The notes beneath the pieces are model-generated. The model made no database searches, had not been told where the DNA came from, and saw only the letters and a program-made list of their open reading frames with translations. Shown here piece by piece: positions 1-64,000 of a stretch of 64,000 nt of DNA. Position 1 is the first letter of the stretch. Each line of letters begins with the position of its first letter. Origin of the DNA: Rhodospirillaceae bacterium. Lineage in GTDB: Bacteria; Pseudomonadota; Alphaproteobacteria; Bin65. Location of the stretch: positions 186,001 to 250,000 of the forward strand of contig JAPPLJ010000030.1 of NCBI GenBank assembly GCA_028819475.1. The letters are read 5' to 3'. The position numbers and the translations under genes are program-made.

Positions 1-701
1 TTGATGCTGAGCGTCGAGCCGGTGATGAAGTCGGCGTCGTCGCCGGTCAGGAAGACCACGCCGCGGGCGATGTCCTTCGCATTGCCGAGGCGGCCGACCG
101 GAATCCGCTGGATGATCCGCTCCAGCACCTTCTGCGGCACGGCGCGCACCATGTCGGTATCGACATAGCCCGGCGCGATGGCGTTGACCGTGATGCCCTG
201 GGCCGCGCCCTCCTGGGCCAGCGCCTTGGTGAAACCGTGGATGCCGGACTTGGCGGCGGCGTAGTTCACTTGGCCGTACTGCCCGCCCTGGCCGTTGATC
301 GAGCCGATGTTGACGATGCGGCCGAACTTGCGCGCGCGCATGCCTTCGATCACGGCGCGCGAGCAGTTGAAGCAGGACGAGAGGTTGGTGCGGATAACAT
401 CGTCCCAGTTGTCGTAGGGCATCCGGTGCATGGTGCCGTCGCGGGTGATGCCGGCGTTGTTGACCAGGATGTCGATCGGGCCGAGATCGGCCTCGACCTG
501 CGCCACACCGTCCCTGACGGCGTCGAAGTCGCCGACGTCGAACTTGTAGACGCCGATGCCGGTGCGGTCGGCAAATTCCCGGGCCCGCTCGTCGTTACCG
601 CCGTAGTTCGCGGCCACCTTGCAGCCGGCTTCCTGCAGCGCGATGGAAATCGCCTCGCCGATGCCACGGGTTCCGCCCGTGACCAGTGCTACGCGCGCCA
701 T
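1..701 (-). CDS. phbB: Acetoacetyl-CoA reductase (3' end cut by window edge)
   Basis: NADPH-dependent reduction of acetoacetyl-CoA to (R)-3-hydroxybutyryl-CoA, the second step of polyhydroxybutyrate synthesis, in the cytoplasm. The 233 visible residues carry the short-chain dehydrogenase signatures: nucleotide-binding TGGTRGIG at residues 8-15, NNAG at 81-84, catalytic Ser134 within NIGSINGQ, and Tyr147-x3-Lys151. The NGQGGQYGQVNY stretch is typical of PhbB/PhaB rather than FabG. The start is the ATG at 701, preceded by an AGGAGA ribosome site. The frame is still open at base 1 after GSTLSI; only a handful of C-terminal residues should be missing. It lies 135 nt downstream of phbA on the same strand, the usual phbAB order. 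Confidence 0.95.
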   Translation of the reverse strand, partial: MARVALVTGGTRGIGEAISIALQEAGCKVAANYGGNDERAREFADRTGIGVYKFDVGDFDAVRDGVAQVEADLGPIDILVNNAGITRDGTMHRMPYDNWDDVIRTNLSSCFNCSRAVIEGMRARKFGRIVNIGSINGQGGQYGQVNYAAAKSGIHGFTKALAQEGAAQGITVNAIAPGYVDTDMVRAVPQKVLERIIQRIPVGRLGNAKDIARGVVFLTGDDADFITGSTLSI

Positions 702-785
702 GATGTCGTTCTCCTGTTGTGCAGCCCGCTGCGCATTTTCCGTGCGCCGGCGCGGCCGCGTCCTTAGGGTTCGGTTAGGGGTGTC

Positions 786-814
786 GGGGCGGTCCGGAAC
801 AGCCCGGCCGCCCC
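786..814 (-). other. GC-rich hairpin between phbA and phbB
   Basis: A near-perfect inverted repeat (GGGGCGG-T-CCGG at 786-797 against CCGGCCGCCCC at 804-814, one bulged base) lies in the 135-nt phbA-phbB gap. No T-run follows on the minus strand, so it is not a normal intrinsic terminator. It could pause or process the phbAB transcript. Confidence 0.4.
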
Positions 815-836
815 GCGGGAGGATCGTGTCTCCGGA

Positions 837-2012
837 TCAGTCGCGCGCCACGCACATGGCGATGCCCATGCCGCCGCCGATGCACAGTGTGGCAAGGCCC
901 TTTTTGGCATCGCGCCGCTTCATTTCGTAAAGCAGCGTGGTCAGGATGCGCGCGCCGGACGCGCCGATCGGATGGCCGAGCGCGATCGCGCCACCGTTGA
1001 CGTTCACCTTGTCCATGTCGAAACCGAGATCCTTGGCAACCGCGCAGGACTGCGCCGCGAAAGCCTCATTCGATTCGACCAGGTCGACATCGTCGATGCT
1101 CCAGCCGGCCTTTTCCAGCGCCTTGCGGCTTGCCGGGATCGGGCCGGAGCCCATCAGCGCCGGATCGACGCCGGTCGTCGCCCAGGACACAATGCGGCCC
1201 AGCGGCTCGACGTGGCGACTCTCCGCCTGCTCGCGCGACATCAGGACGAGCGCTGCCGCGCCGTCGTTGATGCCCGAGGCATTGCCCGCCGTCACCGTGC
1301 CGTCCTTCGAAAAGGCCGGACGCAGCTTGGCGAGCGTTTCCGTGGTGGTGCCATGGCGGGGATACTCGTCGGTATCGACCGTGACGTCGCCCTTGCGGTT
1401 CGGCACCACGACGGGCGCGATCTCGTCGGCGAACTTGCCGGATACCTGTGCCGCTGCCGCCTTGGCCTGGCTGGCGGCGGCAAACGCGTCCTGGTCGTCG
1501 CGGGTGATCTGCCATTGCTCGGCGACATTTTCCGCCGTGGTGCCCATGTGGTAGCCGTTGAAGGCGTCCCACAGGCCGTCCCTGATCATGGTGTCGGTAA
1601 AGGCGACGTCGCCCATCTTGGTGCCGGCCCGCATATGGGCGGCGTGGGGCGACTGGCTCATGCTCTCCTGCCCGCCGGCCACGACGATCTCCGCGTCGCC
1701 CGCCTGGATCGCCTGACCGGCCATCGCGACCGCGCGCAGGCCCGAGCCGCACACCTGGTTGATGGTCAGCGCGGTCTTTTCCTTCGGCACGCCGGCGGAC
1801 ATGGCGGCCTGCCGGGCCGGGTTCTGGCCGGTATCGGCGGTCAGAACCTGCCCCATGATCACGTCGTCGACATCCGCGCCGGCGACGTTCGACCGTTCCA
1901 TGGCCGCTTCGATGGCGACCCTGCCGAGATCGGCGGCCGGCACCGTGGCGAAGGCGCCGCTGAAGGCGCCGATCGGGGTGCGGGCGGCGCTGGCAATGAT
2001 GACGTCCGTCAT
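837..2012 (-). CDS. phbA: Acetyl-CoA acetyltransferase (beta-ketothiolase)
   Basis: Condenses two acetyl-CoA to acetoacetyl-CoA, the entry step of PHB synthesis; the reverse reaction serves ketone-body breakdown. At 391 residues it has the standard thiolase length. Visible motifs are the acylated cysteine (Cys88, in [10 protein letters not shown]), the NEAFAAQ loop, the [17 protein letters not shown] signature carrying the active-site His, and the second catalytic cysteine in LCIGGGMG close to the C-terminus. The ATG at 2012 has a strong AGGAGGAAA ribosome site. phbB follows in the same direction, and the TGC-rich candidate PhaR site at 2165-2194 lies upstream, which would place it under PhaR control (inference). 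Confidence 0.97.
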
Positions 2013-2164
2013 GGATGTTTCCTCCTGAAGATCCGGCCAGAAGAGCCGTTAGGGATCGGTTCGCCGGCGCTTAGCGGATTTGCGGGCCGGTCCGAACCAG
2101 TACCGGGGACAATCGAACCGTGAGGGATATACGGCAATTTTCGTGCATGGCTACAAGTATAATG

Positions 2165-2194
2165 TTGCACTGCAGCATTTTCAAGTGCACTTGC
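2165..2194. promoter_or_regulatory. TGC-rich candidate PhaR operator upstream of phbA
   Basis: The AT-rich gap between phbA and the PhaC-like gene holds TTGCACTGCAGCA (2165-2177) followed by the palindrome AAGTGCACTT (2183-2192) and a further TTGC. Alphaproteobacterial PhaR proteins are known to bind TGC-rich sites of the CTGC-N3-GCAG kind. A related cluster sits at 3777-3804 in front of phaR itself, which supports the assignment. Binding is not shown here. Confidence 0.5.
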
Positions 2195-2241
2195 GAAATA
2201 AAGGCATTATCGTCGCAGTGACTCCGAATGCAGCCATACGG

Positions 2242-3402
2242 CTACGCGGCCAGGGATTGCTGCCATGCCAGCAGCGGCCGCCAGGTTTCGCGCTCCGCGC
2301 GGCGGCCGGCCATCATGCCGATATGGCCGGCCCGGGCGATGCGGATCTCGGCTTGCGGCAGCAGGCGGGCCAGGGCCAGGGCCGATTCCTGCGGCACGAT
2401 CCGGTCCTTGTCCGGGATGAGGGCGAGAGTCGGCAGGTCGATCTCCTCGGGCCGTATCGTCCGGCCGTCGACGGTCCATCGGCCGGCGGCCGTGAGATTT
2501 TCGCCGTACCACTCCTGCAGAGTCTGACGCGCAATCGGCAACGGAAGCGGTATGCCGTCGTTCAACCAGTCCTCGAGCGCAACGAAGCGCCGCGCCGCGT
2601 CGGAGTCCGGATCCATGCGGGCGAAGGCCCGGAACTTCCGGAAGGCCACCATCGGGTCGTTGGCGGCAAACAGGGCCTGCAATCCGTCGACCGGAAACTG
2701 TCCGAGCGCTTCGAGGACCGGCAGCCAGCTCCCGGCGAAATGCGCCAATGCCCGCGCTTGCTCGGGCCGTTCGGCGTGAAAATCCCACGGCGTCGCCAAG
2801 ACCGCGAGGCCGGCGAGGTCCACCATGCGTCGCCGGGCGGCGCCCAGCACGAGCAGTCCGCCCATGCAGTAACCGATCAGAGCCGGCCGGCCTGCCCGCT
2901 CGATGACGTCGTCAAGCGCCGGTAATAGCCGTTCGCCGATCAGCCGGGAAAGATCGAACCCGCTCTCTTCTGCATCGGGCGCGTTCCACTCCAACAGATA
3001 GACCGGCGCACCGTTCTCCGAAAGGAACCGGGCAAGCGACACGCCAGGCATGAGATCCAGCACATAGCCGCGGTTCACCAGCGACGGAACCAGCAGGAAC
3101 GGCGGCCCGGCGGTCCTGCCGCGCGCCGAATAGTCGAGCAGACGCGCCGTACCGTAGCTTGCGACAACGGGCGGCTCCGGCACGGCGCGGCGGTAAGGAT
3201 GGTTGCGATAGGCGGCGATGCCCGCCAGGAAACCGCTGAACGCCTCTGCCGATGCCCTGCCAACTGCGGCTGCAACGGCGGAGTCGTCATGGTGCGCGAA
3301 GCGGCTGCGGAGCCGTTCTGCCTCAGGACCGTTCCAGCCGGGCCAGCCGTTCCTCAATCCGGTCAAGCCGCTCAAGCAGCTCGTCGAAGCGACCGTCGCC
3401 AT
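2242..3402 (-). CDS. phaC: Short PhaC-like poly(3-hydroxyalkanoate) synthase
   Basis: Alpha/beta-hydrolase-fold protein of the PHA synthase family, expected to polymerise (R)-3-hydroxyacyl-CoA on granules. From the ATG at 3402 it has 386 residues. The lipase-like box GYCMGG holds the nucleophile Cys179. The LEWNAPDAEE segment (137-146) matches the PhaC core, and the predicted Asp (PDKDRIVP) and His (AGHIGMMAG) of the triad follow. The length fits class III/IV synthases (about 355-360 residues), not the ~590-residue class I enzymes usual in this group. The start is uncertain: the N-terminus overlaps the upstream gene by about 80 nt, and in-frame TTG codons nearer its stop could be used. A PhaC-related depolymerase or acyltransferase is possible. 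Confidence 0.75.
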   Translation of the reverse strand: MATVASTSCLSGLTGLRNGWPGWNGPEAERLRSRFAHHDDSAVAAAVGRASAEAFSGFLAGIAAYRNHPYRRAVPEPPVVASYGTARLLDYSARGRTAGPPFLLVPSLVNRGYVLDLMPGVSLARFLSENGAPVYLLEWNAPDAEESGFDLSRLIGERLLPALDDVIERAGRPALIGYCMGGLLVLGAARRRMVDLAGLAVLATPWDFHAERPEQARALAHFAGSWLPVLEALGQFPVDGLQALFAANDPMVAFRKFRAFARMDPDSDAARRFVALEDWLNDGIPLPLPIARQTLQEWYGENLTAAGRWTVDGRTIRPEEIDLPTLALIPDKDRIVPQESALALARLLPQAEIRIARAGHIGMMAGRRAERETWRPLLAWQQSLAA

Positions 3403-3685
3403 CCAGAGATGCAGGCCGAAGGGGCGGGGCGACATCCGGCGATTGAGGCCGATTCGGTCGGAGTCCATCTTGCGCCTCCCCCGTCGGGTTTGCCGGCCCC
3501 GCCGGTGCACCAGGCGCGGCACCCTGGGCCCATTTTGCGAAAAAGCCGGAAATCGCCTCCGAAACGGCCGGGTTCGCCGAAAGCGCGGTCAGCTGATCCT
3601 GCCAGAGGCTCAGATATTGCCGGGCCAGGTCGTCCAGAGGATCCGGCGTTTCGCTTTGGGTGGGATCGTCTTCCGCGCCAGTCAT
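3323..3685 (-). CDS. Small coiled-coil protein, candidate PHA synthase partner
   Basis: A 120-residue protein from the ATG at 3685, directly upstream of and overlapping the PhaC-like gene. The N-terminal half (DDLARQYLSLWQDQL and following) is helical. The middle is Pro/Ala-rich, and the C-terminus (FDELLERLDRIEERLARLE) is a heptad-like coiled coil. Class III and IV PHA synthases need a small helical partner (PhaE, or PhaR of Bacillus) encoded next to phaC; PhaE also ends in a coiled coil. This protein is much shorter than typical PhaE. The gene order suggests it binds the synthase or anchors it to the granule. I do not recognise it by sequence, so the role is inferred from position and architecture. 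Confidence 0.6.
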   Translation of the reverse strand: MTGAEDDPTQSETPDPLDDLARQYLSLWQDQLTALSANPAVSEAISGFFAKWAQGAAPGAPAGPANPTGEAQDGLRPNRPQSPDVAPPLRPASLDGDGRFDELLERLDRIEERLARLERS

Positions 3686-3776
3686 GGTCCACCATAGCGC
3701 GACCGGATATCCGGGCCAATTTGTTTGCGCCCGCATTCCCTTCGCGCCGATGCCATTGCGCGCCTGCGAAATGAAT

Positions 3777-3804
3777 CTTGCGCATTGCGGCAAATTGCTG
3801 GCAG
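3777..3804. promoter_or_regulatory. TGC-rich candidate PhaR operator between phaC operon and phaR
   Basis: In the 214-nt divergent gap between the minus-strand synthase genes and phaR there is a cluster of TTGC/GCAA repeats: TTGCGCA, then the palindrome TTGCGGCAA (3785-3793), then TTGCTGGCAG. It resembles the site in front of phbA and is a plausible PhaR autoregulatory site that would also control the synthase pair. Confidence 0.45.
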
Positions 3805-3899
3805 TGTTGGAAAAATCGGCTTACCGGACCGGCTCCCCCGCCCTTGGGCATCGCGCGACTGAGCGCGGGCGCCGGAATTTGCAGGAGGGCTGCACCGCC

Positions 3900-4499
3900 A
3901 TGCCCAGCAGGAAACAGCCGGGGGACGACGGCCAGGTCGTCATCAAGAAATACGCCAACCGCCGTCTCTACAACACGGCGACCAGCAGCTACGTCACCCT
4001 GGACGACCTGAGCGGCATGGTCCGCAACGACATCGATTTCGTGGTCTACGACGCGAAGACCGGCGACGACATCACGCGCTCGGTCCTGACCCAGATCATC
4101 GTCGAAGAGGAGGCCAAGGGGCAGAACCTCCTGCCTATCCGTTTCCTCAGGCAGCTGATCGGCATGTATGGCGATTCGCTTCAGGACCTCGTGCCCAAGT
4201 ACCTCGAGCACAGCATGGAAAGCTTCATCGACAACCAGGAGCAGATGCGCGAATACATGACCCAGGCCTTCGACGGCATGTTCCCGTTCGGCTCGCTGGA
4301 AGACCTGAGCCAGCAGAACATGGAAATGATGAAGCAGGCGCTGGCGATGTTCAATCCGTACCAGGCGACCGGCGGGGCCGGGCGCGAGGATCGCAAACCG
4401 GCATCCGCAGCAGGCGACCCCTTTGCCCTGATGCAGGCGCAGATCGATGCCTTGCAGGAACAGATGCAGGCGCTGGCCGGCCTGAACCGGAAAAAATAG
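3900..4499 (+). CDS. phaR: Polyhydroxyalkanoate synthesis repressor PhaR
   Basis: Cytoplasmic and granule-associated repressor that binds both PHA and the promoters of PHA genes. The 199-residue protein starts at the ATG at 3900 with an AGGAGGG ribosome site 10 nt upstream. It has the diagnostic N-terminal DNA-binding segment KKYANRRLYNT (residues 16-26) followed by TLDDLSGMV, then two PHB-accumulation regulatory segments (LLPIRFLRQLIGMYGDSLQ; SFIDNQEQMREYM). The C-terminus is helical and Gln-rich (QAQIDALQEQMQAL). It is divergent from the synthase/partner pair, the usual arrangement for phaR and phaC. TGC-rich sites lie in its own upstream region and before phbA. Confidence 0.95.
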   Translation: MPSRKQPGDDGQVVIKKYANRRLYNTATSSYVTLDDLSGMVRNDIDFVVYDAKTGDDITRSVLTQIIVEEEAKGQNLLPIRFLRQLIGMYGDSLQDLVPKYLEHSMESFIDNQEQMREYMTQAFDGMFPFGSLEDLSQQNMEMMKQALAMFNPYQATGGAGREDRKPASAAGDPFALMQAQIDALQEQMQALAGLNRKK

Positions 4500-4553
4500 C
4501 CGCCGCCCTCCCAACGGCCGGCTTGCCGGCGTTTCCACCAGTTGCGACTGCCC

Positions 4554-6077
4554 ATGGACAAGCCGGAAACGATTCTGGACCTGCTGCGAGCCGGCGCCGC
4601 CGGGGCGCCCGCGATCGGCGGCGAACAGGGCGACAGCTTCACCTATGAAGGATTGCGCGCGCTCTCCGGCAGGACCGCAGCACGCCTCGCCGATTGCGGA
4701 ATCGGTCGCGGCGGCCGGGTCGCCATCGTGCTGCCCAACGGCCCGGAGATGGCGGCGGCTTTCGTTGCCCTGGCGAGTTGCGCCACCACCGCGCCGCTCA
4801 ACCCGGCCTACCGGTCCGAGGAATTCCGCTTCTATCTGAGCGATCTGCGCGCCGACGCCCTGATTGTCGAACGGGATATGGAAAGCCCGGCGCGCGGGAT
4901 TGCGGCCGAACTGTCACTGCCGGTGATCGAGCTGATGCCCGATGCCGCCGGACCGGCCGGCGCGTTTACCCTTGCCGGGACCGGGGGCAAATCGGCCGCC
5001 GACACTTCGGCGCCGGGTCCCGACGATATCGCGCTCATCCTCCATACCTCCGGCACCACCTCGCGGCCGAAGATCGTCCCGCTGACCCAGCGCAATATCT
5101 GCACCTCGGCCCGCAACATCGCGGAGACCCTGGCACTGAAACCTGCCGATCGATGCCTGAATGTCATGCCGCTGTTCCACATCCACGGCCTGATCGGCGC
5201 CGTGCTGGCGAGCCTTGCCGCCGGCGCGTCGGTCTGGTGCGCGCCGGGGTTCAATGCATTGCGTTTCTTCGGCTGGATGACGGAGGCCGCACCAAGCTGG
5301 TACAGTGCCGTCCCCACCATGCACCAGGCCATCCTGTCCCGCGCCGGCCGCAACAGGGCCGCGATAGCCGAAGCCGCCCTGCGCTTCATCCGTTCGTCAT
5401 CCTCCTCCCTGCCGCCGCAGGTCATGGCCGTGCTGGAGGAAACGTTCGGCTGCCCGGTGATCGAAAGCTACGGCATGACCGAAGCGGCGCATCAGATGGC
5501 CTCGAACCCCCTGCCGCCCGCCGGGCGCAAGCCGGGCACCGTGGGCGTCGCGGCCGGGCCGGAGATCGCGGTGCTCGACGGCGCGAACCGGCCGGTGCAT
5601 GCCGGAACCATCGGCGAAGTCTGCATCCGCGGCGCCAATGTCACGCCGGGCTACGAGGCGAACCCGGAGGCCAATGCGGAAGCCTTTGCCGGCGGCTGGT
5701 TTCACACCGGCGACCAGGGGACGCTCGACGGCGACGGCTATCTGACCATCACCGGGCGCCTCAAGGAAATCATCAACCGGGGTGGCGAGAAGATCTCGCC
5801 GCGCGAGGTCGACGAGGTGCTGCTCGATCACCCCACGGTCGCGCAGGCCGTCACCTTCGCCCTGCCCCACGACAAGCTGGGCGAGGAAGTTGCCGCTGCC
5901 GTTGTGCCGGCCGGCGACAGCGGCGTTGACGAGCGCACCCTGCGGGACTTCGCGGCCCAGAGGCTGGCCGACTTCAAGGTGCCGCGCCGCATCGTCGTGC
6001 TCGAGGAAATTCCCAAGGGTGCGACCGGGAAGGTCCAGCGCATCGGCCTGCACGAGAAACTGGCAAACTTTCTATGA
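4554..6077 (+). CDS. AMP-dependent acyl-CoA synthetase
   Basis: A 507-residue member of the ANL adenylate-forming superfamily that activates a carboxylate with ATP and CoA. It shows the P-loop LHTSGTTSRPKIVPL at about residues 164-178, the YGMTEAAHQ core motif, the GWFHTGDQG hinge motif and the C-terminal lysine in PKGATGKVQR. The overall pattern (SSSSLPP; TEAAHQMASNPLPP) resembles the oxalyl-CoA synthetase/Pcs60 group, but substrate cannot be fixed from sequence. The ATG at 4554 is chosen; a TTG at 4542 is an alternative. It overlaps the next gene by 4 nt (ATGA), so the two are translationally coupled. Confidence 0.88.
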   Translation: MDKPETILDLLRAGAAGAPAIGGEQGDSFTYEGLRALSGRTAARLADCGIGRGGRVAIVLPNGPEMAAAFVALASCATTAPLNPAYRSEEFRFYLSDLRADALIVERDMESPARGIAAELSLPVIELMPDAAGPAGAFTLAGTGGKSAADTSAPGPDDIALILHTSGTTSRPKIVPLTQRNICTSARNIAETLALKPADRCLNVMPLFHIHGLIGAVLASLAAGASVWCAPGFNALRFFGWMTEAAPSWYSAVPTMHQAILSRAGRNRAAIAEAALRFIRSSSSSLPPQVMAVLEETFGCPVIESYGMTEAAHQMASNPLPPAGRKPGTVGVAAGPEIAVLDGANRPVHAGTIGEVCIRGANVTPGYEANPEANAEAFAGGWFHTGDQGTLDGDGYLTITGRLKEIINRGGEKISPREVDEVLLDHPTVAQAVTFALPHDKLGEEVAAAVVPAGDSGVDERTLRDFAAQRLADFKVPRRIVVLEEIPKGATGKVQRIGLHEKLANFL

Positions 6078-7051
6078 AGATCGCGATCTACGGCGCGGGC
6101 GCCATCGGCGGCTATCTGGGATGCGAACTGGCGCGCGCCGGGACCGACGTCACGATGATCGCCCGGAACCGGACCCTGGCGGCGATCCGCGAGAACGGCA
6201 TTACGCTGCATATCGACGGCGAAACGCGGATCGGCCGGCCGGCGGCGACCGAAGATACCGCCAAGGCAGGCCCGCAGGATGCCGTGATCGTTGCCGTCAA
6301 GGCCAACGCAGCGCCGGTCATTGCAACGCAGATAGCCCCGATGCTGGGGCCGGAGACTGCCGTCGTCACCGCGACCAACGGCGTGCCCTGGTGGTATTTT
6401 CACGAGCATGGCGGCGCGCTCGCCGGCACACGCCTCGAAGCCGTCGATCCGGGCGGCGTCCAGTGGCAATCGATCGGCCCGGAACGGGCGATCGGCTGCG
6501 TCGTCTATCCGGCGGCGGAAGCGATCGGGCCCGGCGTGATCCGCCATATTTCGCTCAACCGCTTCTCGCTGGGCGAACCCGGCGGCGGCAAGTCCGACCG
6601 GATCCTGCGATTGGCCGGGGCGCTGAAATCCGCCGGCTTTTCTGCGCCGGTCCGGCCGCGCATCCGCGACGAAATCTGGCTGAAGCTCTGGGGCAATCTG
6701 AGCTTCAACCCGGTGAGCGTGCTTACCGGCGCCACCCTGGGGCAAATGGCCGGCGATCCTCTGGTCCGCCCGGTGATCGCCGCCATGATGACCGAAGCGC
6801 AGACCGTGGGCGAGGCGCTGGGCGTGTCGTTCGGAGTCACTTGCGACAAGCGGATTGACGGGGCCGGCAAGGTCGGCGCCCATCGCACCTCCATGTTGCA
6901 GGATCTCGACGCCGGCCGGAAAATGGAGATCGACGCGCTGGTCTGCGCGGTGCAGGAGCTGGCGCGGCTGGTCCGGATCGAGACGCCGGCGATCGATGCC
7001 GTGGCCGGGCTGGTCAAAATGCGAGCGCAGGTCGATGGACTGTATCCTTAG
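6074..7051 (+). CDS. 2-dehydropantoate 2-reductase family protein
   Basis: A 325-residue NADPH-dependent ketopantoate reductase-type enzyme (ApbA/PanE fold). The N-terminal dinucleotide motif GAGAIGGYLG is at residues 7-16, VKAN appears near residues 76-79, and the conserved KLWGNLSFNP segment with its catalytic Lys/Asn lies near 200-210. The C-terminal helical domain ends in DRKM-like substrate residues (HRTSMLQDLDAGRKMEID). It starts within the stop of the acyl-CoA synthetase. Many genomes hold several paralogues with unknown 2-oxoacid substrates, so a true pantothenate role is not certain; coupling to the synthetase suggests a catabolic role. Confidence 0.85.
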   Translation: MKIAIYGAGAIGGYLGCELARAGTDVTMIARNRTLAAIRENGITLHIDGETRIGRPAATEDTAKAGPQDAVIVAVKANAAPVIATQIAPMLGPETAVVTATNGVPWWYFHEHGGALAGTRLEAVDPGGVQWQSIGPERAIGCVVYPAAEAIGPGVIRHISLNRFSLGEPGGGKSDRILRLAGALKSAGFSAPVRPRIRDEIWLKLWGNLSFNPVSVLTGATLGQMAGDPLVRPVIAAMMTEAQTVGEALGVSFGVTCDKRIDGAGKVGAHRTSMLQDLDAGRKMEIDALVCAVQELARLVRIETPAIDAVAGLVKMRAQVDGLYP

Positions 7052-7060
7052 GCCGGCGCG

Positions 7061-7327
7061 GTGACCGTCAAGTCGCCCTGTCTCCTGGTATGCGAACTCG
7101 ACCGGACGACCGGCTGGTGCTTCGGCTGCGGGCGCAGCGGCGAAGAGGTGGAGAACTGGCTGGCCTATTCGGACGGGCGGCGCGACGCCGTGATGGCCGC
7201 CCTGCCGGAGCGCCTCGTCGCCCTGGGCCTGCCGCCCGAAGGCGACCAGCGGATGGCCGAAGACAAGGCCCGCGCCCAGAAGGGCGTCGCCCGCCGGCAG
7301 AACAGGCGGCGCAAGCGGCGGGCGTGA
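7061..7327 (+). CDS. DUF1289 family Cys-rich protein
   Basis: An 88-residue protein with a GTG start at 7061, nine nucleotides after the reductase stop. The family signature is SPCLLVC (Cys7, Cys11), D-x2-TGWCFGC (Cys20, Cys23) and the W of VENW. The four cysteines probably bind metal. The C-terminal tail is strongly basic (RRQNRRRKRR), hinting at nucleic-acid binding. The molecular function of DUF1289 is unknown; no function is claimed. Confidence 0.85.
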   Translation: MTVKSPCLLVCELDRTTGWCFGCGRSGEEVENWLAYSDGRRDAVMAALPERLVALGLPPEGDQRMAEDKARAQKGVARRQNRRRKRRA

Positions 7328-7332
7328 CCCGG

Positions 7333-7734
7333 CTATTCGAAGGCGGAAGCCGGGTGCCGGGTCACATCGGTCTTCGCAAAATCGGCGCCCTTGAACAGCA
7401 AAGGCTCCCCGGTCGCCTTGCTCACTGCGTAGGCCATGCAATCGCCGAAATTCAGCCGCGCCGGATGCCGCCCCTTGCCGTAAAGGCGGAACGCCCGCGC
7501 AGCATGTCGGTACTCCTCCGGGCCGAACGGGACGACACGAACGCCCAGACCGCTGCAAAACGCTTCGATATCGCGCAAATCGCCATCGGTCCGGCTGACG
7601 AATACCATCGATGCTTCCAAAAGGTTCGGAGCGCCGATCAGCGCCGTTTCCGCCGCTATAATCGCCGTAAAGAAACCTGCCGAATCAGGCTCGCCCTTCA
7701 GGATGGAGATGACAACAGAAGTATCGACGACCAC
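7333..7734 (-). CDS. vapC: VapC-type PIN domain toxin
   Basis: Predicted Mg2+-dependent endoribonuclease toxin of a type II toxin-antitoxin pair. The 133 residues show the PIN acidic residues: Asp4 in VVDTS, Glu40 in LLEAS, Asp98 in NFGDCMAYA and Asp118 in LLFKGADF. It starts with GTG directly after the TAA of vapB, with zero spacing, so expression depends on the antitoxin gene. Its C-terminus converges on the DUF1289 gene. Confidence 0.93.
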   Translation of the reverse strand: MVVDTSVVISILKGEPDSAGFFTAIIAAETALIGAPNLLEASMVFVSRTDGDLRDIEAFCSGLGVRVVPFGPEEYRHAARAFRLYGKGRHPARLNFGDCMAYAVSKATGEPLLFKGADFAKTDVTRHPASAFE

Positions 7735-8001
7735 TTACTTGGGTAATCCGTTCTCGTCGTACAGTTCTTCGACCATCTCTCTGGCCGACTTTCCGGAATC
7801 TTTCCACCGCAGCGCCGAGGTCCGCGCGACGATCTCCCGGGCCGCCTCCAGCTTGCGCTTGCCTTCATACTCAGCCGAACATTCCCGGGTCAGCCGCTGT
7901 TCGATCGCCGTCTTCACGGCAGCGTCGATGCTTTCGCCGGTCGCCTCGGCCAATTCGCGCGCCAGCCGATCGATTTCCGGGTCGTCGATATTGAGCGGCA
8001 T
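7735..8001 (-). CDS. vapB: VapB-type antitoxin
   Basis: An 88-residue antitoxin of the Rv0623-like family. The N-terminus (LNIDDPEIDRLARELAEATGES) matches the short ribbon-helix-helix DNA-binding part of this family, and the C-terminal region (KDSGKSAREMVEELYDENG) would wrap the toxin. It lies immediately upstream of vapC and 68 nt downstream of the flavoenzyme gene on the same strand; it may have its own autoregulated promoter in the AT-richer 8002-8069 gap. Confidence 0.9.
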   Translation of the reverse strand: MPLNIDDPEIDRLARELAEATGESIDAAVKTAIEQRLTRECSAEYEGKRKLEAAREIVARTSALRWKDSGKSAREMVEELYDENGLPK

Positions 8002-8069
8002 CGTCGGTTTCCGGTCGCCGATAGTGTGGAACGAAAGTAGGTCGAATCCGGAATTTCTTCAACCGTCCA

Positions 8070-10352
8070 TCATTTTTCCGCCGAATCGAAACGCCAGATA
8101 TAGCCGCGGTTCAGCGTGTCGTATTGCGGCGGCCATTCCACCTTGCCGTAGCCGATCTGGCCCATCTCGTAGGCCGCGTGGCGCGTCCAGTAAGGGTCGT
8201 ACAGATGGGCCCGGGCGATCACGCAGAGGTCGGCCCGTCCGCCGGCCAGGATGGAATTGGCGTCTTCGTAGGAGCTGATCGCGCCGACCGCCATGGTGGG
8301 CCGGTCAAGCTCCAGGCGGATGCGCTCGGCGAACGGAGTCTGGAACAGCCGGCCGTATTCCGGCTCCTCGTCGGACACCACCTGCCCCGAGGAGGCGTCG
8401 ATGATGTCGGCGCCTGCCGCATAGAGCAGGCCGGCGGCCTCCACGGCATCCGGGGGCGTCGTGCCGCCGGCCTTCCAGTCGTGCGCCGAAATCCGCACGG
8501 AGATCGGTTTCTCCTCCGGCCAGGCACCCCGCACCGCACGGAAAACCTCAAGCGGGAAGCGCATCCGGTTTTCCAGGCTGCCGCCGTATTCGTCGGTCCG
8601 GATGTTGGTCAGTGGCGAGACGAAGTTGTTGAGCAGATAGCCGTGCGCCATATGGACTTCGAGCATGTCGAAGCCCGCCCGTTCGGCGCGCATGGTCGCC
8701 TGGCGATACTCCTCGACCACCCGGTCCATATCCGCCCGGTCCATCTCCCTGGGCACCTGGCTGTGCGGCTTGTAGGGCAGCGGCGAGGCCGCCATGATCG
8801 GCCAGTTGCCTTCCGGCAGCGGCTCGTCGAATCCTTCCCACAGCAGGGTCGTCGAGCCCTTGCGGCCCGAATGGCCGAGCTGCAGGCCGATCTTCGCCTG
8901 CGTATAGCGGTGGACGTAATCCGTGATCCGCTTCCAGCCGGCGACATGGTCGTCGCTGTAGATGCCCGTGCAGCCGGGGCTGATCCGCCCCTCTCGGCTG
9001 ACGTTGGTCATTTCCGCAATGACCAGACCCGCTCCGCCCATGGCGCGGCTGCCGAGATGGACGAGGTGCCAGTCGTCGGGCATGCCGTCCTCGGCGGAAT
9101 ACTGGCACATGGGCGAAACGACGATCCGGTTGTCCAGCACCATGTCGCGCAACCGGAACGGCGTGAACATGGGCGGCGGCGGCGGGCCGTCCGGCAGATT
9201 GACACCCGACCGGTTGGCCGCGCCGGCGGCGAACCATCTGTCGACGCTCTCGACATAGTCGGCGTCGCGCAGGCGCAGGTTGCCGTGGCTGATGCGCAGG
9301 CTCCGGGTCAGCAGCGAAAAGCCGAACTGGATCGGCTCCAGAGTGTCGTAATAGCGCTCGGTTTCCTCGAACCAGCGCTGGGAAACCTTCGCCGAGCGCT
9401 GCAGGCTCTCGACCTGCGGCCGGTAGGTTTCCTCATACTGCATAAGGCCCTTGTCAATCCCGCCGGTTTCGAGGATCGCGCCGTGCAGGGCGATCGAGTC
9501 TTCCATCGCCAGCTTGGTGCCCGAGCCGATGGAAAAGTGGGCCGTGTGCACCGCATCGCCCGCCAGCACGACGTTGTCGAACGACCAGTTCTCGCAGGAG
9601 ATGTTGGGAAACTGCCGCCAGTGCGACCGGTTCCTGATGATCCCGGCATTGCCGATATAGGGACGGAGCAGGTCGGCAACGTAGGCGACCGTGGCATCCT
9701 CGTCGGTGACCTCCAGCCCGGTGTTGGCGAAGGTCTCGTCGGTGCACTCGATGATCAGCGTCGACATGTCCTGGACGTAGCGATAGCAGTGCGTCCGCCA
9801 GAGGCCGTGCCCGTTTTCGATGAAATGAAAGGTGAAGGCCGGGAAGTTGAAATCGGAGCCCAGCCAGACGAAGCGGTTGGGCCGGAAATCGAGTTGCGGC
9901 CGGAACCGGTCCGCCCAGCGGTCGCGGGCGACCGAGTTGACGCCGTCAGCGGCATAGAGCAGGTCGCAATCCCGCAGGGCTTCCGGATCGTCGATCCGCT
10001 CCTCGAAGTGCATGTCGATGCCGAGTTCCCGGCAGCGGTCCTGCATCAGCAGCAGCATCTTGACCCGGGACATGCCGGCGAAGCCGTGGCCGGTGGATTT
10101 CAGCACCTGGCCCTTGATGTGGATGTCGATATCGTCCCAGTGCTCGAACGACCGGGTGATCGCCTCGTGGGTCGGCGCGTCGGCCTCGCGGAACCCTTCC
10201 ATCGTCCGGTCGGAGAAGACGACGCCGAAGCCGAAAGTGTCGTCGTGGCGGTTCTGCTCGTAGATCGCGATCTGCGCATCCGGAAAGGATTTCTTCATCA
10301 GGATCGCGAAATACAGGCTTCCCGGCCCGCCGCCGAGGCAGTTGATCTTCAT
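8070..10352 (-). CDS. Bifunctional aryl-CoA flavin monooxygenase/OYE reductase (2-aminobenzoyl-CoA or salicylyl-CoA type)
   Basis: A 760-residue fusion. Residues 1 to about 380 form an FAD aromatic hydroxylase (nucleotide motif GGGPGSLY at 7-14; the GD motif in [23 protein letters not shown]). Residues ~395-760 form an Old Yellow Enzyme domain ([47 protein letters not shown]). This layout is that of 2-aminobenzoyl-CoA monooxygenase/reductase and the salicylyl-CoA 5-hydroxylase group: the first half hydroxylates and dearomatises an aryl-CoA, the second reduces the product. The neighbouring aryl-CoA ligase, acyl-CoA dehydrogenase, hydratase, SDR and RidA favour the 2-aminobenzoyl-CoA route known from Azoarcus evansii. 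Choice of substrate remains inference. Confidence 0.88.
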
Positions 10353-10379
10353 TTACAATTCAACCGTTCGATTTTTTGA

Positions 10380-10724
10380 TCAGGCAAGCAACACATATAC
10401 ATGCTGCCTTGACCAAGGATCTGGCAGCCGACCGCCACCGCCTTCTCGTTCATTCTCCACCGAGACATTCGCCCTGCAATCATTGCGGAGATAATTGATA
10501 AGTTCTGTTTCAACAAAGGAAACGTTCCCGTCACTGGACGAAACGTAGATGACCACCATCTCGTTCCATCCATTTCGCCGATGTTGTCGCCATCGATTTT
10601 CGGGATTTACCGTTTTGCCGACATAGATGAACGAATTTCGTCGCCCGTACTGACCAACTGCTTTCTTCAGATGATGCAGAACAGCGCGTTTGCCTCCGGT
10701 CCATTCCCAATACTTTACTCCCAT
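10380..10724 (-). CDS. Small GIY-YIG-like nuclease-fold protein
   Basis: A 114-residue protein lying inside the aryl-CoA operon, 27 nt upstream of the monooxygenase and 23 nt after the ligase. It has a GIY-YIG-like core: FIYVGKT (the YIG-like strand), the Arg/His of NPENRWRQH, and a Glu in FVETELINYLRN at the position of the metal-binding Glu. The first GIY motif is not obvious. Its base composition is clearly more AT-rich than its neighbours and its codon use is unlike them, a sign of acquisition. Related small standalone domains have no settled role; a DNA nuclease, mobile remnant or non-catalytic protein are all possible. Confidence 0.65.
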   Translation of the reverse strand: MGVKYWEWTGGKRAVLHHLKKAVGQYGRRNSFIYVGKTVNPENRWRQHRRNGWNEMVVIYVSSSDGNVSFVETELINYLRNDCRANVSVENEREGGGGRLPDPWSRQHVYVLLA

Positions 10725-10747
10725 CTATCTGGCGGTCCCTATCTCTG

Positions 10748-12451
10748 TCATTGCACGCGAATGCCCCGTTCGCGGGCCTTTCTCTCTTCCAGCCGGCGCA
10801 GCTTGAAGCGCTGGACCTTGCCGGTTTCCGTACGCGGCAGGTCGCGCACGAACTCGACGGCGCGCGGATATTTGTAGGGCGCGATCTCGGCCTTCACGAA
10901 TTCCTGGAGTTCTCCGACGGTCGCTTCGCCGGCCTCTGCCGGATCGCGCAGGATGACGAAGGCCTTGACGATCCGGCCGCGCTGCTCGTCGGGCACGCCG
11001 ACCACGGCGCACTCCTTGACTTTCGGATGGTCGAGCAGCGCGTCCTCGACCTCCGGGCCGCCGATGTTGTAGCCGGCGGAAACGATCATGTCGTCGGCCC
11101 GCGCGACATACCAGAAATAGCCGTCGGCATCCTGGCGGTAGCGGTCGCCCGGCAGGTTCCAGCCGTTGACGACATAGCTGCGCTGCCGCTCCTCGTTGTC
11201 GAGATATTTGCAGCCGGTCGGCCCCCTTGTCGCCAGCAGGCCTTCGCAGGGCGGCTCCAGGATGTTGCCGGTTTCGTCCACGATGCAGGCCTCGTAGCCG
11301 GGGATCGCCGTGCCGGTCGCGCCGGGCCGGATGTCGTCGCCCTCGGCCGAAACGAAAATGTGGATCATCTCGGTCGAGCCCAGCCCGTCGATGATCCGGA
11401 TCCCGGTTGCGGCCCTGAACGCCTCGAAGGTCGGCAGGGGCAGGGTCTCACCGGCAGAAACGCATTGTTTCAGGGATGCGGGCGCGTTTCCGCTTTCCGC
11501 GATCCTGTCGGCGAGCGCGCGATACATGGTCGGCGCCGTGTAGAGCGTCGTGCAGCGGTTTTCGTCGATCAGTTCGAGCAGAAGATCCGGCCCCGGCGGG
11601 CCGGGATAGAAGACGACGGAGGCGCCGGTCCGCATGGGAAACAGCAGTTGCGCACCCAGCCCGAAGGTGAAGGCGAGCGGCGGCGTGCCGACGTAAATGT
11701 CGTCTGGCGACGGCCGGTAGACATGTTTCGGGAAGCAGTCGCACATCGCGAGGATGTCGCGGTGGAAATGCACGGTTCCCTTGGGCTGGCCGGTCGTGCC
11801 GGAGGTAAAGGCGATCAGCCCGACATCGTCGGCCGCGGTATCGGCATTGTCGAAACCGGGCGGCTTGCGGGCCACGGCCCGATCGAGGTCGGCCGCCGGG
11901 TCCGATCCGTCGCCGAGGGCGGTAAAGAATTTCACCTTGTGCAGGAGCGGCGCGCGCTCCATCGCAGCGTCGCCCTCGGCTCTGAGATCGATATCGCACA
12001 GGAAATGGCGGATTTCCGCCTTTTCCGCCATATAGGCCAGTTCTCGGGCGCGCAGCAGCGGCATCGTCGCGACGACGATCCCGCCGGCCTTCAGCACCGC
12101 CAGCCAGCAAGCCGCCATCATCGGGTTGTTCGGGCCGCGCAACAGCACCCGATTGCCCGTCTCCAGACCCATATCCTCGACCAGCACCCGGGCCACGGCG
12201 TCGGCCCTGGCTTTCAGGTCGGCATAGGTCCAGACATGGCCGGCATAGCGGATGCAGGGCCGCCCGGCCCAGCCCAACTCCGTTGCCGCCTTGTCGAGCA
12301 GTTCGACGGCCGCGTTCATCCGGTCCGGATAGGCCGCCAGCTCGGGCAGCCCGGAATAGTCGATCTCCGGCCACAGATCCTTCGGCGGCAGGTTGTCCCG
12401 CGCGAAGGTGTCCGTGAAAGCGGTGACGCCATCGCCGGGAATCCTAGCCAT
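10748..12451 (-). CDS. Aryl-CoA ligase (2-aminobenzoate/benzoate-CoA ligase family)
   Basis: A 567-residue ATP-dependent ligase making an aromatic acyl-CoA. Motifs: the P-loop [15 protein letters not shown], the [20 protein letters not shown] segment seen in benzoate-type ligases, [12 protein letters not shown], the adenylation hinge [22 protein letters not shown] and the terminal catalytic lysine in RTETGKVQR. The [13 protein letters not shown] stretch is typical of the benzoate/2-aminobenzoate-CoA ligase family. Its ATG at 12451 overlaps the acyl-CoA dehydrogenase stop by 8 nt. It supplies the CoA ester to the downstream monooxygenase/reductase. Confidence 0.9.
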
Positions 12452-13634
12452 GGGCCGCCCCGAGGGCCGATACCGTCTGGCCGGCGATCACCAGTTTCTG
12501 CACTTCGCTCGTTCCCTCATAGATGCGCAGGGCGCGAATCTCACGATACAGTTCTTCGACCTTCTGGCCTACGGTCACGCCCTGACCGCCGAAAATCTGC
12601 ACCGCTTCGTCGACCACGTCCTGCGCCGCTTCGGTGGCGTACAGTTTGGCCATCGAACTCTCGCGCGTCACCCGGATATTCTTGACGTCCTTCGTCCAGC
12701 CGGAGCGATAGACCAACAGGGCCATGGCATCCACCTTGACGGCCATTTCGGCGATCTTGGCCTGGATAAGCTGGAACTCGCCGATCGCCTGGCCGAACGC
12801 CCTGCGGCTCTGCGAATAGGCCACGGCTTCGTCGAGCGCCCGGCGCGCCATGCCGAGCGCGGCGGCGCCGACCGTCGTCCGGAAGACATCGAGATTGGCC
12901 ATCGCGATCCGGAAGCCTTCGCCCGGATTGCCCAGAAGATGGCTGGCCGGAACGCGGCAATTCTCGAACGACAGCGTCGCCAGAGGATGGGGCGCCATCA
13001 CGTCGATCCGGCCGGCGACCCGGAAACCCGGTAAATCGGCGTCGACAACGAATGCGGAAAGCCCCCTGGCTCCGGGCGCCTCGCCGGTCCGGGCGATCAC
13101 GACGTAATGGTCGGCGATGCCGCCGTTCGAAATCCAGGTCTTGGTGCCGTTGAGGACGAAATGATTGCCGTCGAGCTCGGCCGTTGTTTCCAGCGCCGCC
13201 ACGTCCGACCCGCCCTGGGGTTCCGACATCGCCAGCGCCGCGATCCGCTCGCCCGTCGCTACCCGCGGCAGGTATTCCTCCTTCAGTTCGTCCGAGCCGT
13301 AGAGCGTGATCGCGCCGGTGCCCAGGCCCTGCATGACGAAGCTGAAATCGGCGAGGCCGAGATAGTAGCCGAGGATCTCCCGGCCGAGGGCGATGGAGCG
13401 AACGTCGAGCGTCTCATGCGTTCCGCCATAGGCCGCCGGCACGGTCAGTTTCAGCCAGTCGGCCTCGCCCAGCATGCGAACCAGGCGCAGGCAAATGTCG
13501 TCGACATCGGTCTTGCCGTGAACCTCGTGCTCCATCGGGCGCAGGTTGGCCTCCGCCCAGGCGCGCAGTTCGACCGCCAGTTCCCGGTGCCGGTCTTCGA
13601 GAAACGGCCAGTCGAGATAGGTCGAATCCGGCAT
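12444..13634 (-). CDS. Acyl-CoA dehydrogenase (aryl-CoA operon)
   Basis: A 396-residue FAD enzyme that oxidises acyl-CoA to the trans-2-enoyl-CoA. Start is the ATG at 13634, overlapping the hydratase stop by one base. Signatures seen: [11 protein letters not shown] (FAD/substrate loop), [32 protein letters not shown] and the C-terminal catalytic Glu region [13 protein letters not shown]. In the aminobenzoyl-CoA route a beta-oxidation-like set acts after ring reduction; this gene is probably one step of it. It lies between the hydratase and ligase in a tight operon. Confidence 0.92.
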
Positions 13635-14512
13635 CAGTTGCCCTCGAACACCGGCTTTTCCTTCGCCACGAAGGCGTGGTAGGCGCGGTGGTAATCCTGG
13701 GTCTGCATGCAGATCGCCTGGGCCTGGGCCTCGGCCTCGATATACTGCTCCAGTCCCATGTTCCATTCCATGTCCAGCATCTTCTTGGTCATGGCATTGC
13801 CGAAGGTCGGTCCGTCGGCGAGCCGCGCGGCGAACGCCTGCGCCGTCCCAAGGAGTTCGCCGCTGTCGACCAGCCGGTTGTAGAAGCCCCAGCGCTCGCC
13901 CTCGTCTCCCGTCATGGCGCGTCCGGTATACAGCAGTTCCGCCGCCCGGCCCTGGCCGATGATGCGCGGGAGGATGGCGCAGGCGCCCATATCGCAGCCG
14001 GCCAGCCCCACCCGGTTGAACAGGTAAAGCACCCTGGCCTCCGGCGTCCCGAAGCGGATATCGCAGGCCATGGCGATCGCGCCGCCGGCGCCGGCGCAGA
14101 TGCCGTCGATCGCCGCGACGACCGGCTGCGGGCAGGTCCGGATCGCTTTCACCAAGTCGCCGGTCATGCGGGTGAAATTCAGCAGGCCCGGCATGTCGAG
14201 ATCGAGCAGCGGGCCGATGATCTCGTGGACGTCGCCGCCGGTACAGAAATTGCCGCCGGCGCCCGTCACCACAACCGCCCTGACATCTTCGGCGTAACTG
14301 AGCGCCCGGAAGGTATCGCGCAGTTCGGCATAGCTTTCGAAGGTCAGCGGATTCTTCTTCTCCGGCCGGTTCAGCGTGATCGTGGCGACCTTGCCATCGA
14401 CCTCCCACTTGAAATGCTTCGGCCGGTAGTCGGCAGCCAGCGAAGGCGAGGTATCTTCCAGCATCTGGCCGAAGGTGCGGCCGTGACGCTTGAGCATGTC
14501 GGTTTCGGGCAT
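13634..14512 (-). CDS. Enoyl-CoA hydratase/isomerase family protein
   Basis: A 292-residue crotonase-fold protein. The oxyanion-hole segments are [15 protein letters not shown] (near residue 85-99) and [22 protein letters not shown] (near 133-154). The usual catalytic Glu pair is not plainly conserved: the second helix reads [21 protein letters not shown], so the exact reaction (hydration, isomerisation or ring cleavage) is open. The protein has an extra ~30-residue N-terminus. It shares the operon with the ligase and the monooxygenase and overlaps the dehydrogenase start by one base. Confidence 0.9.
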
Positions 14513-14548
14513 CGGCTTCCTCGAAGGTGCGGCGGACGGAAACGGCGC

Positions 14549-15052
14549 TCAGCCGCCGTCCGCCTTGTCGTGCAAATGATCTTTCAGGCGGCCCAACAGG
14601 GTCTGCAACTGGCGCAGGTCCGACCGCTTCATCGCCCCGAGCTTGGCGGCGATCACCGCCTCGTGGTTCGGCAGCATTTCGCGGAATGCCGTCGCGCCTT
14701 TCTGCGTCAGCCTGACGATATGGGCCCGGCGGTCTTTCGGCATCGGCGTGCGCTCGACCAGGCCTTCCTCGACCAGCCGGTCGATCAGTCCGGTAACATT
14801 GCCCCTGGTAACCATCAGCCGGCGGGAAAGTTCGCCCATCGTCAGGCCTTGGGGTGCGCGCTCGAGTTGCGACAGCAGGTCGAAGCGCGGCAGGGTCATG
14901 CCGAAGGCGGCGCGCAGTTCCTGGCGCACATCCTGCTCGATGCGGTTGGCGCAGGACAGCAGGCGCAGCCAGACCCGCAATTCCAGCTTGTCGTCGGCCG
15001 TCGCTGCAGTCTCGCGGTCGACAGCGCCACCCGGCTTGATGTCGCCGTCCAT
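14549..15052 (-). CDS. MarR family transcriptional regulator
   Basis: A 167-residue winged-helix regulator. The helix-turn-helix is in [24 protein letters not shown], and the wing is [21 protein letters not shown]. The ATG at 15052 overlaps the SDR stop; an upstream in-frame GTG at 15055 is possible. MarR proteins of aromatic-acid operons often sense the aryl-CoA intermediate; here the likely target is the AT-rich palindromic region 15942-15968 between the SDR and the RidA gene, and the operon it belongs to (inference). Confidence 0.92.
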
Positions 15053-15861
15053 CACATGACCTCGCCGCCCGCCACCGGGATCGACTGTCCGGTGATCGAG
15101 CCGCTGTCCGGCCGGGCCAGCCAGACCACGACGTTGGCGACCTCCTCCGGATCGATCAGGCGGCCCTGGGGGTTGCCCTGCGCCAGCTGGGCCCGCGCCG
15201 CTTCAGCATCCATGCCGGTCTTTTCGACGATGTTGGCGATGGTATCGGCAGTCATGTCGGTTTCGACATAGCCGGGGCAGACTGCGTTCACCGTCACGCC
15301 CGTTTTGGCGGTTTCCAGCGCCAGGGACCGGGTCAGGCCGACCACGCCGTGCTTCGAGGCGACATAGGCGGCGACATAGCGGTAGCCGACCAGACCTGCC
15401 GTCGAAGCGACGTTGATAATGCGGCCGTACCCCGCCTCGGTCATCGCCGGCAGCGCCTGCCGGATGCACAGGAAGGTGCTCAGCAGGTTGATCTCGACCA
15501 TGCGCATGAAGAATTCGGTCGTCGTGCGCTTGAAGGGGGCGCTGTCGCCGCGCCCGGCATTGTTGACCAGAACGGAAACCGGCCCGCGCTCCGCGACCGC
15601 TTGGGCGAAAGCGGCTTCGACGGCAGCGTCGTCCGTGACATCGGCAGCGGCGATCCCGGCTGCAGCGCCGAAGCGCTCCGCCAGTTCAGCCTGTTTGGCC
15701 TCCAGCGTGGACGCGGTCCGGCCGAGCAGCGTGAGTGCAGCGCCCTGGGCGGCCAGGGCGCCGGCAATCGCCGCGCCGATGCCGCGCCCGCCACCGGTCA
15801 CCAGGGCGTGCTGTCCCTTGAGCAGGTCGGACTGGAGAGCGGTCTTTGCGGTGGCGCTCAT
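15052..15861 (-). CDS. Short-chain dehydrogenase/reductase
   Basis: A 269-residue NAD(P)-dependent SDR and the first gene of the minus-strand aryl-CoA operon. It shows [11 protein letters not shown] (residues 22-32), [10 protein letters not shown], the catalytic Ser in NVASTAG, and Tyr-x3-Lys in [10 protein letters not shown]. It ends in [15 protein letters not shown] 3-hydroxyacyl-CoA dehydrogenase role in the beta-oxidation-like part of the pathway is the simplest reading, since no other such enzyme is in the operon. Start at the ATG 15861. Confidence 0.92.
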
Positions 15862-15941
15862 GGCGTGGGGCGAAACCTGGGGAAGGCAAGGACAACCGGG
15901 GCAAAGCGGCCCAAACGCGGGACTGGACAGCCGAAAAATAG

Positions 15942-15968
15942 TTTAGATATAAAATATTCAGACCTAAA
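15942..15968. promoter_or_regulatory. Divergent promoter with MarR-type inverted repeat
   Basis: The 145-nt gap between the SDR and the RidA gene holds a sharply AT-rich block in GC-rich DNA. It has the inverted repeat TTTAG (15942-15946) and CTAAA (15964-15968), with an imperfect inner palindrome GATATAAAATATTC. It probably carries the divergent promoters and the site for the operon's own MarR protein. Confidence 0.5.
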
Positions 15969-16006
15969 ATTTCTGTCCACCCCCTTTGTTTACCGGAGCG
16001 ACCGAG

Positions 16007-16402
16007 ATGCAGATTTTGCAACCGCCCGGCTGGCCGCGCGCCAAAGGCTATTCCAACGGCGTCGCCGCAAAAGGAACCCTGGTTTTCGTTGCCGGCGAGA
16101 TCGGCTGGGATCCGGTTACCGAGAGGGTCGTCTCCGACGATTTCACGGCCCAGTTCCAGCAGGCGCTGGAAAATACCGTGGCGATCCTGAAAGAAGCGAA
16201 CGCCCGACCCGACCATATCGTCCGGATGACGTGGTTCATTACCGACAAGAAGGCATATCTGGATGACGCCCGTGCCGTCGGCCAGGCCTGGCGCGACGTG
16301 ATCGGCCGGCACTATCCCGCGATGGCCGTGATCGAGGTCAAGGGCCTGATGGAGCCCGGCGCCATGGTGGAAATCGAAACCACGGCCGTGATCCCCGACT
16401 GA
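16007..16402 (+). CDS. RidA family protein (aryl-CoA operon)
   Basis: A 131-residue YjgF/YER057c/UK114-family protein. RidA proteins hydrolyse reactive enamine/imine intermediates. It has the family core: SNGVAAKGTLVFVAGEIGWD, QFQQALENTVAILKEANARPDHIVRMTWF, and AMAVIEVKGLMEPGAMVEIETTAVIP. The catalytic Arg of classical RidA is not evident in the usual place, so this is probably one of the Rid subgroups. Start at the ATG 16007, 8 nt after GGAG. Its divergent position next to an aminobenzoyl-CoA-type operon fits a role in deaminating or scavenging an imine/enamine ring-reduction product. Confidence 0.88.
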   Translation: MQILQPPGWPRAKGYSNGVAAKGTLVFVAGEIGWDPVTERVVSDDFTAQFQQALENTVAILKEANARPDHIVRMTWFITDKKAYLDDARAVGQAWRDVIGRHYPAMAVIEVKGLMEPGAMVEIETTAVIPD

Positions 16403-16589
16403 ATCCCGATGCGGCCCCGCGGCCTCCTGTCCATTCCGGGGCGGCGGTCGTGAAACGGCATGGCCGTTCGGCATTGAACGACCCAGCCGCCTAAGCCACA
16501 ATATCGCTCGTAAGCGCCAACGGCGACCGGGCATCGAAGAATCGGGTTCGGCGCCGCATCATCGGAGACGAAAGGCCGGGAGCGGACCG
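16403..16589. other. Intergenic gap, no gene seen
   Basis: 187 bases between the RidA gene and the SnoaL-like gene. I see GC-rich stretches but no supported coding frame and no clear terminator. Confidence 0.4.
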
Positions 16590-17009
16590 ATGCGGGACAT
16601 CATCCGGGCCGTGCTGACTGCAAACAGCGAGTTCTATCGCGCCTTCCGCGAGCGGGATATCGGCGCTCTGGAGGATTTGCTGGCGGTTCGCTCGCCGGTC
16701 GCGTGCATCCATCCGGGCTGGGACATCCTGACCGACCGTGAAGAAGTCCTCAACAGCTGGCGGCAGATCCTCTCCCACCAGCAGGATGTTGCCATCGAAT
16801 GCCGTAACGCAACGCCCTACGTTTTCGACGAGGTCGCCATCGTCCTGTGCCATGAGCGTCTCGGCGGCCATACGCTGGCGGCGACCAATATGTTCCGGCA
16901 CGAAGAAGGCGAATGGCGCATGATCCATCACCAGGCGAGCCCCATGGCGGTTTCTATGGACGAGCCGGAAGACCCGGACATCCCGGAGCCCACCCGCCGT
17001 CTGCATTGA
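16590..17009 (+). CDS. SnoaL-like/NTF2-fold protein
   Basis: A 139-residue protein with the cone-shaped NTF2/SnoaL fold pattern: N-terminal helices (LTANSEFYRAFRERDIGALEDLL), CIHPGWDILTDREEVLNSW, then a beta-rich part ending in ATNMFRHEEGEWRMIHHQASP. Members include small isomerases, hydrolases and ligand-binding proteins; the IHPGW and MIHHQASP motifs are typical of the DUF4440/SnoaL_3 group. No specific reaction can be given. It stands alone, with 124 nt before the TetR gene. Confidence 0.8.
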   Translation: MRDIIRAVLTANSEFYRAFRERDIGALEDLLAVRSPVACIHPGWDILTDREEVLNSWRQILSHQQDVAIECRNATPYVFDEVAIVLCHERLGGHTLAATNMFRHEEGEWRMIHHQASPMAVSMDEPEDPDIPEPTRRLH

Positions 17010-17055
17010 CCGATCTGTATATTCCTCAGCCGCTCGCGGCGGTCGACAAGTAACC

Positions 17056-17079
17056 CGTACTAATATACTGGACAGTACG
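17056..17079. promoter_or_regulatory. Palindromic candidate operator before the TetR gene
   Basis: CGTACT (17056-17061) and AGTACG (17074-17079) form a perfect inverted repeat with a 12-nt AT-rich spacer, 54 nt upstream of the TetR start. A TATAGT hexamer follows at 17081-17086. This layout fits an autoregulatory TetR site overlapping a promoter. Confidence 0.5.
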
Positions 17080-17133
17080 GTATAGTTACGCCTGCCTGTT
17101 TCGGTCCGCAGCATAACCACAGGGACGCCGACC

Positions 17134-17691
17134 ATGAGACCTAAAAAGAAAGACCAGTTGGTCGACACAGCGCTCCGGCTGTTTTGCCGTTCCGGCTTTC
17201 GCGCGACGGGTATCGATACGATCCTGGCGGAAGCGGAAGTCGCCAAAATGACGTTGTACAACAATTTCGGCTCCAAGGAGGCGCTGATCCTGGCGGCCCT
17301 GGAAAAACGGGATGAGGAGCATATCGCCTGGCTCACCGCCGAAACCGAAGCGCGTGCCGCGGCGCCGGAAGACGGTCTGCTTGCCCTGTTCGATGCGCTG
17401 GACGCCTGGTTCGCCCGCAAGGATTTCCATGGCTGCCCATTCCTGAAGGCGTCCGGCGAGTTCGACGATCACAACGATCCGGTTCACCGGGCGGCGCTCG
17501 CCCACAAGGGACACTTGCTCGCCCTGATCCGGGAACTGGCCGAAGCCGCCGGTGCGCCCGATCCGGCGCGGATTGCCGGAGAAATCTACCTGCTGGTCGA
17601 AGGGGCCACCGTCGTCGCCCAGCTGACCGGCGACCGCTCCACTGCCGCCCGGGCGAAGCAGGCGGCCGAAGCGCTGCTTGCCGCCGGCTGA
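17134..17691 (+). CDS. TetR/AcrR family transcriptional regulator
   Basis: A 185-residue regulator. The N-terminal HTH is clear: LVDTALRLFCRSGFRATGIDTILAEAEVAKMTLYNNFGSKEALI (within residues 9-52). The C-terminal ligand-binding part contains the FHGCPFLKASGEFDD segment found in a common TetR subgroup. No obvious target operon flanks it except itself; the palindrome at 17056-17079 suggests autoregulation. Start is the ATG at 17134 with an AGGGA ribosome site. Confidence 0.93.
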   Translation: MRPKKKDQLVDTALRLFCRSGFRATGIDTILAEAEVAKMTLYNNFGSKEALILAALEKRDEEHIAWLTAETEARAAAPEDGLLALFDALDAWFARKDFHGCPFLKASGEFDDHNDPVHRAALAHKGHLLALIRELAEAAGAPDPARIAGEIYLLVEGATVVAQLTGDRSTAARAKQAAEALLAAG

Positions 17692-17741
17692 CGCCGGAGC
17701 GCCGGCATTCCCGCTCGGCTGGCCGATCCGCCAATCGGCGA

Positions 17742-19097
17742 ATGAGTTCCTGCCCGCTTTCCGGACGTCTTCGAACCGCCGCAGGTCCGTCGGCAGCAGC
17801 AGCCGTCGCACTGGCGTTGGCCTTACCGGTCGGAACAGCAAACGCGGAATCGGCCCGGGCTGATCGGGACGCTGCCGCTCCGGGCAAGGTCTGCGTCGGC
17901 ACGAGGGGGTTCGGCGTTGCCTGCCTCAAGGGAGGCGACTGGGTGCGCTGGACCCGGAGCGGCGGCGCGCTGGATTCAGATTTCGTCTATGCCATCGCGG
18001 CCTGCCACGGCAGGATCGTCGTTTCCACAGGCAGGCGCCTGCACGAATTCGACGGCGAGAACCGCCGCCTGATGCACTGGACTCCGGGCAGCCCGGCCCG
18101 GCGGATCGCCTGCGACCCGACCGGCGGCTATTGGATTACAGGCGGCCGCACCCTGGCGAAATGGACGGGCCGGACATGGCTCCGCCATACCATCGACAAA
18201 GCGCTGGTCGCCGCGCGGGCCGGCTGGATCGACGATCTGACGGTCGAGCGCAACGGCCGGATTTGGATTGTGGCAGGCAACAGGATAGCGGCACGGTTCG
18301 ACGGCAGGACCTGGCGGCTCTTCAGGGCCGGAGCCGGATTGCCGGCACGCTGGCGCCTCACCGGCGTCCATGCCGGCAGCGGCGGCAGCCTGTGGCTGGC
18401 CCACGATCGGGGCCTCGCCCGGAGGCAAGGCGACGGCTGGGTGAATGTCGCCGGCCCCGGCAGCGCCGATGTCATCGCCGAAGCGCCGGACGGCGCCCTG
18501 TGGCTCGGTTACTACGGCCGGATTACCCGGTATCGGAACGAATTCTGGACACGGTTTACCCCCGCAGCGCGGGTGAAAGGCCTGGCCGCGGACGGCAGCG
18601 GCCGGGTCTGGGCCGCGACCCGCTATGGCCTCGGCGTTTACGACGGCGGGAATTGGCGCTGGCGGCGCATGGCGGATTCTGCGCTGCCTTCCAACGATCT
18701 GGCCGGCGTGGCCGTGCTCGGCGGCGGATCCCCGCTGCCGCCGCTGCTCGCCAAGCCGCCGGGCGGCCTCACTTTCCGCTTGGTCCGGGCTTCCGGCGGC
18801 GCTCTCGCAAACGCCCGGGTCGACCTGTGCGCGGCGCCGCCGGGCCGAATCCTCCAGGGCGGCCGCTCGCCCTGTCGCGGCCGGCCGTTGCACCGGATTT
18901 CGAAGACCGACGGAAACGGACGCGTCGCCTTCGACGGCCTGCCCGCGGCCGACTATTTTCCGGCGGTTCTTCCCCCGGAAGGAGAGCGATGGCTGATCGG
19001 CGCCAGCGGGCGGCGCACCCGTGTGACCGCGGGGCGGCGGTCGGATTTGGGCACCCTGCGTATACGCGCTGCCGACGAGAACGGGCCCGCACGCTAG
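17742..19097 (+). CDS. Secreted seven-blade propeller protein with C-terminal Ig-like domain
   Basis: A 451-residue protein with a signal peptide (hydrophobic 17-30, cleavage after ANA near residue 35). Residues 50-311 contain seven repeats of the form 'Trp/Val-x-x-Thr-x-x-G-Leu-x-x-Tyr/Phe-Asp-Gly-x-x-Trp' (around 50-72, 92-116, 129-152, 174-197, 217-240, 253-276, 289-311). This resembles the ligand-binding propellers of sensor kinases, but here it stands alone with no membrane anchor or output domain. Residues ~342-443 look like a Cna-B/carboxypeptidase regulatory-like beta-sandwich (TDGNGRVAFDGLPAADYF). Six cysteines may form periplasmic disulfides. I do not recognise a specific family. 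It starts 50 nt after the TetR gene. Confidence 0.75.
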   Translation: MSSCPLSGRLRTAAGPSAAAAVALALALPVGTANAESARADRDAAAPGKVCVGTRGFGVACLKGGDWVRWTRSGGALDSDFVYAIAACHGRIVVSTGRRLHEFDGENRRLMHWTPGSPARRIACDPTGGYWITGGRTLAKWTGRTWLRHTIDKALVAARAGWIDDLTVERNGRIWIVAGNRIAARFDGRTWRLFRAGAGLPARWRLTGVHAGSGGSLWLAHDRGLARRQGDGWVNVAGPGSADVIAEAPDGALWLGYYGRITRYRNEFWTRFTPAARVKGLAADGSGRVWAATRYGLGVYDGGNWRWRRMADSALPSNDLAGVAVLGGGSPLPPLLAKPPGGLTFRLVRASGGALANARVDLCAAPPGRILQGGRSPCRGRPLHRISKTDGNGRVAFDGLPAADYFPAVLPPEGERWLIGASGRRTRVTAGRRSDLGTLRIRAADENGPAR

Positions 19098-19175
19098 GCG
19101 CCGCCCGATCGTTTATTGACTTCGCCTTGCATTCCCATATGTTGTTTCAGAATTTTCGGAAATAAGGAGGATGCA

Positions 19176-19739
19176 ATGGAGCTTTCTCCGGTCATGGAGG
19201 CGTTCGTTCTCCATTGGGGCGAAATGGGTTCGCGCTGGGGACTGAACCGCACGGTCGCGCAGATCTATGCCCTGCTCTATGTCGCCGGAAAGCCGCTTCC
19301 GGCCGACGAAATCGCCGATACGCTGAAGGTCGCCCGCTCGAACGTCAGCACCAGCATCCGGGAGTTGCAATCCTGGGGCCTGATCGGCAGGACCCAGGCG
19401 ATCGGCGACCGGCGCGACCATTTTATGGCGGAAACCGATCTTTGGACCGCCGCCGGGCGCGTCGCGGATGCGCGCAAGAAACGGGAGATCGACCCGACGC
19501 TGACAGCGCTCGCGAAATGCCTGTCGGACGCACGGGCGGACGACGCGATCGGCAAGGACGCCGTCGCCCGGATACAGGCGATGCACGACTTTCTCGAAGC
19601 GGCGAGCGGCTGGTACGAGCAAGTCCGGGACCTGCCGCAATCCAAGCTCGAGACGCTGATGAGAATGGGCGCCAGGGTCGCGCGGCTCGAAGCACCTGCC
19701 AAGAAGCCGAAAAAGAAAAAGGGCAAGGGCCGAAAATGA
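19176..19739 (+). CDS. GbsR/MarR-like winged-helix regulator
   Basis: A 187-residue DNA-binding protein starting at the ATG 19176, six nt after a perfect AAGGAGG. The start region WGEMGSRWGLNRTVAQIYALLYVAGKPLPADEIADTLKVARSNVSTSIREL is the GbsR-type HTH, followed by the wing (WGLIGRTQAIGDRRDHFMAE). The C-terminus is a long helix ending in a highly basic tail (KKPKKKKGKGRK). The family regulates osmolyte and other pathways; the target here is unknown. It could form a unit with the crotonase 54 nt downstream. Confidence 0.87.
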   Translation: MELSPVMEAFVLHWGEMGSRWGLNRTVAQIYALLYVAGKPLPADEIADTLKVARSNVSTSIRELQSWGLIGRTQAIGDRRDHFMAETDLWTAAGRVADARKKREIDPTLTALAKCLSDARADDAIGKDAVARIQAMHDFLEAASGWYEQVRDLPQSKLETLMRMGARVARLEAPAKKPKKKKGKGRK

Positions 19740-19793
19740 AGCCCCGTATCGAGGCGGCGGGCACGCCGCCGCCGAGCAGGAGTTTTGCGCCAC

Positions 19794-20576
19794 ATGGCTG
19801 AAACCCGGAATGTCCTGGTCGAGACGCGCGACCGGGTCCGCATCGTCACGATCAACCGGCCGAAGGTCCGCAATGCGGTCGATCCGCAGACCGCCGGGGC
19901 CCTGCGCGACGCGTTCCTCGCCTTCGCCGACGACGAAGCGGTGGATGTCGCGGTCTTCACCGGAACGGACGGCGCCTTCTGCGCCGGCTACGACCTCAAG
20001 GCCCTGTCGGCCTCGCAGGGCGACATCCCCTATGAACCCGAAGGCGTCGGCCCCATGGGCCCGTCGCGGCTGCTGCTCGACAAGCCGGTGATCGCGGCGG
20101 TCGAGGGGCCGGCGGTCGCCGGTGGGCTGGAGCTGGCCTTGTGGTGCGATCTGCGCGTCGCGGCGGAAGATGCGGTGTTCGGCGTCTATTGCCGGCGCTG
20201 GGGCGTGCCGCTGATCGACGGCGGCACGGTCCGCCTGCCGCGCCTGATCGGCCATAGCCGGGCCATGGACATGATTCTGACTGGCCGGCCGGTGCGCGGC
20301 CCGGAAGCCCTGGAATTCGGCCTGGCCAACCGGCTGGTCCCGAAGGGCGCCGCGCTGGAAGCCGCCGTTGCGCTGGCCGACGAGCTCGCCCGTTTCCCGC
20401 AGCTCTGCATGCAGACCGACCGCATGAGCGCCATTCGGCAATGGGGCATGCTGCTGGAGGAAGCGCTGCGCTATGAAGGCCGGGAAGGCGTCGCGCCGCT
20501 GAAGCGGGAGGCGGTCGGCGGCGCCACGCGCTTTGCCGGCGGCAAGGGCCGCAGCGGCGCTTTCGACGACATCTGA
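19794..20576 (+). CDS. Enoyl-CoA hydratase/crotonase family protein
   Basis: A 260-residue crotonase-fold protein. The oxyanion segments are GTDGAFCAGYDLKAL (near 57-71) and AAVEGPAVAGGLELALWCDLRVA (near 97-119). The catalytic region reads CRRWGVPLIDGGTVRLPRLIG, so only one of the two hydratase glutamates is likely; an isomerase or other crotonase activity is possible. The ATG at 19794 has GGAG 11 nt upstream; a TTG at 19785 would add three residues. It is followed by a Nudix gene after 49 nt. Confidence 0.9.
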   Translation: MAETRNVLVETRDRVRIVTINRPKVRNAVDPQTAGALRDAFLAFADDEAVDVAVFTGTDGAFCAGYDLKALSASQGDIPYEPEGVGPMGPSRLLLDKPVIAAVEGPAVAGGLELALWCDLRVAAEDAVFGVYCRRWGVPLIDGGTVRLPRLIGHSRAMDMILTGRPVRGPEALEFGLANRLVPKGAALEAAVALADELARFPQLCMQTDRMSAIRQWGMLLEEALRYEGREGVAPLKREAVGGATRFAGGKGRSGAFDDI

Positions 20577-20625
20577 TCGCCTGTTCGCCTCCGCTGCGGC
20601 GGCTGCCGGCCGCGAGTGAGACTCC

Positions 20626-21342
20626 ATGCCACCCAGAACCCGGAATTTCACCCTGTCGCACCGGCTCGGCCATCCGCGCAAACGCCATGAGAGCAAGCCT
20701 GTCACGCCGCGGGACGCCGCGACGCTGATCCTGGTCCGCCGCGGTGCGGGAGGGCCGGAGATCCTGATGGGACAGCGCTCCAACCGGGCGAAATTCGTCC
20801 CCGGCTCCTTCGTCTTTCCGGGCGGCCGGCTCGACAGCCACGACTGGGAGGCGGTGCCCGCAACGCCGCTTTCCGCGCCGGTCGCCAAGATGGGCCTGCG
20901 CGGCAGCGCCGCCAAGGCGCGGGCGCTCGCCATGGCGGCGGTCCGCGAGACCTTCGAGGAAACCGGCCTGCTGCTGGCGGCGGACGGCGACGTCGGCGCG
21001 GCGGACGACGAAACCTGGCGCGAAATGCGCGCCCGCGGCAAGGCGCCGGACCTGGCGCGCCTGACCTATCTCGCCCGGGCGATCACCTCGCCCTACAGCC
21101 CGATCCGCTTCCACGCCCGCTTCTTCATGGCGGCCTGGCGTCCGGAGGACGGCGCGATCGGCGGCTCCGGCGAACTGTCGGACCTGCAATGGATCCCGAT
21201 CGACCGGGCCGCCGACTACGGCCTGCTCGACGTCACCCATTTCATGCTGGGTGAAATCGAGCGCCGGCTGGCCGAGACGGACTCCGATACGGTGCCCCTG
21301 TTCGCCTACCGCCTCGACAAGCCGTTCGTGCGCTACGATTGA
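20626..21342 (+). CDS. Nudix hydrolase with an expanded Nudix box (CoA diphosphatase-like)
   Basis: A 238-residue Nudix protein. The box starts with FPGGRLD at residues 64-70 and ends with AAVRETFEETGLLL at 105-118, the REtfEEtG metal-binding core. The distance between the two halves is about 26 residues longer than the canonical 23-residue box, as in the NUDT19-type acyl-CoA diphosphatases. That, and the crotonase next door, suggests a CoA or acyl-CoA pyrophosphatase (inference). The C-terminal part (ITSPYSPIRFHARFFMA; SGELSDLQWI) fits the same family. Confidence 0.88.
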   Translation: MPPRTRNFTLSHRLGHPRKRHESKPVTPRDAATLILVRRGAGGPEILMGQRSNRAKFVPGSFVFPGGRLDSHDWEAVPATPLSAPVAKMGLRGSAAKARALAMAAVRETFEETGLLLAADGDVGAADDETWREMRARGKAPDLARLTYLARAITSPYSPIRFHARFFMAAWRPEDGAIGGSGELSDLQWIPIDRAADYGLLDVTHFMLGEIERRLAETDSDTVPLFAYRLDKPFVRYD

Positions 21343-21371
21343 ACCGTTGACGGGCCGCGCACCCCGATCAT

Positions 21372-21737
21372 TCAAGGGCGATCTGCGCTACGGGCAACCG
21401 CCTTGGACATCCGTTCGATCGCCGCCTTCAGCTCAGGCAAGTCCCTTTCGACCACGCTCCAGACGGCGTCCAGATCGATCCCGAGATAGTTGTGTGCCAA
21501 CACATTACGGAAACCGGAGATTGCGCTCCACGGCACACCGGGTTCAGTCGTCTTGAGCGAGGCGCTCAATCGCTGCGTCGATTCTGCCAGCGTTTGCAGA
21601 TTGCGCACGACCGCATCCTGAACCAGTTGCGAATCGTAGAAGATATTCCGCTGTCCCCCGGTGTATTCCCGAATACGCCGGATACATTCGCTAATGTGAT
21701 CCAGCAGGAGCATGTCGGACTCTGTATCCGATGTCAC
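21372..21737 (-). CDS. hepT: HepT-type RNase toxin (DUF86)
   Basis: A 121-residue HEPN protein, the toxin of the MntA/HepT type VII toxin-antitoxin system. It has the R-x4-H-x-Y motif in FRNVLAHNY (Arg at about residue 77), the HEPN RNase signature that MntA inactivates by adenylylating the tyrosine. The start is GTG at 21737 and overlaps the mntA TGA by 3 nt. It converges on the Nudix gene. Confidence 0.92.
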   Translation of the reverse strand: MTSDTESDMLLLDHISECIRRIREYTGGQRNIFYDSQLVQDAVVRNLQTLAESTQRLSASLKTTEPGVPWSAISGFRNVLAHNYLGIDLDAVWSVVERDLPELKAAIERMSKAVARSADRP

Positions 21738-22018
21738 AGCCGTTGCGCCTCCCTAACAATACGGTCGCGTATCGCAGGATGAAGGCTATTTTCGGTTACC
21801 ACCTCAACCCGGCGGTCAAGGAGGTCCTGCACATCTGTTAGAAGAGCGCCAAGCGCGAGGCCCGTTTTTCCCGGGCGCAACTCAACCAGCAGGTCGACAT
21901 CGCTCGCATCGCCGGCGTCACCCCGCGCCATGGACCCAAACACCCGCACGTCGCCGATGCCGTGGCGCTCGGCGAGCGCGAGAATCTCGGTGCGGTGAGA
22001 TTCGATCAGCGGGTGCAT
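21734..22018 (-). CDS. mntA: MntA-type antitoxin nucleotidyltransferase
   Basis: A 94-residue minimal nucleotidyltransferase. It shows the GSMARGDAGDASDVDLLVEL motif (around residues 28-47), i.e. GSxxRG with the metal-binding DxD. In the MntA/HepT system this enzyme transfers AMP groups to the HepT tyrosine and so blocks the toxin. It overlaps the toxin gene, with the antitoxin first. Confidence 0.92.
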   Translation of the reverse strand: MHPLIESHRTEILALAERHGIGDVRVFGSMARGDAGDASDVDLLVELRPGKTGLALGALLTDVQDLLDRRVEVVTENSLHPAIRDRIVREAQRL

Positions 22019-22152
22019 AGCAACCTCTCAATGTTCCGCGTGCCGACGCGCACGACCCGCTCGCGGCGCGTCCCTCCAGTCGGGCACCGGCGGCCTGGAG
22101 CGATCTTTATAGCGAAACGAGCGTCCGGATTACGAATTTGTTCGCCGCTCCC

Positions 22153-23070
22153 TCACGCCAGCCGGAAGCTCGCGCCTGTGCCCAGTTCGCCCTCGGCATG
22201 CACCCTTTCCTTCTCGATCAGCCAGACCAGATGCGACAGCACCGAGCGCGCCGCCGCCGGATACATGGCGGGCGGCACGTCGCCGACGTACATGCGCGGC
22301 ACCATGTCCGTAATGGACGTCAGGCCGTCCTTCAGGCAGGCGAGCACCTGTTCTTCCCGGCCCATGCGGTGCGTCCGGAGCGCGGGGACGAAGGCGCCGG
22401 GGTCGCGGATCGGCGCGCCGTGGGTCGGCCAGTAGACGGCGTCGTTCCCCGCCCCGTTTCGCCCGATCAGCCGGTCCAGGCTGGCCACATACTGCGCCAT
22501 GTCGCCGTCGGGCGGCGAGACGATCGTGGTCGACCAGCCCATGACATGGTCGCCGCTGAACAGCGCGTTCTCCTCCCTGAGATGGAAGCACAGATGGTTC
22601 GAGGTGTGGCCCGGCGTGTGGACGGCCTCGACCGTCCAGCCGTCGCCCTCGATGACGTCGCCGTCCCGCGTCACGATATCCGGCACGAAGCTTTCGTCGC
22701 CGCCGGCCTCGACCACCGCGCCGGCCTCGATCCGGCCGCCGCCGTGCGGGCCGTAGCCGTAAGTCGGCGCCGCCCATTCGCCTTTCAGCGGCGCGGCGGC
22801 CGGCGAATGGTCCCGGTGGGTGTGGGTGATCAGGATGTGGCTGACCGTCTCGCCGCGCAGGACGTTTTTCAGCGCTTCGATATGGGACGACAGCAGCGGG
22901 CCCGGATCGACGACCGCGACCTTGCCGCGCCCGATGACATAGGTGCCGGTGCCGTGGAAGGTGAACGGCCCGCCGTTGCGCGCAATGACCCGGCGGATCA
23001 GCGGCGAGACGCCCTCGATCCGGCCGTATTCGAAATCCAGGTCCCGGTCGAAGGGAATGCCGTCCGCCAT
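22153..23070 (-). CDS. Metallo-beta-lactamase-fold hydrolase, LACTB2-like
   Basis: A 305-residue MBL-fold protein starting at ATG 23070. It has the zinc motif THTHRDHSPA (HxHxDH), the downstream His of TPGHTSNHLCFH, the metal-bridging Asp in LFSGDHVMGW and the final His in YWPTHGAPIRDP. The C-terminal winged-helix-like part (ARSVLSHLVWLIEKERV) is typical of the LACTB2/glyoxalase II-like group, which includes RNases and thioesterases. The substrate cannot be assigned. It lies downstream of the GMC oxidoreductase but is separated by 107 nt from it on the same strand. Confidence 0.88.
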   Translation of the reverse strand: MADGIPFDRDLDFEYGRIEGVSPLIRRVIARNGGPFTFHGTGTYVIGRGKVAVVDPGPLLSSHIEALKNVLRGETVSHILITHTHRDHSPAAAPLKGEWAAPTYGYGPHGGGRIEAGAVVEAGGDESFVPDIVTRDGDVIEGDGWTVEAVHTPGHTSNHLCFHLREENALFSGDHVMGWSTTIVSPPDGDMAQYVASLDRLIGRNGAGNDAVYWPTHGAPIRDPGAFVPALRTHRMGREEQVLACLKDGLTSITDMVPRMYVGDVPPAMYPAAARSVLSHLVWLIEKERVHAEGELGTGASFRLA

Positions 23071-23177
23071 CGCTCGCCGTCCGCTCTGCCGCAGGTCGCG
23101 CGGCACCCTAGCCGCGGCGGCGCGGCGGGACAACGGGCCGCGCACTGTCGGGAAATGTCACGGTCCGTTCCACCGCG

Positions 23178-24794
23178 TCACCCCCTCGCGTCCTCCAGCA
23201 TCATGGCGGCGCCCTTTTCGGCGATCATGATGGTCGGGCTGTTGGTGTTGCCGGAGGTGATGGCCGGCATGATCGAGGCGTCGATCACGCGCAGATTGTC
23301 CAGCCCGTGAACCTTGAGCCGGTCGGAGACGACCGCCTGCGGATCGCTGCCCATCTTGCAGGTGCCGACCGGGTGGAAGATCGTCGTGCCGATGTCGCCG
23401 GCGCCCCGGACCAGCTCGTCCTCGCTCTGCAGCGCCGCGCCGGGCAGCACTTCCTCGGGTTCATATGGCTGCATCGCCGGCGCCCCGACGATCCGCCGGG
23501 TCAGCCGGATCGCATCGGCCGCGACCTGCCGGTCGGCCGGCGTCGAGAGATAGTCGGGCGCGATCGCCGGCGGCTCTTTCGGGTCGGGCGATTTCAGCGT
23601 CACGCTGCCCCGGCTCTCCGGCCGCAGGTTGCAGACCGAGGCGGTGAGGCCCGGGAAGCGGTGCAGCGGCTCGCCGAACCTGTCGAGCGACAGCGGCTGG
23701 ACGTGATATTGCAGGTTCGCGGTCGCGCGCGCCGGGTCGGACCTGGCGAACACGCCGAGCTGGCTCGGCGCCATGGTGAGCGGCCCGCGCCGGAACAGCA
23801 GGTATTCCAGGCCCATCGCCGCCCGGCCCCACAGGCTGTTCGCCTTCTGGTTGAGGGTCACGACGTTCGCGACCCGGTAAACGAGGCGTAGCTGCAGATG
23901 GTCCTGGAGATTGCCGCCGACGCCAGGCAGGTCGTGCAGGGCCTCAACGCCCTTGTCCTGCAGCAACGCCCCCGGCCCGACGCCGGAGACCTGGAGCAGG
24001 TGGGGCGAGCCGATGGAGCCGGCGGCCAGGATCAGTTCGCCGGCGACCTCCGCCCGCGTCTCCGCCCCCTTCAGCCAGAAGTCGAGACCGCGCGCGCGCC
24101 TGCCGTCGAAGCGGATGCGCTTTGCCTGGGCGTGGGTGAGGATCGTCAGGTTGGGCCGGTTGCGCGCCGGCTTCAGAAAGGCCTGCACCGTATTCCAGCG
24201 CGCGCCCCGGCGCTGGTTGACCATGAACCTGCCGGTGCCCTCGTTGTCGCCGTCGTTGAAGTCCGGCGTTCGTGCAATGCCGGTCTCGTTGCAGGCGCGC
24301 TCGAAGGCGTCGAGGATTTCCCAACCGACCCGGGGCGGCTCGACCCGCCATTCGCCGCCGACCCCGTGGAACGCGTCGGCCGGGCCGAAATGATGCTCGG
24401 ACTTTTTGAACAGGGGCAGCACGTCGTCCCAGCCCCAGCCGCGGTTGCCCATCTGGGCCCAGCCGTCGTAGTCGCGCGCCTGGCCGCGCATGTAGATCAT
24501 GCCGTTGATCGAGGAGCAGCCGCCCAGCACCTTGCCGCGCGGATAGTTGAGCGCCCGGCCGTTCAGGCCGGCCTCGGCTTCCGTCTTCAGGCACCAGTCG
24601 GTGCGCGGATTGCCCTGGGTGTAGAGATAGCCGACCGGCACCTTGATCCAGAAATAACTGTCCCTGCCGCCGGCCTCGAGCAGCAGCACCCGGTTGCGCC
24701 GGTCCTCCGACAGCCGGTTGGCGAGCACGCAGCCGGCCGAGCCCGCGCCGACGACGACATAATCGAAGCTGCCCAGGGAGGCGGGTTCCGTCAT
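23178..24794 (-). CDS. GMC family FAD oxidoreductase (choline/alcohol dehydrogenase-like)
   Basis: A 538-residue flavoenzyme that oxidises an alcohol. Start at ATG 24794; a longer frame upstream runs into the repeat region and is not used. It has the FAD motif [16 protein letters not shown] (16-31), the GMC signature [19 protein letters not shown], the second signature [16 protein letters not shown], and the catalytic pair His474 ([10 protein letters not shown]) and Asn516 (TSGNTN). The family covers choline dehydrogenase, PEG dehydrogenase and many aliphatic or aryl alcohol enzymes. Substrate unknown. Confidence 0.93.
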
Positions 24795-24898
24795 GCTATG
24801 CTCCGGCGGTGTCCGGCCGGGCTGCGCTATCCCGCGGCGCCGGTCCGGTGCAGCGCCACCGTAGGCCCAAAGCCCCCGGTTCAACAAGACCGCCACCG

Positions 24899-24946
24899 GG
24901 AATCTCCGGGGGAATCTCCGGGGGAATCTCCGGGGGGATCGCCGGG
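24899..24946. repeat. Four-copy 12-bp tandem repeat before the DUF3253 gene
   Basis: Three perfect copies of GGAATCTCCGGG (24899-24934) and a diverged fourth (24935-24946) end 12 nt before the DUF3253 start. The unit is a multiple of three, and an open frame through it would add (GISG)n residues; the downstream ATG is preferred. A slippage-prone tract in a leader could tune expression. Confidence 0.8.
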
Positions 24947-24958
24947 AAGGAACGCACC

Positions 24959-25273
24959 ATGACCGACCGTCCCGACGGCTCTCCGGTTTCCGGCGGCCGG
25001 CCGAAGAAACGGACCGTCCGCGAGATCATCCTGGAACTCGCCGAAGCGGCCGGCGGGAGCTCGATCGGGCCGGGCGACGTCGCGAAGGTCTTTGCCGAGG
25101 AGCGGCGCAGGCCCGGCGCGCCCGTGCAATCGGCGCACCGCTGGTCGCGCATCGTGCGCGAGGAGTCGATCGGCCTGGCGCGCGCCGGCAGGGTGCAGAT
25201 TCTGCGCAAGGGCAAACCGGTCGATCCTCACGCCCCGGTCAAGGGCGTGATCCGGATCCGGCTGGTGCGGTAG
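24959..25273 (+). CDS. DUF3253 family small protein
   Basis: A 104-residue protein from the ATG at 24959 (GGAAGG about 9 nt upstream). It has the DUF3253 pattern: [71 protein letters not shown]. The fold looks like a winged helix, but the molecular function is not known. The gene is divergent from the GMC oxidoreductase and preceded by a 12-bp tandem repeat. Confidence 0.87.
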
Positions 25274-25584
25274 GGTTCGGCAGCGGTCATCCGAATCGGC
25301 CCTTCCGTGCCACCTGTTCTTCATGCCGGCCTGAGCAGGCCGAAGGTGCCACGCGTTTCCCCAAACCGCCTCCTCTTCAGAGAAGGAGGTCGGCGGCCCA
25401 TGCGATCGAGCCGGGTGCGATCGATGCAGCCGGAACCCTGCCGGCGGCCTGGGCGAACCCGGTGGCGTCAAACAAGGGCGACCTTGGGCACGGGTCAGCT
25501 TCCCGCCTGCATGATAACATGGGATAGGTAGCCGTTTAACGGACGGCATCCATTCTGCAAGTGGGGCGGAAACCGGAGGGAAAT
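25274..25584. other. Intergenic region with two hairpins, no gene seen
   Basis: 311 bases between DUF3253 and the hydantoinase. It holds the perfect hairpin GGCCT-gagc-AGGCC (25328-25341) and the near-perfect CCTCCTCTTC-aga-GAAGGAGG (25369-25389). The GCCGGCCTGAGCAGGCCGAAGG surroundings resemble dispersed intergenic repeats of alphaproteobacteria. The last ~60 bases are AT-richer and may hold the hydantoinase promoter. No coding frame is supported. Confidence 0.5.
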
Positions 25585-26994
<1,410 letters not shown>

Positions 26995-27036
26995 GCGTAT
27001 GGATGGGGTTTCGCATGAATACCCGGAGGAATTTTC

Positions 27037-28299
27037 ATGGCGGATGATGCCGTATCCGTTGCCGCCGTTGTCGAGGCAGTCCGGGAGGACCGGCTGTGGC
27101 AGCGTCACATGGACGTCGCCGCGATCGGCGCGACGGGACGCGGCGGCGTCAATCGCCAGGCCCTGACTCCCGAGGACGGTCAGGCCCGGCGCCTGATGCT
27201 CGAATGGGCGTCGGAACTCGGCTTCACCGCCAGCGTCGACGCCATCGGCAACCTGTTCATCCGCCGCGCCGGCGCGCAGCCGACATCGGATCCGGTCGTC
27301 GCCGGTTCGCACCTCGATTCCCAGCCCACCGGCGGCAATTTCGACGGGGTCTTCGGCGTTCTCGCAGCGCTGGAAGTCCTCGAAGCCGCGAATGACGCCG
27401 GCGTTGTCACCGGACGTCCCATGGAACTGGTGGTCTGGACCAACGAGGAAGGCGCGCGCTTCCAGCCCGCCACCATGGGCTCGGCGGTCCACGCCGGCGC
27501 CCTGCAGCTGGAAACCGTCCTGGCCTCAAGGGACAGCGATGGCGTCACAGTGGAACAGGCGTTGGCCGGCACGCTCGAGGCCGCGCCGGTCCCGGTGCGA
27601 CGTGACTTTCGTTCCCCCATGGCCGCCTATGTGGAGGCTCACATCGAACAGGGTCCGGTCCTGGAATCGACCGGAAACACCATCGGTGTGGTCACGGGGA
27701 TCCAGGGGCTCAGGTGGTTTCAGGTCGAGGTCGGTGGAGAGGAGGCGCATGCCGGCACCACGCCGCGCAGCAATCGCCGGGATGCCCTGGCCGCCGCCGT
27801 CGCCATGGTGACAAAGTTGCAGGCTCTGATGTTCGACGAGTCCGACACGGTGCGCTTTACCGTCGGCCGCTTCGAGGTGGCGCCGAATTCGCCGAACACG
27901 ATACCGGGACGGGTTGTCTTCACGATAGATTTCCGGCACCCGGACCAGGATATCCTGACCCGGCTTGGCGACCGGGTCGAACCGGTATGCCGGGCCGAGG
28001 CACGGGACTGCACCGTCAAGGTTGTCGAAACCATGAACGCGCCGCCGACTGATTTCGATCCTGCCATTCGAGATCTTATCCGCAGCGCCGCCCGGCGCCA
28101 GGCGCTCCCGCATATGGACATGACGTCCGGCGCCACGCACGACGCCAAGTTCATGGCAGGACTCTGCCCGAGCGGCATGATTTTCGTGCCCTGTGAAGCC
28201 GGCGTCAGCCACAACGAAGCCGAGAACGCATCGGCGGCCGACCTTGCCGCCGGCGCCAGGGTTCTGGCCGAGGTCGCGATACGGCTGGCAAATCGCTGA
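27037..28299 (+). CDS. N-carbamoyl-L-amino acid hydrolase/allantoate amidohydrolase family
   Basis: A 420-residue M20-family Zn/Mn amidohydrolase. Metal-ligand and dimer motifs: GSHLDSQPTGGNFDG (near residues 89-103), WTNEEGARF, AYVEAHIEQGPVLE, AHAGTTPRSNRRDAL and, at the end, CEAGVSHNEAE. It starts at ATG 27037, behind CGGAGGAA. Coupling with hydantoinase suggests that it cleaves the N-carbamoyl product (beta-ureidopropionase or L-carbamoylase); stereochemistry and substrate cannot be read from the sequence. Confidence 0.93.
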   Translation: MADDAVSVAAVVEAVREDRLWQRHMDVAAIGATGRGGVNRQALTPEDGQARRLMLEWASELGFTASVDAIGNLFIRRAGAQPTSDPVVAGSHLDSQPTGGNFDGVFGVLAALEVLEAANDAGVVTGRPMELVVWTNEEGARFQPATMGSAVHAGALQLETVLASRDSDGVTVEQALAGTLEAAPVPVRRDFRSPMAAYVEAHIEQGPVLESTGNTIGVVTGIQGLRWFQVEVGGEEAHAGTTPRSNRRDALAAAVAMVTKLQALMFDESDTVRFTVGRFEVAPNSPNTIPGRVVFTIDFRHPDQDILTRLGDRVEPVCRAEARDCTVKVVETMNAPPTDFDPAIRDLIRSAARRQALPHMDMTSGATHDAKFMAGLCPSGMIFVPCEAGVSHNEAENASAADLAAGARVLAEVAIRLANR

Positions 28300-28349
28300 G
28301 AGGAAGAAGAGCAGCTGCGCGGCCACGCAACCGGTAGCGCCCCGTTATG

Positions 28350-29651
28350 TCATTCCGCCGCCTGCCGCGTTTGCGAGCCGGTGGCGCTGAGGGTGCGCCA
28401 GTCCTCCTCCTTCGGGTAGATGCCTTCGAGGGAACTGATCGCGGCCTGGGGAACGCGCGGCTCGGCGGTCCCGATGGCCGGCTCGCCGCGGGCGACGGCG
28501 CGCGCCGCCTCGACCATCATCCGGCGGAACTCGACCACGGCGAGGTCGGACGCGCCGAGGAAGTCCTTCGTCCGGTCGACGATCGGGCCGGGCGAGACCC
28601 ACATGGCGACATCCTGATTGGGGATGCCCTCGATGCCGGTGAAGCTGCCGGCCTTCATCGCTTCCCGGTCCTGCAGGAAACGGTTGTCCAGCGTACCCCG
28701 CGGCGCCCAGTCGTCGGTGAGATCGATGCCGCGCCGGGTGCGGTGAAACTCCCGCCATTCCTCCGTCGTCGGCACATCCGGCCCGTCCCAGGCGATGAAA
28801 TAGAAAAAGCTGTTCGTATCGTCGACCGGCACGATCACGCTGGCGACCCGGTGCCGGTCGTTCGGCGGGATCAGCGAGTAGTAGGGCGCGACGTACTCGG
28901 TGACGCGCAGATAATTGTGGGTCGCCGCATTTTTCACCGGCCGGCGGATGGCGACATAGTGGAAGCCGTAGCGCGTGCGCTCGATCTGCATGCGTGGGGA
29001 CTTGTCGGTCGACGGCCGGTACCAGGACTTATCGTCGGCGGAGGCGCGCGCGACCCGGGCCGGCACCATGTCGGACGAATGCAGGCTGGAGGAATGGGCG
29101 CTGTCGATCTGTCCTTCATGGATCTGCGCCCAGTTGCACGGCACGCGGATCTTGAGGATCGCGATGTCGATATCGTCCCGCGGCGCGAAGGCCGGCGGAT
29201 CGAAGGGGGGAGGATCGGAAGGTTCGGCGTCGTCGCGTTCGCCAAGCCAGGCCCAGACGAAACCGCCCCATTCGACGACCGGCCAGGCGCGGGCCCTGAC
29301 CTTGTCCAGCAGGGCGCCGCTCTCGGGCTCCGAGGCCATGGCAACGCACTTGCCGTCCACGTCGTATTTCCAGCCGTGATACAGGCAGCGCAGGCCGCAC
29401 TCCTCGTTGCGGCCGAGCAGCAGGGAGGCCCCGCGGTGCGGGCATCGCTCGTCGAGCAGGCCTAGCCGCCCGTCGCTGTCGCGGAACGCGGCCATGCGCC
29501 GGTCCAGCGCCTCGACCAGCACGGGCGCGCCGTCCGGCTCCGCGACCTCCTCGACCAGGCAGACCGGCGCCCAGTGCTGGCGCATCAGCCGGCCCATCGG
29601 GGCGTCGCCCTCGACGCGGGTGAGCAGGTCGTTTTCCTCTTTGGTCAGCAT
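28350..29651 (-). CDS. Rieske oxygenase, phthalate 4,5-dioxygenase oxygenase-like
   Basis: A 433-residue ring-hydroxylating oxygenase alpha subunit. The Rieske cluster ligands are Cys70/His72 (ERCPHRGASLL) and Cys89/His92 (CLYHGWKYD). The mononuclear iron ligands are His186 and His191 in DSAHSSSLH, with Asp183 as electron bridge; a third ligand Asp likely lies in FLQDREAM. The opening LTKEENDLLTRV with PMGRLMRQHW is typical of phthalate 4,5-dioxygenase-type single-subunit oxygenases. Start ATG 29651; a GTG at 29681 is in frame. The divergent reductase and the two following genes match the rest of phthalate catabolism. Confidence 0.88.
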   Translation of the reverse strand: MLTKEENDLLTRVEGDAPMGRLMRQHWAPVCLVEEVAEPDGAPVLVEALDRRMAAFRDSDGRLGLLDERCPHRGASLLLGRNEECGLRCLYHGWKYDVDGKCVAMASEPESGALLDKVRARAWPVVEWGGFVWAWLGERDDAEPSDPPPFDPPAFAPRDDIDIAILKIRVPCNWAQIHEGQIDSAHSSSLHSSDMVPARVARASADDKSWYRPSTDKSPRMQIERTRYGFHYVAIRRPVKNAATHNYLRVTEYVAPYYSLIPPNDRHRVASVIVPVDDTNSFFYFIAWDGPDVPTTEEWREFHRTRRGIDLTDDWAPRGTLDNRFLQDREAMKAGSFTGIEGIPNQDVAMWVSPGPIVDRTKDFLGASDLAVVEFRRMMVEAARAVARGEPAIGTAEPRVPQAAISSLEGIYPKEEDWRTLSATGSQTRQAAE

Positions 29652-29768
29652 GGGGCCGTCAACGTGGCTCCGTTTGGACACGTAGATCGAAAATCCAGCG
29701 ATATGCTAGGTCGGAGGGCAGTCGCCGTCCAGTTCGACGGCGCCGCCGAGGCTCACGCACGATCCGAG

Positions 29769-30719
29769 ATGGCCGAACCGACCGCCCTGACCCGCCTGAC
29801 CGTCGCCGGCAAGCGCAAGCTGACGCCGGATATCTGGGAATTCACCCTGGAGCCGGCGGACGGGACGGCGCTGCAGCCCTTCGAGCCGGGCGCGCATATC
29901 GGGGTCGAGACGCCTTCGGGCGCCATGCGCCAGTATTCGCTGGTCAACGACGGCCGCGCACCGGACCGCTACGTCATCGCCCTGAAACGCGAGCCCGACT
30001 CGCGCGGCGGCTCGCGGTCGATGGTCGAAGAGACCGAAGTCGGCGGGACGCTCCGGGCCGACACACCGGCAAACAGCTTCCCGCTGGCCGAGGCGCCCGG
30101 CTACCTGCTGATCGCCGGCGGCATCGGCATCGCGCCGATCCGCGCCATGGCCGACCGGCTGGACGCGGAGGGCCGGCCCTTCCGCCTGATCTACTGCACC
30201 CGCAGCGCGGCGGAGAGCGCCTATCTGGACGAGATGCGCGCCCGCTTCGGCGCGCGGCTGACCGTGCACCACGACGGCGGCGATCCCGACGCCTTCTACG
30301 ATTTCTGGGACAAGTTCGCCGAACCGGCGGACATCCGGGTCTACTGCTGCGGCCCGAAGCCGCTGATGGAGGAGGTCCGGGCAGTTTCCGGCCACTGGCC
30401 GGAGGGCCGGGTGCAGTTCGAGGATTTCAAACCGGTCGAGGCCGTGCGGCCCGACGACCACCCGTTCGACGTCGTACTCCGCCGCTCGGGCCGGACCGTC
30501 GCCGTGCCGGCGGATTTGCCGATCCTGGAGGCGTTGCGCGGGGCCGGCATCGCGGTGCCGAGCTCCTGCGAGAGCGGCGTCTGCGGCACCTGCAAGACGC
30601 GGCTGCTCGCCGGCGAGGCCGAGCACCGGGACAAGGTGCTGATGCCGGAGGAGCGTGCCGATTTCATCATGCTGTGCGTGTCGCGCGCCCGGAGCGGAGC
30701 GCTGACCCTTGACCTCTGA
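29769..30719 (+). CDS. Phthalate dioxygenase reductase-like FMN/2Fe-2S protein
   Basis: A 316-residue electron-transfer reductase for the divergent Rieske oxygenase. The N-terminal flavin domain has RQYSLVND (FMN binding, near residues 58-65), then the NADH domain (LLIAGGIGIAPIRAMA) with YCCGPKPLMEE. The C-terminal plant-type 2Fe-2S domain carries SSCESGVCGTCKTRLL and a final Cys in IMLCVSRA. This FNR-NAD-ferredoxin order is that of phthalate dioxygenase reductase and VanB. Start ATG 29769 with GAG upstream. It overlaps the next gene by 11 nt. Confidence 0.92.
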   Translation: MAEPTALTRLTVAGKRKLTPDIWEFTLEPADGTALQPFEPGAHIGVETPSGAMRQYSLVNDGRAPDRYVIALKREPDSRGGSRSMVEETEVGGTLRADTPANSFPLAEAPGYLLIAGGIGIAPIRAMADRLDAEGRPFRLIYCTRSAAESAYLDEMRARFGARLTVHHDGGDPDAFYDFWDKFAEPADIRVYCCGPKPLMEEVRAVSGHWPEGRVQFEDFKPVEAVRPDDHPFDVVLRRSGRTVAVPADLPILEALRGAGIAVPSSCESGVCGTCKTRLLAGEAEHRDKVLMPEERADFIMLCVSRARSGALTLDL

Positions 30720-31899
30720 GCCGGTGCGCCTCGGGATCGTCGGGCTGGGCCGGGCCTTTGTGCTCACCGCGCCGGCGCTGCGCGCCGACCGCCGGATTGC
30801 TCCTGTCGCCGCGTGCGCGCCGCGCGCAGACTCCCGCGCCGCCTTCGAGGCCGAATTCGGCGGCCGGGGCTATGTCGATCTTGACGGGCTGCTGGCCCAT
30901 CCCGGCCTTGAGGCGGTCTACATCGCCACGCCGCACGGACTGCACGCCGAACAGGCGGTCGCCGCGGCGGCGGCGGGAAAGCATGTGCTGGTCGAAAAGC
31001 CGCTCGCGGTCTCGATGGCCGACGGCGCGGCGATGGTCGACGCGTGCGACCGCGCCGGCGTCGCCCTGATCGTCGGACCGAGCCACAGTTTCGATGCGCC
31101 GGTCGCGCAGGCGCGGGCGTCGATCGAAAGCGGCGCGCTCGGCCGGGTGCGCATGATCCACGCCTTCAACTTCACGGACTTCCTGTATCGGCCGCGCCGC
31201 CCGGAGGAATTGCGCACGGAGGCGGGCGGCGGCGTGCTGTTCAGCCAGGCGGTGCACCAGGTCGATGTCGTGCGCGTGCTCGCCGGCGGCCTGGCGACGC
31301 GGGTCAGCGCCTTCACCGGCGCCTGGGACCCGGCACGGCCGGCCGAAGGCGCCTACAGCGCGCTGCTGGCGTTCGAGGGCGGGGCCTTCGCCAGCCTGAC
31401 CTATTCCGGTTACGGTCGCTTCGACAGCGACAAATGGATGGGCTGGGTCGGCGAGCTGGGCCACGAGAAGGATCCGGACGACTATGGCCGCGCGCGCCGG
31501 GCGCTTGCCGACGCGCCGACTCCGGACGCGGAATCGGCCCTGAAGCGCGCCCGCACCTTCGGGCCGGCGGATATCCGGCCGGCGGCGCCGCATCACGAGC
31601 ATTTCGGGCCGGTGATCGTCTGCTGCGAGCGCGGCGATATCCGCCTGGCACCGGACGGCATCTGGATCTACGCCGACGAACGGCGTTTCGAGCCGGCCCC
31701 CCGAACCACCGATCCGCGCACGCCGGTCCTCGATGCATTGGTCAGGGCGGTCCGGGATGGTATTGAACCGGCCCAGACCGGCCGCTGGGGCCTGGCCAGC
31801 CTGGAGGTGTGCCACGCCATCCTGCAATCGGCCCGCAGCGGCGCGCCCGTAGAACTCACGCGGCAGGTAGCCGTACAGCCGGAGGGGACCCCGAGGTGA
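30709..31899 (+). CDS. Gfo/Idh/MocA dehydrogenase, phthalate 4,5-dihydrodiol dehydrogenase-like
   Basis: A 396-residue NAD(P) oxidoreductase. The Rossmann motif GIVGLGRAF (near residues 9-17) is followed by the EKPLA motif, VEKPLAVSMADG, and the HQVDVV catalytic region. The phthalate 4,5-cis-dihydrodiol dehydrogenase of the Pseudomonas pht route belongs to this family, and this gene sits between the reductase and the decarboxylase, where that enzyme is expected. The start is uncertain: TTG 30709 overlaps the reductase stop, and GTG 30724 is an alternative. Confidence 0.88.
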   Translation: MTSEPVRLGIVGLGRAFVLTAPALRADRRIAPVAACAPRADSRAAFEAEFGGRGYVDLDGLLAHPGLEAVYIATPHGLHAEQAVAAAAAGKHVLVEKPLAVSMADGAAMVDACDRAGVALIVGPSHSFDAPVAQARASIESGALGRVRMIHAFNFTDFLYRPRRPEELRTEAGGGVLFSQAVHQVDVVRVLAGGLATRVSAFTGAWDPARPAEGAYSALLAFEGGAFASLTYSGYGRFDSDKWMGWVGELGHEKDPDDYGRARRALADAPTPDAESALKRARTFGPADIRPAAPHHEHFGPVIVCCERGDIRLAPDGIWIYADERRFEPAPRTTDPRTPVLDALVRAVRDGIEPAQTGRWGLASLEVCHAILQSARSGAPVELTRQVAVQPEGTPR

Positions 31900-32888
31900 G
31901 CGATCTGCGCCTGTCCATCGCCATGGGCGACTACGACCGCACCCGCCCGATCGCGGACGGCCGCGTGAAGATCGACGGAGTCGACCCGGCGGTCATGCTG
32001 CTGACGCCGGAGGAAATGTTCTTCCGCGCCATGCGCCACCAGGCCTTCGACATCTGCGAGCTGTCGCTGTCCTCCTACGTCATCTCCGTGGCGCGCGGCG
32101 ACCCGCACTACGTCGCCGTACCGGTCTACCTGTCCCGCGCCTTCCGCCATACCTCGATCTACATCCGCACCGACAAGGGCATCGAGCAACCGGAGGACCT
32201 GCGCGGCCGGCGCATCGGCATCGCCGAATACCAGCTCACCGCCAACGTCTGGGCGCGCGGCATCCTGGAGGAGGACTACGGCGTCCGGCCCTCGGACATC
32301 GTCTGGGTGCGCGGCGGCATGGATACGCCGGGCCGGCCGGAGAAGATTGCGCTCGACCTTCCCCACGATGTGACCGTGGAGCAGGCGCCGGAGGGCGCAA
32401 CCCTGAACGGCCTGCTGGCGGACGGCGACATCGACGGCTTCATCGGCCCGCGCGCGATCCGCTGCTTCGACGAGGGCCACCCGAAGGTCGGCCGCCTGTT
32501 CGGCGATTCCTTCGCCGCCGCCGAGGCATACTACCGGCGCCACGGCGTGTTCCCGATCATGCATGCGCTGGCGCTGCGGCGGTCGCTGGCCGACGCCCAT
32601 CCCTGGCTGCCCGGCGCATTGCTCAAGGCGTTCAGCCGCGCGAAGAACATGGCGCAGGATGCGCTCGGCGACACGTCGGCGGCCAAGGCGACCCTGCCCT
32701 TCCTCGAGGACAGCCTGGAGCGCACCCGTTCGCTGATGGGCGCGGATTTCTGGAGCTACGGCGTGGCCGGCAACGAAAAGACCCTCGACACCTTCCTCGG
32801 CTACCACCACGCCCAGGGCCTGTCGCCGCGCCGGGTCGGGGTCGGAGACCTGTTCCATCCCGCGACGCTGGAAGCGTTCAGTTTGTAA
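31896..32888 (+). CDS. 4,5-dihydroxyphthalate decarboxylase-like protein
   Basis: A 330-residue protein with a periplasmic-binding-protein-like fold but no signal peptide. The opening LRLSIAMGDYDRTRPI and the LLTPEEMFFRAMRHQAFDICELSLSSYVI segment are characteristic of 4,5-dihydroxyphthalate decarboxylase. The middle AEYQLTANVWARGILEEDYGV is the binding-fold hinge. The GTG at 31896 overlaps the dehydrogenase stop, behind GGAGGGG. In the pathway it would release protocatechuate; no protocatechuate dioxygenase genes occur in the window. This family is often over-annotated, so the reaction is inferred from the operon. Confidence 0.85.
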   Translation: MSDLRLSIAMGDYDRTRPIADGRVKIDGVDPAVMLLTPEEMFFRAMRHQAFDICELSLSSYVISVARGDPHYVAVPVYLSRAFRHTSIYIRTDKGIEQPEDLRGRRIGIAEYQLTANVWARGILEEDYGVRPSDIVWVRGGMDTPGRPEKIALDLPHDVTVEQAPEGATLNGLLADGDIDGFIGPRAIRCFDEGHPKVGRLFGDSFAAAEAYYRRHGVFPIMHALALRRSLADAHPWLPGALLKAFSRAKNMAQDALGDTSAAKATLPFLEDSLERTRSLMGADFWSYGVAGNEKTLDTFLGYHHAQGLSPRRVGVGDLFHPATLEAFSL

Positions 32889-32975
32889 TTCGCAATTCCG
32901 GGGCGACACGCTCCTGCGCCGTCGGGCAACATCCGCGACGGAAGCCCGCTCGGGTCCGCCCGGAGTCACCTCCAA

Positions 32976-33106
32976 CCGTCATATCGACCGAAGCGGCCCG
33001 GAGGGCCGCGCAGCGGAGATATCTTTTCTCTACGGCGCGAGGCTCATGGCACCGTGCCGAAAGATTTCTCCGCTCCGCGCCTTCGGCGCTCCGGTCGAAA
33101 TGACGG
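32976..33106. repeat. Long imperfect inverted repeat (intergenic repeat element)
   Basis: The left arm (32976-33028, with CCGTCATATCGACCG and GCGGAGATATCTTTTC) is mirrored by the right arm (33058-33106, with GAAAGATTTCTCCGC and CGGTCGAAATGACGG). Sequences with this GTCATTTCGACCGGAG...GAGAAATCTTTC wording are widespread intergenic repeats in many bacterial genomes. It sits between the convergent ends of the phthalate operon and the amidase gene and could also act as a bidirectional terminator. The rest of 32889-33140 has no gene. Confidence 0.75.
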
Positions 33107-33140
33107 AGAGGGCGGCGCATTTCCTTCCGCACTATCCGCC

Positions 33141-34601
33141 CTATGCCAGCCCCATCTCGGCGAGGATCGGCGGCTTGACGTGGCTCCAGGGGCGCGCGGC
33201 CTCGAAGCAGGCCGAGGTGCGGAGCACCGTGGGATCGTCGAGATGCCGGCCGATGATCTGGAGGCCGACGGGCAGCCCGCCTTCGGTGAAGCCCGCCGGG
33301 ATCGAGGCCGCCGGCTGGCCCGTCATGTTGATCGGGAAGGTAAAGGCCAGCCACTTGAACGGCTCGACGATCCGGTTGTCGATCTTCTCCGGCCCCTGCA
33401 TGTGCACCGGGAAGGCCGGCACGGCGAGGGTCGGGGTCAGCAGGATGTCGTAATTCTCCATGAAGGCGGCCATCCTGTTGGTCACCGCCTTGCGGCCCAT
33501 CACAGCGTCCGTCAGGTCTTCGGCAGTCCACGGCCGGGTGATGAAATCCACCAGATGCGGCGTCATCTCGTGGCCGTGCTCCTCGACCATCTTGCGCAGG
33601 CCGCGCAGGTCGGATTCGAGCGCGACCAGGCCCCAGAACGCCAGATAGGGATCCTCGAAGCCCGGATGGGCGACCTCGACGGTGCAGCCGAGGTCGCTCT
33701 CGAACGCCTGCGCGGCGGCATCGATGAGCGCGCGCACTTCCGGATCGACGGCGGCATAGCCCCAGTCCGGGCTGTAGGCCACCCGGAGGCCGGAAAGGTC
33801 GCCCTCGCAGGCATCCAGCCAGTCGAATTCCGGCCCTGGCAGCGTATGCCGGTCGCGGGCGTCCGGACCGGAGCCGATCACCGTCATCATCAGGGCGGCG
33901 TCGCGCACCGTGCGCGCCACCGGGCCGATATGCTCGATGGATTCCCAGGAGGAGACGCCGGGATACCGCTCGTCTTTGGTGCCCGGCCACAGCGGCACCC
34001 GGCCCATGGAAGCCTTAAGGCCGTAGGTTCCGGTCAGGCAGGAAGGGATGCGGATCGAGCCGCCGCCGTCCGACGCGATGGCGTAGGGCGTCATGCCCGT
34101 GATGGTCGAGACGACCGAGCCGGCCGAGGAACCGCCCGGTGTGAGATCCGTGTTCCACGGGTTGCGCGTCGTCTCGAACACCGGGTTGTGGCCGACGCCG
34201 GAATAGCCGAACTCCGGGACGTTGGTCTTGCCGAGAATGAGCGAGCCGGCGTCTTTCAGCCGCTCGACGACGACATCGTCGACGTCCGACACATAGTCCT
34301 TGTAGGCCATGGAGCCCGACACGGTCGGATAGTCCTTCATGACGACGAGATCCTTGATCCCGACCGGCACGCCGGCCAGCGGGCCGGCATCCTCGCCGCG
34401 CATGATCCTGTCCTCGACCGCCCTGGCCTGATCGCGCATCAGGTCCGGTGTCGGCGTGCAATAGGCGTGCAGCACCGGGTCGAGCGCCTCCATCCGCGCG
34501 ATGGAGGCTTCTGCGATCTCGGTCGGGGAAATCGACTTGTCGCGCACATTCTGTGCGATCTCGAGCGCCGTCATCCGGCAGATGTCGTTGCCGCTGGTCA
34601 T
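33141..34601 (-). CDS. Amidase (amidase signature family)
   Basis: A 486-residue amidase-signature hydrolase. The Ser-cisSer-Lys triad is complete: Lys83 in GVPVGIKDLVV, Ser158 in TPGGSSAGS and the nucleophile Ser182 in SDGGGSIRIP. The start ATG 34601 has a strong AAAGGAG site. It lacks a signal peptide. It follows the NCS1 permease gene on the same strand; the two may form a uptake/hydrolysis pair for a small amide or heterocycle. Glutamyl-tRNA amidotransferase subunit A is excluded by the absent gatCB neighbours. Confidence 0.92.
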   Translation of the reverse strand: MTSGNDICRMTALEIAQNVRDKSISPTEIAEASIARMEALDPVLHAYCTPTPDLMRDQARAVEDRIMRGEDAGPLAGVPVGIKDLVVMKDYPTVSGSMAYKDYVSDVDDVVVERLKDAGSLILGKTNVPEFGYSGVGHNPVFETTRNPWNTDLTPGGSSAGSVVSTITGMTPYAIASDGGGSIRIPSCLTGTYGLKASMGRVPLWPGTKDERYPGVSSWESIEHIGPVARTVRDAALMMTVIGSGPDARDRHTLPGPEFDWLDACEGDLSGLRVAYSPDWGYAAVDPEVRALIDAAAQAFESDLGCTVEVAHPGFEDPYLAFWGLVALESDLRGLRKMVEEHGHEMTPHLVDFITRPWTAEDLTDAVMGRKAVTNRMAAFMENYDILLTPTLAVPAFPVHMQGPEKIDNRIVEPFKWLAFTFPINMTGQPAASIPAGFTEGGLPVGLQIIGRHLDDPTVLRTSACFEAARPWSHVKPPILAEMGLA

Positions 34602-34690
34602 GCCTTGCTCCTTTTCAGGGGCTCCTCAAAGGGGCCCGAGATTGCGAATCGGGAACGCAACCGTAACTCGGGCATTGCGAAAGCGGAAGC

Positions 34691-34721
34691 ACCGCCCCGG
34701 GGCCGCCGGCTCCGGGGCGGT
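34691..34721 (-). terminator. Stem-loop after the permease gene
   Basis: A perfect 10-bp stem (ACCGCCCCGG at 34691-34700; CCGGGGCGGT at 34712-34721) with an 11-nt loop lies 16 nt past the permease stop. On the minus strand it is followed by a weak pyrimidine run (GCTTCCGCTTTCG), so it may act as a weak terminator or attenuator before the amidase. Confidence 0.45.
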
Positions 34722-34736
34722 TGCGCGCTGCAGCGA

Positions 34737-36086
34737 TTATGCTCCCGCCTCGGCTTCCGCGCCGGTGCTTTCCTCGCCGAGGTCCGCACCCATGGCGGCC
34801 GGCGCCGCTTTGGCGAGGATCACGTAGACGACGAAGGACGAAACGAGGCCGGTAATGCCGAACAGGAAGGTCGGATACCGCTCGTTCACGATGTAGCCGA
34901 GCACCACGCCGACGATAATGGCGATCACCGCCGCCCAGTTGACCGAGGCCTTGCGTTCGACCGAGAAGCCCTTGTCGCCCCGGACGACGAAATAATCGGC
35001 GATGATCGTGCCGCCGATCGGCGGAACCAGCAGGCCGATGGTGAGCAGCCAGACCACGATGTCGCTGATGAAGCCCGTGGCCGCCGCGATCAGCCCGATG
35101 ATCGACCCGAAAATGGCCGCCTTGCGCCAGTTGAAGCCCGGGATCGAGTTGGTGAAGCCCATCGCCGCGTTGTAGAGGCAGGCATCGCAGGTCGACCAGT
35201 TGCTCAGAATCGCGAGCACGACCAGCGGGATCAGCACGGCCAGGGACTTCTGGTCGAAGAAGTAGACCGTGCCGGGATCCGTGATCGTCGCCGAGATCAG
35301 CGCGCCGATGACCATGAACGGGGCGTTCGAGAACATGAAGGCGACCGCCGTGACGCCGACGGCCTGGTTACCCGTCCGCGAATAGCGCACGATGTCGCCG
35401 GTCATGGTGCCGGAGACCGCGAAGGTCGCCCAGGCCATGCCGACGCCGGTCCAGAAGGCGATCTTGCCGTTGCCCTCGCCTTCGAACAGCGAACCGCCCG
35501 CCGGGATCACCCGCGTGATGAGGTAGTAGGCCGCGAAAATAACCATCGCCGGAATCGCGACCTTGCGGACCAGCGCCATCTGGCGGATGCCGAAAATCAC
35601 CGGGATGGCGTAGATGATGCCGGCGATCAGCGCGATGATGCCGACGACCACCGCGCCCTCAAGGCCGAAGGCGACCCGGAGGATGTCGGCGGTCAGCCAT
35701 GCCTGGAAGGCGTACCAGCCCGTGACCAGCAGGGCCAGGACGATCACCGGAACCACGGCGCCCGCCCGCCCGAACACGTAGCGGACGGCCAACGGGAAAT
35801 TGATCCCCCATTTGCCGCTCGGGTAGCCGATCAGCGCGGAATAGACGAAGAGGATGAAATTGCCGAGCAGGATGGCGAATATCGCATCGACTGTGCCCAT
35901 CCCCTGCTGGATCTGGCCGCCGATGACGGCGCAGATGAAAGCGATGCCGAAACCGGACCAGACCCAGGCGGGTTCGGCAAATCCCAGCCTGTTGCCCAAG
36001 GGGACCGGTTTGGAGTGAAATTCCTCGTGAACGTCGTCTTGCGAGCCGAAGAAACCCGAACTCTCACCGCCGGAATCCTGTGCCAT
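34737..36086 (-). CDS. NCS1-family nucleobase/allantoin-type permease (cytosine permease-like)
   Basis: A 449-residue inner-membrane transporter with about twelve hydrophobic segments. The N-terminal soluble tail ends in PVPLGNRLGFAEPAWVWSGFGIAFICA, matching the CodB-like NCS1 family, and the second segment pattern NFILFVYSALIGYPSGKWGINFPLAVRYVFG is the NCS1 core. Proton- or sodium-coupled uptake of a purine, pyrimidine, hydantoin or allantoin-type compound is expected. Start ATG 36086 behind AAGGGGA. The amidase gene follows; the upstream region contains an AT-richer inverted repeat (36140-36172). Confidence 0.9.
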   Translation of the reverse strand: MAQDSGGESSGFFGSQDDVHEEFHSKPVPLGNRLGFAEPAWVWSGFGIAFICAVIGGQIQQGMGTVDAIFAILLGNFILFVYSALIGYPSGKWGINFPLAVRYVFGRAGAVVPVIVLALLVTGWYAFQAWLTADILRVAFGLEGAVVVGIIALIAGIIYAIPVIFGIRQMALVRKVAIPAMVIFAAYYLITRVIPAGGSLFEGEGNGKIAFWTGVGMAWATFAVSGTMTGDIVRYSRTGNQAVGVTAVAFMFSNAPFMVIGALISATITDPGTVYFFDQKSLAVLIPLVVLAILSNWSTCDACLYNAAMGFTNSIPGFNWRKAAIFGSIIGLIAAATGFISDIVVWLLTIGLLVPPIGGTIIADYFVVRGDKGFSVERKASVNWAAVIAIIVGVVLGYIVNERYPTFLFGITGLVSSFVVYVILAKAAPAAMGADLGEESTGAEAEAGA

Positions 36087-36139
36087 TTTCCATCCCCTTT
36101 TTGTGCCAGCACCGAAGCGTGCAGGATTTACCAGTGCAG

Positions 36140-36172
36140 TTGCACGCTACCATTATTGTGCATTGTGTGCAA
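36140..36172. promoter_or_regulatory. Inverted repeat upstream of the NCS1 permease
   Basis: TTGCAC (36140-36145) and GTGCAA (36167-36172), with a further TGTGCA at 36157-36162, lie in an AT-richer stretch 54-86 nt before the permease start. They could be a GntR- or LacI-type operator. The remaining 36173-36434 shows no gene; it ends in the GGGAGGATT ribosome site of the bicupin gene. Confidence 0.35.
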
Positions 36173-36434
36173 TCGGGGCCGCCATTTCCGGCCGGTTTCC
36201 GGGCCGGGCACCGCCGGGCGAACCGTTGCGATCCGGGCATTTCCGGCGCAACCATTTCTGTGGATAATTCCGGCGCCGGCGGGCCTTGGCGTCACCCCGG
36301 TTTCGCTTGCCGCGAACCTGCGATGGATCTATCCGGCGAAGCGGGCGCCGGCCTGCCCGACGGAAAAGACCGGTTTCCGAGGCCCGGCTTTCCGATAGAC
36401 TGCGGCACCCGTTCGGCTCACCGGGAGGATTCCA

Positions 36435-37412
36435 ATGGACGGCGCGATCCTTTCCTACGACGACCTGCGCAACGCGCCCGATCTCGACAGCCTGACGGCG
36501 CGGGCCGCCGAACGGGGCCTGACGCCCGGCTGGATCGACCGCGAAGCGCCGATCCTGTATCGTGAACCCCATACCGATTTCCTGCCGGCGCACTGGAAAT
36601 ACGCCGAGGCGCGGGCGGCGATGGACGGTGCGGCCCGGCTGATCGGAACCGATCTCGCCGAGCGGCGCAACCTGATCATGCGCAACCCGATCCCGGGTAA
36701 CGACATCGCCACGGCGCGCACCCTGATCTGCGCCTACCAGACCATCCTGCCGGGCGAGCAGGCGGCCAGCCACCGCCACGCGCCGCATGCGCTCAGGGTG
36801 ATTCTGGACAGCGACGGCGCCTGGTCCATCGTCGACGGCGAGAAGCACCCGATGCTGACCGGCGACATCGTGCTGACGCCGGGCGGCTGCTGGCACGGCC
36901 ACGGCCATGACGGCACCGAACAGGCCTACTGGTTCGACGGGCTGGACGTGCCGCTCGTCCATCTGCTGGAGCCGATGTATGTCGAAGGCCATCCCGACGG
37001 CATGGAGCCGGTGAAACGGGTCGTCATCGAGTCGCCCTACCGTTTCCCGATGGAGCGCACGCTGCGCAAGCTGGACGCGGCGTCGCCCGATCCGGAGGGC
37101 CATTTCGGCCGGCGTATCCGCTACGAGACACCGCAGATGCCGACCATCGCCATCACCATGCACCGCATGGACAGCGGCTTCCGGGGCCGGCCCTACCGCT
37201 GCACCGCCAACAGCGCGTTCGTGGTCATGCAGGGCAGCGGGCGGACAGTCGTCGATGGCACGGCGATCGACTGGGCCTACGGCGACACCTTCGTCTCGCC
37301 GTCATGGAAGACGGTCGACCACGGCGCGGCCGAGGATGCCGTGCTGTTCCAGATGTCGGACGAGGAGCTGATGCGCTGGGCGCGCTACTGGCGCTTCGAG
37401 GCGATGGACTGA
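36435..37412 (+). CDS. Gentisate 1,2-dioxygenase-like bicupin
   Basis: A 325-residue two-cupin protein. The first cupin has His113 and His115 in ASHRHAPHAL and His154/156 in GGCWHGHGH, the expected Fe(II) ligands. The second cupin (RCTANSAFVVMQGSGRTVVDG; WAYGDTFVSPSWKTVDH) has lost the clear HxH pair. This is the arrangement of gentisate and salicylate 1,2-dioxygenases, which cleave the ring next to the carboxyl group. It is a single gene, not in an operon with fumarylpyruvate enzymes, so the substrate is uncertain. Ribosome site GGGAGGA before ATG 36435. Confidence 0.85.
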   Translation: MDGAILSYDDLRNAPDLDSLTARAAERGLTPGWIDREAPILYREPHTDFLPAHWKYAEARAAMDGAARLIGTDLAERRNLIMRNPIPGNDIATARTLICAYQTILPGEQAASHRHAPHALRVILDSDGAWSIVDGEKHPMLTGDIVLTPGGCWHGHGHDGTEQAYWFDGLDVPLVHLLEPMYVEGHPDGMEPVKRVVIESPYRFPMERTLRKLDAASPDPEGHFGRRIRYETPQMPTIAITMHRMDSGFRGRPYRCTANSAFVVMQGSGRTVVDGTAIDWAYGDTFVSPSWKTVDHGAAEDAVLFQMSDEELMRWARYWRFEAMD

Positions 37413-37443
37413 CCGCGGTCGCCTGCCGAGTGGGGCCTACCGG

Positions 37444-38388
37444 CTACCCGCGGCGCATCCGCACGAACAGGCGGCCGTCGATGACCGCGAGGCCGAGAAA
37501 AATCAACGCCATGCCAACAAGGGCGGTGGCCGTTACCGCCTCGTCCAGGAACAGGGCGCCGGTAACGGTGGCGCCGATCGGCACCAGCAGGGTGACCAGC
37601 AGAAGATTGGTCGGGCCGGCCCGCGCGAGCAGCCGGAAGTAGAGAATATAGCCGAGCGAGGTGCCGAACACGGCGAGCGCAAGCAGCGCTGCCCACACGC
37701 CCCCGCTGACCGGATAGGTCCAGAACCGGTCGTTGATCGCTGCGAGCGGCAGCATGATCAGCGAAGCGCAGACGAGCTGCCCGGTCGAGAGCACCAGCGG
37801 CGGCACATGCCGGAACCGCCGCCCGTAGATCGCCGCCAGGGTGTAGCACAGGGCGGCGCCCAGCGTGAGAAGCTGCCCGGTCAGGCCGAGGGTGAAGCCG
37901 CCGAGCACTTCCGGCCCGACCAGGACGACCAGGCCCGCCAGCCCGATCAGAACCCCGGCGACCCGCCCGACGGTCAGCCGCTCGCCGCCCAGCAGGTGCG
38001 AGAGCACCGCGCTCATCATCGGCGTGGTGCCGATCAGGAGCGCCGTCATGCCGGTGGTAATCCATTGCTGACCGCCGACGATCAGGGAGAAGGGCAACAC
38101 ATTGTTGAGCAGCGCAATCAGCATGAAGCCCGCCCACAGCCGCGGCGCGACGGGGAGACGCTGGCCCACGGCGTAAAGCAGGACCACCAGTGGAATCGCA
38201 GCGAGCCCGACCCGCGCCAGGACGACCGAAAAGACCGGCAGTTCCGAAAGGCCGATTTTCTGGAACAGATAGGAGAGGCCCCACAGGCCGGACAGGCTGA
38301 GCAGCAGGCCCCAATCGCCCGCATCCATGCGGTGCGCCGCCTGCGGCGGTACGACGTCCTGTTTTGTCGCTTCGACGGAATCGGTCAT
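37444..38388 (-). CDS. EamA/DMT-family transporter
   Basis: A 314-residue membrane protein with ten predicted transmembrane segments in two EamA repeats. The first contains LLSLSGLWGLSYLFQKIGLSELPVFSVVLARVGLAAIPLVV, the second begins ALCYTLAAIYGRRFRHVPPLVLSTGQ. Such proteins usually export metabolites or amino acids. It is read divergently from oxyR across a 241-nt gap holding the palindrome at 38440-38456. Start ATG 38388 with AGGGGC upstream. Confidence 0.92.
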   Translation of the reverse strand: MTDSVEATKQDVVPPQAAHRMDAGDWGLLLSLSGLWGLSYLFQKIGLSELPVFSVVLARVGLAAIPLVVLLYAVGQRLPVAPRLWAGFMLIALLNNVLPFSLIVGGQQWITTGMTALLIGTTPMMSAVLSHLLGGERLTVGRVAGVLIGLAGLVVLVGPEVLGGFTLGLTGQLLTLGAALCYTLAAIYGRRFRHVPPLVLSTGQLVCASLIMLPLAAINDRFWTYPVSGGVWAALLALAVFGTSLGYILYFRLLARAGPTNLLLVTLLVPIGATVTGALFLDEAVTATALVGMALIFLGLAVIDGRLFVRMRRG

Positions 38389-38439
38389 GTCGGCCCCTCG
38401 TTTCCGGGATGCCGTTTAGCGGCGTCGGCGCCGCTGTGC

Positions 38440-38456
38440 TATCCGGAAACCGGATA
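38440..38456. promoter_or_regulatory. Perfect palindrome between EamA and oxyR genes
   Basis: TATCCGG-aaa-CCGGATA is a perfect 17-bp inverted repeat, 52 nt before the EamA start and 174 nt before oxyR. It could be an operator for the divergent pair. It does not look like the four-ATAG-spaced OxyR site, so the binding regulator is unknown. Confidence 0.45.
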
Positions 38457-38629
38457 AAACGGTTATATCGCCTCCGCTGTGGCGCCGAACGGCCGCAAAG
38501 ACCGTTGCCCTGCGCCCGGCTTTCGGCTTTGCTCGGCACGGCCGGCCGAATTTCCCCGGCGCGATACGACCCCGCCGTGCCCGCCGTGCCCCGCCGTGCA
38601 GAGTCTGCAAAACCAAGAGGACCGCCCCC

Positions 38630-39568
38630 TTGCCCGTTACCCTGCGTCAGCTCCGCTATTTTCAGGCGCTGGTCGAACACGGTTCGTTCAGCCGGGCGGC
38701 CGAGAGCGTTTTCGTTTCGCAGCCCGCGTTGTCCCTGCAGATCCGCGAACTGGAAGGCGCGCTCGGCGGCCCGCTGGTGGAACGGGAGAGCCGCGGCGTT
38801 CTGCTTACCCGGCTCGGCAAGGAGGTCCATGAGCAGACGCTGAGGGTCCTGGACGAGACACTGCTGCTCGAGACCATGGGGAAACAGTATGAACAGGGGA
38901 CGCTCAGGATCGCGCTCGGGATCGTCTCCTCGCTCGCGCCGTATCTCCTTCCGGGCTTGATGGAACGGCTGAATGCAGCGTCGCCCAGGGTCGAACCGGA
39001 CGTGCTGGAGGCGACGGGACAGGATCTCGTTTCCGCTCTTCTTGCAGGCCGGCTCGACGCGGCGATCGTCTCGCTGCCGCTGGGAATGATGGAACTTCCC
39101 GAACGGGACCTGTTCGAGGACCGCTTCATCATCGCGGGCCGGGCCGAACGGCTCGACGCCCTGCGCGCACAGGGATTCGTACCGAATCCGGAGGATATGT
39201 CGCGCGCGGACATCGGCCCGCTCCTCACCCTGGCGGACGGCCATTGCATGGCCGATCAGGTTCTCGGCGCCTGTTCCATGTGGCGCCAGCAGGAGGTTCG
39301 CCGCGGCGCCGAATCCCTCGCCACGCTTTCGCGCCTCGTAGCGGCCGGTTCCGGACTCACGCTTTTGCCCGAAACTGCCGCGCTATGCGAAGGCGCGGCA
39401 ACGCCCGGCCTCAGTTTTCTGCGTTTCGCTTCGCCGGAACCGTCGCGGCGGATCGGCCTCGCCCACCGCCTTGCGGCTCACGGCCAACACTGGATCGACC
39501 TGCTCGCGGGCGCCACCGCCGGCGCGGGAGAAGAACTTACGAAGAAGGCGCGCCAGGCGATCGGCTGA
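38630..39568 (+). CDS. oxyR: OxyR hydrogen peroxide-inducible LysR regulator
   Basis: A 312-residue LysR protein. The N-terminal HTH is LRQLRYFQALVEHGSFSRAAESVFVSQPALSLQIREL. The effector domain carries the OxyR hallmark: Cys206 and Cys215 in LADGHCMADQVLGAC, nine residues apart as in the Escherichia coli Cys199/Cys208 pair, followed by SLATLSRLVAAGSGLTLLP. So it should be a peroxide-sensing activator. The start at TTG 38630 gives the normal family N-terminus. A katG or ahpC target is not next to it. The NCS2 permease follows after 76 nt on the same strand. Confidence 0.92.
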   Translation: MPVTLRQLRYFQALVEHGSFSRAAESVFVSQPALSLQIRELEGALGGPLVERESRGVLLTRLGKEVHEQTLRVLDETLLLETMGKQYEQGTLRIALGIVSSLAPYLLPGLMERLNAASPRVEPDVLEATGQDLVSALLAGRLDAAIVSLPLGMMELPERDLFEDRFIIAGRAERLDALRAQGFVPNPEDMSRADIGPLLTLADGHCMADQVLGACSMWRQQEVRRGAESLATLSRLVAAGSGLTLLPETAALCEGAATPGLSFLRFASPEPSRRIGLAHRLAAHGQHWIDLLAGATAGAGEELTKKARQAIG

Positions 39569-39644
39569 CGTTGCCGCCGAGCGCCGCCGCGACCGCGACC
39601 GGCAACGGCAAACAGCCGCGTTGCGCCGAACGGGAGACCGGGAC

Positions 39645-41390
39645 ATGGCCGACGATACGAACGGCATAAACGCGCGCGTTCGCTACGAGCCGGACGAAAA
39701 ACCGCCGGTATCGCTGTCCGTCGGCCTCGGCGCCCAGCTCGCCCTGCTCACCCTCGCCGGCGTCGTGCTGACGCCGGTGATCGTGATCCGGGCGGCCGGC
39801 GGCGCGGCGGAGTTCCTGTCGTGGGCCGTCTTCGCCGCCGTCATCGTCAGTGGCGTGACGACCGTATTGCAGGCCGTCCGGCTGGGCCGAATCGGCGCCG
39901 GCTACGTCCTGCTGATGGGGACCTCGGGCGCTTTCATCTCGGTCTGCATTACGGCGATCGCCCAGGGCGGGCCCGCCATGCTTGCGACCCTGGTCGTGAT
40001 CTCTTCCCTGTTCCAGTTCGCGCTCGCGTCGCGCCTGTCCCTGTTCCGGCGCATTTTCACGCCGACCGTCGCCGGGACCGTGATCATGCTGATTCCGGTC
40101 ACCGTCATGCCGATCATCTTCAAGATGCTGGGCGACGTGCCGGAGGGCGCGCCGGCCGCCGCCGCGCCCTTGTGCGCTCTCGCCGCTGTCGCCGTCATCG
40201 TCGGGATCGCCCTGAAGGCGAAAGGTGCGCTGCGGCTGTGGGCGCCGGTGATCGGCATCGCGGTCGCATGCGGCGTCGCCGGTTATTTCGGCATCTACGA
40301 TGCGGCGCGGGTTGCCGACGCGGCCTGGATCGGGCTTCCCGCCGGCGCCTGGCCGGGCTTCGATCTCGAATTCGGCCCGGTCTTCTGGTCGCTGCTGCCG
40401 GCCTTTGTGTTCGTCACCCTGGTCGGCGCGCTGGAGACGATCGGCGATTCCGTCGGCATCCAGCATGTCTCGTGGCGCACGCCCCGGGCGGCGGACTTTC
40501 GCGCCGTACAGGGCGCGGTCACGGCCGACGGCGTCGGCAACCTGCTGTCCGGGCTGGCCGGCACGGTCCCCAACACGACCTATTCGACCAGCATTGCGGT
40601 CACCGAACTCACGGGGGTCGGCGCGCGCTCGGTCGGCATGGCGGCCGGCGCGATCTTCATCGTCCTCGCCTTCTCTCCAAAGGCGCTCGCCGTCGTCCTG
40701 GCGATCCCGAACCCCGTCGCCGCGGCCTATGTCACCGTTCTTCTGGCGATGCTATTCGTCCTCGGGATGAAGATCGTCGTCCAGGACGGTCTCGACTATC
40801 GCAAGGGCATGATTGCGGGCGTGTCCTTCTGGGCCGGCGTCGGCTTCCAGAACGGCGTGATCTTCCCGGAAATCTTTGCGGAAATCGCCGGCGGCATCCT
40901 GCAGAACGGCATGACGGCGGGCGGCCTGGTCGCCCTTCTCCTCACCCTGTTCGTGGAGATCGCCAAGCCGCGACCGAAGCGGATCGAGCTGCCGTTCGCG
41001 GCGTCCGGCCTGCCCGATCTGCGCAAATTCCTCGCCGACTTCGCCGCGCGCAGCGGCTGGGACGACAGGATGGTCGACCGGCTCGACACGGCGGGGGAGG
41101 AAACGGTGCTCACGCTGCTGGAACGGGAGGAAGGACGGGCGGATGAGACGCCCCGGCGCCTGTTCCTCGTTGCCCACAGGGAGGAAGGGGAGGCCGTGCT
41201 CGAATTCCTCGCCGGGACGGGCGACGACAACCTGCAGGACCGGATCGCGCTGCTCGGCGAACAGGCTGCCGGACCGCCGGCGGAGCAGGAATTCTCGCTA
41301 CGCCTGCTGCGCCACGTCGCGTCGTCGGTCCATCACCAGCAGTATCACGATACCGACATCCTGACCGTGCGGGTCAGGGCGCCGGTTTAA
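39645..41390 (+). CDS. NCS2-family permease with C-terminal ATPase-like domain
   Basis: A 581-residue protein. Residues ~22-450 form a uracil/xanthine-type NCS2 membrane domain with about twelve to fourteen hydrophobic segments; ETIGDSVGIQHVSWR and the NTTYSTSIAVTELTGVGARSVG motif (NTTxS..IGxxxxTGV..R) are its core. Residues ~456-581 are soluble and resemble a degenerate HATPase_c/anti-sigma kinase module (LADFAARSGWDDRMVDRL at the start; FSLRLLRHVASSVHHQQY and ILTVRV at the end), but the ATP-binding N and G motifs are not intact. The substrate (uracil, uric acid or xanthine) is unknown. Start ATG 39645. Confidence 0.88.
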   Translation: MADDTNGINARVRYEPDEKPPVSLSVGLGAQLALLTLAGVVLTPVIVIRAAGGAAEFLSWAVFAAVIVSGVTTVLQAVRLGRIGAGYVLLMGTSGAFISVCITAIAQGGPAMLATLVVISSLFQFALASRLSLFRRIFTPTVAGTVIMLIPVTVMPIIFKMLGDVPEGAPAAAAPLCALAAVAVIVGIALKAKGALRLWAPVIGIAVACGVAGYFGIYDAARVADAAWIGLPAGAWPGFDLEFGPVFWSLLPAFVFVTLVGALETIGDSVGIQHVSWRTPRAADFRAVQGAVTADGVGNLLSGLAGTVPNTTYSTSIAVTELTGVGARSVGMAAGAIFIVLAFSPKALAVVLAIPNPVAAAYVTVLLAMLFVLGMKIVVQDGLDYRKGMIAGVSFWAGVGFQNGVIFPEIFAEIAGGILQNGMTAGGLVALLLTLFVEIAKPRPKRIELPFAASGLPDLRKFLADFAARSGWDDRMVDRLDTAGEETVLTLLEREEGRADETPRRLFLVAHREEGEAVLEFLAGTGDDNLQDRIALLGEQAAGPPAEQEFSLRLLRHVASSVHHQQYHDTDILTVRVRAPV

Positions 41391-41476
41391 GGCCCGCTTT
41401 CCGGTAATCCGACCGCCCGGCCCGGAGGAGACGAAACCGGCAAGTGCCGGAGGACGAAGCTGCACGCAGGACGACG

Positions 41477-41980
41477 ATGAAACTGGAACTCATCAAGGCC
41501 GTCGTCATCCTTCCGGGCACGGTGCTCGTATTCGTTCCGGGCGCGATATTGTGGCTATTGGCCGGAACGCCGGGCGCTATTGCGCTGGCGGGACCCGAAC
41601 AGCCCCGGTTCTGGATCGCCGTCATTCTGGCGGTCGGCGGCTTTGCCTTTGCGGTGTGGACCACGAGGCTGTTCGCGACCGCCGGCAAAGGGACGCCTGC
41701 GCCCTGGGCCCCGCCGACGAAACTCGTCGTTCGCGGCCCCTACCGCCATTGCCGAAACCCGATGATTTCGAGCGCGCTGGTCATGCTCGGCGCCGAAGCG
41801 CTGTTCTTCGGCTCGTGGTACCTGGCCGGTTGGATGGCGCTGTTTTTCGTCGCCCTCACAATCGCTTTCGTGAAATTCGAAGAGCCGGAACTGGAACGGC
41901 GCTTCGGCGACGACTATCGGCGCTACAAGGCCAACGTGCCGCGCTGGATACCCAGTCTGCGGCCGTGGGACGGTTCCTGA
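41477..41980 (+). CDS. ICMT/PEMT-like membrane methyltransferase
   Basis: A 167-residue integral membrane protein of the isoprenylcysteine carboxyl methyltransferase/phospholipid methyltransferase family. It has four hydrophobic segments and the C-terminal SAM-binding pattern: VVRGPYRHCRNPMI, then FEEPELERRFGDDYRRYKANVPRWIPSLRPW. Bacterial members methylate small lipids or phospholipid head groups, substrates mostly unknown. Start ATG 41477 behind AGGACG. It converges on aprA. Confidence 0.88.
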   Translation: MKLELIKAVVILPGTVLVFVPGAILWLLAGTPGAIALAGPEQPRFWIAVILAVGGFAFAVWTTRLFATAGKGTPAPWAPPTKLVVRGPYRHCRNPMISSALVMLGAEALFFGSWYLAGWMALFFVALTIAFVKFEEPELERRFGDDYRRYKANVPRWIPSLRPWDGS

Positions 41981-42005
41981 CCGGCCGCGGGGCGGCCGGC
42001 GCCGC

Positions 42006-43850
42006 TCAGTCCACGATGTGGTAGACCGGCGCCTTCTCCATCTCCCACGAGTCGCTGTCGCGGTCGTAGCGGGAGAGCGTGAAGCAGTGCCAGTTGTCAT
42101 CGTCCAGCTTGGGATGGTCGGCACGGTAATAATAGCCCGGCCAGCGGGTCTCCTCGCGGAACATCGTGTGCTGGGTCACGCTCTCCGAGGCCAGCACCCG
42201 GTGGTGCAGTTCCCAGGCGCGCTGAAGCTGGTGCAGATCTTCGGCGCCGATATGGTTCATATCTTCCTTCAGCATCCCGAGCAGTTCGATGCCGCGGTCG
42301 AGCAGCGGCGTGTTGGTCGTATAGTGGGCGCTGATGCCGCCGACATACTCGTCCATGATCTTTTCGAGGCGCTGGAGCCCGTGGATCGGCAGCAGATAGC
42401 TCGGCGAGACCGTGCCGGCGACGATCTCGTTCCGGCCGACCGAATAGTTCTCCATCGGCTGGAACACCGTCTTTTCGAGCGCCCGGTATTCCTTCTCGTC
42501 GACCTGCGGCCCGTCGCTGCCCAGATCGTTGACGTAGTTGACGGCCGCCTTGCCCGCGATCCGCCCCTCGGTGAAAGAGCCTGACGAGAATTTGTGGGCC
42601 GTGCCGCCGATCGTGTCGCCGGCGCCGAACAGCCCGTCGACCGTCATCATCCGGTTGTAGCCCCACTGGTACTCGTCGGGCGCATAGTCCTCCGGCCCGC
42701 TCGCCCACGCGCCGGAGCAGGTCGCGTGGGAGCCCATGACATAGGGCTCGGACGTCGTCAGTTCCGGGTTGATGTGCTTCGGGTCGATATTCTGCGACGC
42801 CCAGACGACGGCCTGACCGATCGTCATGCCGAGGAAGTTCTCCCAGCCCACCGTCTCCTTGTGCGGGTCCTGGAAGGCCTCCTTGGTCACCATGCGGATC
42901 GGGCCGCGGCCGGCCTTGACCTCTTCGAGCAGGGCGTGGTTGCGCAGGCAGGTCGGTACCGGGTGCCGATCGACATAGTCGCCGACCAGTTGCTTGGTGT
43001 GCTCGTACCAAGTCGATTCGTATTCCTCGCCGTAGGCATTCTGTGTGTAGGTCTTGAGGTGCAGAAAATAGGCGCCGACCGGGCCGTAGCCGTCCTTGAA
43101 GCGAGTCAGGACAATGCGGTTCTCCATCTGGGTCATCTTGGCGCCGACCAGGATCGGCAGGGCGTAGGCCGATGCGCTGCTCCACGGCGCGTACCAGGTC
43201 CGCCCCATGCCTTCGCCGACCGCGCGCGGCTTGAAGATATGCGAGGCGCCGCCCGCAGACACGATCACCGCCTTGGCCTTGAAGACGTAGAAATCGCCGG
43301 TGCGTACGTTGAAGCCGACGGCGCCGGCGACGCGGTTCGGATTCGTCTTGTCGGTCAGGAGGTGGGTCACCATGATCCGGTTGTAGACCTCGGTCGCGGC
43401 CTTGCGGGCCGCCTCCGCGACGATCGGCTTGTAGCTCTCGCCGTGGATCATGATCTGCCACTTGCCTTCCCGCAGATAGCGCCCGGTTTCCGGGTCTTTC
43501 ATGATCGGGAGGCCCCATTCCTCGAACTTGTGCACCGTGCCGTCGACATGGCGGGCGATGTCGTAGCCGAGGTCCTCGCGCACCAGGCCCATCAGGTCGT
43601 TGCGGGCGTAGCGGACATGGTCCTCCGGCTGGTTCTCGTCCCACTGCATGCCCATGTAGCAGTTGATGGCGTAGAGACCCTGGGCGACCGCGCCGCTGCG
43701 TTCGATGTTGGCCTTCTCGACGCACACGACCTTCAGGTCGCGGCCCCAGTAGCGGGACTCGTAGACGGCGCCGCAGCCGGCCATGCCGCCGCCGATGACG
43801 AGAACGTCGGAATCGACGAAAACGGTCTTTCTGCGCGAGAACAGGCCCAC
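42006..43850 (-). CDS. aprA: Adenylylsulfate (APS) reductase alpha subunit
   Basis: A 614-residue cytoplasmic flavoprotein catalytic subunit of dissimilatory APS reductase, which in sulfur oxidisers oxidises sulfite plus AMP to APS. The N-terminal FAD motif is VLVIGGGMAGCGAVYE (residues 15-30), and ATCSGAWASGPEDYAPDEYQW, FGAGDTIGGTAHKFSSGSFTEGRIAGK and YYRADHP are characteristic AprA segments. The GTG at 43850 overlaps the aprB TAG by one base. The aprM-B-A order and the divergent sat favour the sulfur-oxidising lineage with the AprM anchor; no dsr or qmo genes are in the window. Confidence 0.96.
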   Translation of the reverse strand: MGLFSRRKTVFVDSDVLVIGGGMAGCGAVYESRYWGRDLKVVCVEKANIERSGAVAQGLYAINCYMGMQWDENQPEDHVRYARNDLMGLVREDLGYDIARHVDGTVHKFEEWGLPIMKDPETGRYLREGKWQIMIHGESYKPIVAEAARKAATEVYNRIMVTHLLTDKTNPNRVAGAVGFNVRTGDFYVFKAKAVIVSAGGASHIFKPRAVGEGMGRTWYAPWSSASAYALPILVGAKMTQMENRIVLTRFKDGYGPVGAYFLHLKTYTQNAYGEEYESTWYEHTKQLVGDYVDRHPVPTCLRNHALLEEVKAGRGPIRMVTKEAFQDPHKETVGWENFLGMTIGQAVVWASQNIDPKHINPELTTSEPYVMGSHATCSGAWASGPEDYAPDEYQWGYNRMMTVDGLFGAGDTIGGTAHKFSSGSFTEGRIAGKAAVNYVNDLGSDGPQVDEKEYRALEKTVFQPMENYSVGRNEIVAGTVSPSYLLPIHGLQRLEKIMDEYVGGISAHYTTNTPLLDRGIELLGMLKEDMNHIGAEDLHQLQRAWELHHRVLASESVTQHTMFREETRWPGYYYRADHPKLDDDNWHCFTLSRYDRDSDSWEMEKAPVYHIVD

Positions 43851-44314
43851 TAGACCACTCCCTCTTTGAGCTGCTCCGGCGTGAGCGCCGGCAGGCCGCC
43901 CTCGATGTTCAGGGCGTCCGGCTCATGCGCCAACTCCTGGTTCCTGTATTCGTCGGCGCCGGGCGCGGCGTAGTCGGAGGGCGACTGGATCGTGCCCCAG
44001 TCCGTCGTCCGGATCGGCGAGACGAAATTCTTCTCGTTGCCGTCGCGGAACTTGATCTTCCACGAGATCGTGCCCTTTTCCTCCTCGCGCAGGGCCCGGA
44101 CGCTGTGGCCGAGCGGGGCGAAATCGGCGTAGCCGCGGCAGTCGATTGCATTCTGCGGGCAAGCCTTCACGCAGGAATAGCATTCCCAGCACATGTTGGG
44201 CTCGATGTTGTAGGCCCGTCGATAGGTCGTATCGATGTGCATGATATCGGACGGGCAGATATCGACGCAGTGTCCGCAGCCGTCGCAACTTGTCATGTAG
44301 ACGAATGTCGGCAT
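43850..44314 (-). CDS. aprB: Adenylylsulfate reductase beta (iron-sulfur) subunit
   Basis: A 154-residue ferredoxin-like partner of AprA. Two [4Fe-4S] sites are visible: Cys10, 13, 16, 20 (CDGCGHCVDIC) and Cys42, 45, 48, 52 (CWECYSCVKAC). A C-terminal extension of about 90 residues embraces the alpha subunit, as in known AprB. It passes electrons from sulfite oxidation at AprA towards the membrane partner AprM. It lies between aprM (44 nt upstream) and aprA. Confidence 0.97.
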   Translation of the reverse strand: MPTFVYMTSCDGCGHCVDICPSDIMHIDTTYRRAYNIEPNMCWECYSCVKACPQNAIDCRGYADFAPLGHSVRALREEEKGTISWKIKFRDGNEKNFVSPIRTTDWGTIQSPSDYAAPGADEYRNQELAHEPDALNIEGGLPALTPEQLKEGVV

Positions 44315-44358
44315 GGGTTTTCGCTATCTCCCTTGGTGAAGACCGGTCGCGGACGGCT

Positions 44359-45144
44359 TCAGTAGTGGTTGGGCTGTCGGCGGGCGCTGCCGAATGTCAC
44401 CGGCCGGTCGGCCGGCGCCGGCAGGTTGCGGCGGGTCCCGTTCGCTTCGGCCACGCGCTTCTGGAGCGCCGCCGCCGGCTTGAAGAACATGTGCGAGAAT
44501 TTGGACCAGGGAACCGATCCGAACAGCACGGTCGTCGCGATCAGGTACAGCGCCAGGAACAGCCAGGTCCACCAGGTGCCGCCCGGCTGAACGAAGGACC
44601 AGATCAGGCCGAAGGTCGTGCTGGCGAGCAGCGAAAGGATGAACAGGTCGGCCCGGATAATCCGGAACGGCGAATGGCCTTCTGCGGAAACGTCCGCCCG
44701 GATGAAGAACCAGAACCAGTAGCCGCCCACGCAGACCATCAGGGCGCCGACCGTCCAGATAACCGGCAGGGCCGCGGGCGTCGACGCGGACGTGTCCGCA
44801 TAGCCGAACACCATGATCGCCGTCGTGACCGCGTAGGCCAGGAAGCCATACATCGTGAGAAGGTGCGCCACCCGGCGCCGTGCGTTGCAGAACTCGGACG
44901 AGGTCAGCACTTCCGAAGCCAGGGTCTGGGCGGCGAGCGAGACCACCTCCCCGCTGCCGACGGTATCGGCGCCCTTGCTCTGGGCGTTACGCCAGTCACG
45001 GAAGAAATATGTGGCGCTCTGCTTGTGCAGAATATCGAACAGCGTGCCGGCCGCGACAAACAGGATCATCACGATCACATAGATCTGCATGACAACCGGC
45101 GACACGTCCGCCGACAGGGCGGCGAAAGGATTTTCGATGGCCAT
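44359..45144 (-). CDS. aprM: AprM-type membrane subunit associated with APS reductase
   Basis: A 261-residue integral membrane protein upstream of aprB. It has about six hydrophobic segments (for example VVMQIYVIVMILFVAAGTLFDIL, HLLTMYGFLAYAVTTAIMVFG, WTVGALMVCVGGYWFWFFI, WWTWLFLALYLIATTVLFG). Histidines within or near these segments could bind haem or quinone, so the protein likely anchors AprAB and delivers electrons to the quinone pool. AprM is the membrane partner known for the sulfur oxidisers lacking qmoABC. The ATG at 45144 is used; TTG 45147 is one codon earlier. First gene of the aprM-B-A operon. Confidence 0.85.
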   Translation of the reverse strand: MAIENPFAALSADVSPVVMQIYVIVMILFVAAGTLFDILHKQSATYFFRDWRNAQSKGADTVGSGEVVSLAAQTLASEVLTSSEFCNARRRVAHLLTMYGFLAYAVTTAIMVFGYADTSASTPAALPVIWTVGALMVCVGGYWFWFFIRADVSAEGHSPFRIIRADLFILSLLASTTFGLIWSFVQPGGTWWTWLFLALYLIATTVLFGSVPWSKFSHMFFKPAAALQKRVAEANGTRRNLPAPADRPVTFGSARRQPNHY

Positions 45145-45431
45145 CAAGTCCCCCCTGAACTGCCGGGCCGTTGGAAACGATTACATTCCGGTATCTTCCG
45201 AGGCAAGGATGCGGCATCATATTCAAACATTTGAATTTAACAAGCGCGATTCGGGAGGCGCGCAGGCTGCCGCAACCAAGCGTCGTAAAGCCCACAAAGC
45301 GGTTGAAGGCAACGCTTTTTCCGTGAAATGAGAAAACGCCGCAAGACCCCGTCCGACAACCGCCCTGAAGCGTCGTGCAGCAGACATTCCGTCCCGCCCG
45401 CCGGCGCCGCCGGTTCTCTGGAGACAACCGC
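45145..45431. promoter_or_regulatory. aprM/sat divergent promoter region
   Basis: 287 bases between the apr operon and sat. Most notable is the palindrome at 45223-45238, listed separately. The AT-rich block 45215-45242 stands out from its GC-rich surroundings and likely contains the promoter(s). The 3' part (from 45300) is GC-rich leader with GGAGA before sat. No gene is seen. Confidence 0.6.
45223..45238. promoter_or_regulatory. ATTC-N8-GAAT palindrome, candidate sulfide-responsive ArsR site
   Basis: A perfect inverted repeat ATTCAAA-ca-TTTGAAT, 79 nt upstream of aprM and 194 nt upstream of sat. The spacing ATTC-N8-GAAT matches, from memory, the sites of sulfide/persulfide-sensing ArsR repressors of the SqrR/BigR group in alphaproteobacteria. 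No such repressor gene lies in the window, so the regulator would be encoded elsewhere. Confidence 0.55.
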
Positions 45432-46625
45432 ATGTCGAACCTGATCGCCCCGCACGGCGCCCCGCGCCTCACCCCCCTGTATGTCGCGGATGCGGATGAA
45501 CGCGCGCGGATTGCGCAAGAGGCGGAATCGTTGCCCTCGATCACGGTGTCGTCGGCGGCGGCCAGCAACGCGGTGATGCTGGGCGGCGGCTATTTCACCC
45601 CGCTCGCCGGCTTTATGGATAAGGCCGACGCGCTCTCGGTCGGGCGTGCGATGCGCACCGCCGGCGGCCTGTTCTGGCCGACGCCGGTTCTCAACCTGGT
45701 TCATGACGCCAGCGCCGTGGAAGCCGGCGCGCGGATTGCGCTCAGGGATCCCAACGTCGAGGGCGCGCCGGTGCTCGCCATCCAGGAGGTGACGGGCGTC
45801 GAGACCTTTTCCGGGGCGGAGTTCGACGGGCTGACGGCGCAGGTCTACGGCACGACCGACCCGGACCATCCCGGCGTCGCCGATTTCCGGGCGCAGGGCC
45901 GCGTGGCGCTTTCCGGACCGGTCCGGGTGCTGAATTTCAGCTACTTCGAGACGGACTTTGCCGAAACGTTTCGCACCGCCGTGTCCATCCGGAACGAAAT
46001 TTCGCAGCGCGGCTGGCGCCGGGTCGTCGCCTTTCAAACCCGCAATCCCATGCACCGCGCCCATGAGGAACTGTGCCGGATCGCGATGGAGCGGCTCCAT
46101 GCCGACGGCGTCGTCATCCACATGCTGCTCGGCAAGCTGAAGCCGGGCGACATTCCGGCGCCGGTGCGCGACGCGACCATCCGCAAGATGGTCGATCTGT
46201 ATTTCCCGCCGAACACGGCGATGATTACAGGCTACGGCTTCGACATGCTCTATGCCGGCCCGCGCGAAGCGGTGCTCCACGCCATCTTCCGGCAGAACAT
46301 GGGCGCGTCGCACTTTATCGTCGGCCGCGACCATGCCGGAGTCGGAGACTATTACGAGCCCTTCGAGGCCCAGGAAATCTTCGACGATATCCCCGACGGC
46401 GCGTTGCAGATCGAGTTGTTCAAGGCCGACCACACCGCCTGGTCGAAGAAGCTGAACAAGGTGGTGATGATGCGCGAGGCGCCGGGCCATACGAAAGAGG
46501 ATTTCATTCTGTTGTCCGGCACGGCGGTGCGCGAGATGCTGGGCAAGGGCATCGCCCCGCCGCCGGAATTCTCCCGGCCGGAAGTCGCGCAAATCCTGAT
46601 CGATTACTATCGCGGGCGCAGCTGA
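45432..46625 (+). CDS. sat: Dissimilatory sulfate adenylyltransferase (ATP sulfurylase)
   Basis: A 397-residue single-polypeptide ATP sulfurylase. In sulfur oxidisers it runs APS + PPi to ATP + sulfate. It carries QTRNP (202-206) and the HxxH motif (HRAH, 208-211), then GRDHAGVGDYY and GTAVREMLGKG. It lacks the C-terminal kinase-like extension of fungal enzymes, and it is not the CysDN type. Start ATG 45432 behind GGAGA. Divergent from aprM-B-A, with which it forms the sulfite-to-sulfate route, and convergent to znuB. Confidence 0.97.
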   Translation: MSNLIAPHGAPRLTPLYVADADERARIAQEAESLPSITVSSAAASNAVMLGGGYFTPLAGFMDKADALSVGRAMRTAGGLFWPTPVLNLVHDASAVEAGARIALRDPNVEGAPVLAIQEVTGVETFSGAEFDGLTAQVYGTTDPDHPGVADFRAQGRVALSGPVRVLNFSYFETDFAETFRTAVSIRNEISQRGWRRVVAFQTRNPMHRAHEELCRIAMERLHADGVVIHMLLGKLKPGDIPAPVRDATIRKMVDLYFPPNTAMITGYGFDMLYAGPREAVLHAIFRQNMGASHFIVGRDHAGVGDYYEPFEAQEIFDDIPDGALQIELFKADHTAWSKKLNKVVMMREAPGHTKEDFILLSGTAVREMLGKGIAPPPEFSRPEVAQILIDYYRGRS

Positions 46626-46651
46626 ACGGCTGCGGCCGCCCGGTCCGCCGG

Positions 46652-47458
46652 TCAATCGGCGCGGCCGGCGCGGCCGCGGACGGGGATGAGCAGGCTCACG
46701 GCGAAAATCGCGCTGGCGACGAGCACGATGGCCGGCCCGCCGGGTATATCCCATTCCAGCGCACCGAACAGGCCCGCAACGATAGAGACGATCCCGATCA
46801 CCGTGGACGCCACGGCCATCTGCTCGGGCGTCGTCGCCATGCGCCTGGCGGCGGCGGCCGGAACGATCACGAGCGCCACCACGAGCAGCATGCCGACGAT
46901 TTTCATGCCCACGGCGATCACCGCTGCGAGCAGGAACAGCAGCAGAAGGCGGACCCTTTCTACCGGCACGCCTTCCACGGCCGCGAGGTCCCGGTTCACG
47001 GTGATGGAAAGGAGGTTGCGCCATTGCCAGGCCAGGGCGGCGATGACGATGACGGCGGTCGCGAAGATCAGCCACAGGTCGAAGACGCCGACGGCGAGAA
47101 TATCGCCGAACAGGTAGCCGATCAGATCGACCCGCAACCGTTCCATGAAGGCGACGACGACGAGCCCCCCGGCAAACACGGCATGGGCCAGCACGCCGAG
47201 CAGGGCGTCGACGGAAATATATTGCTGGCGCTCGAGCAGAAGCAGGCAGAGCGCCAGCATCAGGCAAATCGCGAAGACGGCAAGGATCGGTGCGATGTCG
47301 AGCAGGAAACCGAGCGCGACCCCCAGCAGCACGGCATGGGCGAGCGCGGTGCCGAAATAGGCCAGGTTCCGCCAGACCACGAAGCAGCCGACCGGGCCGG
47401 CGGCGATCGCCGCCCCGATGCCGCCGGCGAGGGCGCGCAGGAAAAAATCCTCTAGCAC
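46652..47458 (-). CDS. znuB: High-affinity zinc ABC transporter permease
   Basis: A 268-residue membrane permease of the metal ABC-3 family with about eight hydrophobic segments ([45 protein letters not shown] at the start). [30 protein letters not shown] and [17 protein letters not shown] are conserved in ZnuB/AdcB. The GTG start at 47458 overlaps the znuC stop by 7 nt. It lies with znuC only; the substrate-binding ZnuA and the regulator Zur are not in the window. Manganese transport is the alternative, but the His-rich C-terminus of the ATPase favours zinc. Confidence 0.9.
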
Positions 47459-48270
47459 GGGCGCCGGTCGGTGCGGTCGGAATCCTGCGCTTCGCCGGAA
47501 CCCGCAGTCACCGGTTCGCCGAGGGCGTCGTGGCGGTGATCGTGCATATGCTGGTAGACGGCGAGCGTGTCGGCCAGTTGCGAACCGAACAGCGCAATGA
47601 ATTCCGGGTGGCGAACGACGGACTGGGGTTGGCCGCTGCAACACACATGCCGGTTGAGGCATACGACGGTATCCGTGTCCGACATGACAAGATGCAGATC
47701 GTGAGAGACCAGAATCACCGCGCACCCGTAACGGTCCCGGATGGTCGCGATCAGCTTGTAAAGGTCGCTCTGGCTGGTGACGTCGACACCCGCCAACGGC
47801 TCGTCGAGCACCAGCAGGCCGGGTTCGCGCAGCAGCGCGCGCGCAAGCAACACGCGTTGAAGCTCTCCACCCGAAATTTCGGCCAGTGGGAAATCGACGA
47901 TCGCATCGGCGCCGACCTCGTCGAGCGCAGCCGCGAGTCTGTCGGGCGTCGCCGGCCCGCCGAGTGTCAGGAAACGCCGCACCGTCATCGGCAGGATCTG
48001 ATCGCGGTGCAGGTGCTGGGGCGAATAGCCGATTCGCAGGCCGGGCGCGCGCCTGACTTCTCCGGAATCCGGCTTTACGATGCCCAGAATGACGCGGACC
48101 AGGGTCGATTTGCCCGCACCGTTGAGCCCGACGAGAGTCATGATCTCTCCGGGGCGCACGGCGACGTCGACATTGTCGAGAACGTTCAGCCGGCCGAAAC
48201 GGACGCAGACCCCCCGGGCCTCGACCAGAGGCGCGGCCTGTGCAGGATCGCTCGAAGACGGCCGGGGCAT
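47452..48270 (-). CDS. znuC: Zinc ABC transporter ATP-binding protein
   Basis: A 272-residue ABC ATPase from ATG 48270 (an upstream in-frame ATG at 48348 is possible). Walker A is [13 protein letters not shown], the Q-loop is in SPQHLHRD, the signature [16 protein letters not shown], and Walker [13 protein letters not shown]; the H-loop is LVSHDLHLV. The C-terminal tail is His-rich ([11 protein letters not shown]), as in ZnuC proteins that handle zinc. It is the first gene of the pair, with 134 nt to the next gene upstream. Confidence 0.92.
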
Positions 48271-48404
48271 GGCGACTCGATACAGGCTCGCAACAGCCGA
48301 GGCAAGGACCGGCGGGGCGGAACCGGGCCGCCGCGAACCCGCCGGCATCCCGAACGGTCCGGCCTTGCCGCCGGCGGCGCCGGGAACCCGCGGGCAATGA
48401 CAGG

Positions 48405-48770
48405 CTAGAGATCGGTATATTTTGCAGCGCTGCCCCAGGCCTTGTCGGCCGGGTATTTCGCCTCGTTGGCCGCGATCTTGTCAGCCGCGGCCGAGGGCAG
48501 GTCGATGCCGGTCCGCTCCGCGATCAGCAACAGATAGACCAGAACGTCGGCGCACTCCTCGGCCAGCCGGGCGCGCATCGCACCGCCCTCGGCTTCCCGT
48601 TCGAAACCGGCTTCCGATTTCCACTGGGTCAGTTCGAGCAGTTCGCCCGCTTCGAGGTTGAGCGAGACGATCAGATCCTTCAGCGAATGGAACTGGCGCC
48701 AGTCGCGCGCATCGCGAAAGGCGATGAGCCGGCGGGTCAGGTCTTCAAGCGACGGCGGTTCGCGATCCAT
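48405..48770 (-). CDS. MazG-like nucleotide pyrophosphohydrolase (dCTPase/RS21-C6 type)
   Basis: A 121-residue all-alpha NTP pyrophosphohydrolase. The metal-binding motif [11 protein letters not shown] (residues ~53-63) and the second [21 protein letters not shown] are the E-x2-E ... E-x2-D pattern of the family. The [21 protein letters not shown] end is typical of the XTP3TPA/RS21-C6 group, which removes dCTP or modified dNTPs. ATG 48770 chosen. It is divergent from the metallophosphoesterase. Confidence 0.93.
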
Positions 48771-48888
48771 GGTTCCGGCCCTTCTTCGATCCGCAGCGAT
48801 CTGACGCACTGCCCCGGCACGGCGGGTGCTGCTAGCCCGTTAGCCGGCCAGCCCCGTGAGGCGGCCGCTCCCCTGAACGATGCAGCCC

Positions 48889-49617
48889 ATGCGGATCGTC
48901 CATATCTCCGACACGCACATTGCCCGCGACCGGCCCGAACGCGCGGCCGGCCTCGAGGCCTGCGTAGCCTGGATCGACAGCCTGGAGCAGCCGCCCGACG
49001 CCGTCGTCCATACCGGCGATATTGCCCATAACGGGCGCATCGAGGAATACCGCACCGCACGGGCGCTGCTCGACCGGCTGTCGGCGCCGTATTTCGTCCT
49101 GCCCGGCAACCGCGACGACCGGCGGAATCTGGCCCGGGCATTCGCCAACGGGCGGCATATACGCGAAGACATGCCCTTCGTGCAGTATGCGGTCGAGGAT
49201 TTTGCGGTGCGGCTGATCGTTGCCGACTCGCTCAACGAAGGCGTCAGCAAGGGCCGGCTGTGCCCGGAGAGGCTTGCCCATATCCGCGCGATGCTGGAGA
49301 CCGATACGGCGCGGCCGGCCTGCCTGTTTCTCCATCATCCGCCCTTCGAGGTCGCGGTCGGGCCTTATCCGCGCCATTTCGAGCCGTGGGCCGACGCCGG
49401 AGCGCTGACCGCCGAACTGCGGCGTCATCGCCATGTCCGCGGCATCTTCTGCGGCCATGTCCATCGGGCGTTCGACACGGCGGTTGCCGGCGTCAGGGCG
49501 AGCGTGGTGTCCTGCCTTGCCGACGACCTGCGCTGGGACCGGCCGGAGCGCGCGAAACGGGGCCTCCCGGTGCTCGGCGTGCACGAGATCGCTGCCGACG
49601 TGCCGGCGGCGGCATAG
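48889..49617 (+). CDS. Metallophosphoesterase (CpdA/Rv0805-like phosphodiesterase)
   Basis: A 242-residue calcineurin-like phosphoesterase. Metal motifs: DTH in HISDTHIARD, GDIAHNG, GNRDD, LHHPPF and the final GHVHRAF. The usual GNHD motif reads GNRDD here, so the His that normally contacts the scissile phosphate is replaced by Arg. The family includes cyclic nucleotide phosphodiesterases and phosphatases. It probably starts at ATG 48889, giving MRIVHIS; ATG 48880 would add three residues. No signal peptide. Confidence 0.88.
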   Translation: MRIVHISDTHIARDRPERAAGLEACVAWIDSLEQPPDAVVHTGDIAHNGRIEEYRTARALLDRLSAPYFVLPGNRDDRRNLARAFANGRHIREDMPFVQYAVEDFAVRLIVADSLNEGVSKGRLCPERLAHIRAMLETDTARPACLFLHHPPFEVAVGPYPRHFEPWADAGALTAELRRHRHVRGIFCGHVHRAFDTAVAGVRASVVSCLADDLRWDRPERAKRGLPVLGVHEIAADVPAAA

Positions 49618-49665
49618 CGGCGATAACGGGAAAATACACAAGCCCGGCCTCAGGTTCGGGCGGAG

Positions 49666-49706
49666 GGAATGTAGGAGAGGATTTCAAACCCTCCCCTACA
49701 AATTCC
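49666..49706. repeat. Intergenic inverted repeat between convergent genes
   Basis: GGAATGTAGGAGAGG (49666-49680) pairs with CCTCCCCTACAaATTCC (49690-49706), with one mismatch and one bulge, around the loop atttcaaac. Repeats with GTAGGGG..GGTTTCAAACCC..CCCCTAC wording are common intergenic elements. Its place between two convergent genes suits a bidirectional terminator. Confidence 0.65.
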
Positions 49707-49740
49707 GGGTAACTCCGAATTCGGCGTGTCGAACTCCGGC

Positions 49741-51411
49741 CTATCGCGCGACGATCGGCATTTCGAGCGACGGCGTCTCGAACAGGGCGAAGAAGGCGTC
49801 GATCCCGCCCGTATCCCCGGTTGCGGCGATGTCGCCGGCCGCCACGCCGTCTGGAAAACGCGCGCCGCCGGTCACGGTCGACTCCAGGAAGGCCCGGCTG
49901 AAGCGCAAGCGGATATCGGCATTCTCCGGCGGAGCGGCGTGGAACTGGCAGACGCCGCGGCGGACCTGCAGCGCGCAGGCTTCGTCCGTGTCCGTCGTCT
50001 CGAAGGCGACCGTCATGTGCGTGTCCAGCGCCGCTTCCGCCCGCAGGCGGACGGTCATCGTTTCGAGCATCCGCGCCATCGGGAAGGCGCGCACGGTGTC
50101 CGGGTGGCCGAAGGGCAGGCCGCGCGGCGGCTTGAGTTTGCCCTCCAGTTCCAGCGCGGCGGTCAGGGCCCAGTTGCGCCAGTTGGTGTTCGCCTGGGCC
50201 AGTCCCCACCGGCGCAGGGCGTCGGCGCGCAGGCTGCGGGCCTCCGTATCGCCGGTGTCGGCCGCGACCAGCCAGCCGGTCAGTTCGGCGCACCACTGGG
50301 CGTCGCCCTTTTCCAGAGCGGCGCCGGCCTCCCGAAGCAAGGCGTCCCGGCCGCCCATCAGGCCGACATAGCGCGCCGCCCGGTCCTGCCGCGGCGGCGG
50401 ATCGAGCTTCGCGGGGTCGCCGTCGAACCAGCCGACATAGCCGGCATAGATGGCCGGCGCCGAGTGTTTGTAGCTGCCGTAGAACTCGCCCAGCCACTCA
50501 TGCTCCGCCAGGTGCGGCGGCATGGCGACACGGTCGGCCAGTTCGTCCGGCGTCGCGCCCCTGTTGATCCAGCGCACGGTCTGGTCGTGGAGATGCTGGA
50601 TGGCGTCGCGATAGGCCGTGAGGACGCCGGAGACCGCGTCGGCACCGGACACCGGCCGGCCGTGATGCGGGATAAGCGTTTCGGGTTGCAGGCCGCGCAG
50701 CCGGTCGATGGCGCGGACCCAGACCATCGGGTTGCGGAAGCCCGTGCCGCGCAGGGCGTAGATGTTGGGGAAAGTCTCGCCCTGGATGACGTCGGCCGAC
50801 AGGAGAACGCGGTCGTCCCCGCTCCAGACGACGACCTGGTCGTCGGTTTCGCTCGGCAGATGGATCAGGGTCAGGCACACACCCGCGATTTCTATTGTCT
50901 CCTGCCCGGCGAAGGTGCGGGTCGGCGCGATGAAGCTGCGCCGGCCCGGAATGTTGGGCGGGCCGAGGCCGGTCCCGACATTGCCGCTCTCGTCGCGCGG
51001 CAGCTGGAAGCCGAAGGTATACATCGCCCGGCGCGCCAGCACCGGCGCGAGCAGGCCGCTGTCGCGCGCCAGGTGGTCGGTCAGTTCGTCGAGCGCAATG
51101 ATCTCGACGGCGCCCGAGCGGACCTCTTCTTCGGAAACGAAGGCCTTCACGCCGCTGATATGGTCCGGGTGGACATGGGTGTAGACCACGGCGCGGATCG
51201 GCTTGTCCGTGATCTGCCGGAATCGTTCGGCGACCGGCTCGGCAAACTCCACCGTCGGCAGCGTATCGACGAGCACGCAGCCGTCCTCGCCCTCGACGAG
51301 CGTACAGTTGGACGGGCTGAACCCGTAGGCGACGTGATATCGGCCGGCGACGGTGCGGATCGACGGTTCGAACTTCCTGTTCTGGCGGGCGAGACTGGGG
51401 TGCACGGTCAT
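49741..51411 (-). CDS. Cytoplasmic alkyl/aryl sulfatase, SdsA1/BDS1-type
   Basis: A 556-residue MBL-fold sulfatase. The zinc motif is YTHVHPDHISGVKAF (HxHxDH), with further metal ligands in SETDD, LSADVIQGETFPNIYALRG and the final His in LIPHHGRPV. The middle is the alkylsulfatase dimerisation region (EWLGEFYGSYKHSAPAIYAGYVGWFDGDPAKL), and the C-terminal SCP2-like domain is present (TVRLRAEAALDTHMTVAFETTDTDE). The start at ATG 51411 may be extended to ATG 51432. No signal peptide, so probably intracellular, unlike secreted SdsA1. It would free sulfate from organosulfate esters. Confidence 0.88.
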   Translation of the reverse strand: MTVHPSLARQNRKFEPSIRTVAGRYHVAYGFSPSNCTLVEGEDGCVLVDTLPTVEFAEPVAERFRQITDKPIRAVVYTHVHPDHISGVKAFVSEEEVRSGAVEIIALDELTDHLARDSGLLAPVLARRAMYTFGFQLPRDESGNVGTGLGPPNIPGRRSFIAPTRTFAGQETIEIAGVCLTLIHLPSETDDQVVVWSGDDRVLLSADVIQGETFPNIYALRGTGFRNPMVWVRAIDRLRGLQPETLIPHHGRPVSGADAVSGVLTAYRDAIQHLHDQTVRWINRGATPDELADRVAMPPHLAEHEWLGEFYGSYKHSAPAIYAGYVGWFDGDPAKLDPPPRQDRAARYVGLMGGRDALLREAGAALEKGDAQWCAELTGWLVAADTGDTEARSLRADALRRWGLAQANTNWRNWALTAALELEGKLKPPRGLPFGHPDTVRAFPMARMLETMTVRLRAEAALDTHMTVAFETTDTDEACALQVRRGVCQFHAAPPENADIRLRFSRAFLESTVTGGARFPDGVAAGDIAATGDTGGIDAFFALFETPSLEMPIVAR

Positions 51412-51479
51412 GCGCTGGTCCGTTTCCTGCATATGCTGCTGGCAGCCCTGTAAAGCCGTGTTCCGGCCGGGACTGTCAA

Positions 51480-53717
51480 TCAGACCTTTCCGGCGCTCGC
51501 AATCGCCGCGACGTTGAGCAGCCCGCGCACGGTGGCGTTCGGCGTTACGATATGGGCCGCGCCGCCATAGCCGAGCAGGATCGGGCCGATCGGCTGGGCG
51601 TTGCCCAGTGCGGACAGCGCATGGATCGCCGCGTTGGCCGCATCCATGCCCGGAAACACCAGGATATTGGCCCGGTCGGTGAGCCGCGCGCAGGGCAGGA
51701 AGCGGTCGCGCGCCGCCTTGTCGAAGGCCAGATTGAGCTGCATCTCGCCCTCGAACTCGAAATCCGCCCCGGTCTCCGTGAGGATTTCGGTGGCGCGCCG
51801 CATCCGGGCCGCGCTCGGGCTGGAATGGGCGCCGAAATTGGCGTGGCTGATCAGCGCGACCCGCGGCGTCAGCCCGAAGGCGCGCACCTGCGCCGCCGCG
51901 GCACGGCAGATCCCGGCGATTTCCTCCGCATCCGGCTCGTAGTTCACATAGCCGTCGGCGATGAAGACGGTGCCGGTATCCATGATCAGCGGCACCAGGG
52001 CCGAGACGGTCTCCGCCCCGGTTCCCAATATCCGGTCGATCCATTGCAGGTGGGTCGCATAATGGCCGCTGGTGCCGCAGATCAGGCAGGCCGCGCCGCC
52101 CTCGCGGACATGCATCGCCGCGGCCAGCGTATCGCTGGTCCGGAACAGCTTGCGGGCAGCTTCCGGGCCGATGCCGTCGCGGGCGCGCAGGCTGTGGAGT
52201 TTCGCGCCATAGTCCTCGACCAGCGCCTCGTCGTCGTGGTCGAACACCTCGAAGTCCCGCCCGGGCGCGATGCGCAGGCCCATTTCGGCACAAAGCGCGG
52301 CGATCCGGTCCGGCCGCCCGGTGGCGATGGGGACGGCGATGCCCTCGTCGAGAATGTTCCGGATCGCCCGCAGCACCCGCCGGTCTTCCCCCTCGGCGAA
52401 GATCACCTTGCGCGGCGCGGCCCGGGCGCTGTCGAAGATCGGCCGCATCAGGAAACCGGTGCGGTAGACGAAGCTCGAAAGCCGTGCGCGGTAGGCGTCG
52501 AGGTCGGCCAGCGGCCGCGCCGCCACGCCGCTCTCCATCGCCGCCGCGGCGACGGCCGGCGCGATGGCGCCGAGCAGCCGCGGATCGAACGGCCGGGGCA
52601 GCAGGTAGTCGCGGCCGAACCGCAGCCGCTGGTCGCCATAGGCGCGGGCGACCTCGTCGGTGATGCCGGCGCGCGCGAGTTCCGCCAGAGCCGAGACGCA
52701 GGCGAGCTCCATCTCCCGGTTGATGGCCGTCGCGCCGACATCGAGCGCGCCACGGAAGATGAACGGAAAGCACAGGACGTTGTTGACCTGGTTCGGATAG
52801 TCGGTCCGGCCGGTGCAGACGATGGCGTCGGGCCGCGCGTCGCGAACATGTTCCGGCATGATCTCGGGCACCGGGTTGGCCAGCGCCATGACCAACGGAT
52901 CGGGCCCCATGCGGCGGACCTGGTCAGCGCTCAGCACCTTCGGCCCGGAGAGGCCGAGGAAAATCTCGGCGCCGTCAATCGCGTCGTCCAGCGTGCGGGC
53001 GTCGGCGTCCTGGGCAAAGGCCGCCTTGTGCGGTTCCGCATCGCGTCCCGTGTGGACCAGCCCGTCGACATCGACCAGCCAGACATTCTCGCGCTTGAGG
53101 CCGAGGTCGAGCAGCAGGTTCAGGCAGGCGATGCCGGCCGCGCCGCCGCCGGTCGAGACCAGCTTGACCCGTCCCAGGTCCTTGCCCAGCAGATGCATCG
53201 CGTTGACGACGGCGGCGCCGACCACGATGGCGGTGCCGTGCTGGTCGTCGTGGAAGACGGGAATGTTCATCTCCGCCTTCAGCCGGTTCTCGACCAGGAA
53301 GCAGTCCGGCGCCTTGATGTCTTCGAGGTTGATGGCGCCGAACGCCGGCTCGAGCCGCCGGATCGTATCGGCGAGCGCATCCGGGTCGCTCTCGTCGATC
53401 TCGATGTCGAACACGTCGATATCGGCGAATTTCTTGAACAGGACGGCCTTGCCTTCCATGACCGGCTTCGCCGCCAGCGCGCCGATATTGCCGAGGCCGA
53501 GCACGGCCGAGCCGTTGGTCACGACCGCGACCAGATTGGCCCGCGCCGTGTAGCGCGCCGCGTCGCCCGGCCGTTCGGCAATCGCGCTGCTGGCCTCGGC
53601 GACGCCGGGCGAATAGGCGAGCGCCAGATCGCGCTGGTTGGCCAGCGGCTTGGTCGGGCGGATCGCCAGTTTTCCCGGCCGCCCGGCCTCGTGATAGCGC
53701 AACGCGTCCCGGTCCAT
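51480..53717 (-). CDS. maeB: NADP-dependent malic enzyme/phosphotransacetylase-like fusion
   Basis: A 745-residue malic enzyme that decarboxylates malate to pyruvate and NADPH. The N-terminal catalytic part has LALAYSPGVAEAS, GNIGALAAKPVMEGKAVLFKKFADIDVFDIEID, HDDQHGTAIVVGAA and the NAD(P) motif STGGGAAGIA, then ALANPVPEIMPEH. From about residue 430 the protein continues as a phosphotransacetylase-like domain (AAPRKVIFAEGEDRRVLRA; CLICGTSGHYATHL), the normal layout of MaeB where this domain regulates activity by acetyl-CoA binding. Start ATG 53717. It can supply NADPH for PHB reductase. Confidence 0.96.
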   Translation of the reverse strand: MDRDALRYHEAGRPGKLAIRPTKPLANQRDLALAYSPGVAEASSAIAERPGDAARYTARANLVAVVTNGSAVLGLGNIGALAAKPVMEGKAVLFKKFADIDVFDIEIDESDPDALADTIRRLEPAFGAINLEDIKAPDCFLVENRLKAEMNIPVFHDDQHGTAIVVGAAVVNAMHLLGKDLGRVKLVSTGGGAAGIACLNLLLDLGLKRENVWLVDVDGLVHTGRDAEPHKAAFAQDADARTLDDAIDGAEIFLGLSGPKVLSADQVRRMGPDPLVMALANPVPEIMPEHVRDARPDAIVCTGRTDYPNQVNNVLCFPFIFRGALDVGATAINREMELACVSALAELARAGITDEVARAYGDQRLRFGRDYLLPRPFDPRLLGAIAPAVAAAAMESGVAARPLADLDAYRARLSSFVYRTGFLMRPIFDSARAAPRKVIFAEGEDRRVLRAIRNILDEGIAVPIATGRPDRIAALCAEMGLRIAPGRDFEVFDHDDEALVEDYGAKLHSLRARDGIGPEAARKLFRTSDTLAAAMHVREGGAACLICGTSGHYATHLQWIDRILGTGAETVSALVPLIMDTGTVFIADGYVNYEPDAEEIAGICRAAAAQVRAFGLTPRVALISHANFGAHSSPSAARMRRATEILTETGADFEFEGEMQLNLAFDKAARDRFLPCARLTDRANILVFPGMDAANAAIHALSALGNAQPIGPILLGYGGAAHIVTPNATVRGLLNVAAIASAGKV

Positions 53718-53810
53718 GTGCTGCCCTCTTCAAACCGGCGGAATGTGATCTAACGCAGTCAGGGACCGTATCACCGAAGGTGGCGGTCGTCCGGCGGGTT
53801 TTGCCGAAGC

Positions 53811-54689
53811 TTATTCGCCCGGATCGTATACGTCGTCGCAGACTTTGTCGCCGGCCAGGCACCTCCTGCGCATGTCGACAAGCCACCGGATTGCGGGGAT
53901 GCCCCATTTCCTTTCCAATGCGATCAGGAAGCCGGACCTGTGCCAGTCGATAATCGCCGCCGAGAGCATCCTGCCGAGGCGGCCGTCAAGGTCTTCCTTT
54001 CGCACGGCAGCGCCCCACGGAACATTGTCGACGATCGGCGTCGCGATCTCGAAATCGGTCCATTTTTTCGGCGAATTCACCTTGCGCGCGATGAAAGCGC
54101 TGTCGCTGTAGAGCCAGCCGGCGCAACGCCTCTCCAGCAGGGCCTTCTCGACTTCGGCAACCCGTTTGAAGGCGATCACTTCGGCGCCGTTCTTGAGGCC
54201 GTGGTCCCTGTTGTACCAGGCCCCCTGAATGCCGCAGACCTTCCTGCCCTTCAGCGAAGCCCAGCCGTCGATGCCGGAATGCCTGTGCGCGAGAACGGCG
54301 ACGCCCGACGAATAGTAGCCGGGCTGGACGATGCCGACGATCTTGCGCCGCTCCGGCTTGTTGGACATCGTTGCAACGAACATGTCCGTCTTGCCCTGCA
54401 CCAGGAACTGCATCCGGTTCGACGCGACCACGACGACTTTTTCGACAGCGATGGGCTTGCCCGCCGCCTTGCTCAGGCGCCGGGCGAAATCCGCAATCAT
54501 GTCGTGTTCCATGCCGACCATTTTTCCGGCGGCGTCGCGCATGCCCCACGGCGGAAAATCGGCCTTGACGCCGGCAACGATCTTGCCGCGCGCAACGATG
54601 TCGTCGAGCGTGTCCGCCCGGGCCGGAAGTTCCGGTACGCCGAAAAGCGCGGCGGCCACCGCGCCGCCCGTCATCAGCTTCCTGATCAT
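53811..54689 (-). CDS. Periplasmic amino acid-type solute-binding protein
   Basis: A 292-residue type 3 solute-binding protein. A signal peptide covers about residues 1-25 (MIRKLMTGGAVAAALFGVPELPARA, cleavage after ARA). The SBP_bac_3 core is DTLDDIVARGKIVAGVKADFPPWGMRDAAGKMVGMEHDMIADFARR, and GRKVCGIQGAWYNRD, KTDMFVATMS are family-typical. No permease or ATPase gene is adjacent, so it is an orphan binding protein. Start ATG 54689 with AGGTC upstream. Ligand unknown. Confidence 0.9.
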   Translation of the reverse strand: MIRKLMTGGAVAAALFGVPELPARADTLDDIVARGKIVAGVKADFPPWGMRDAAGKMVGMEHDMIADFARRLSKAAGKPIAVEKVVVVASNRMQFLVQGKTDMFVATMSNKPERRKIVGIVQPGYYSSGVAVLAHRHSGIDGWASLKGRKVCGIQGAWYNRDHGLKNGAEVIAFKRVAEVEKALLERRCAGWLYSDSAFIARKVNSPKKWTDFEIATPIVDNVPWGAAVRKEDLDGRLGRMLSAAIIDWHRSGFLIALERKWGIPAIRWLVDMRRRCLAGDKVCDDVYDPGE

Positions 54690-54917
54690 CGAAGACCTCC
54701 CCTGGGCAGGATGTTACAGGCTGTCTCGCCGGACTGCCCGCCGACGTCCGGCCTTCGGGCAGGATGCCGGCAGATAGCCCCCCGGAATCGCGCGCCGCGG
54801 CCGATCGGATACCACATTTTGAAAATTTGTCTTGAAAATCGCAACATGTTGTAATCGTTCGGTGGCGGCGTATTATTCCATCACATATTTGCGACCGGGG
54901 CGCTCCGGGGATTGAAC
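54690..54917. promoter_or_regulatory. Divergent regulatory region of the solute-binding protein and aminotransferase
   Basis: 228 bases. The AT-rich part has two direct repeats TTGAAAAT (54819-54826 and 54832-54839), thirteen bases apart, and the perfect palindrome CAACATGTTG (54842-54851), 67 nt before the aminotransferase. Spacing suits a dimeric regulator site, but none can be named. Confidence 0.4.
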
Positions 54918-56330
54918 ATGGACGGCATGGCGAACACATCCGGCAACCTGCTCGACCGTTCTTTCGACGGCAGCCGACAATCCCGCGCGACGGATCCCCG
55001 CCCCATGACCCACGTTTTCCATCGCTCGCCCTCGGGCGCCATGCCGACGGTGTCCCACGGCGAAGGCGTCTACATCTACGATACCGACGGCCGGGAATAT
55101 CTCGACGGTTGCGGCGGGGCGGCGGTGTCCTGCCTCGGCCACTCGGACGGCCGGGTGAAGCGGGCGATTACCGAACAGCTGGAGCGGATTCCCTTCGCCC
55201 ACACCGGCTATTTCACCAACTGCCCCGTCGAACGGCTGGCGGAAAAGCTGGCCGACCGCGCGCCCGGAGACCTCGACAAAGTGTTTTTCGTCAGCGGCGG
55301 CTCGGAAGCCATCGAATCGGCGCTCAAGATGGCGCGCCAGTATTTCGTCGAACGCGGCGAGACCGGGCGCACCAGGTTCATCACAAGGCGCCAGAGCTTC
55401 CACGGCAATACGCTGGGCGCGCTCGCCGCCGGCGGCAACCGCTGGCGCCGTGCCCAGTTCGAGCCGCTGCTGATCGAGACCCACCGCATCGAGCCCTGCT
55501 ACGAATATCGCGGGCGCCGGCTCGAGGAGACGCCGGAGGTCTACGGGCTGCGGGTCGCCGACGAACTGGAGAAGAAGATCCTCGAACTCGGGCCGGATAC
55601 CGTCGCCGCCTTCATCGCCGAGACCGTGATGGGCGCGACGGCGGGCGCCGTGCCGCCGACGCCCGGCTATTTCAGGCGCATCCGCGAAATCTGCGACCGC
55701 TACGGCATCCTGCTGATCCTCGACGAGGTCATGTGCGGCATGGGGCGGACCGGCACCATGTTCTCCTGCGAGCAGGACGAAGTCGTGCCCGACCTGCTGA
55801 CCCTCGCCAAAGGGCTGGGCGCCGGCTACCAGCCGATCGGCGCCGTGATGGCGGCCGACCGGGTGTTCCGGGCCATCGCCGATGGCAGCGGCTTCTTCCA
55901 GCACAGCCATACCTATATGGGCCATCCGGTGGCCTGCGCCGCGGGCAACGCCGTGATCGACGCCATCGAGGAGGACGATCTGCTGGCCAACGTCCGCACG
56001 CGCGGCGACGACCTGCAGGCGGGCCTGCGCATGACACTGGGCCAGCATCCGCATGTCGGCGACATCCGCGGACGGGGCCTGCTGGTCGGCGTCGAGATCG
56101 TCCGGGACCGCGGCACCAAGGAGCCGTTCGAGCCGGAACGCAAGCTGCCGGCGAAAATCAAGGCGGCGGCGCTGGACGAAGGGTTGATGGTCTATCCGAT
56201 GGGCGGCACGATCGACGGCCTGTCGGGCGCCCATGTCCTGCTCGCGCCGCCCTACACTATCGACGCCGGCCATGTCGAAGCGATCGTCGACCGGCTGGGC
56301 ACGGCGCTCGATACGGCGCTCGCTGCGTAG
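54918..56330 (+). CDS. Class III PLP-dependent aminotransferase
   Basis: A 470-residue omega-aminotransferase-family enzyme. The PLP lysine is in LTLAKGLGAGYQPIGAV (Lys near residue 298), preceded by the class signature LILDEVMCGMGRTGTMF. Other marks: GCGGAAVSCLGHSDGRV, FFVSGGSEAIESALKMA, and the phosphate-binding HTYMGHPVACAAGNAV. Start ATG 54918; TTG 54912 would add two residues. Its substrate (beta-alanine, GABA, taurine, diamines or similar) is not evident. The next gene, 97 nt downstream, is a signal-less binding-protein-like gene. Confidence 0.92.
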   Translation: MDGMANTSGNLLDRSFDGSRQSRATDPRPMTHVFHRSPSGAMPTVSHGEGVYIYDTDGREYLDGCGGAAVSCLGHSDGRVKRAITEQLERIPFAHTGYFTNCPVERLAEKLADRAPGDLDKVFFVSGGSEAIESALKMARQYFVERGETGRTRFITRRQSFHGNTLGALAAGGNRWRRAQFEPLLIETHRIEPCYEYRGRRLEETPEVYGLRVADELEKKILELGPDTVAAFIAETVMGATAGAVPPTPGYFRRIREICDRYGILLILDEVMCGMGRTGTMFSCEQDEVVPDLLTLAKGLGAGYQPIGAVMAADRVFRAIADGSGFFQHSHTYMGHPVACAAGNAVIDAIEEDDLLANVRTRGDDLQAGLRMTLGQHPHVGDIRGRGLLVGVEIVRDRGTKEPFEPERKLPAKIKAAALDEGLMVYPMGGTIDGLSGAHVLLAPPYTIDAGHVEAIVDRLGTALDTALAA

Positions 56331-56427
56331 CCCGCCCCGTAACCGGAAGTCCCGCGGCCCTTGGCGGCTATGGCCGCGGCTGGCAATCCGTGCCATCATC
56401 CGCGCAGGACCGGACGGGAGCGAAAAC

Positions 56428-57300
56428 ATGGCGCGATTCGTCGTTTCGCCGCATATGCGGCTGCATGAATGGGTGGCGGAGGAGAAGGGATTCTTCTCCG
56501 ACGTCGGACTCGACTACACGTTTCGCGAGCAGCTCGGTTCGCGCGACGGCAGCGATCACGACCTGGGCGACAGGATCGGCGCCTACCAGACCTTCGAGGC
56601 GGGACGGACCTGCGATGTCAGCGCCGCCTGCCACTGGACGGTCAACGCCGCCGCCGCGTCGGGCCACGGCAAGCTCTACGCCGGCTGCTACTCGGTCTCG
56701 CCCTGCGGGATTTTCGTCCCGGCGGACTCTGCCATCCGCCGGCCCGAAGACCTGGCCGGGGTGCCGATTTCGGTCGGCTACCAGTCGGGCAGCCACTATT
56801 CGACCATCCAGACGCTCGAAGACTTCATGGCGCCGGAGGATATCGCGCTGTCCTTCGCCGACGGTCTGCTCTTCCGCCGGCTCGAACTGCTGATCGACGG
56901 CAAGGTTCCGGCGGCCAGCCTGTTCAGCGGGCCGTACTATTTCGCCGAGCAGCTCGGCTTCCGCAAGATCGTCGACACCAGCTTCATGATGGCGTCGATG
57001 ATCACCGGCGATCCGGATCCCGGCGACGTCGAAAAGTTTTTCGAGGCCCTGCGCCGCGCCCAGATCGAGATCGATCTCCGGCTCGAACGGCACCGCCATC
57101 ACTACCGGCGGGAATTCCCTGAACGGTTCCACGACGAGATGGACGTGCGCCGCTTCGGCCCCGGCGAACGGCTGGTCTTCGAGCCCTATACCGAGGACAT
57201 TTTCGAACGCTCGCGCACCTGGGTCGCCGAGCGTGGAATCTTCCCCGACGGCGGCCTCGGCGACGCCTCGTACCGGGACTCGATCTACGCCGCGGCGTGA
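56428..57300 (+). CDS. Signal-less binding-protein-like gene (dihydroxyphthalate decarboxylase/NMT1-like fold)
   Basis: A 290-residue protein from ATG 56428. It has the SBP-like fold seen in the 4,5-dihydroxyphthalate decarboxylase and NMT1/SsuA families: FVVSPHMRLHEWVAEEKGFFSDVGLDY (binding-protein core), RTCDVSAACHWTVNAAAASGHG, GVPISVGYQSGSHYSTI. It lacks a signal peptide, so it likely acts in the cytoplasm, where this fold can be an enzyme rather than a transport receptor. Two cysteine-rich contexts (DVSAACHW, YAGCYSVSPCG) are notable. The substrate is unknown; it is downstream of the aminotransferase. Confidence 0.7.
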   Translation: MARFVVSPHMRLHEWVAEEKGFFSDVGLDYTFREQLGSRDGSDHDLGDRIGAYQTFEAGRTCDVSAACHWTVNAAAASGHGKLYAGCYSVSPCGIFVPADSAIRRPEDLAGVPISVGYQSGSHYSTIQTLEDFMAPEDIALSFADGLLFRRLELLIDGKVPAASLFSGPYYFAEQLGFRKIVDTSFMMASMITGDPDPGDVEKFFEALRRAQIEIDLRLERHRHHYRREFPERFHDEMDVRRFGPGERLVFEPYTEDIFERSRTWVAERGIFPDGGLGDASYRDSIYAAA

Positions 57301-57316
57301 TCCGTGCCGGAGGCCT

Positions 57317-57784
57317 TCACGGATTCTGGTCCCAGTCCGGATCGTCGCTCGGGCTGAGCGGCGTGTCGCCGACCAGCAGGCCCTTGCCCGGTATGTAATT
57401 GATTTCGAGCCGGATGCCATCGGGGTCCTCGAAGACAAAATAGTAGTAGCCCGGCGCAAAGTCGCCTTCCAGCGGGCCGCGGTCGATGAAGCCGCCGATG
57501 CTGCGCACATGCGCGGCCGCCGCGTCGACATCCTCCCGGCTGCGCGCCCGGAAGCAGAAATGATGCAGGCCGACCCGGGTCGCCGCGAAGCGCTCGCCGG
57601 CATAGTCTTCCGAGCAGCGCTGGATGCCGAGCGCGGTGCGGCCGCCGACATGGTAGAGGAAATTGTTGCCGTCATAGACCTTCTTGAGGCCGAGGAAGGG
57701 CAGCAGTCCGGAATAGAATTCCCGCGCCTTCTCCCACTGGCTCACCGTCAGGATGATGTGGGCGGCGCCGTTGATCTCGATCAT
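57317..57784 (-). CDS. VOC (glyoxalase/ring-cleavage dioxygenase) family protein
   Basis: A 155-residue vicinal oxygen chelate protein of two beta-alpha-beta modules. The metal ligands of the family are visible: His9 (GAAHIILTV), His76-77 region (VGLHHFCFRA) and the Glu in IRLEINYIPGKG. It is not obviously a glyoxalase I or extradiol dioxygenase, which have more conserved pockets. It starts at ATG 57784 and follows the GST gene closely on the same strand (29 nt gap), suggesting a shared transcript. Confidence 0.88.
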   Translation of the reverse strand: MIEINGAAHIILTVSQWEKAREFYSGLLPFLGLKKVYDGNNFLYHVGGRTALGIQRCSEDYAGERFAATRVGLHHFCFRARSREDVDAAAAHVRSIGGFIDRGPLEGDFAPGYYYFVFEDPDGIRLEINYIPGKGLLVGDTPLSPSDDPDWDQNP

Positions 57785-57813
57785 CTGTTTCTCCGCGCGA
57801 TAGCCGGCAGGCG

Positions 57814-58518
57814 CTAAGCGGCCGTTTCCTTCGGCTTGTAGCCAGGCAGCAGGTTCTGCTTGGTTTCCTCGTCCCACTCCAGCATCAGCTTGCCAAGTTC
57901 CTTGCCGGCGTCGTAGCCGCGGCGCAGGGCCGGCCGCTGCTGCAGCGCCTTGTACCAGCGCCTGACGTTCCGGAATTCGCCAAGGTCGACCTTCTGCCCC
58001 TTGTAGGTGATGACCCAGGGCCAGCACGCCATGTCGGCGATGGAATAGTCGCCGGCGATGAACTCGCGGCCGTAGAGCCGGCGGTCGAGTACGCCGTAGA
58101 GCCGGAGCATCTCGGCGCGGTAGCGCTCGATGGCGTAGGGGATCGGCTCCGGGGCGTAGAGCGAGAAATGGCCGGCCTGGCCGAACATCGGGCCGACGCC
58201 GCCGAGCTGCCACGACAGCCATTCGAGCACGGTCTTGCGCCCGCGCAGGTCGGCCGGCAGGAAGCGCCCGGTCTTCTCGGCGAGGTAGATCAGGATGGCG
58301 CCGGATTCGAACACCGGGAGCGGCGGGCCGCCGTCGGCCGGTGCGTGATCGACGATCGCCGGCATCCGGTTGTTCGGGCTGATGGCGAGGAAGTCCGGCT
58401 CGAACTGCGCGCCCTTGTAAATGTTGACCGGGACGATCCGGTAGTCGAGCGCCATCTCCTCCAGGGCGATGGAGATTTTCCAGCCGTTCGGCGTGGGCCA
58501 GAACCAGGCGTCGATCAT
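57814..58518 (-). CDS. Glutathione S-transferase, YfcG/YghU-like
   Basis: A 234-residue GST of the Nu/YfcG disulfide-reductase class. The N-terminal thioredoxin-like domain has TPNGWKISIALEEMALDYRIVPVNIYKGAQFEPDFLAISPNNRMPAIVD and the glutathione-binding ESGAILIYLAEKTG. The helical C-terminal domain has the N-cap box GDYSIADMACWPW. The YfcG family shows glutathione-disulfide oxidoreductase activity. Start ATG 58518. It forms a unit with the VOC gene, and the gap of 216 nt to the divergent hydrolase likely holds promoters. Confidence 0.92.
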   Translation of the reverse strand: MIDAWFWPTPNGWKISIALEEMALDYRIVPVNIYKGAQFEPDFLAISPNNRMPAIVDHAPADGGPPLPVFESGAILIYLAEKTGRFLPADLRGRKTVLEWLSWQLGGVGPMFGQAGHFSLYAPEPIPYAIERYRAEMLRLYGVLDRRLYGREFIAGDYSIADMACWPWVITYKGQKVDLGEFRNVRRWYKALQQRPALRRGYDAGKELGKLMLEWDEETKQNLLPGYKPKETAA

Positions 58519-58734
58519 GGGCGGATGTCCTCGGGGAAACCGGCTGGCGGCAACGATTGAGGCGCCGCCCTCGCCCGGACCTATCACGAAACCGGCCCTG
58601 CCGCGAGATCGGGGAGCGCCGGCGCAGCGCCGCCCGGTTCGACGCGCACTGCGCAGCGCGATTGTGGTAACAAGCGCCGGGACGGCTGCGCTCGCCGAAG
58701 CCGCCGGCAGACAACGCGAACGACAGGAATTCCC

Positions 58735-59580
58735 GTGAGCGACCCCGACCTCGACGCCGCCTACGACATCGAAGCCTCCGTGCCGAACCTGCCGGCCATC
58801 CAGGCGCGCTATGCCGAAGCGAGCGCCGCGCTGACCGGCCTCGACAGCGCCGCGCTCGACCTCGCCTACGGCCCGGACCCGCGGCACCGGCTGGACATCC
58901 TGGCGCCGCCGGAGGGCGCGCGGGCCGCAATCCTCTATTTCCACGGCGGCTACTGGAAGGGCGGCGCCAAGGAAGGCCGGCGCTTTCCCGGCCCGGCCTG
59001 GAACGCGCGGGGTGTCGCCTGGGTGCCGGTCGAATACCGCCTGGCCCCGGCCGCGACGGTCGACGGGATCGTCGACGACGCCCGCCGCGCCGTCGCCTGG
59101 TTCCATGCCCACGCCGCCGAATACGGCTGCGACCCGGCGGCGATCCATGTCGCGGGCAATTCGGCCGGCGGGCATCTGGCCGGGATGCTGGCGGCCGAAG
59201 GCTGGCAGGCTGAATGGGGCCTGCCGGCGGACATTATCGCGTCGGCCGCGCCGGTGAGCGGCCTGTTCGACCTGGCGCCCCTGCGCCGCACCTTCGCCAA
59301 CGACTGGCTCGCACTCGACGAAGCCGGCGCGCAACGCAACAGCCCGATCCACCGGCCGCCGCGCGCCGGGATGCCCCTCGCCATCGCCTGGGGCGGCAAG
59401 GAGCCGGCGGCGTTCCGCGGCCAGTCCGAAGCCTATGCGGAAGTGTGCCGGCAGGCCGGGGCCGCCGTGACGGCGATCGAATGCGCCGGCGCCGATCATT
59501 TCTCCATCATGGCCGACTGGGCCGACCCGGCGAGCGCGCTGTTCGAGGCGCTGGAGGGGATTGTCGATGGCCCTGCGTAG
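58735..59580 (+). CDS. Alpha/beta hydrolase, kynurenine formamidase/esterase-like
   Basis: A 281-residue alpha/beta hydrolase. The HGGYWKGG motif (70-77) is the oxyanion loop of the HSL/kynurenine formamidase group, and the nucleophile is Ser143 in VAGNSAGGHLAGM; the triad His is likely in GADHFSIMADW. The HGGYW form is typical of arylformamidases. A role in tryptophan breakdown to anthranilate would link to the aminobenzoyl-CoA operon far upstream, but this is only suggestive; a plain esterase is equally likely. GTG start at 58735 behind AGGAA. Confidence 0.85.
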   Translation: MSDPDLDAAYDIEASVPNLPAIQARYAEASAALTGLDSAALDLAYGPDPRHRLDILAPPEGARAAILYFHGGYWKGGAKEGRRFPGPAWNARGVAWVPVEYRLAPAATVDGIVDDARRAVAWFHAHAAEYGCDPAAIHVAGNSAGGHLAGMLAAEGWQAEWGLPADIIASAAPVSGLFDLAPLRRTFANDWLALDEAGAQRNSPIHRPPRAGMPLAIAWGGKEPAAFRGQSEAYAEVCRQAGAAVTAIECAGADHFSIMADWADPASALFEALEGIVDGPA

Positions 59581-59601
59581 GGACGGCACCAGTCGCACAG
59601 A

Positions 59602-60744
59602 CTACAGGTCCAGCGAATCGAGGTGGCGGGCGATCAGGATTTTCTGGATCTCCGAGGTGCCCTCGTAGATCTGGTAGACCCGCACGTCGCGGTAGATTTT
59701 CTCGACCGGGAAATCGTTGAGGAAACCGGCGCCGCCGTGGATCTGGATCGCCCCGGAGGCGACACGCTCGGCCATTTCCGAGGCGAAGAGCTTGGCCATC
59801 GAGGCCTCGGCGGCGCAGTCCCGCCCCGCGTCCTTGAGAGCGGCGGCGTGGAGGTAGAGCTGGCGCGCCGCCTCGATCTGCGTCGCCATGTCGGCCAGCT
59901 TGAAGGCGATCGCCTGGTGTTCGGCGATCGGCCGGCCGAACGCCTCGCGCTCCTTCGCATAGTCGCGGGCCGCCTTGAGCGCCGCGCGGGCGCCGCCGAC
60001 CGCCTGGGCCGCCACGCCGATCCGGCCGGCGGACAGGTTGGCGAGCGCGATGCCGAGGCCCCGGCCTTCCGCGCCCAGCAGGTCGGCCTCCGGCACGATC
60101 ATGTCCTCGAACACGACCTGCGCCGTGTCGTTGGTGCGGTGGCCGAGCTTGCGCTCCTCCGCGATCACCCGGTAGCCCGGATTGTCCGTCGGCGTGACGA
60201 AGGCGGAGATTCCGCGCTTGCCGGCCGCCGGGTCGGTGACCGCGACGATCATCGCCAGTTCCGCCGTCGCGCCGCCGGTGACGAAGGCCTTGTGGCCGTT
60301 GAGGCACCAGCCACCTTCCATCTTTTCCGCGCGGGTGCGGATCGCGGCCGCATCGGAGCCGGCGTGCGGCTCGGTCAGGTGGATGCAGCCGATCCAGTCG
60401 CCGGAGGTGAGTTTCGTCAGGTATTCGGCCTTCTGGCGCTCCGTGCCGTGTTGTTGGATTGCGGCGGCGACCGGCGAGTTGTTCGCCGCCATCATGTTGG
60501 AGATGCCGCCGTCGGCCGCCGAAATCTCCTCCAGCGCCAGGGCGTAGGAGACGAAATCGGCCCCGGCGCCGCCCCAGGCCGGATCGACGGTTACGCCCAT
60601 CAGGCCGACTTCGGCCATCTCGCGCAGCACGGCGCGCGGCGCGCCCTCCTGACGGTCCCATTCCGCCGCATAGGGCGCAATCGCGCGAGCCGCGAAAGCG
60701 CGGGCGGCATCCCGGATCTGCCGTTGCGTTTCGCTGAGCTGCAT
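59602..60744 (-). CDS. Acyl-CoA dehydrogenase
   Basis: A 380-residue FAD acyl-CoA dehydrogenase (MCAD/IVD-like). Signatures: CIHLTEPHAGSD (FAD loop), HKAFVTGGATAEL, GRPIAEHQAIAFKLADMATQIEAARQL, IQIHGGAGF and the catalytic Glu region VRVYQIYEGTSEIQK near the C-terminus. The substrate could be a short-chain or branched acyl-CoA. Start ATG 60744. It follows the gamma-resorcylate decarboxylase-like gene by 16 nt on the same strand, so the two are likely co-transcribed. Confidence 0.94.
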   Translation of the reverse strand: MQLSETQRQIRDAARAFAARAIAPYAAEWDRQEGAPRAVLREMAEVGLMGVTVDPAWGGAGADFVSYALALEEISAADGGISNMMAANNSPVAAAIQQHGTERQKAEYLTKLTSGDWIGCIHLTEPHAGSDAAAIRTRAEKMEGGWCLNGHKAFVTGGATAELAMIVAVTDPAAGKRGISAFVTPTDNPGYRVIAEERKLGHRTNDTAQVVFEDMIVPEADLLGAEGRGLGIALANLSAGRIGVAAQAVGGARAALKAARDYAKEREAFGRPIAEHQAIAFKLADMATQIEAARQLYLHAAALKDAGRDCAAEASMAKLFASEMAERVASGAIQIHGGAGFLNDFPVEKIYRDVRVYQIYEGTSEIQKILIARHLDSLDL

Positions 60745-60760
60745 GGGTTCGCCCGCCGCG

Positions 60761-61750
60761 CTACCCGCCCAGACCGAACAGCCTGAGCGCGTTCGTCCGG
60801 CCGATTTTCAGCCGGTCCGCCTCTGCGATGTCGACGCTGTCCATCCAGGCTGCTGAATAATCGACGTTTTCGAACGGCCAGTCGGTCGAGAACAGGATCC
60901 GGTCCGCCCCGATGACCTGTATCGAGCACAGCAGCGCCTCGGTGCAGTAGTTGCCCGACACGGTGATATGGAAATTCTCCCGGAAATATTCGGTGAAGCT
61001 CTTCTGCGCCGGCTGCGGGCCGCTGCTTCCGGGCCGCTTCGTCCAGGCGTTCTTGTTGTCGACCCGCCAGATGTTGAAGGGCAGGCCCTCGCCCATATGG
61101 CCGACGATAATCTGCAATTCCGGATGATCGTCGAACAGGCCCGAGCCCATCAGCCGGAGCGCGTGCACGGCGGTTTCCTGGCCGAACGCCCAGCCCGGCC
61201 CCATCAGCCAGGGATGGCCGTCATAGATGCGCGCGTCCCGGGGCAGCGGATTGCGCGGATGGAGGTAAAAGGGCACGCCGAGCCCGGCGCACACCGCCCA
61301 GAACGGCCGGTATTGCGGCAGGTCGTAATAGAGCAGCGTGTCGTCGCCCTCGACCTGCGAAAACCCGTTGGCCAGCGCGCCGGCGAAGCCGAGCTCCCGG
61401 ATGCAGCGCGTCAGTTCCGCCGCCGCGAGTTCCGGGTCTTGCAGCGGCAGGGCGGCGAGGCCGCGGAAGCGGTCGGGCCGGCGGGCGACCTTTTCCGCCA
61501 GGTCGTCATTGGCCCGGCGCGCAACTTCGGCGGCCCGCGCCACGTCCGGAATCGCCTGGACCGCTGGCGCGTTGAGCGACAGGATCATCATTTCCATGCC
61601 GTGGGCGTCCATCTCGCGCAGGCGCCGGTCTTCCGGGTCGATCAGGCGGCCGGAGAGTTCCTCCCAATCCGCGGGCGGCAGGAAGCCCGCCGAATCCTGA
61701 AGCGTATCGGCTATGGCGAAATGCTCTTCCAGGCCGATCTTGCCATCCAT
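60761..61750 (-). CDS. Gamma-resorcylate (2,6-dihydroxybenzoate) decarboxylase-like amidohydrolase
   Basis: A 329-residue member of the ACMSD/dihydroxybenzoate decarboxylase group of the amidohydrolase superfamily. Metal ligands fit: Glu8 and His10 (GLEEHFAI), His164 (PFYLHPRNPLP), His218 (GHMGEG) and Asp290 (LFSTDWPFEN). The sequence reads closely like known gamma-resorcylate decarboxylases along its length (DSAGFLP, LNAPAVQAIPD, YYDLPQYRPFW, IYDGHPWLMGPGWAF). These act non-oxidatively and reversibly on 2,6-dihydroxybenzoate or related phenol acids. Start ATG 61750; divergent from the paralogue at 61937. Confidence 0.88.
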   Translation of the reverse strand: MDGKIGLEEHFAIADTLQDSAGFLPPADWEELSGRLIDPEDRRLREMDAHGMEMMILSLNAPAVQAIPDVARAAEVARRANDDLAEKVARRPDRFRGLAALPLQDPELAAAELTRCIRELGFAGALANGFSQVEGDDTLLYYDLPQYRPFWAVCAGLGVPFYLHPRNPLPRDARIYDGHPWLMGPGWAFGQETAVHALRLMGSGLFDDHPELQIIVGHMGEGLPFNIWRVDNKNAWTKRPGSSGPQPAQKSFTEYFRENFHITVSGNYCTEALLCSIQVIGADRILFSTDWPFENVDYSAAWMDSVDIAEADRLKIGRTNALRLFGLGG

Positions 61751-61936
61751 ATTTCCCTCCGACCCTCTCGTGACCGCCGCATCGTAAGGGCGGCCGGGCC
61801 GCATTCCACGTATTTCTTTACTCTTTCGGTGCAGATCGCCGTTCGACGGCCCGGCCCATCTGGGATAAACGGATCGGCGAAGCCGCCGCACGGGTCGCGT
61901 TCCTGCGCGCGGCCGGCATCCGGAGGGAGGGTATCG
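61751..61936. promoter_or_regulatory. Divergent region between two decarboxylase paralogues
   Basis: 186 bases between the two resorcylate decarboxylase-like genes. It includes an AT-richer part (around 61805-61835, with TATTTCTTTACTCTTTC) likely holding promoters, and the GGAGGGAGGG site before 61937. No gene is seen. Confidence 0.4.
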
Positions 61937-62920
61937 ATGCAAGGCAAGATCGCGTTCGAAGAGCATATGGCGATCGAGGAAACCCTCGGCGGCTCCCGGC
62001 ATTTCGCCGGGGAATCCGGGCGCTGGGACGAATTCACCCGGGAATTGCTGGATATCGGCGAGCGGCGCATCGAGGCGATGGAGCGCTGCGGCGTCGAGTT
62101 CGCGCTGCTGTCGCTCAACGCGCCGGCGGTCCAGGGCATCCTCGATACCGACGAGGCGATCGCAGTCGCCCGCAAGGCCAACGACAGGATCGCCGAGGCG
62201 GCGGCGAAGTATCCGCACCGCTATGCCGGCCTGGCGGCGCTGCCGATGCAGGACCCCGATGCGGCGTCGGCGGAACTCACCCGCTGCGTGCGCGACCTCG
62301 GCTTCAAGGGGGCGATGGTCAACGGCTTCACCCAGAAGGACGAGCCGGACAGCGCGATCTATTACGACATCGCCGAATACCGCAGCTTCTGGGCCACCGT
62401 GTCGGAACTCGACGTGCCCTTCTATCTCCATCCCCGGATGCAGATTCCCTCCCAGGCGCGCAACTACGAGGGCCATGGCTGGCTGATGGCCGCGCCCTGG
62501 GGTTTCGCGGTCGAAACCTCGATCCACGCGCTGCGCCTGTGCGGCTCCGGCCTGTTCGACGACTATCCCAACCTGCGGATCGCGGTCGGCCATCTCGGCG
62601 AGAACATCCCCTTCGCCCTGTGGCGGCTCGATGCGCGGATGCGCTTCTCGCCCCGCGGCTATCGCGGCAAGCGGCCGCTCGGCGAGTATTTCGTCGAGCA
62701 TTTCCACATCACGACGAGCGGCTTCTTCAACGATCCCGCCTTCAAGTGCACCATCGAGGTGATGGGAACGGACCGCATGTATTTCTCCGCCGACTATCCG
62801 TTCGAGCGCATGGAAGACGCGGCGCGATGGTACGACGCGACGCCGACCATAGCTGACAGCGACCGCCTCAAGATCGGGCGGACCAACGCGATCCGCCTGT
62901 TCGGCCTGGACCTTGAATAG
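61937..62920 (+). CDS. Dihydroxybenzoate decarboxylase-like amidohydrolase (paralogue of 60761-61750)
   Basis: A 327-residue enzyme of the same group as its divergent neighbour. Ligands are conserved: Glu8, His10 (FEEHMAI), His165 (PFYLHPRMQI), His219 (GHLGEN) and Asp286 (YFSADYPFE). Differences around the active site (HGWLMAAPWGFAVE; SADYPFE instead of STDWPFE) place it nearer the 2,3-dihydroxybenzoate/other hydroxybenzoate decarboxylases and suggest another substrate. ATG 61937 follows a strong GGAGGGAGG. The ureohydrolase follows 25 nt after its stop. Confidence 0.87.
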   Translation: MQGKIAFEEHMAIEETLGGSRHFAGESGRWDEFTRELLDIGERRIEAMERCGVEFALLSLNAPAVQGILDTDEAIAVARKANDRIAEAAAKYPHRYAGLAALPMQDPDAASAELTRCVRDLGFKGAMVNGFTQKDEPDSAIYYDIAEYRSFWATVSELDVPFYLHPRMQIPSQARNYEGHGWLMAAPWGFAVETSIHALRLCGSGLFDDYPNLRIAVGHLGENIPFALWRLDARMRFSPRGYRGKRPLGEYFVEHFHITTSGFFNDPAFKCTIEVMGTDRMYFSADYPFERMEDAARWYDATPTIADSDRLKIGRTNAIRLFGLDLE

Positions 62921-62945
62921 CCGGACGATCCCGGAAGTATTGCCC

Positions 62946-63962
62946 ATGACCGAGCCATCCGATCCAGCGAAGCCCGCCCGGCTCGACCTGCCGTTCGTCG
63001 GCATCCCGACCTTCATGAAGAAGCCGCACCGGCCGGACTGGGACGCCATCGAGGCCGATGTCGCCGTCATGGGCGCGCCGTTCGATCTCGGCACCCAGGT
63101 CCGCCCCGGCGCGCGCTTCGGGCCGAAAGGATTCCGGGACGCCTCGCAGCTCTTCGCAATCGGCGACGGCGCCTACGATCCGGAGGACGACATCCTCCAC
63201 CTCGCCGGCGACGACGTCCGCATCGTCGATATCGGCGACGCCGACATGGTCCACATCGATGCCCTCCAATGCCTCGGCAATATCGAATACGGCGTGCGCA
63301 AGATCCTGGCCGCGGGCGCGCTGCCGGTCGTCCTGGGCGGCGACCATGCGGTGCACATCCCCTGCATCCGCGCCTTCGACGGCGAACTGCCGGTTCATAT
63401 CGTGCATATCGACGCCCATCTCGACTATGTCGACGAGCGCTTCGGCGTGCGCCACGGCCAGGGCAATCCGCTGCGCCGGGCCGCCGAATGCGGGCACGTT
63501 ACCGGCATCACCCATCTCGGCATCCGCAACCTCGGCTCGAGCGCGCAATCCGACTTCGCCGATGCACGCGCTGCCAAGTCGGACATTCTTTCGGTGCGGG
63601 ATTTCCGCGAACTCGGCGTCGCCGGGGTGATCGAGCGGATACCGGAGAATGCCCGGCTCTATTTCACCATCGACGTGGACGGCTTCGATCCGTCGTTGGT
63701 GCCGGGCACGGGCACACCCAGCCCCGGCGGCTTTCTCTACTACGAGACCTGCGACTTCCTGAAAGCGGCGGCGATGCGCGGCGACGTCGTCGGCATCGAT
63801 TTCGTCGAGTTGGCGCCGGAATACGATCCGGGCGGTGCGACAAGCCTGTTCTGCACCCAGATCCTGGTGAACTTCCTCGGCTACATCTTCCACGCGAAAA
63901 AGATCAAGGCCGGCGAAATCCCGGACGGCGGCTGGCCGGCACTGCGCGGCGTCGGGCAGTAG
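62946..63962 (+). CDS. Ureohydrolase/agmatinase family protein
   Basis: A 338-residue Mn2+-dependent ureohydrolase (arginase/agmatinase/guanidinobutyrase fold). The metal-binding motifs are complete: His134 in GGDHAVH, Asp156/His158/Asp160 in HIDAHLDYVD and DVDGFDPSLVPGTGTP further on. Substrate-specific residues fit agmatinase or guanidino-acid hydrolases rather than arginase, but the substrate is unresolved. Start ATG 62946; ATG in-frame codons upstream within the decarboxylase tail are less likely. It closely follows the decarboxylase gene and ends 38 nt before the window edge. Confidence 0.92.
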   Translation: MTEPSDPAKPARLDLPFVGIPTFMKKPHRPDWDAIEADVAVMGAPFDLGTQVRPGARFGPKGFRDASQLFAIGDGAYDPEDDILHLAGDDVRIVDIGDADMVHIDALQCLGNIEYGVRKILAAGALPVVLGGDHAVHIPCIRAFDGELPVHIVHIDAHLDYVDERFGVRHGQGNPLRRAAECGHVTGITHLGIRNLGSSAQSDFADARAAKSDILSVRDFRELGVAGVIERIPENARLYFTIDVDGFDPSLVPGTGTPSPGGFLYYETCDFLKAAAMRGDVVGIDFVELAPEYDPGGATSLFCTQILVNFLGYIFHAKKIKAGEIPDGGWPALRGVGQ

Positions 63963-64000
63963 GAGCGGCCGGAAGAGGCGCGATTTGGCCCGGCCGGAGT

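Follow-up and report, generated by a model that had tools for sequence, protein, structure and literature searches.

The closest described systems are ArsR-type regulators with a pair of sensor cysteines. In Hyphomicrobium denitrificans, the two-cysteine repressor SoxR targets sox, shdr and soxT (PMC10451225, PMC12423496), with repression reported for the sox genes, the shdr genes and soxT1A (PMC10451225), and its described signal is sulfane sulfur (PMC10451225, PMC12423496). H. denitrificans reportedly has no efficient enzyme for oxidising sulfite, which accumulates and is excreted (PMC10451225, PMC12423496). SqrR of Rhodobacter capsulatus, which is associated with sulfide-dependent photosynthesis, has a published site of the form ATTC-N8-GAAT (PMC9774250), and, in E. 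coli, YgaV binds over its own promoter (PMC9774250). The initial annotation of the locus analysed here knew of no described apr or sat case, and in our search of the open-licence literature no report of ArsR-type control of apr came up either.

We analysed a 64,000-nucleotide stretch of DNA (the window) from an uncultured, apparently sponge-associated bacterium. The APS reductase genes aprA (alpha subunit, 42006-43850; above the TIGR02061 cut-off) and aprB (beta subunit, 43850-44314; above the TIGR02060 cut-off) lie on the minus strand behind aprM (44359-45144, minus strand), the first gene behind the promoter. AprM is the putative membrane protein of the APS reductase operon, a name suggested by gene order (beside aprBA in related loci) and by weak similarity to QmoC. 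The divergent neighbour is sat (sulfate adenylyltransferase, 45432-46625, plus strand; above the TIGR00339 cut-off), which is followed in the opposite orientation by a metal-uptake-type ABC transporter (46652-48348; ABC-3 permease PF00950 and ATPase). The 284-bp gap between aprM and sat holds a perfect 7-2-7 inverted repeat, ATTCAAA-CA-TTTGAAT (ATTCAAACATTTGAAT), at 45221-45236. The initial annotation had recognised this perfect repeat but placed it two bases too far to the right, at 45223-45238. Its description of an AT-rich island was borne out, the palindrome lying inside a 20-bp stretch of 85% AT (surrounding DNA, 20-60% AT), and the ATTC-N8-GAAT form that it named is exact at this site. 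Only one promoter-like sequence was found within 45100-45460, TTGTTA-16-TATGAT on the minus strand (0.1 expected), and it is directed into aprMBA. Its -35 hexamer (TTGTTA, 45238-45243, minus strand) and its -10 hexamer (TATGAT, 45216-45221, minus strand), 16 nt apart, are both invariant in six species. The spacer (45222-45237) is occupied by the palindrome, which touches the -10 hexamer and has base 45221 in common with it.

The results further revealed that sat is probably not a direct target of the site. The palindrome lies about 195 bp from the sat start, on its upstream side. No second site was detected in the apr/sat gap or from 45237 to the sat start, and no promoter-like match reads into sat within the scanned 45100-45460. 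With neither a second site nor such a match, sat was rejected as a target. The site appears to be placed for aprMBA only, given its location in the spacer of the aprM-ward promoter, its distance of about 195 bp from sat and the lack of a second copy in the gap. The possible sulfide or persulfide control first proposed for both apr and sat is supported for apr by comparison with other genomes, but not for sat.

A bare match to ATTC-N8-GAAT was rejected as evidence, since it is at chance level: 0.87 matches are expected per window, 62 of 100 shuffles contained at least one match, and the whole 4.48-Mb genome contains 32. The window also holds eight perfect 7-2-7 palindromes, two of them AT-rich. 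The palindrome gains its significance from its position in a promoter spacer, its conservation across species and its recurrence at other sulfur-oxidation promoters.

When public genomes were scanned for AprM relatives, five species of the same group were recovered, all metagenome-assembled genomes titled Rhodospirillaceae or Alphaproteobacteria, one of them named after Spongia. The source genome (G000) was compared with five further species of the same genus (G001-G005) and with a seventh species of that genus (G006). The AprM-scan loci L020-L024 are the same species as G001-G005; they were counted once and rejected as additional evidence. The six species with sites belong to one genus and hence represent few independent events. 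When the apr promoters of the five species from the AprM scan were aligned with the window, the block CTTGTTAAAT-N-C-N-AA-N-GTTTGAATATGATGCCGC was nearly invariant, while the flanks diverged. The apr site reads ATTCAAATGTTTGAAT in G000 and G001, ATTCGAAAGTTTGAAT in G002, G004 and G005, and ATACGAAAGTTTGAAT in G003, so that the perfection of the palindrome itself varies; 13 of the 16 columns of this candidate operator are invariant across the six species.

Hexamers and site together form a 28-bp promoter/operator module (TTGTTAAATTCAAATGTTTGAATATGAT, 45216-45243, minus strand) that is common to the soxX promoter. Searching G000 with TTGTTAAATTNNAANNTTTGAATATGAT at up to three mismatches returned exactly two matches, the apr promoter and a position 124 bp before soxX, where the identities of soxX, soxY and soxA were confirmed with family models. 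The same two places, before aprM and before soxX, and no others were matched in G001-G005, so that each of the six genomes has exactly two copies. The module had no match in G006 or in four family members, and a reversed control pattern of it gave zero matches.

A looser search with the 16-mer added three more sites, each kept in all six species. The promoter of an ArsR gene (P0001, described below) carries a ATTCGAAAATTTGAAC-type site (ATTCGAAAATTTGAAC itself in G003 and G004), which overlaps the -35 hexamer TTGAAC, with a conserved TATGTT 16 nt further. At the soxT unit, ATTCAAATTATTGAAT lies between TTGCCA and TACAAT, in a promoter leading into a histone-deacetylase-like gene and then a YeeE/SoxT-type sulfur transporter, with tusA divergent. 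The third site, ATTCAAAAGTTGCTAT, lies over the -35 of a promoter that leads into an sHdr-LbpA operon, made up of a DsrE-like gene, HdrC-like genes and a gene for a GcvH-like lipoate-binding protein. None of the other 16-mer matches in G000 is common to all six species. ATTGAAAATTTTGAAT (L121:9652-9667; G000 C5:85651), located in AT-rich DNA close to the end of a contig, was otherwise found only in the closest species, G001, and is probably a chance match. We also observed that, in each of the six species, the histone-deacetylase-like gene (PF00850; L102:7391-8560) separates the site from the SoxT-type transporter gene.

In the five promoters taken together, 71 of the 80 site columns (89%) were invariant, compared to 114 of 451 flank columns (25%) taken 12-60 bases away in an ungapped comparison that somewhat understates flank conservation. 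The ATTC-N8-GAAT form is exact at apr in five of the six species and at soxT, and departs by one to a few letters at soxX, arsR and shdr; little beyond one arm is retained at the shdr site. The left arm deviates to ATTA at the soxX site and to ATAC at the G003 apr site; a strict ATTC-N8-GAAT rule therefore fails at probable members. All candidate operators overlap the hexamers or the spacer of their predicted target promoters. Part of the conservation at apr and sox could come from promoter function.

The seventh species serves as a natural knock-out, or control species, for this comparison. Its genome is 96% complete and contains soxA and fccB, but aprA, P0001 (at the threshold used) and all five sites were not found, and the 11-kb stretch around its sox genes gave no site match even at one mismatch. 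Regulator and sites therefore co-occur in G000-G005 and are both missing in G006, which keeps sox without P0001 and without sites; the sox site was thus lost where the regulator is missing. In this genome (L188, C201:6000-17000), the sox and fcc genes are joined in one cluster.

The initial annotation had proposed an operator of the SqrR/BigR group and a search of the genome for a homologue with two conserved cysteines. We found four ArsR-domain matches in the genome, one of which, P0001, is of the sulfur-sensing kind. Its gene lies at 70.1-70.5 kb of contig C1, a contig separate from that of apr, and its ArsR winged-helix domain scores above the cut-offs of PF01022 and NF033788. Ranked against solved structures, P0001 matched 6o8k and 6o8l-6o8o first, followed by BigR, HlyU and YgaV; 6o8k and 6o8l-6o8o, deposited merely as ArsR family, we take to be SqrR. 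Identity is 41% to SqrR and 39% to BigR, and both sensor cysteines align with the SqrR and BigR pairs; a third cysteine is present. P0001 thus supplies the homologue that was sought, and a genome without such an ArsR gene, which would have spoken against the idea, is not what we found. A site of this kind also lies in P0001's own promoter, which further strengthens the operator idea. The SqrR side of the proposed grouping agrees with the best structure match, whereas P0001 falls short of BigR in the narrow sense, scoring 87 bits against the 155-bit cut-off of the BigR equivalog model (NCBIfam NF040642), and by its predicted targets it is SoxR-like.

Downstream of P0001 lie genes for a c-type cytochrome and a flavocytochrome c sulfide dehydrogenase (fccB), and in G002 and G003 the P0001 gene is about 3.4 kb from the sox module, so that it is linked to sulfur-oxidation genes. 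P0001 is 93-100% identical across G000-G005. In G000 and G001, the ArsR gene is separated from the fcc genes by a stretch that encodes a 168-aa protein without a Pfam match (L101:1506-2012). Judged by their neighbours, the other three ArsR-type genes appear to encode a regulator of the arsenic type, an SdpR-type protein and an ArsR domain that is part of a longer fusion protein. The nearest plasmid-borne relatives of P0001 adjoin sulfur-detoxification genes, and none of the three examined was a sox-linked SoxR. The label SoxR/SqrR-type for P0001 is taken from targets, neighbours and cysteines, and its predicted target set (sox, shdr, soxT) resembles that of SoxR rather than that of BigR.

We assign a probability of about 0.8 to the reading that the palindrome is the operator of the SoxR/SqrR-type ArsR repressor P0001, with a regulon of aprMBA, the soxX operon, the soxT unit, dsrE-sHdr-lbpA and its own gene. 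This reading builds on the site, its promoter overlap, its recurrence, its conservation, its co-occurrence with P0001 and the family of that regulator, all of which are observed. The module might instead be a strong sigma-70 promoter shared by sulfur genes, in which the palindrome is incidental to an AT-rich spacer and is not bound by a repressor. The apr and sox hexamers and spacer are indeed conserved as one block, and the variable left arm (ATTC, ATTA, ATAC) fits this explanation. However, spacer sequence is normally unconstrained, yet it is identical here in two unrelated operons; the same 16-mer is placed otherwise elsewhere, over the -35 in shdr and arsR and in a spacer with other hexamers in soxT; and sox has lost the site in the single species without the ArsR gene. 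We therefore regard a promoter without a repressor as very improbable.

It is just as improbable that the site belongs to a co-occurring protein other than P0001, either another ArsR or an unrelated factor. All six species carry the site in the promoter of the P0001 gene, the form of the site equals the published SqrR form (PMC9774250), and the three further ArsR-type genes, whose presence together with the predicted status of P0001 binding gives this explanation its footing, look arsenic-type, SdpR-type and fused by their neighbours. A marginally better, still slim chance attaches to P0001 binding the site as an activator, or sensing oxidants or metals in place of sulfane sulfur, given that HlyU, a named activator, is among its solved relatives and that it carries a third cysteine. 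The sites, however, overlap core promoter elements, as would suit repression, all predicted targets are sulfur oxidation genes, and P0001 retains the SqrR and BigR sensor cysteines.

For P0001 as a repressor, DNA binding, repression and signal are modelled on SqrR, YgaV and SoxR. When oxidisable sulfur is absent, a reduced P0001 dimer would sit in the spacer of the aprMBA promoter, with the -35 and -10 hexamers on either side, and would block RNA polymerase. It would likewise occupy the spacer at the sox promoter and lie over the -35 at shdr and arsR, excluding RNA polymerase there. Thiosulfate or sulfide would give rise to cytoplasmic sulfane sulfur, which would form a sulfur bridge across the two conserved cysteines; the bridged dimer would leave the DNA and allow aprMBA transcription. 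The same repressor is predicted to act on the soxX operon, the soxT unit, dsrE-sHdr-lbpA and its own gene, so that sulfite oxidation would be induced together with the sulfite-producing steps. Based on these comparisons, a single sensor probably switches on the pathway from thiosulfate to sulfate. We consider it likely, with somewhat less confidence than for the operator itself, that an ArsR repressor sensing sulfane sulfur directly controls aprMBA (dissimilatory APS reductase) as part of a regulon that also includes sox, soxT and sHdr, and that one signal induces both the removal of toxic sulfite and the steps producing it.

Regulators of this type have been described before; apr as a target and the regulon reconstruction appear to be new, as judged from the open-licence literature searched. 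Compared to SoxR, a two-cysteine repressor of sox, shdr and soxT as predicted here for P0001, the difference lies in apr, which is unmentioned in PMC10451225 and PMC12423496 and is a predicted target here; in addition, H. denitrificans has a SoxR/sHdrR pair, whereas one such regulator was found here. SqrR shares with P0001 the structure match, the aligned cysteines and the form of the site, but the predicted targets here are sox, shdr, soxT and apr, the sites tolerate changes in one arm, and the third cysteine sets P0001 apart. BigR (Xylella) and YgaV share its ArsR branch and cysteine pair, and YgaV also parallels it in binding over its own promoter, where P0001 has a candidate site; P0001 differs from both in falling below the BigR cut-off and in having sox/fcc neighbours, not a detoxification operon.

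Outside the genus, the site was absent from all 75 more distant aprM upstream regions, in which the best matches were at or little better than the shuffled level, and no ArsR gene stood beside apr among 80 apr loci in other lineages. In Woeseiaceae-type gammaproteobacteria (L064, L087, L088, L094, L096 and L099), a similar element, the 16-mer ATTAGAAAAATCGAAT, is conserved in the sat-aprM interval, 55-95 bases before aprM (with variants in L096 and L099), directly behind a TTGACA-N17-TATAAA-like promoter. These genomes carry SqrR-like ArsR genes, and no close match to ATTAGAAAAATCGAAT was found elsewhere in them at sulfur genes or arsR genes; ATTAGAAAAATCGAAT is possibly an operator of its own kind. 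Since apr promoters outside the genus have no site, apr appears to have joined a SoxR-type regulon in this lineage specifically.

SoxR-type repression of sox and sHdr genes has been described in an organism without efficient sulfite oxidation, and placing apr under the same signal would close the sulfite-removal gap seen in H. denitrificans. The lineage is known here from metagenome bins alone, and the operator set, the named regulator gene and the control species open APS pathway regulation in sulfur oxidisers to direct testing. If apr belongs to the regulon, one sulfane-sulfur sensor would span the route from thiosulfate to sulfate, tying sulfite removal to sulfite production.
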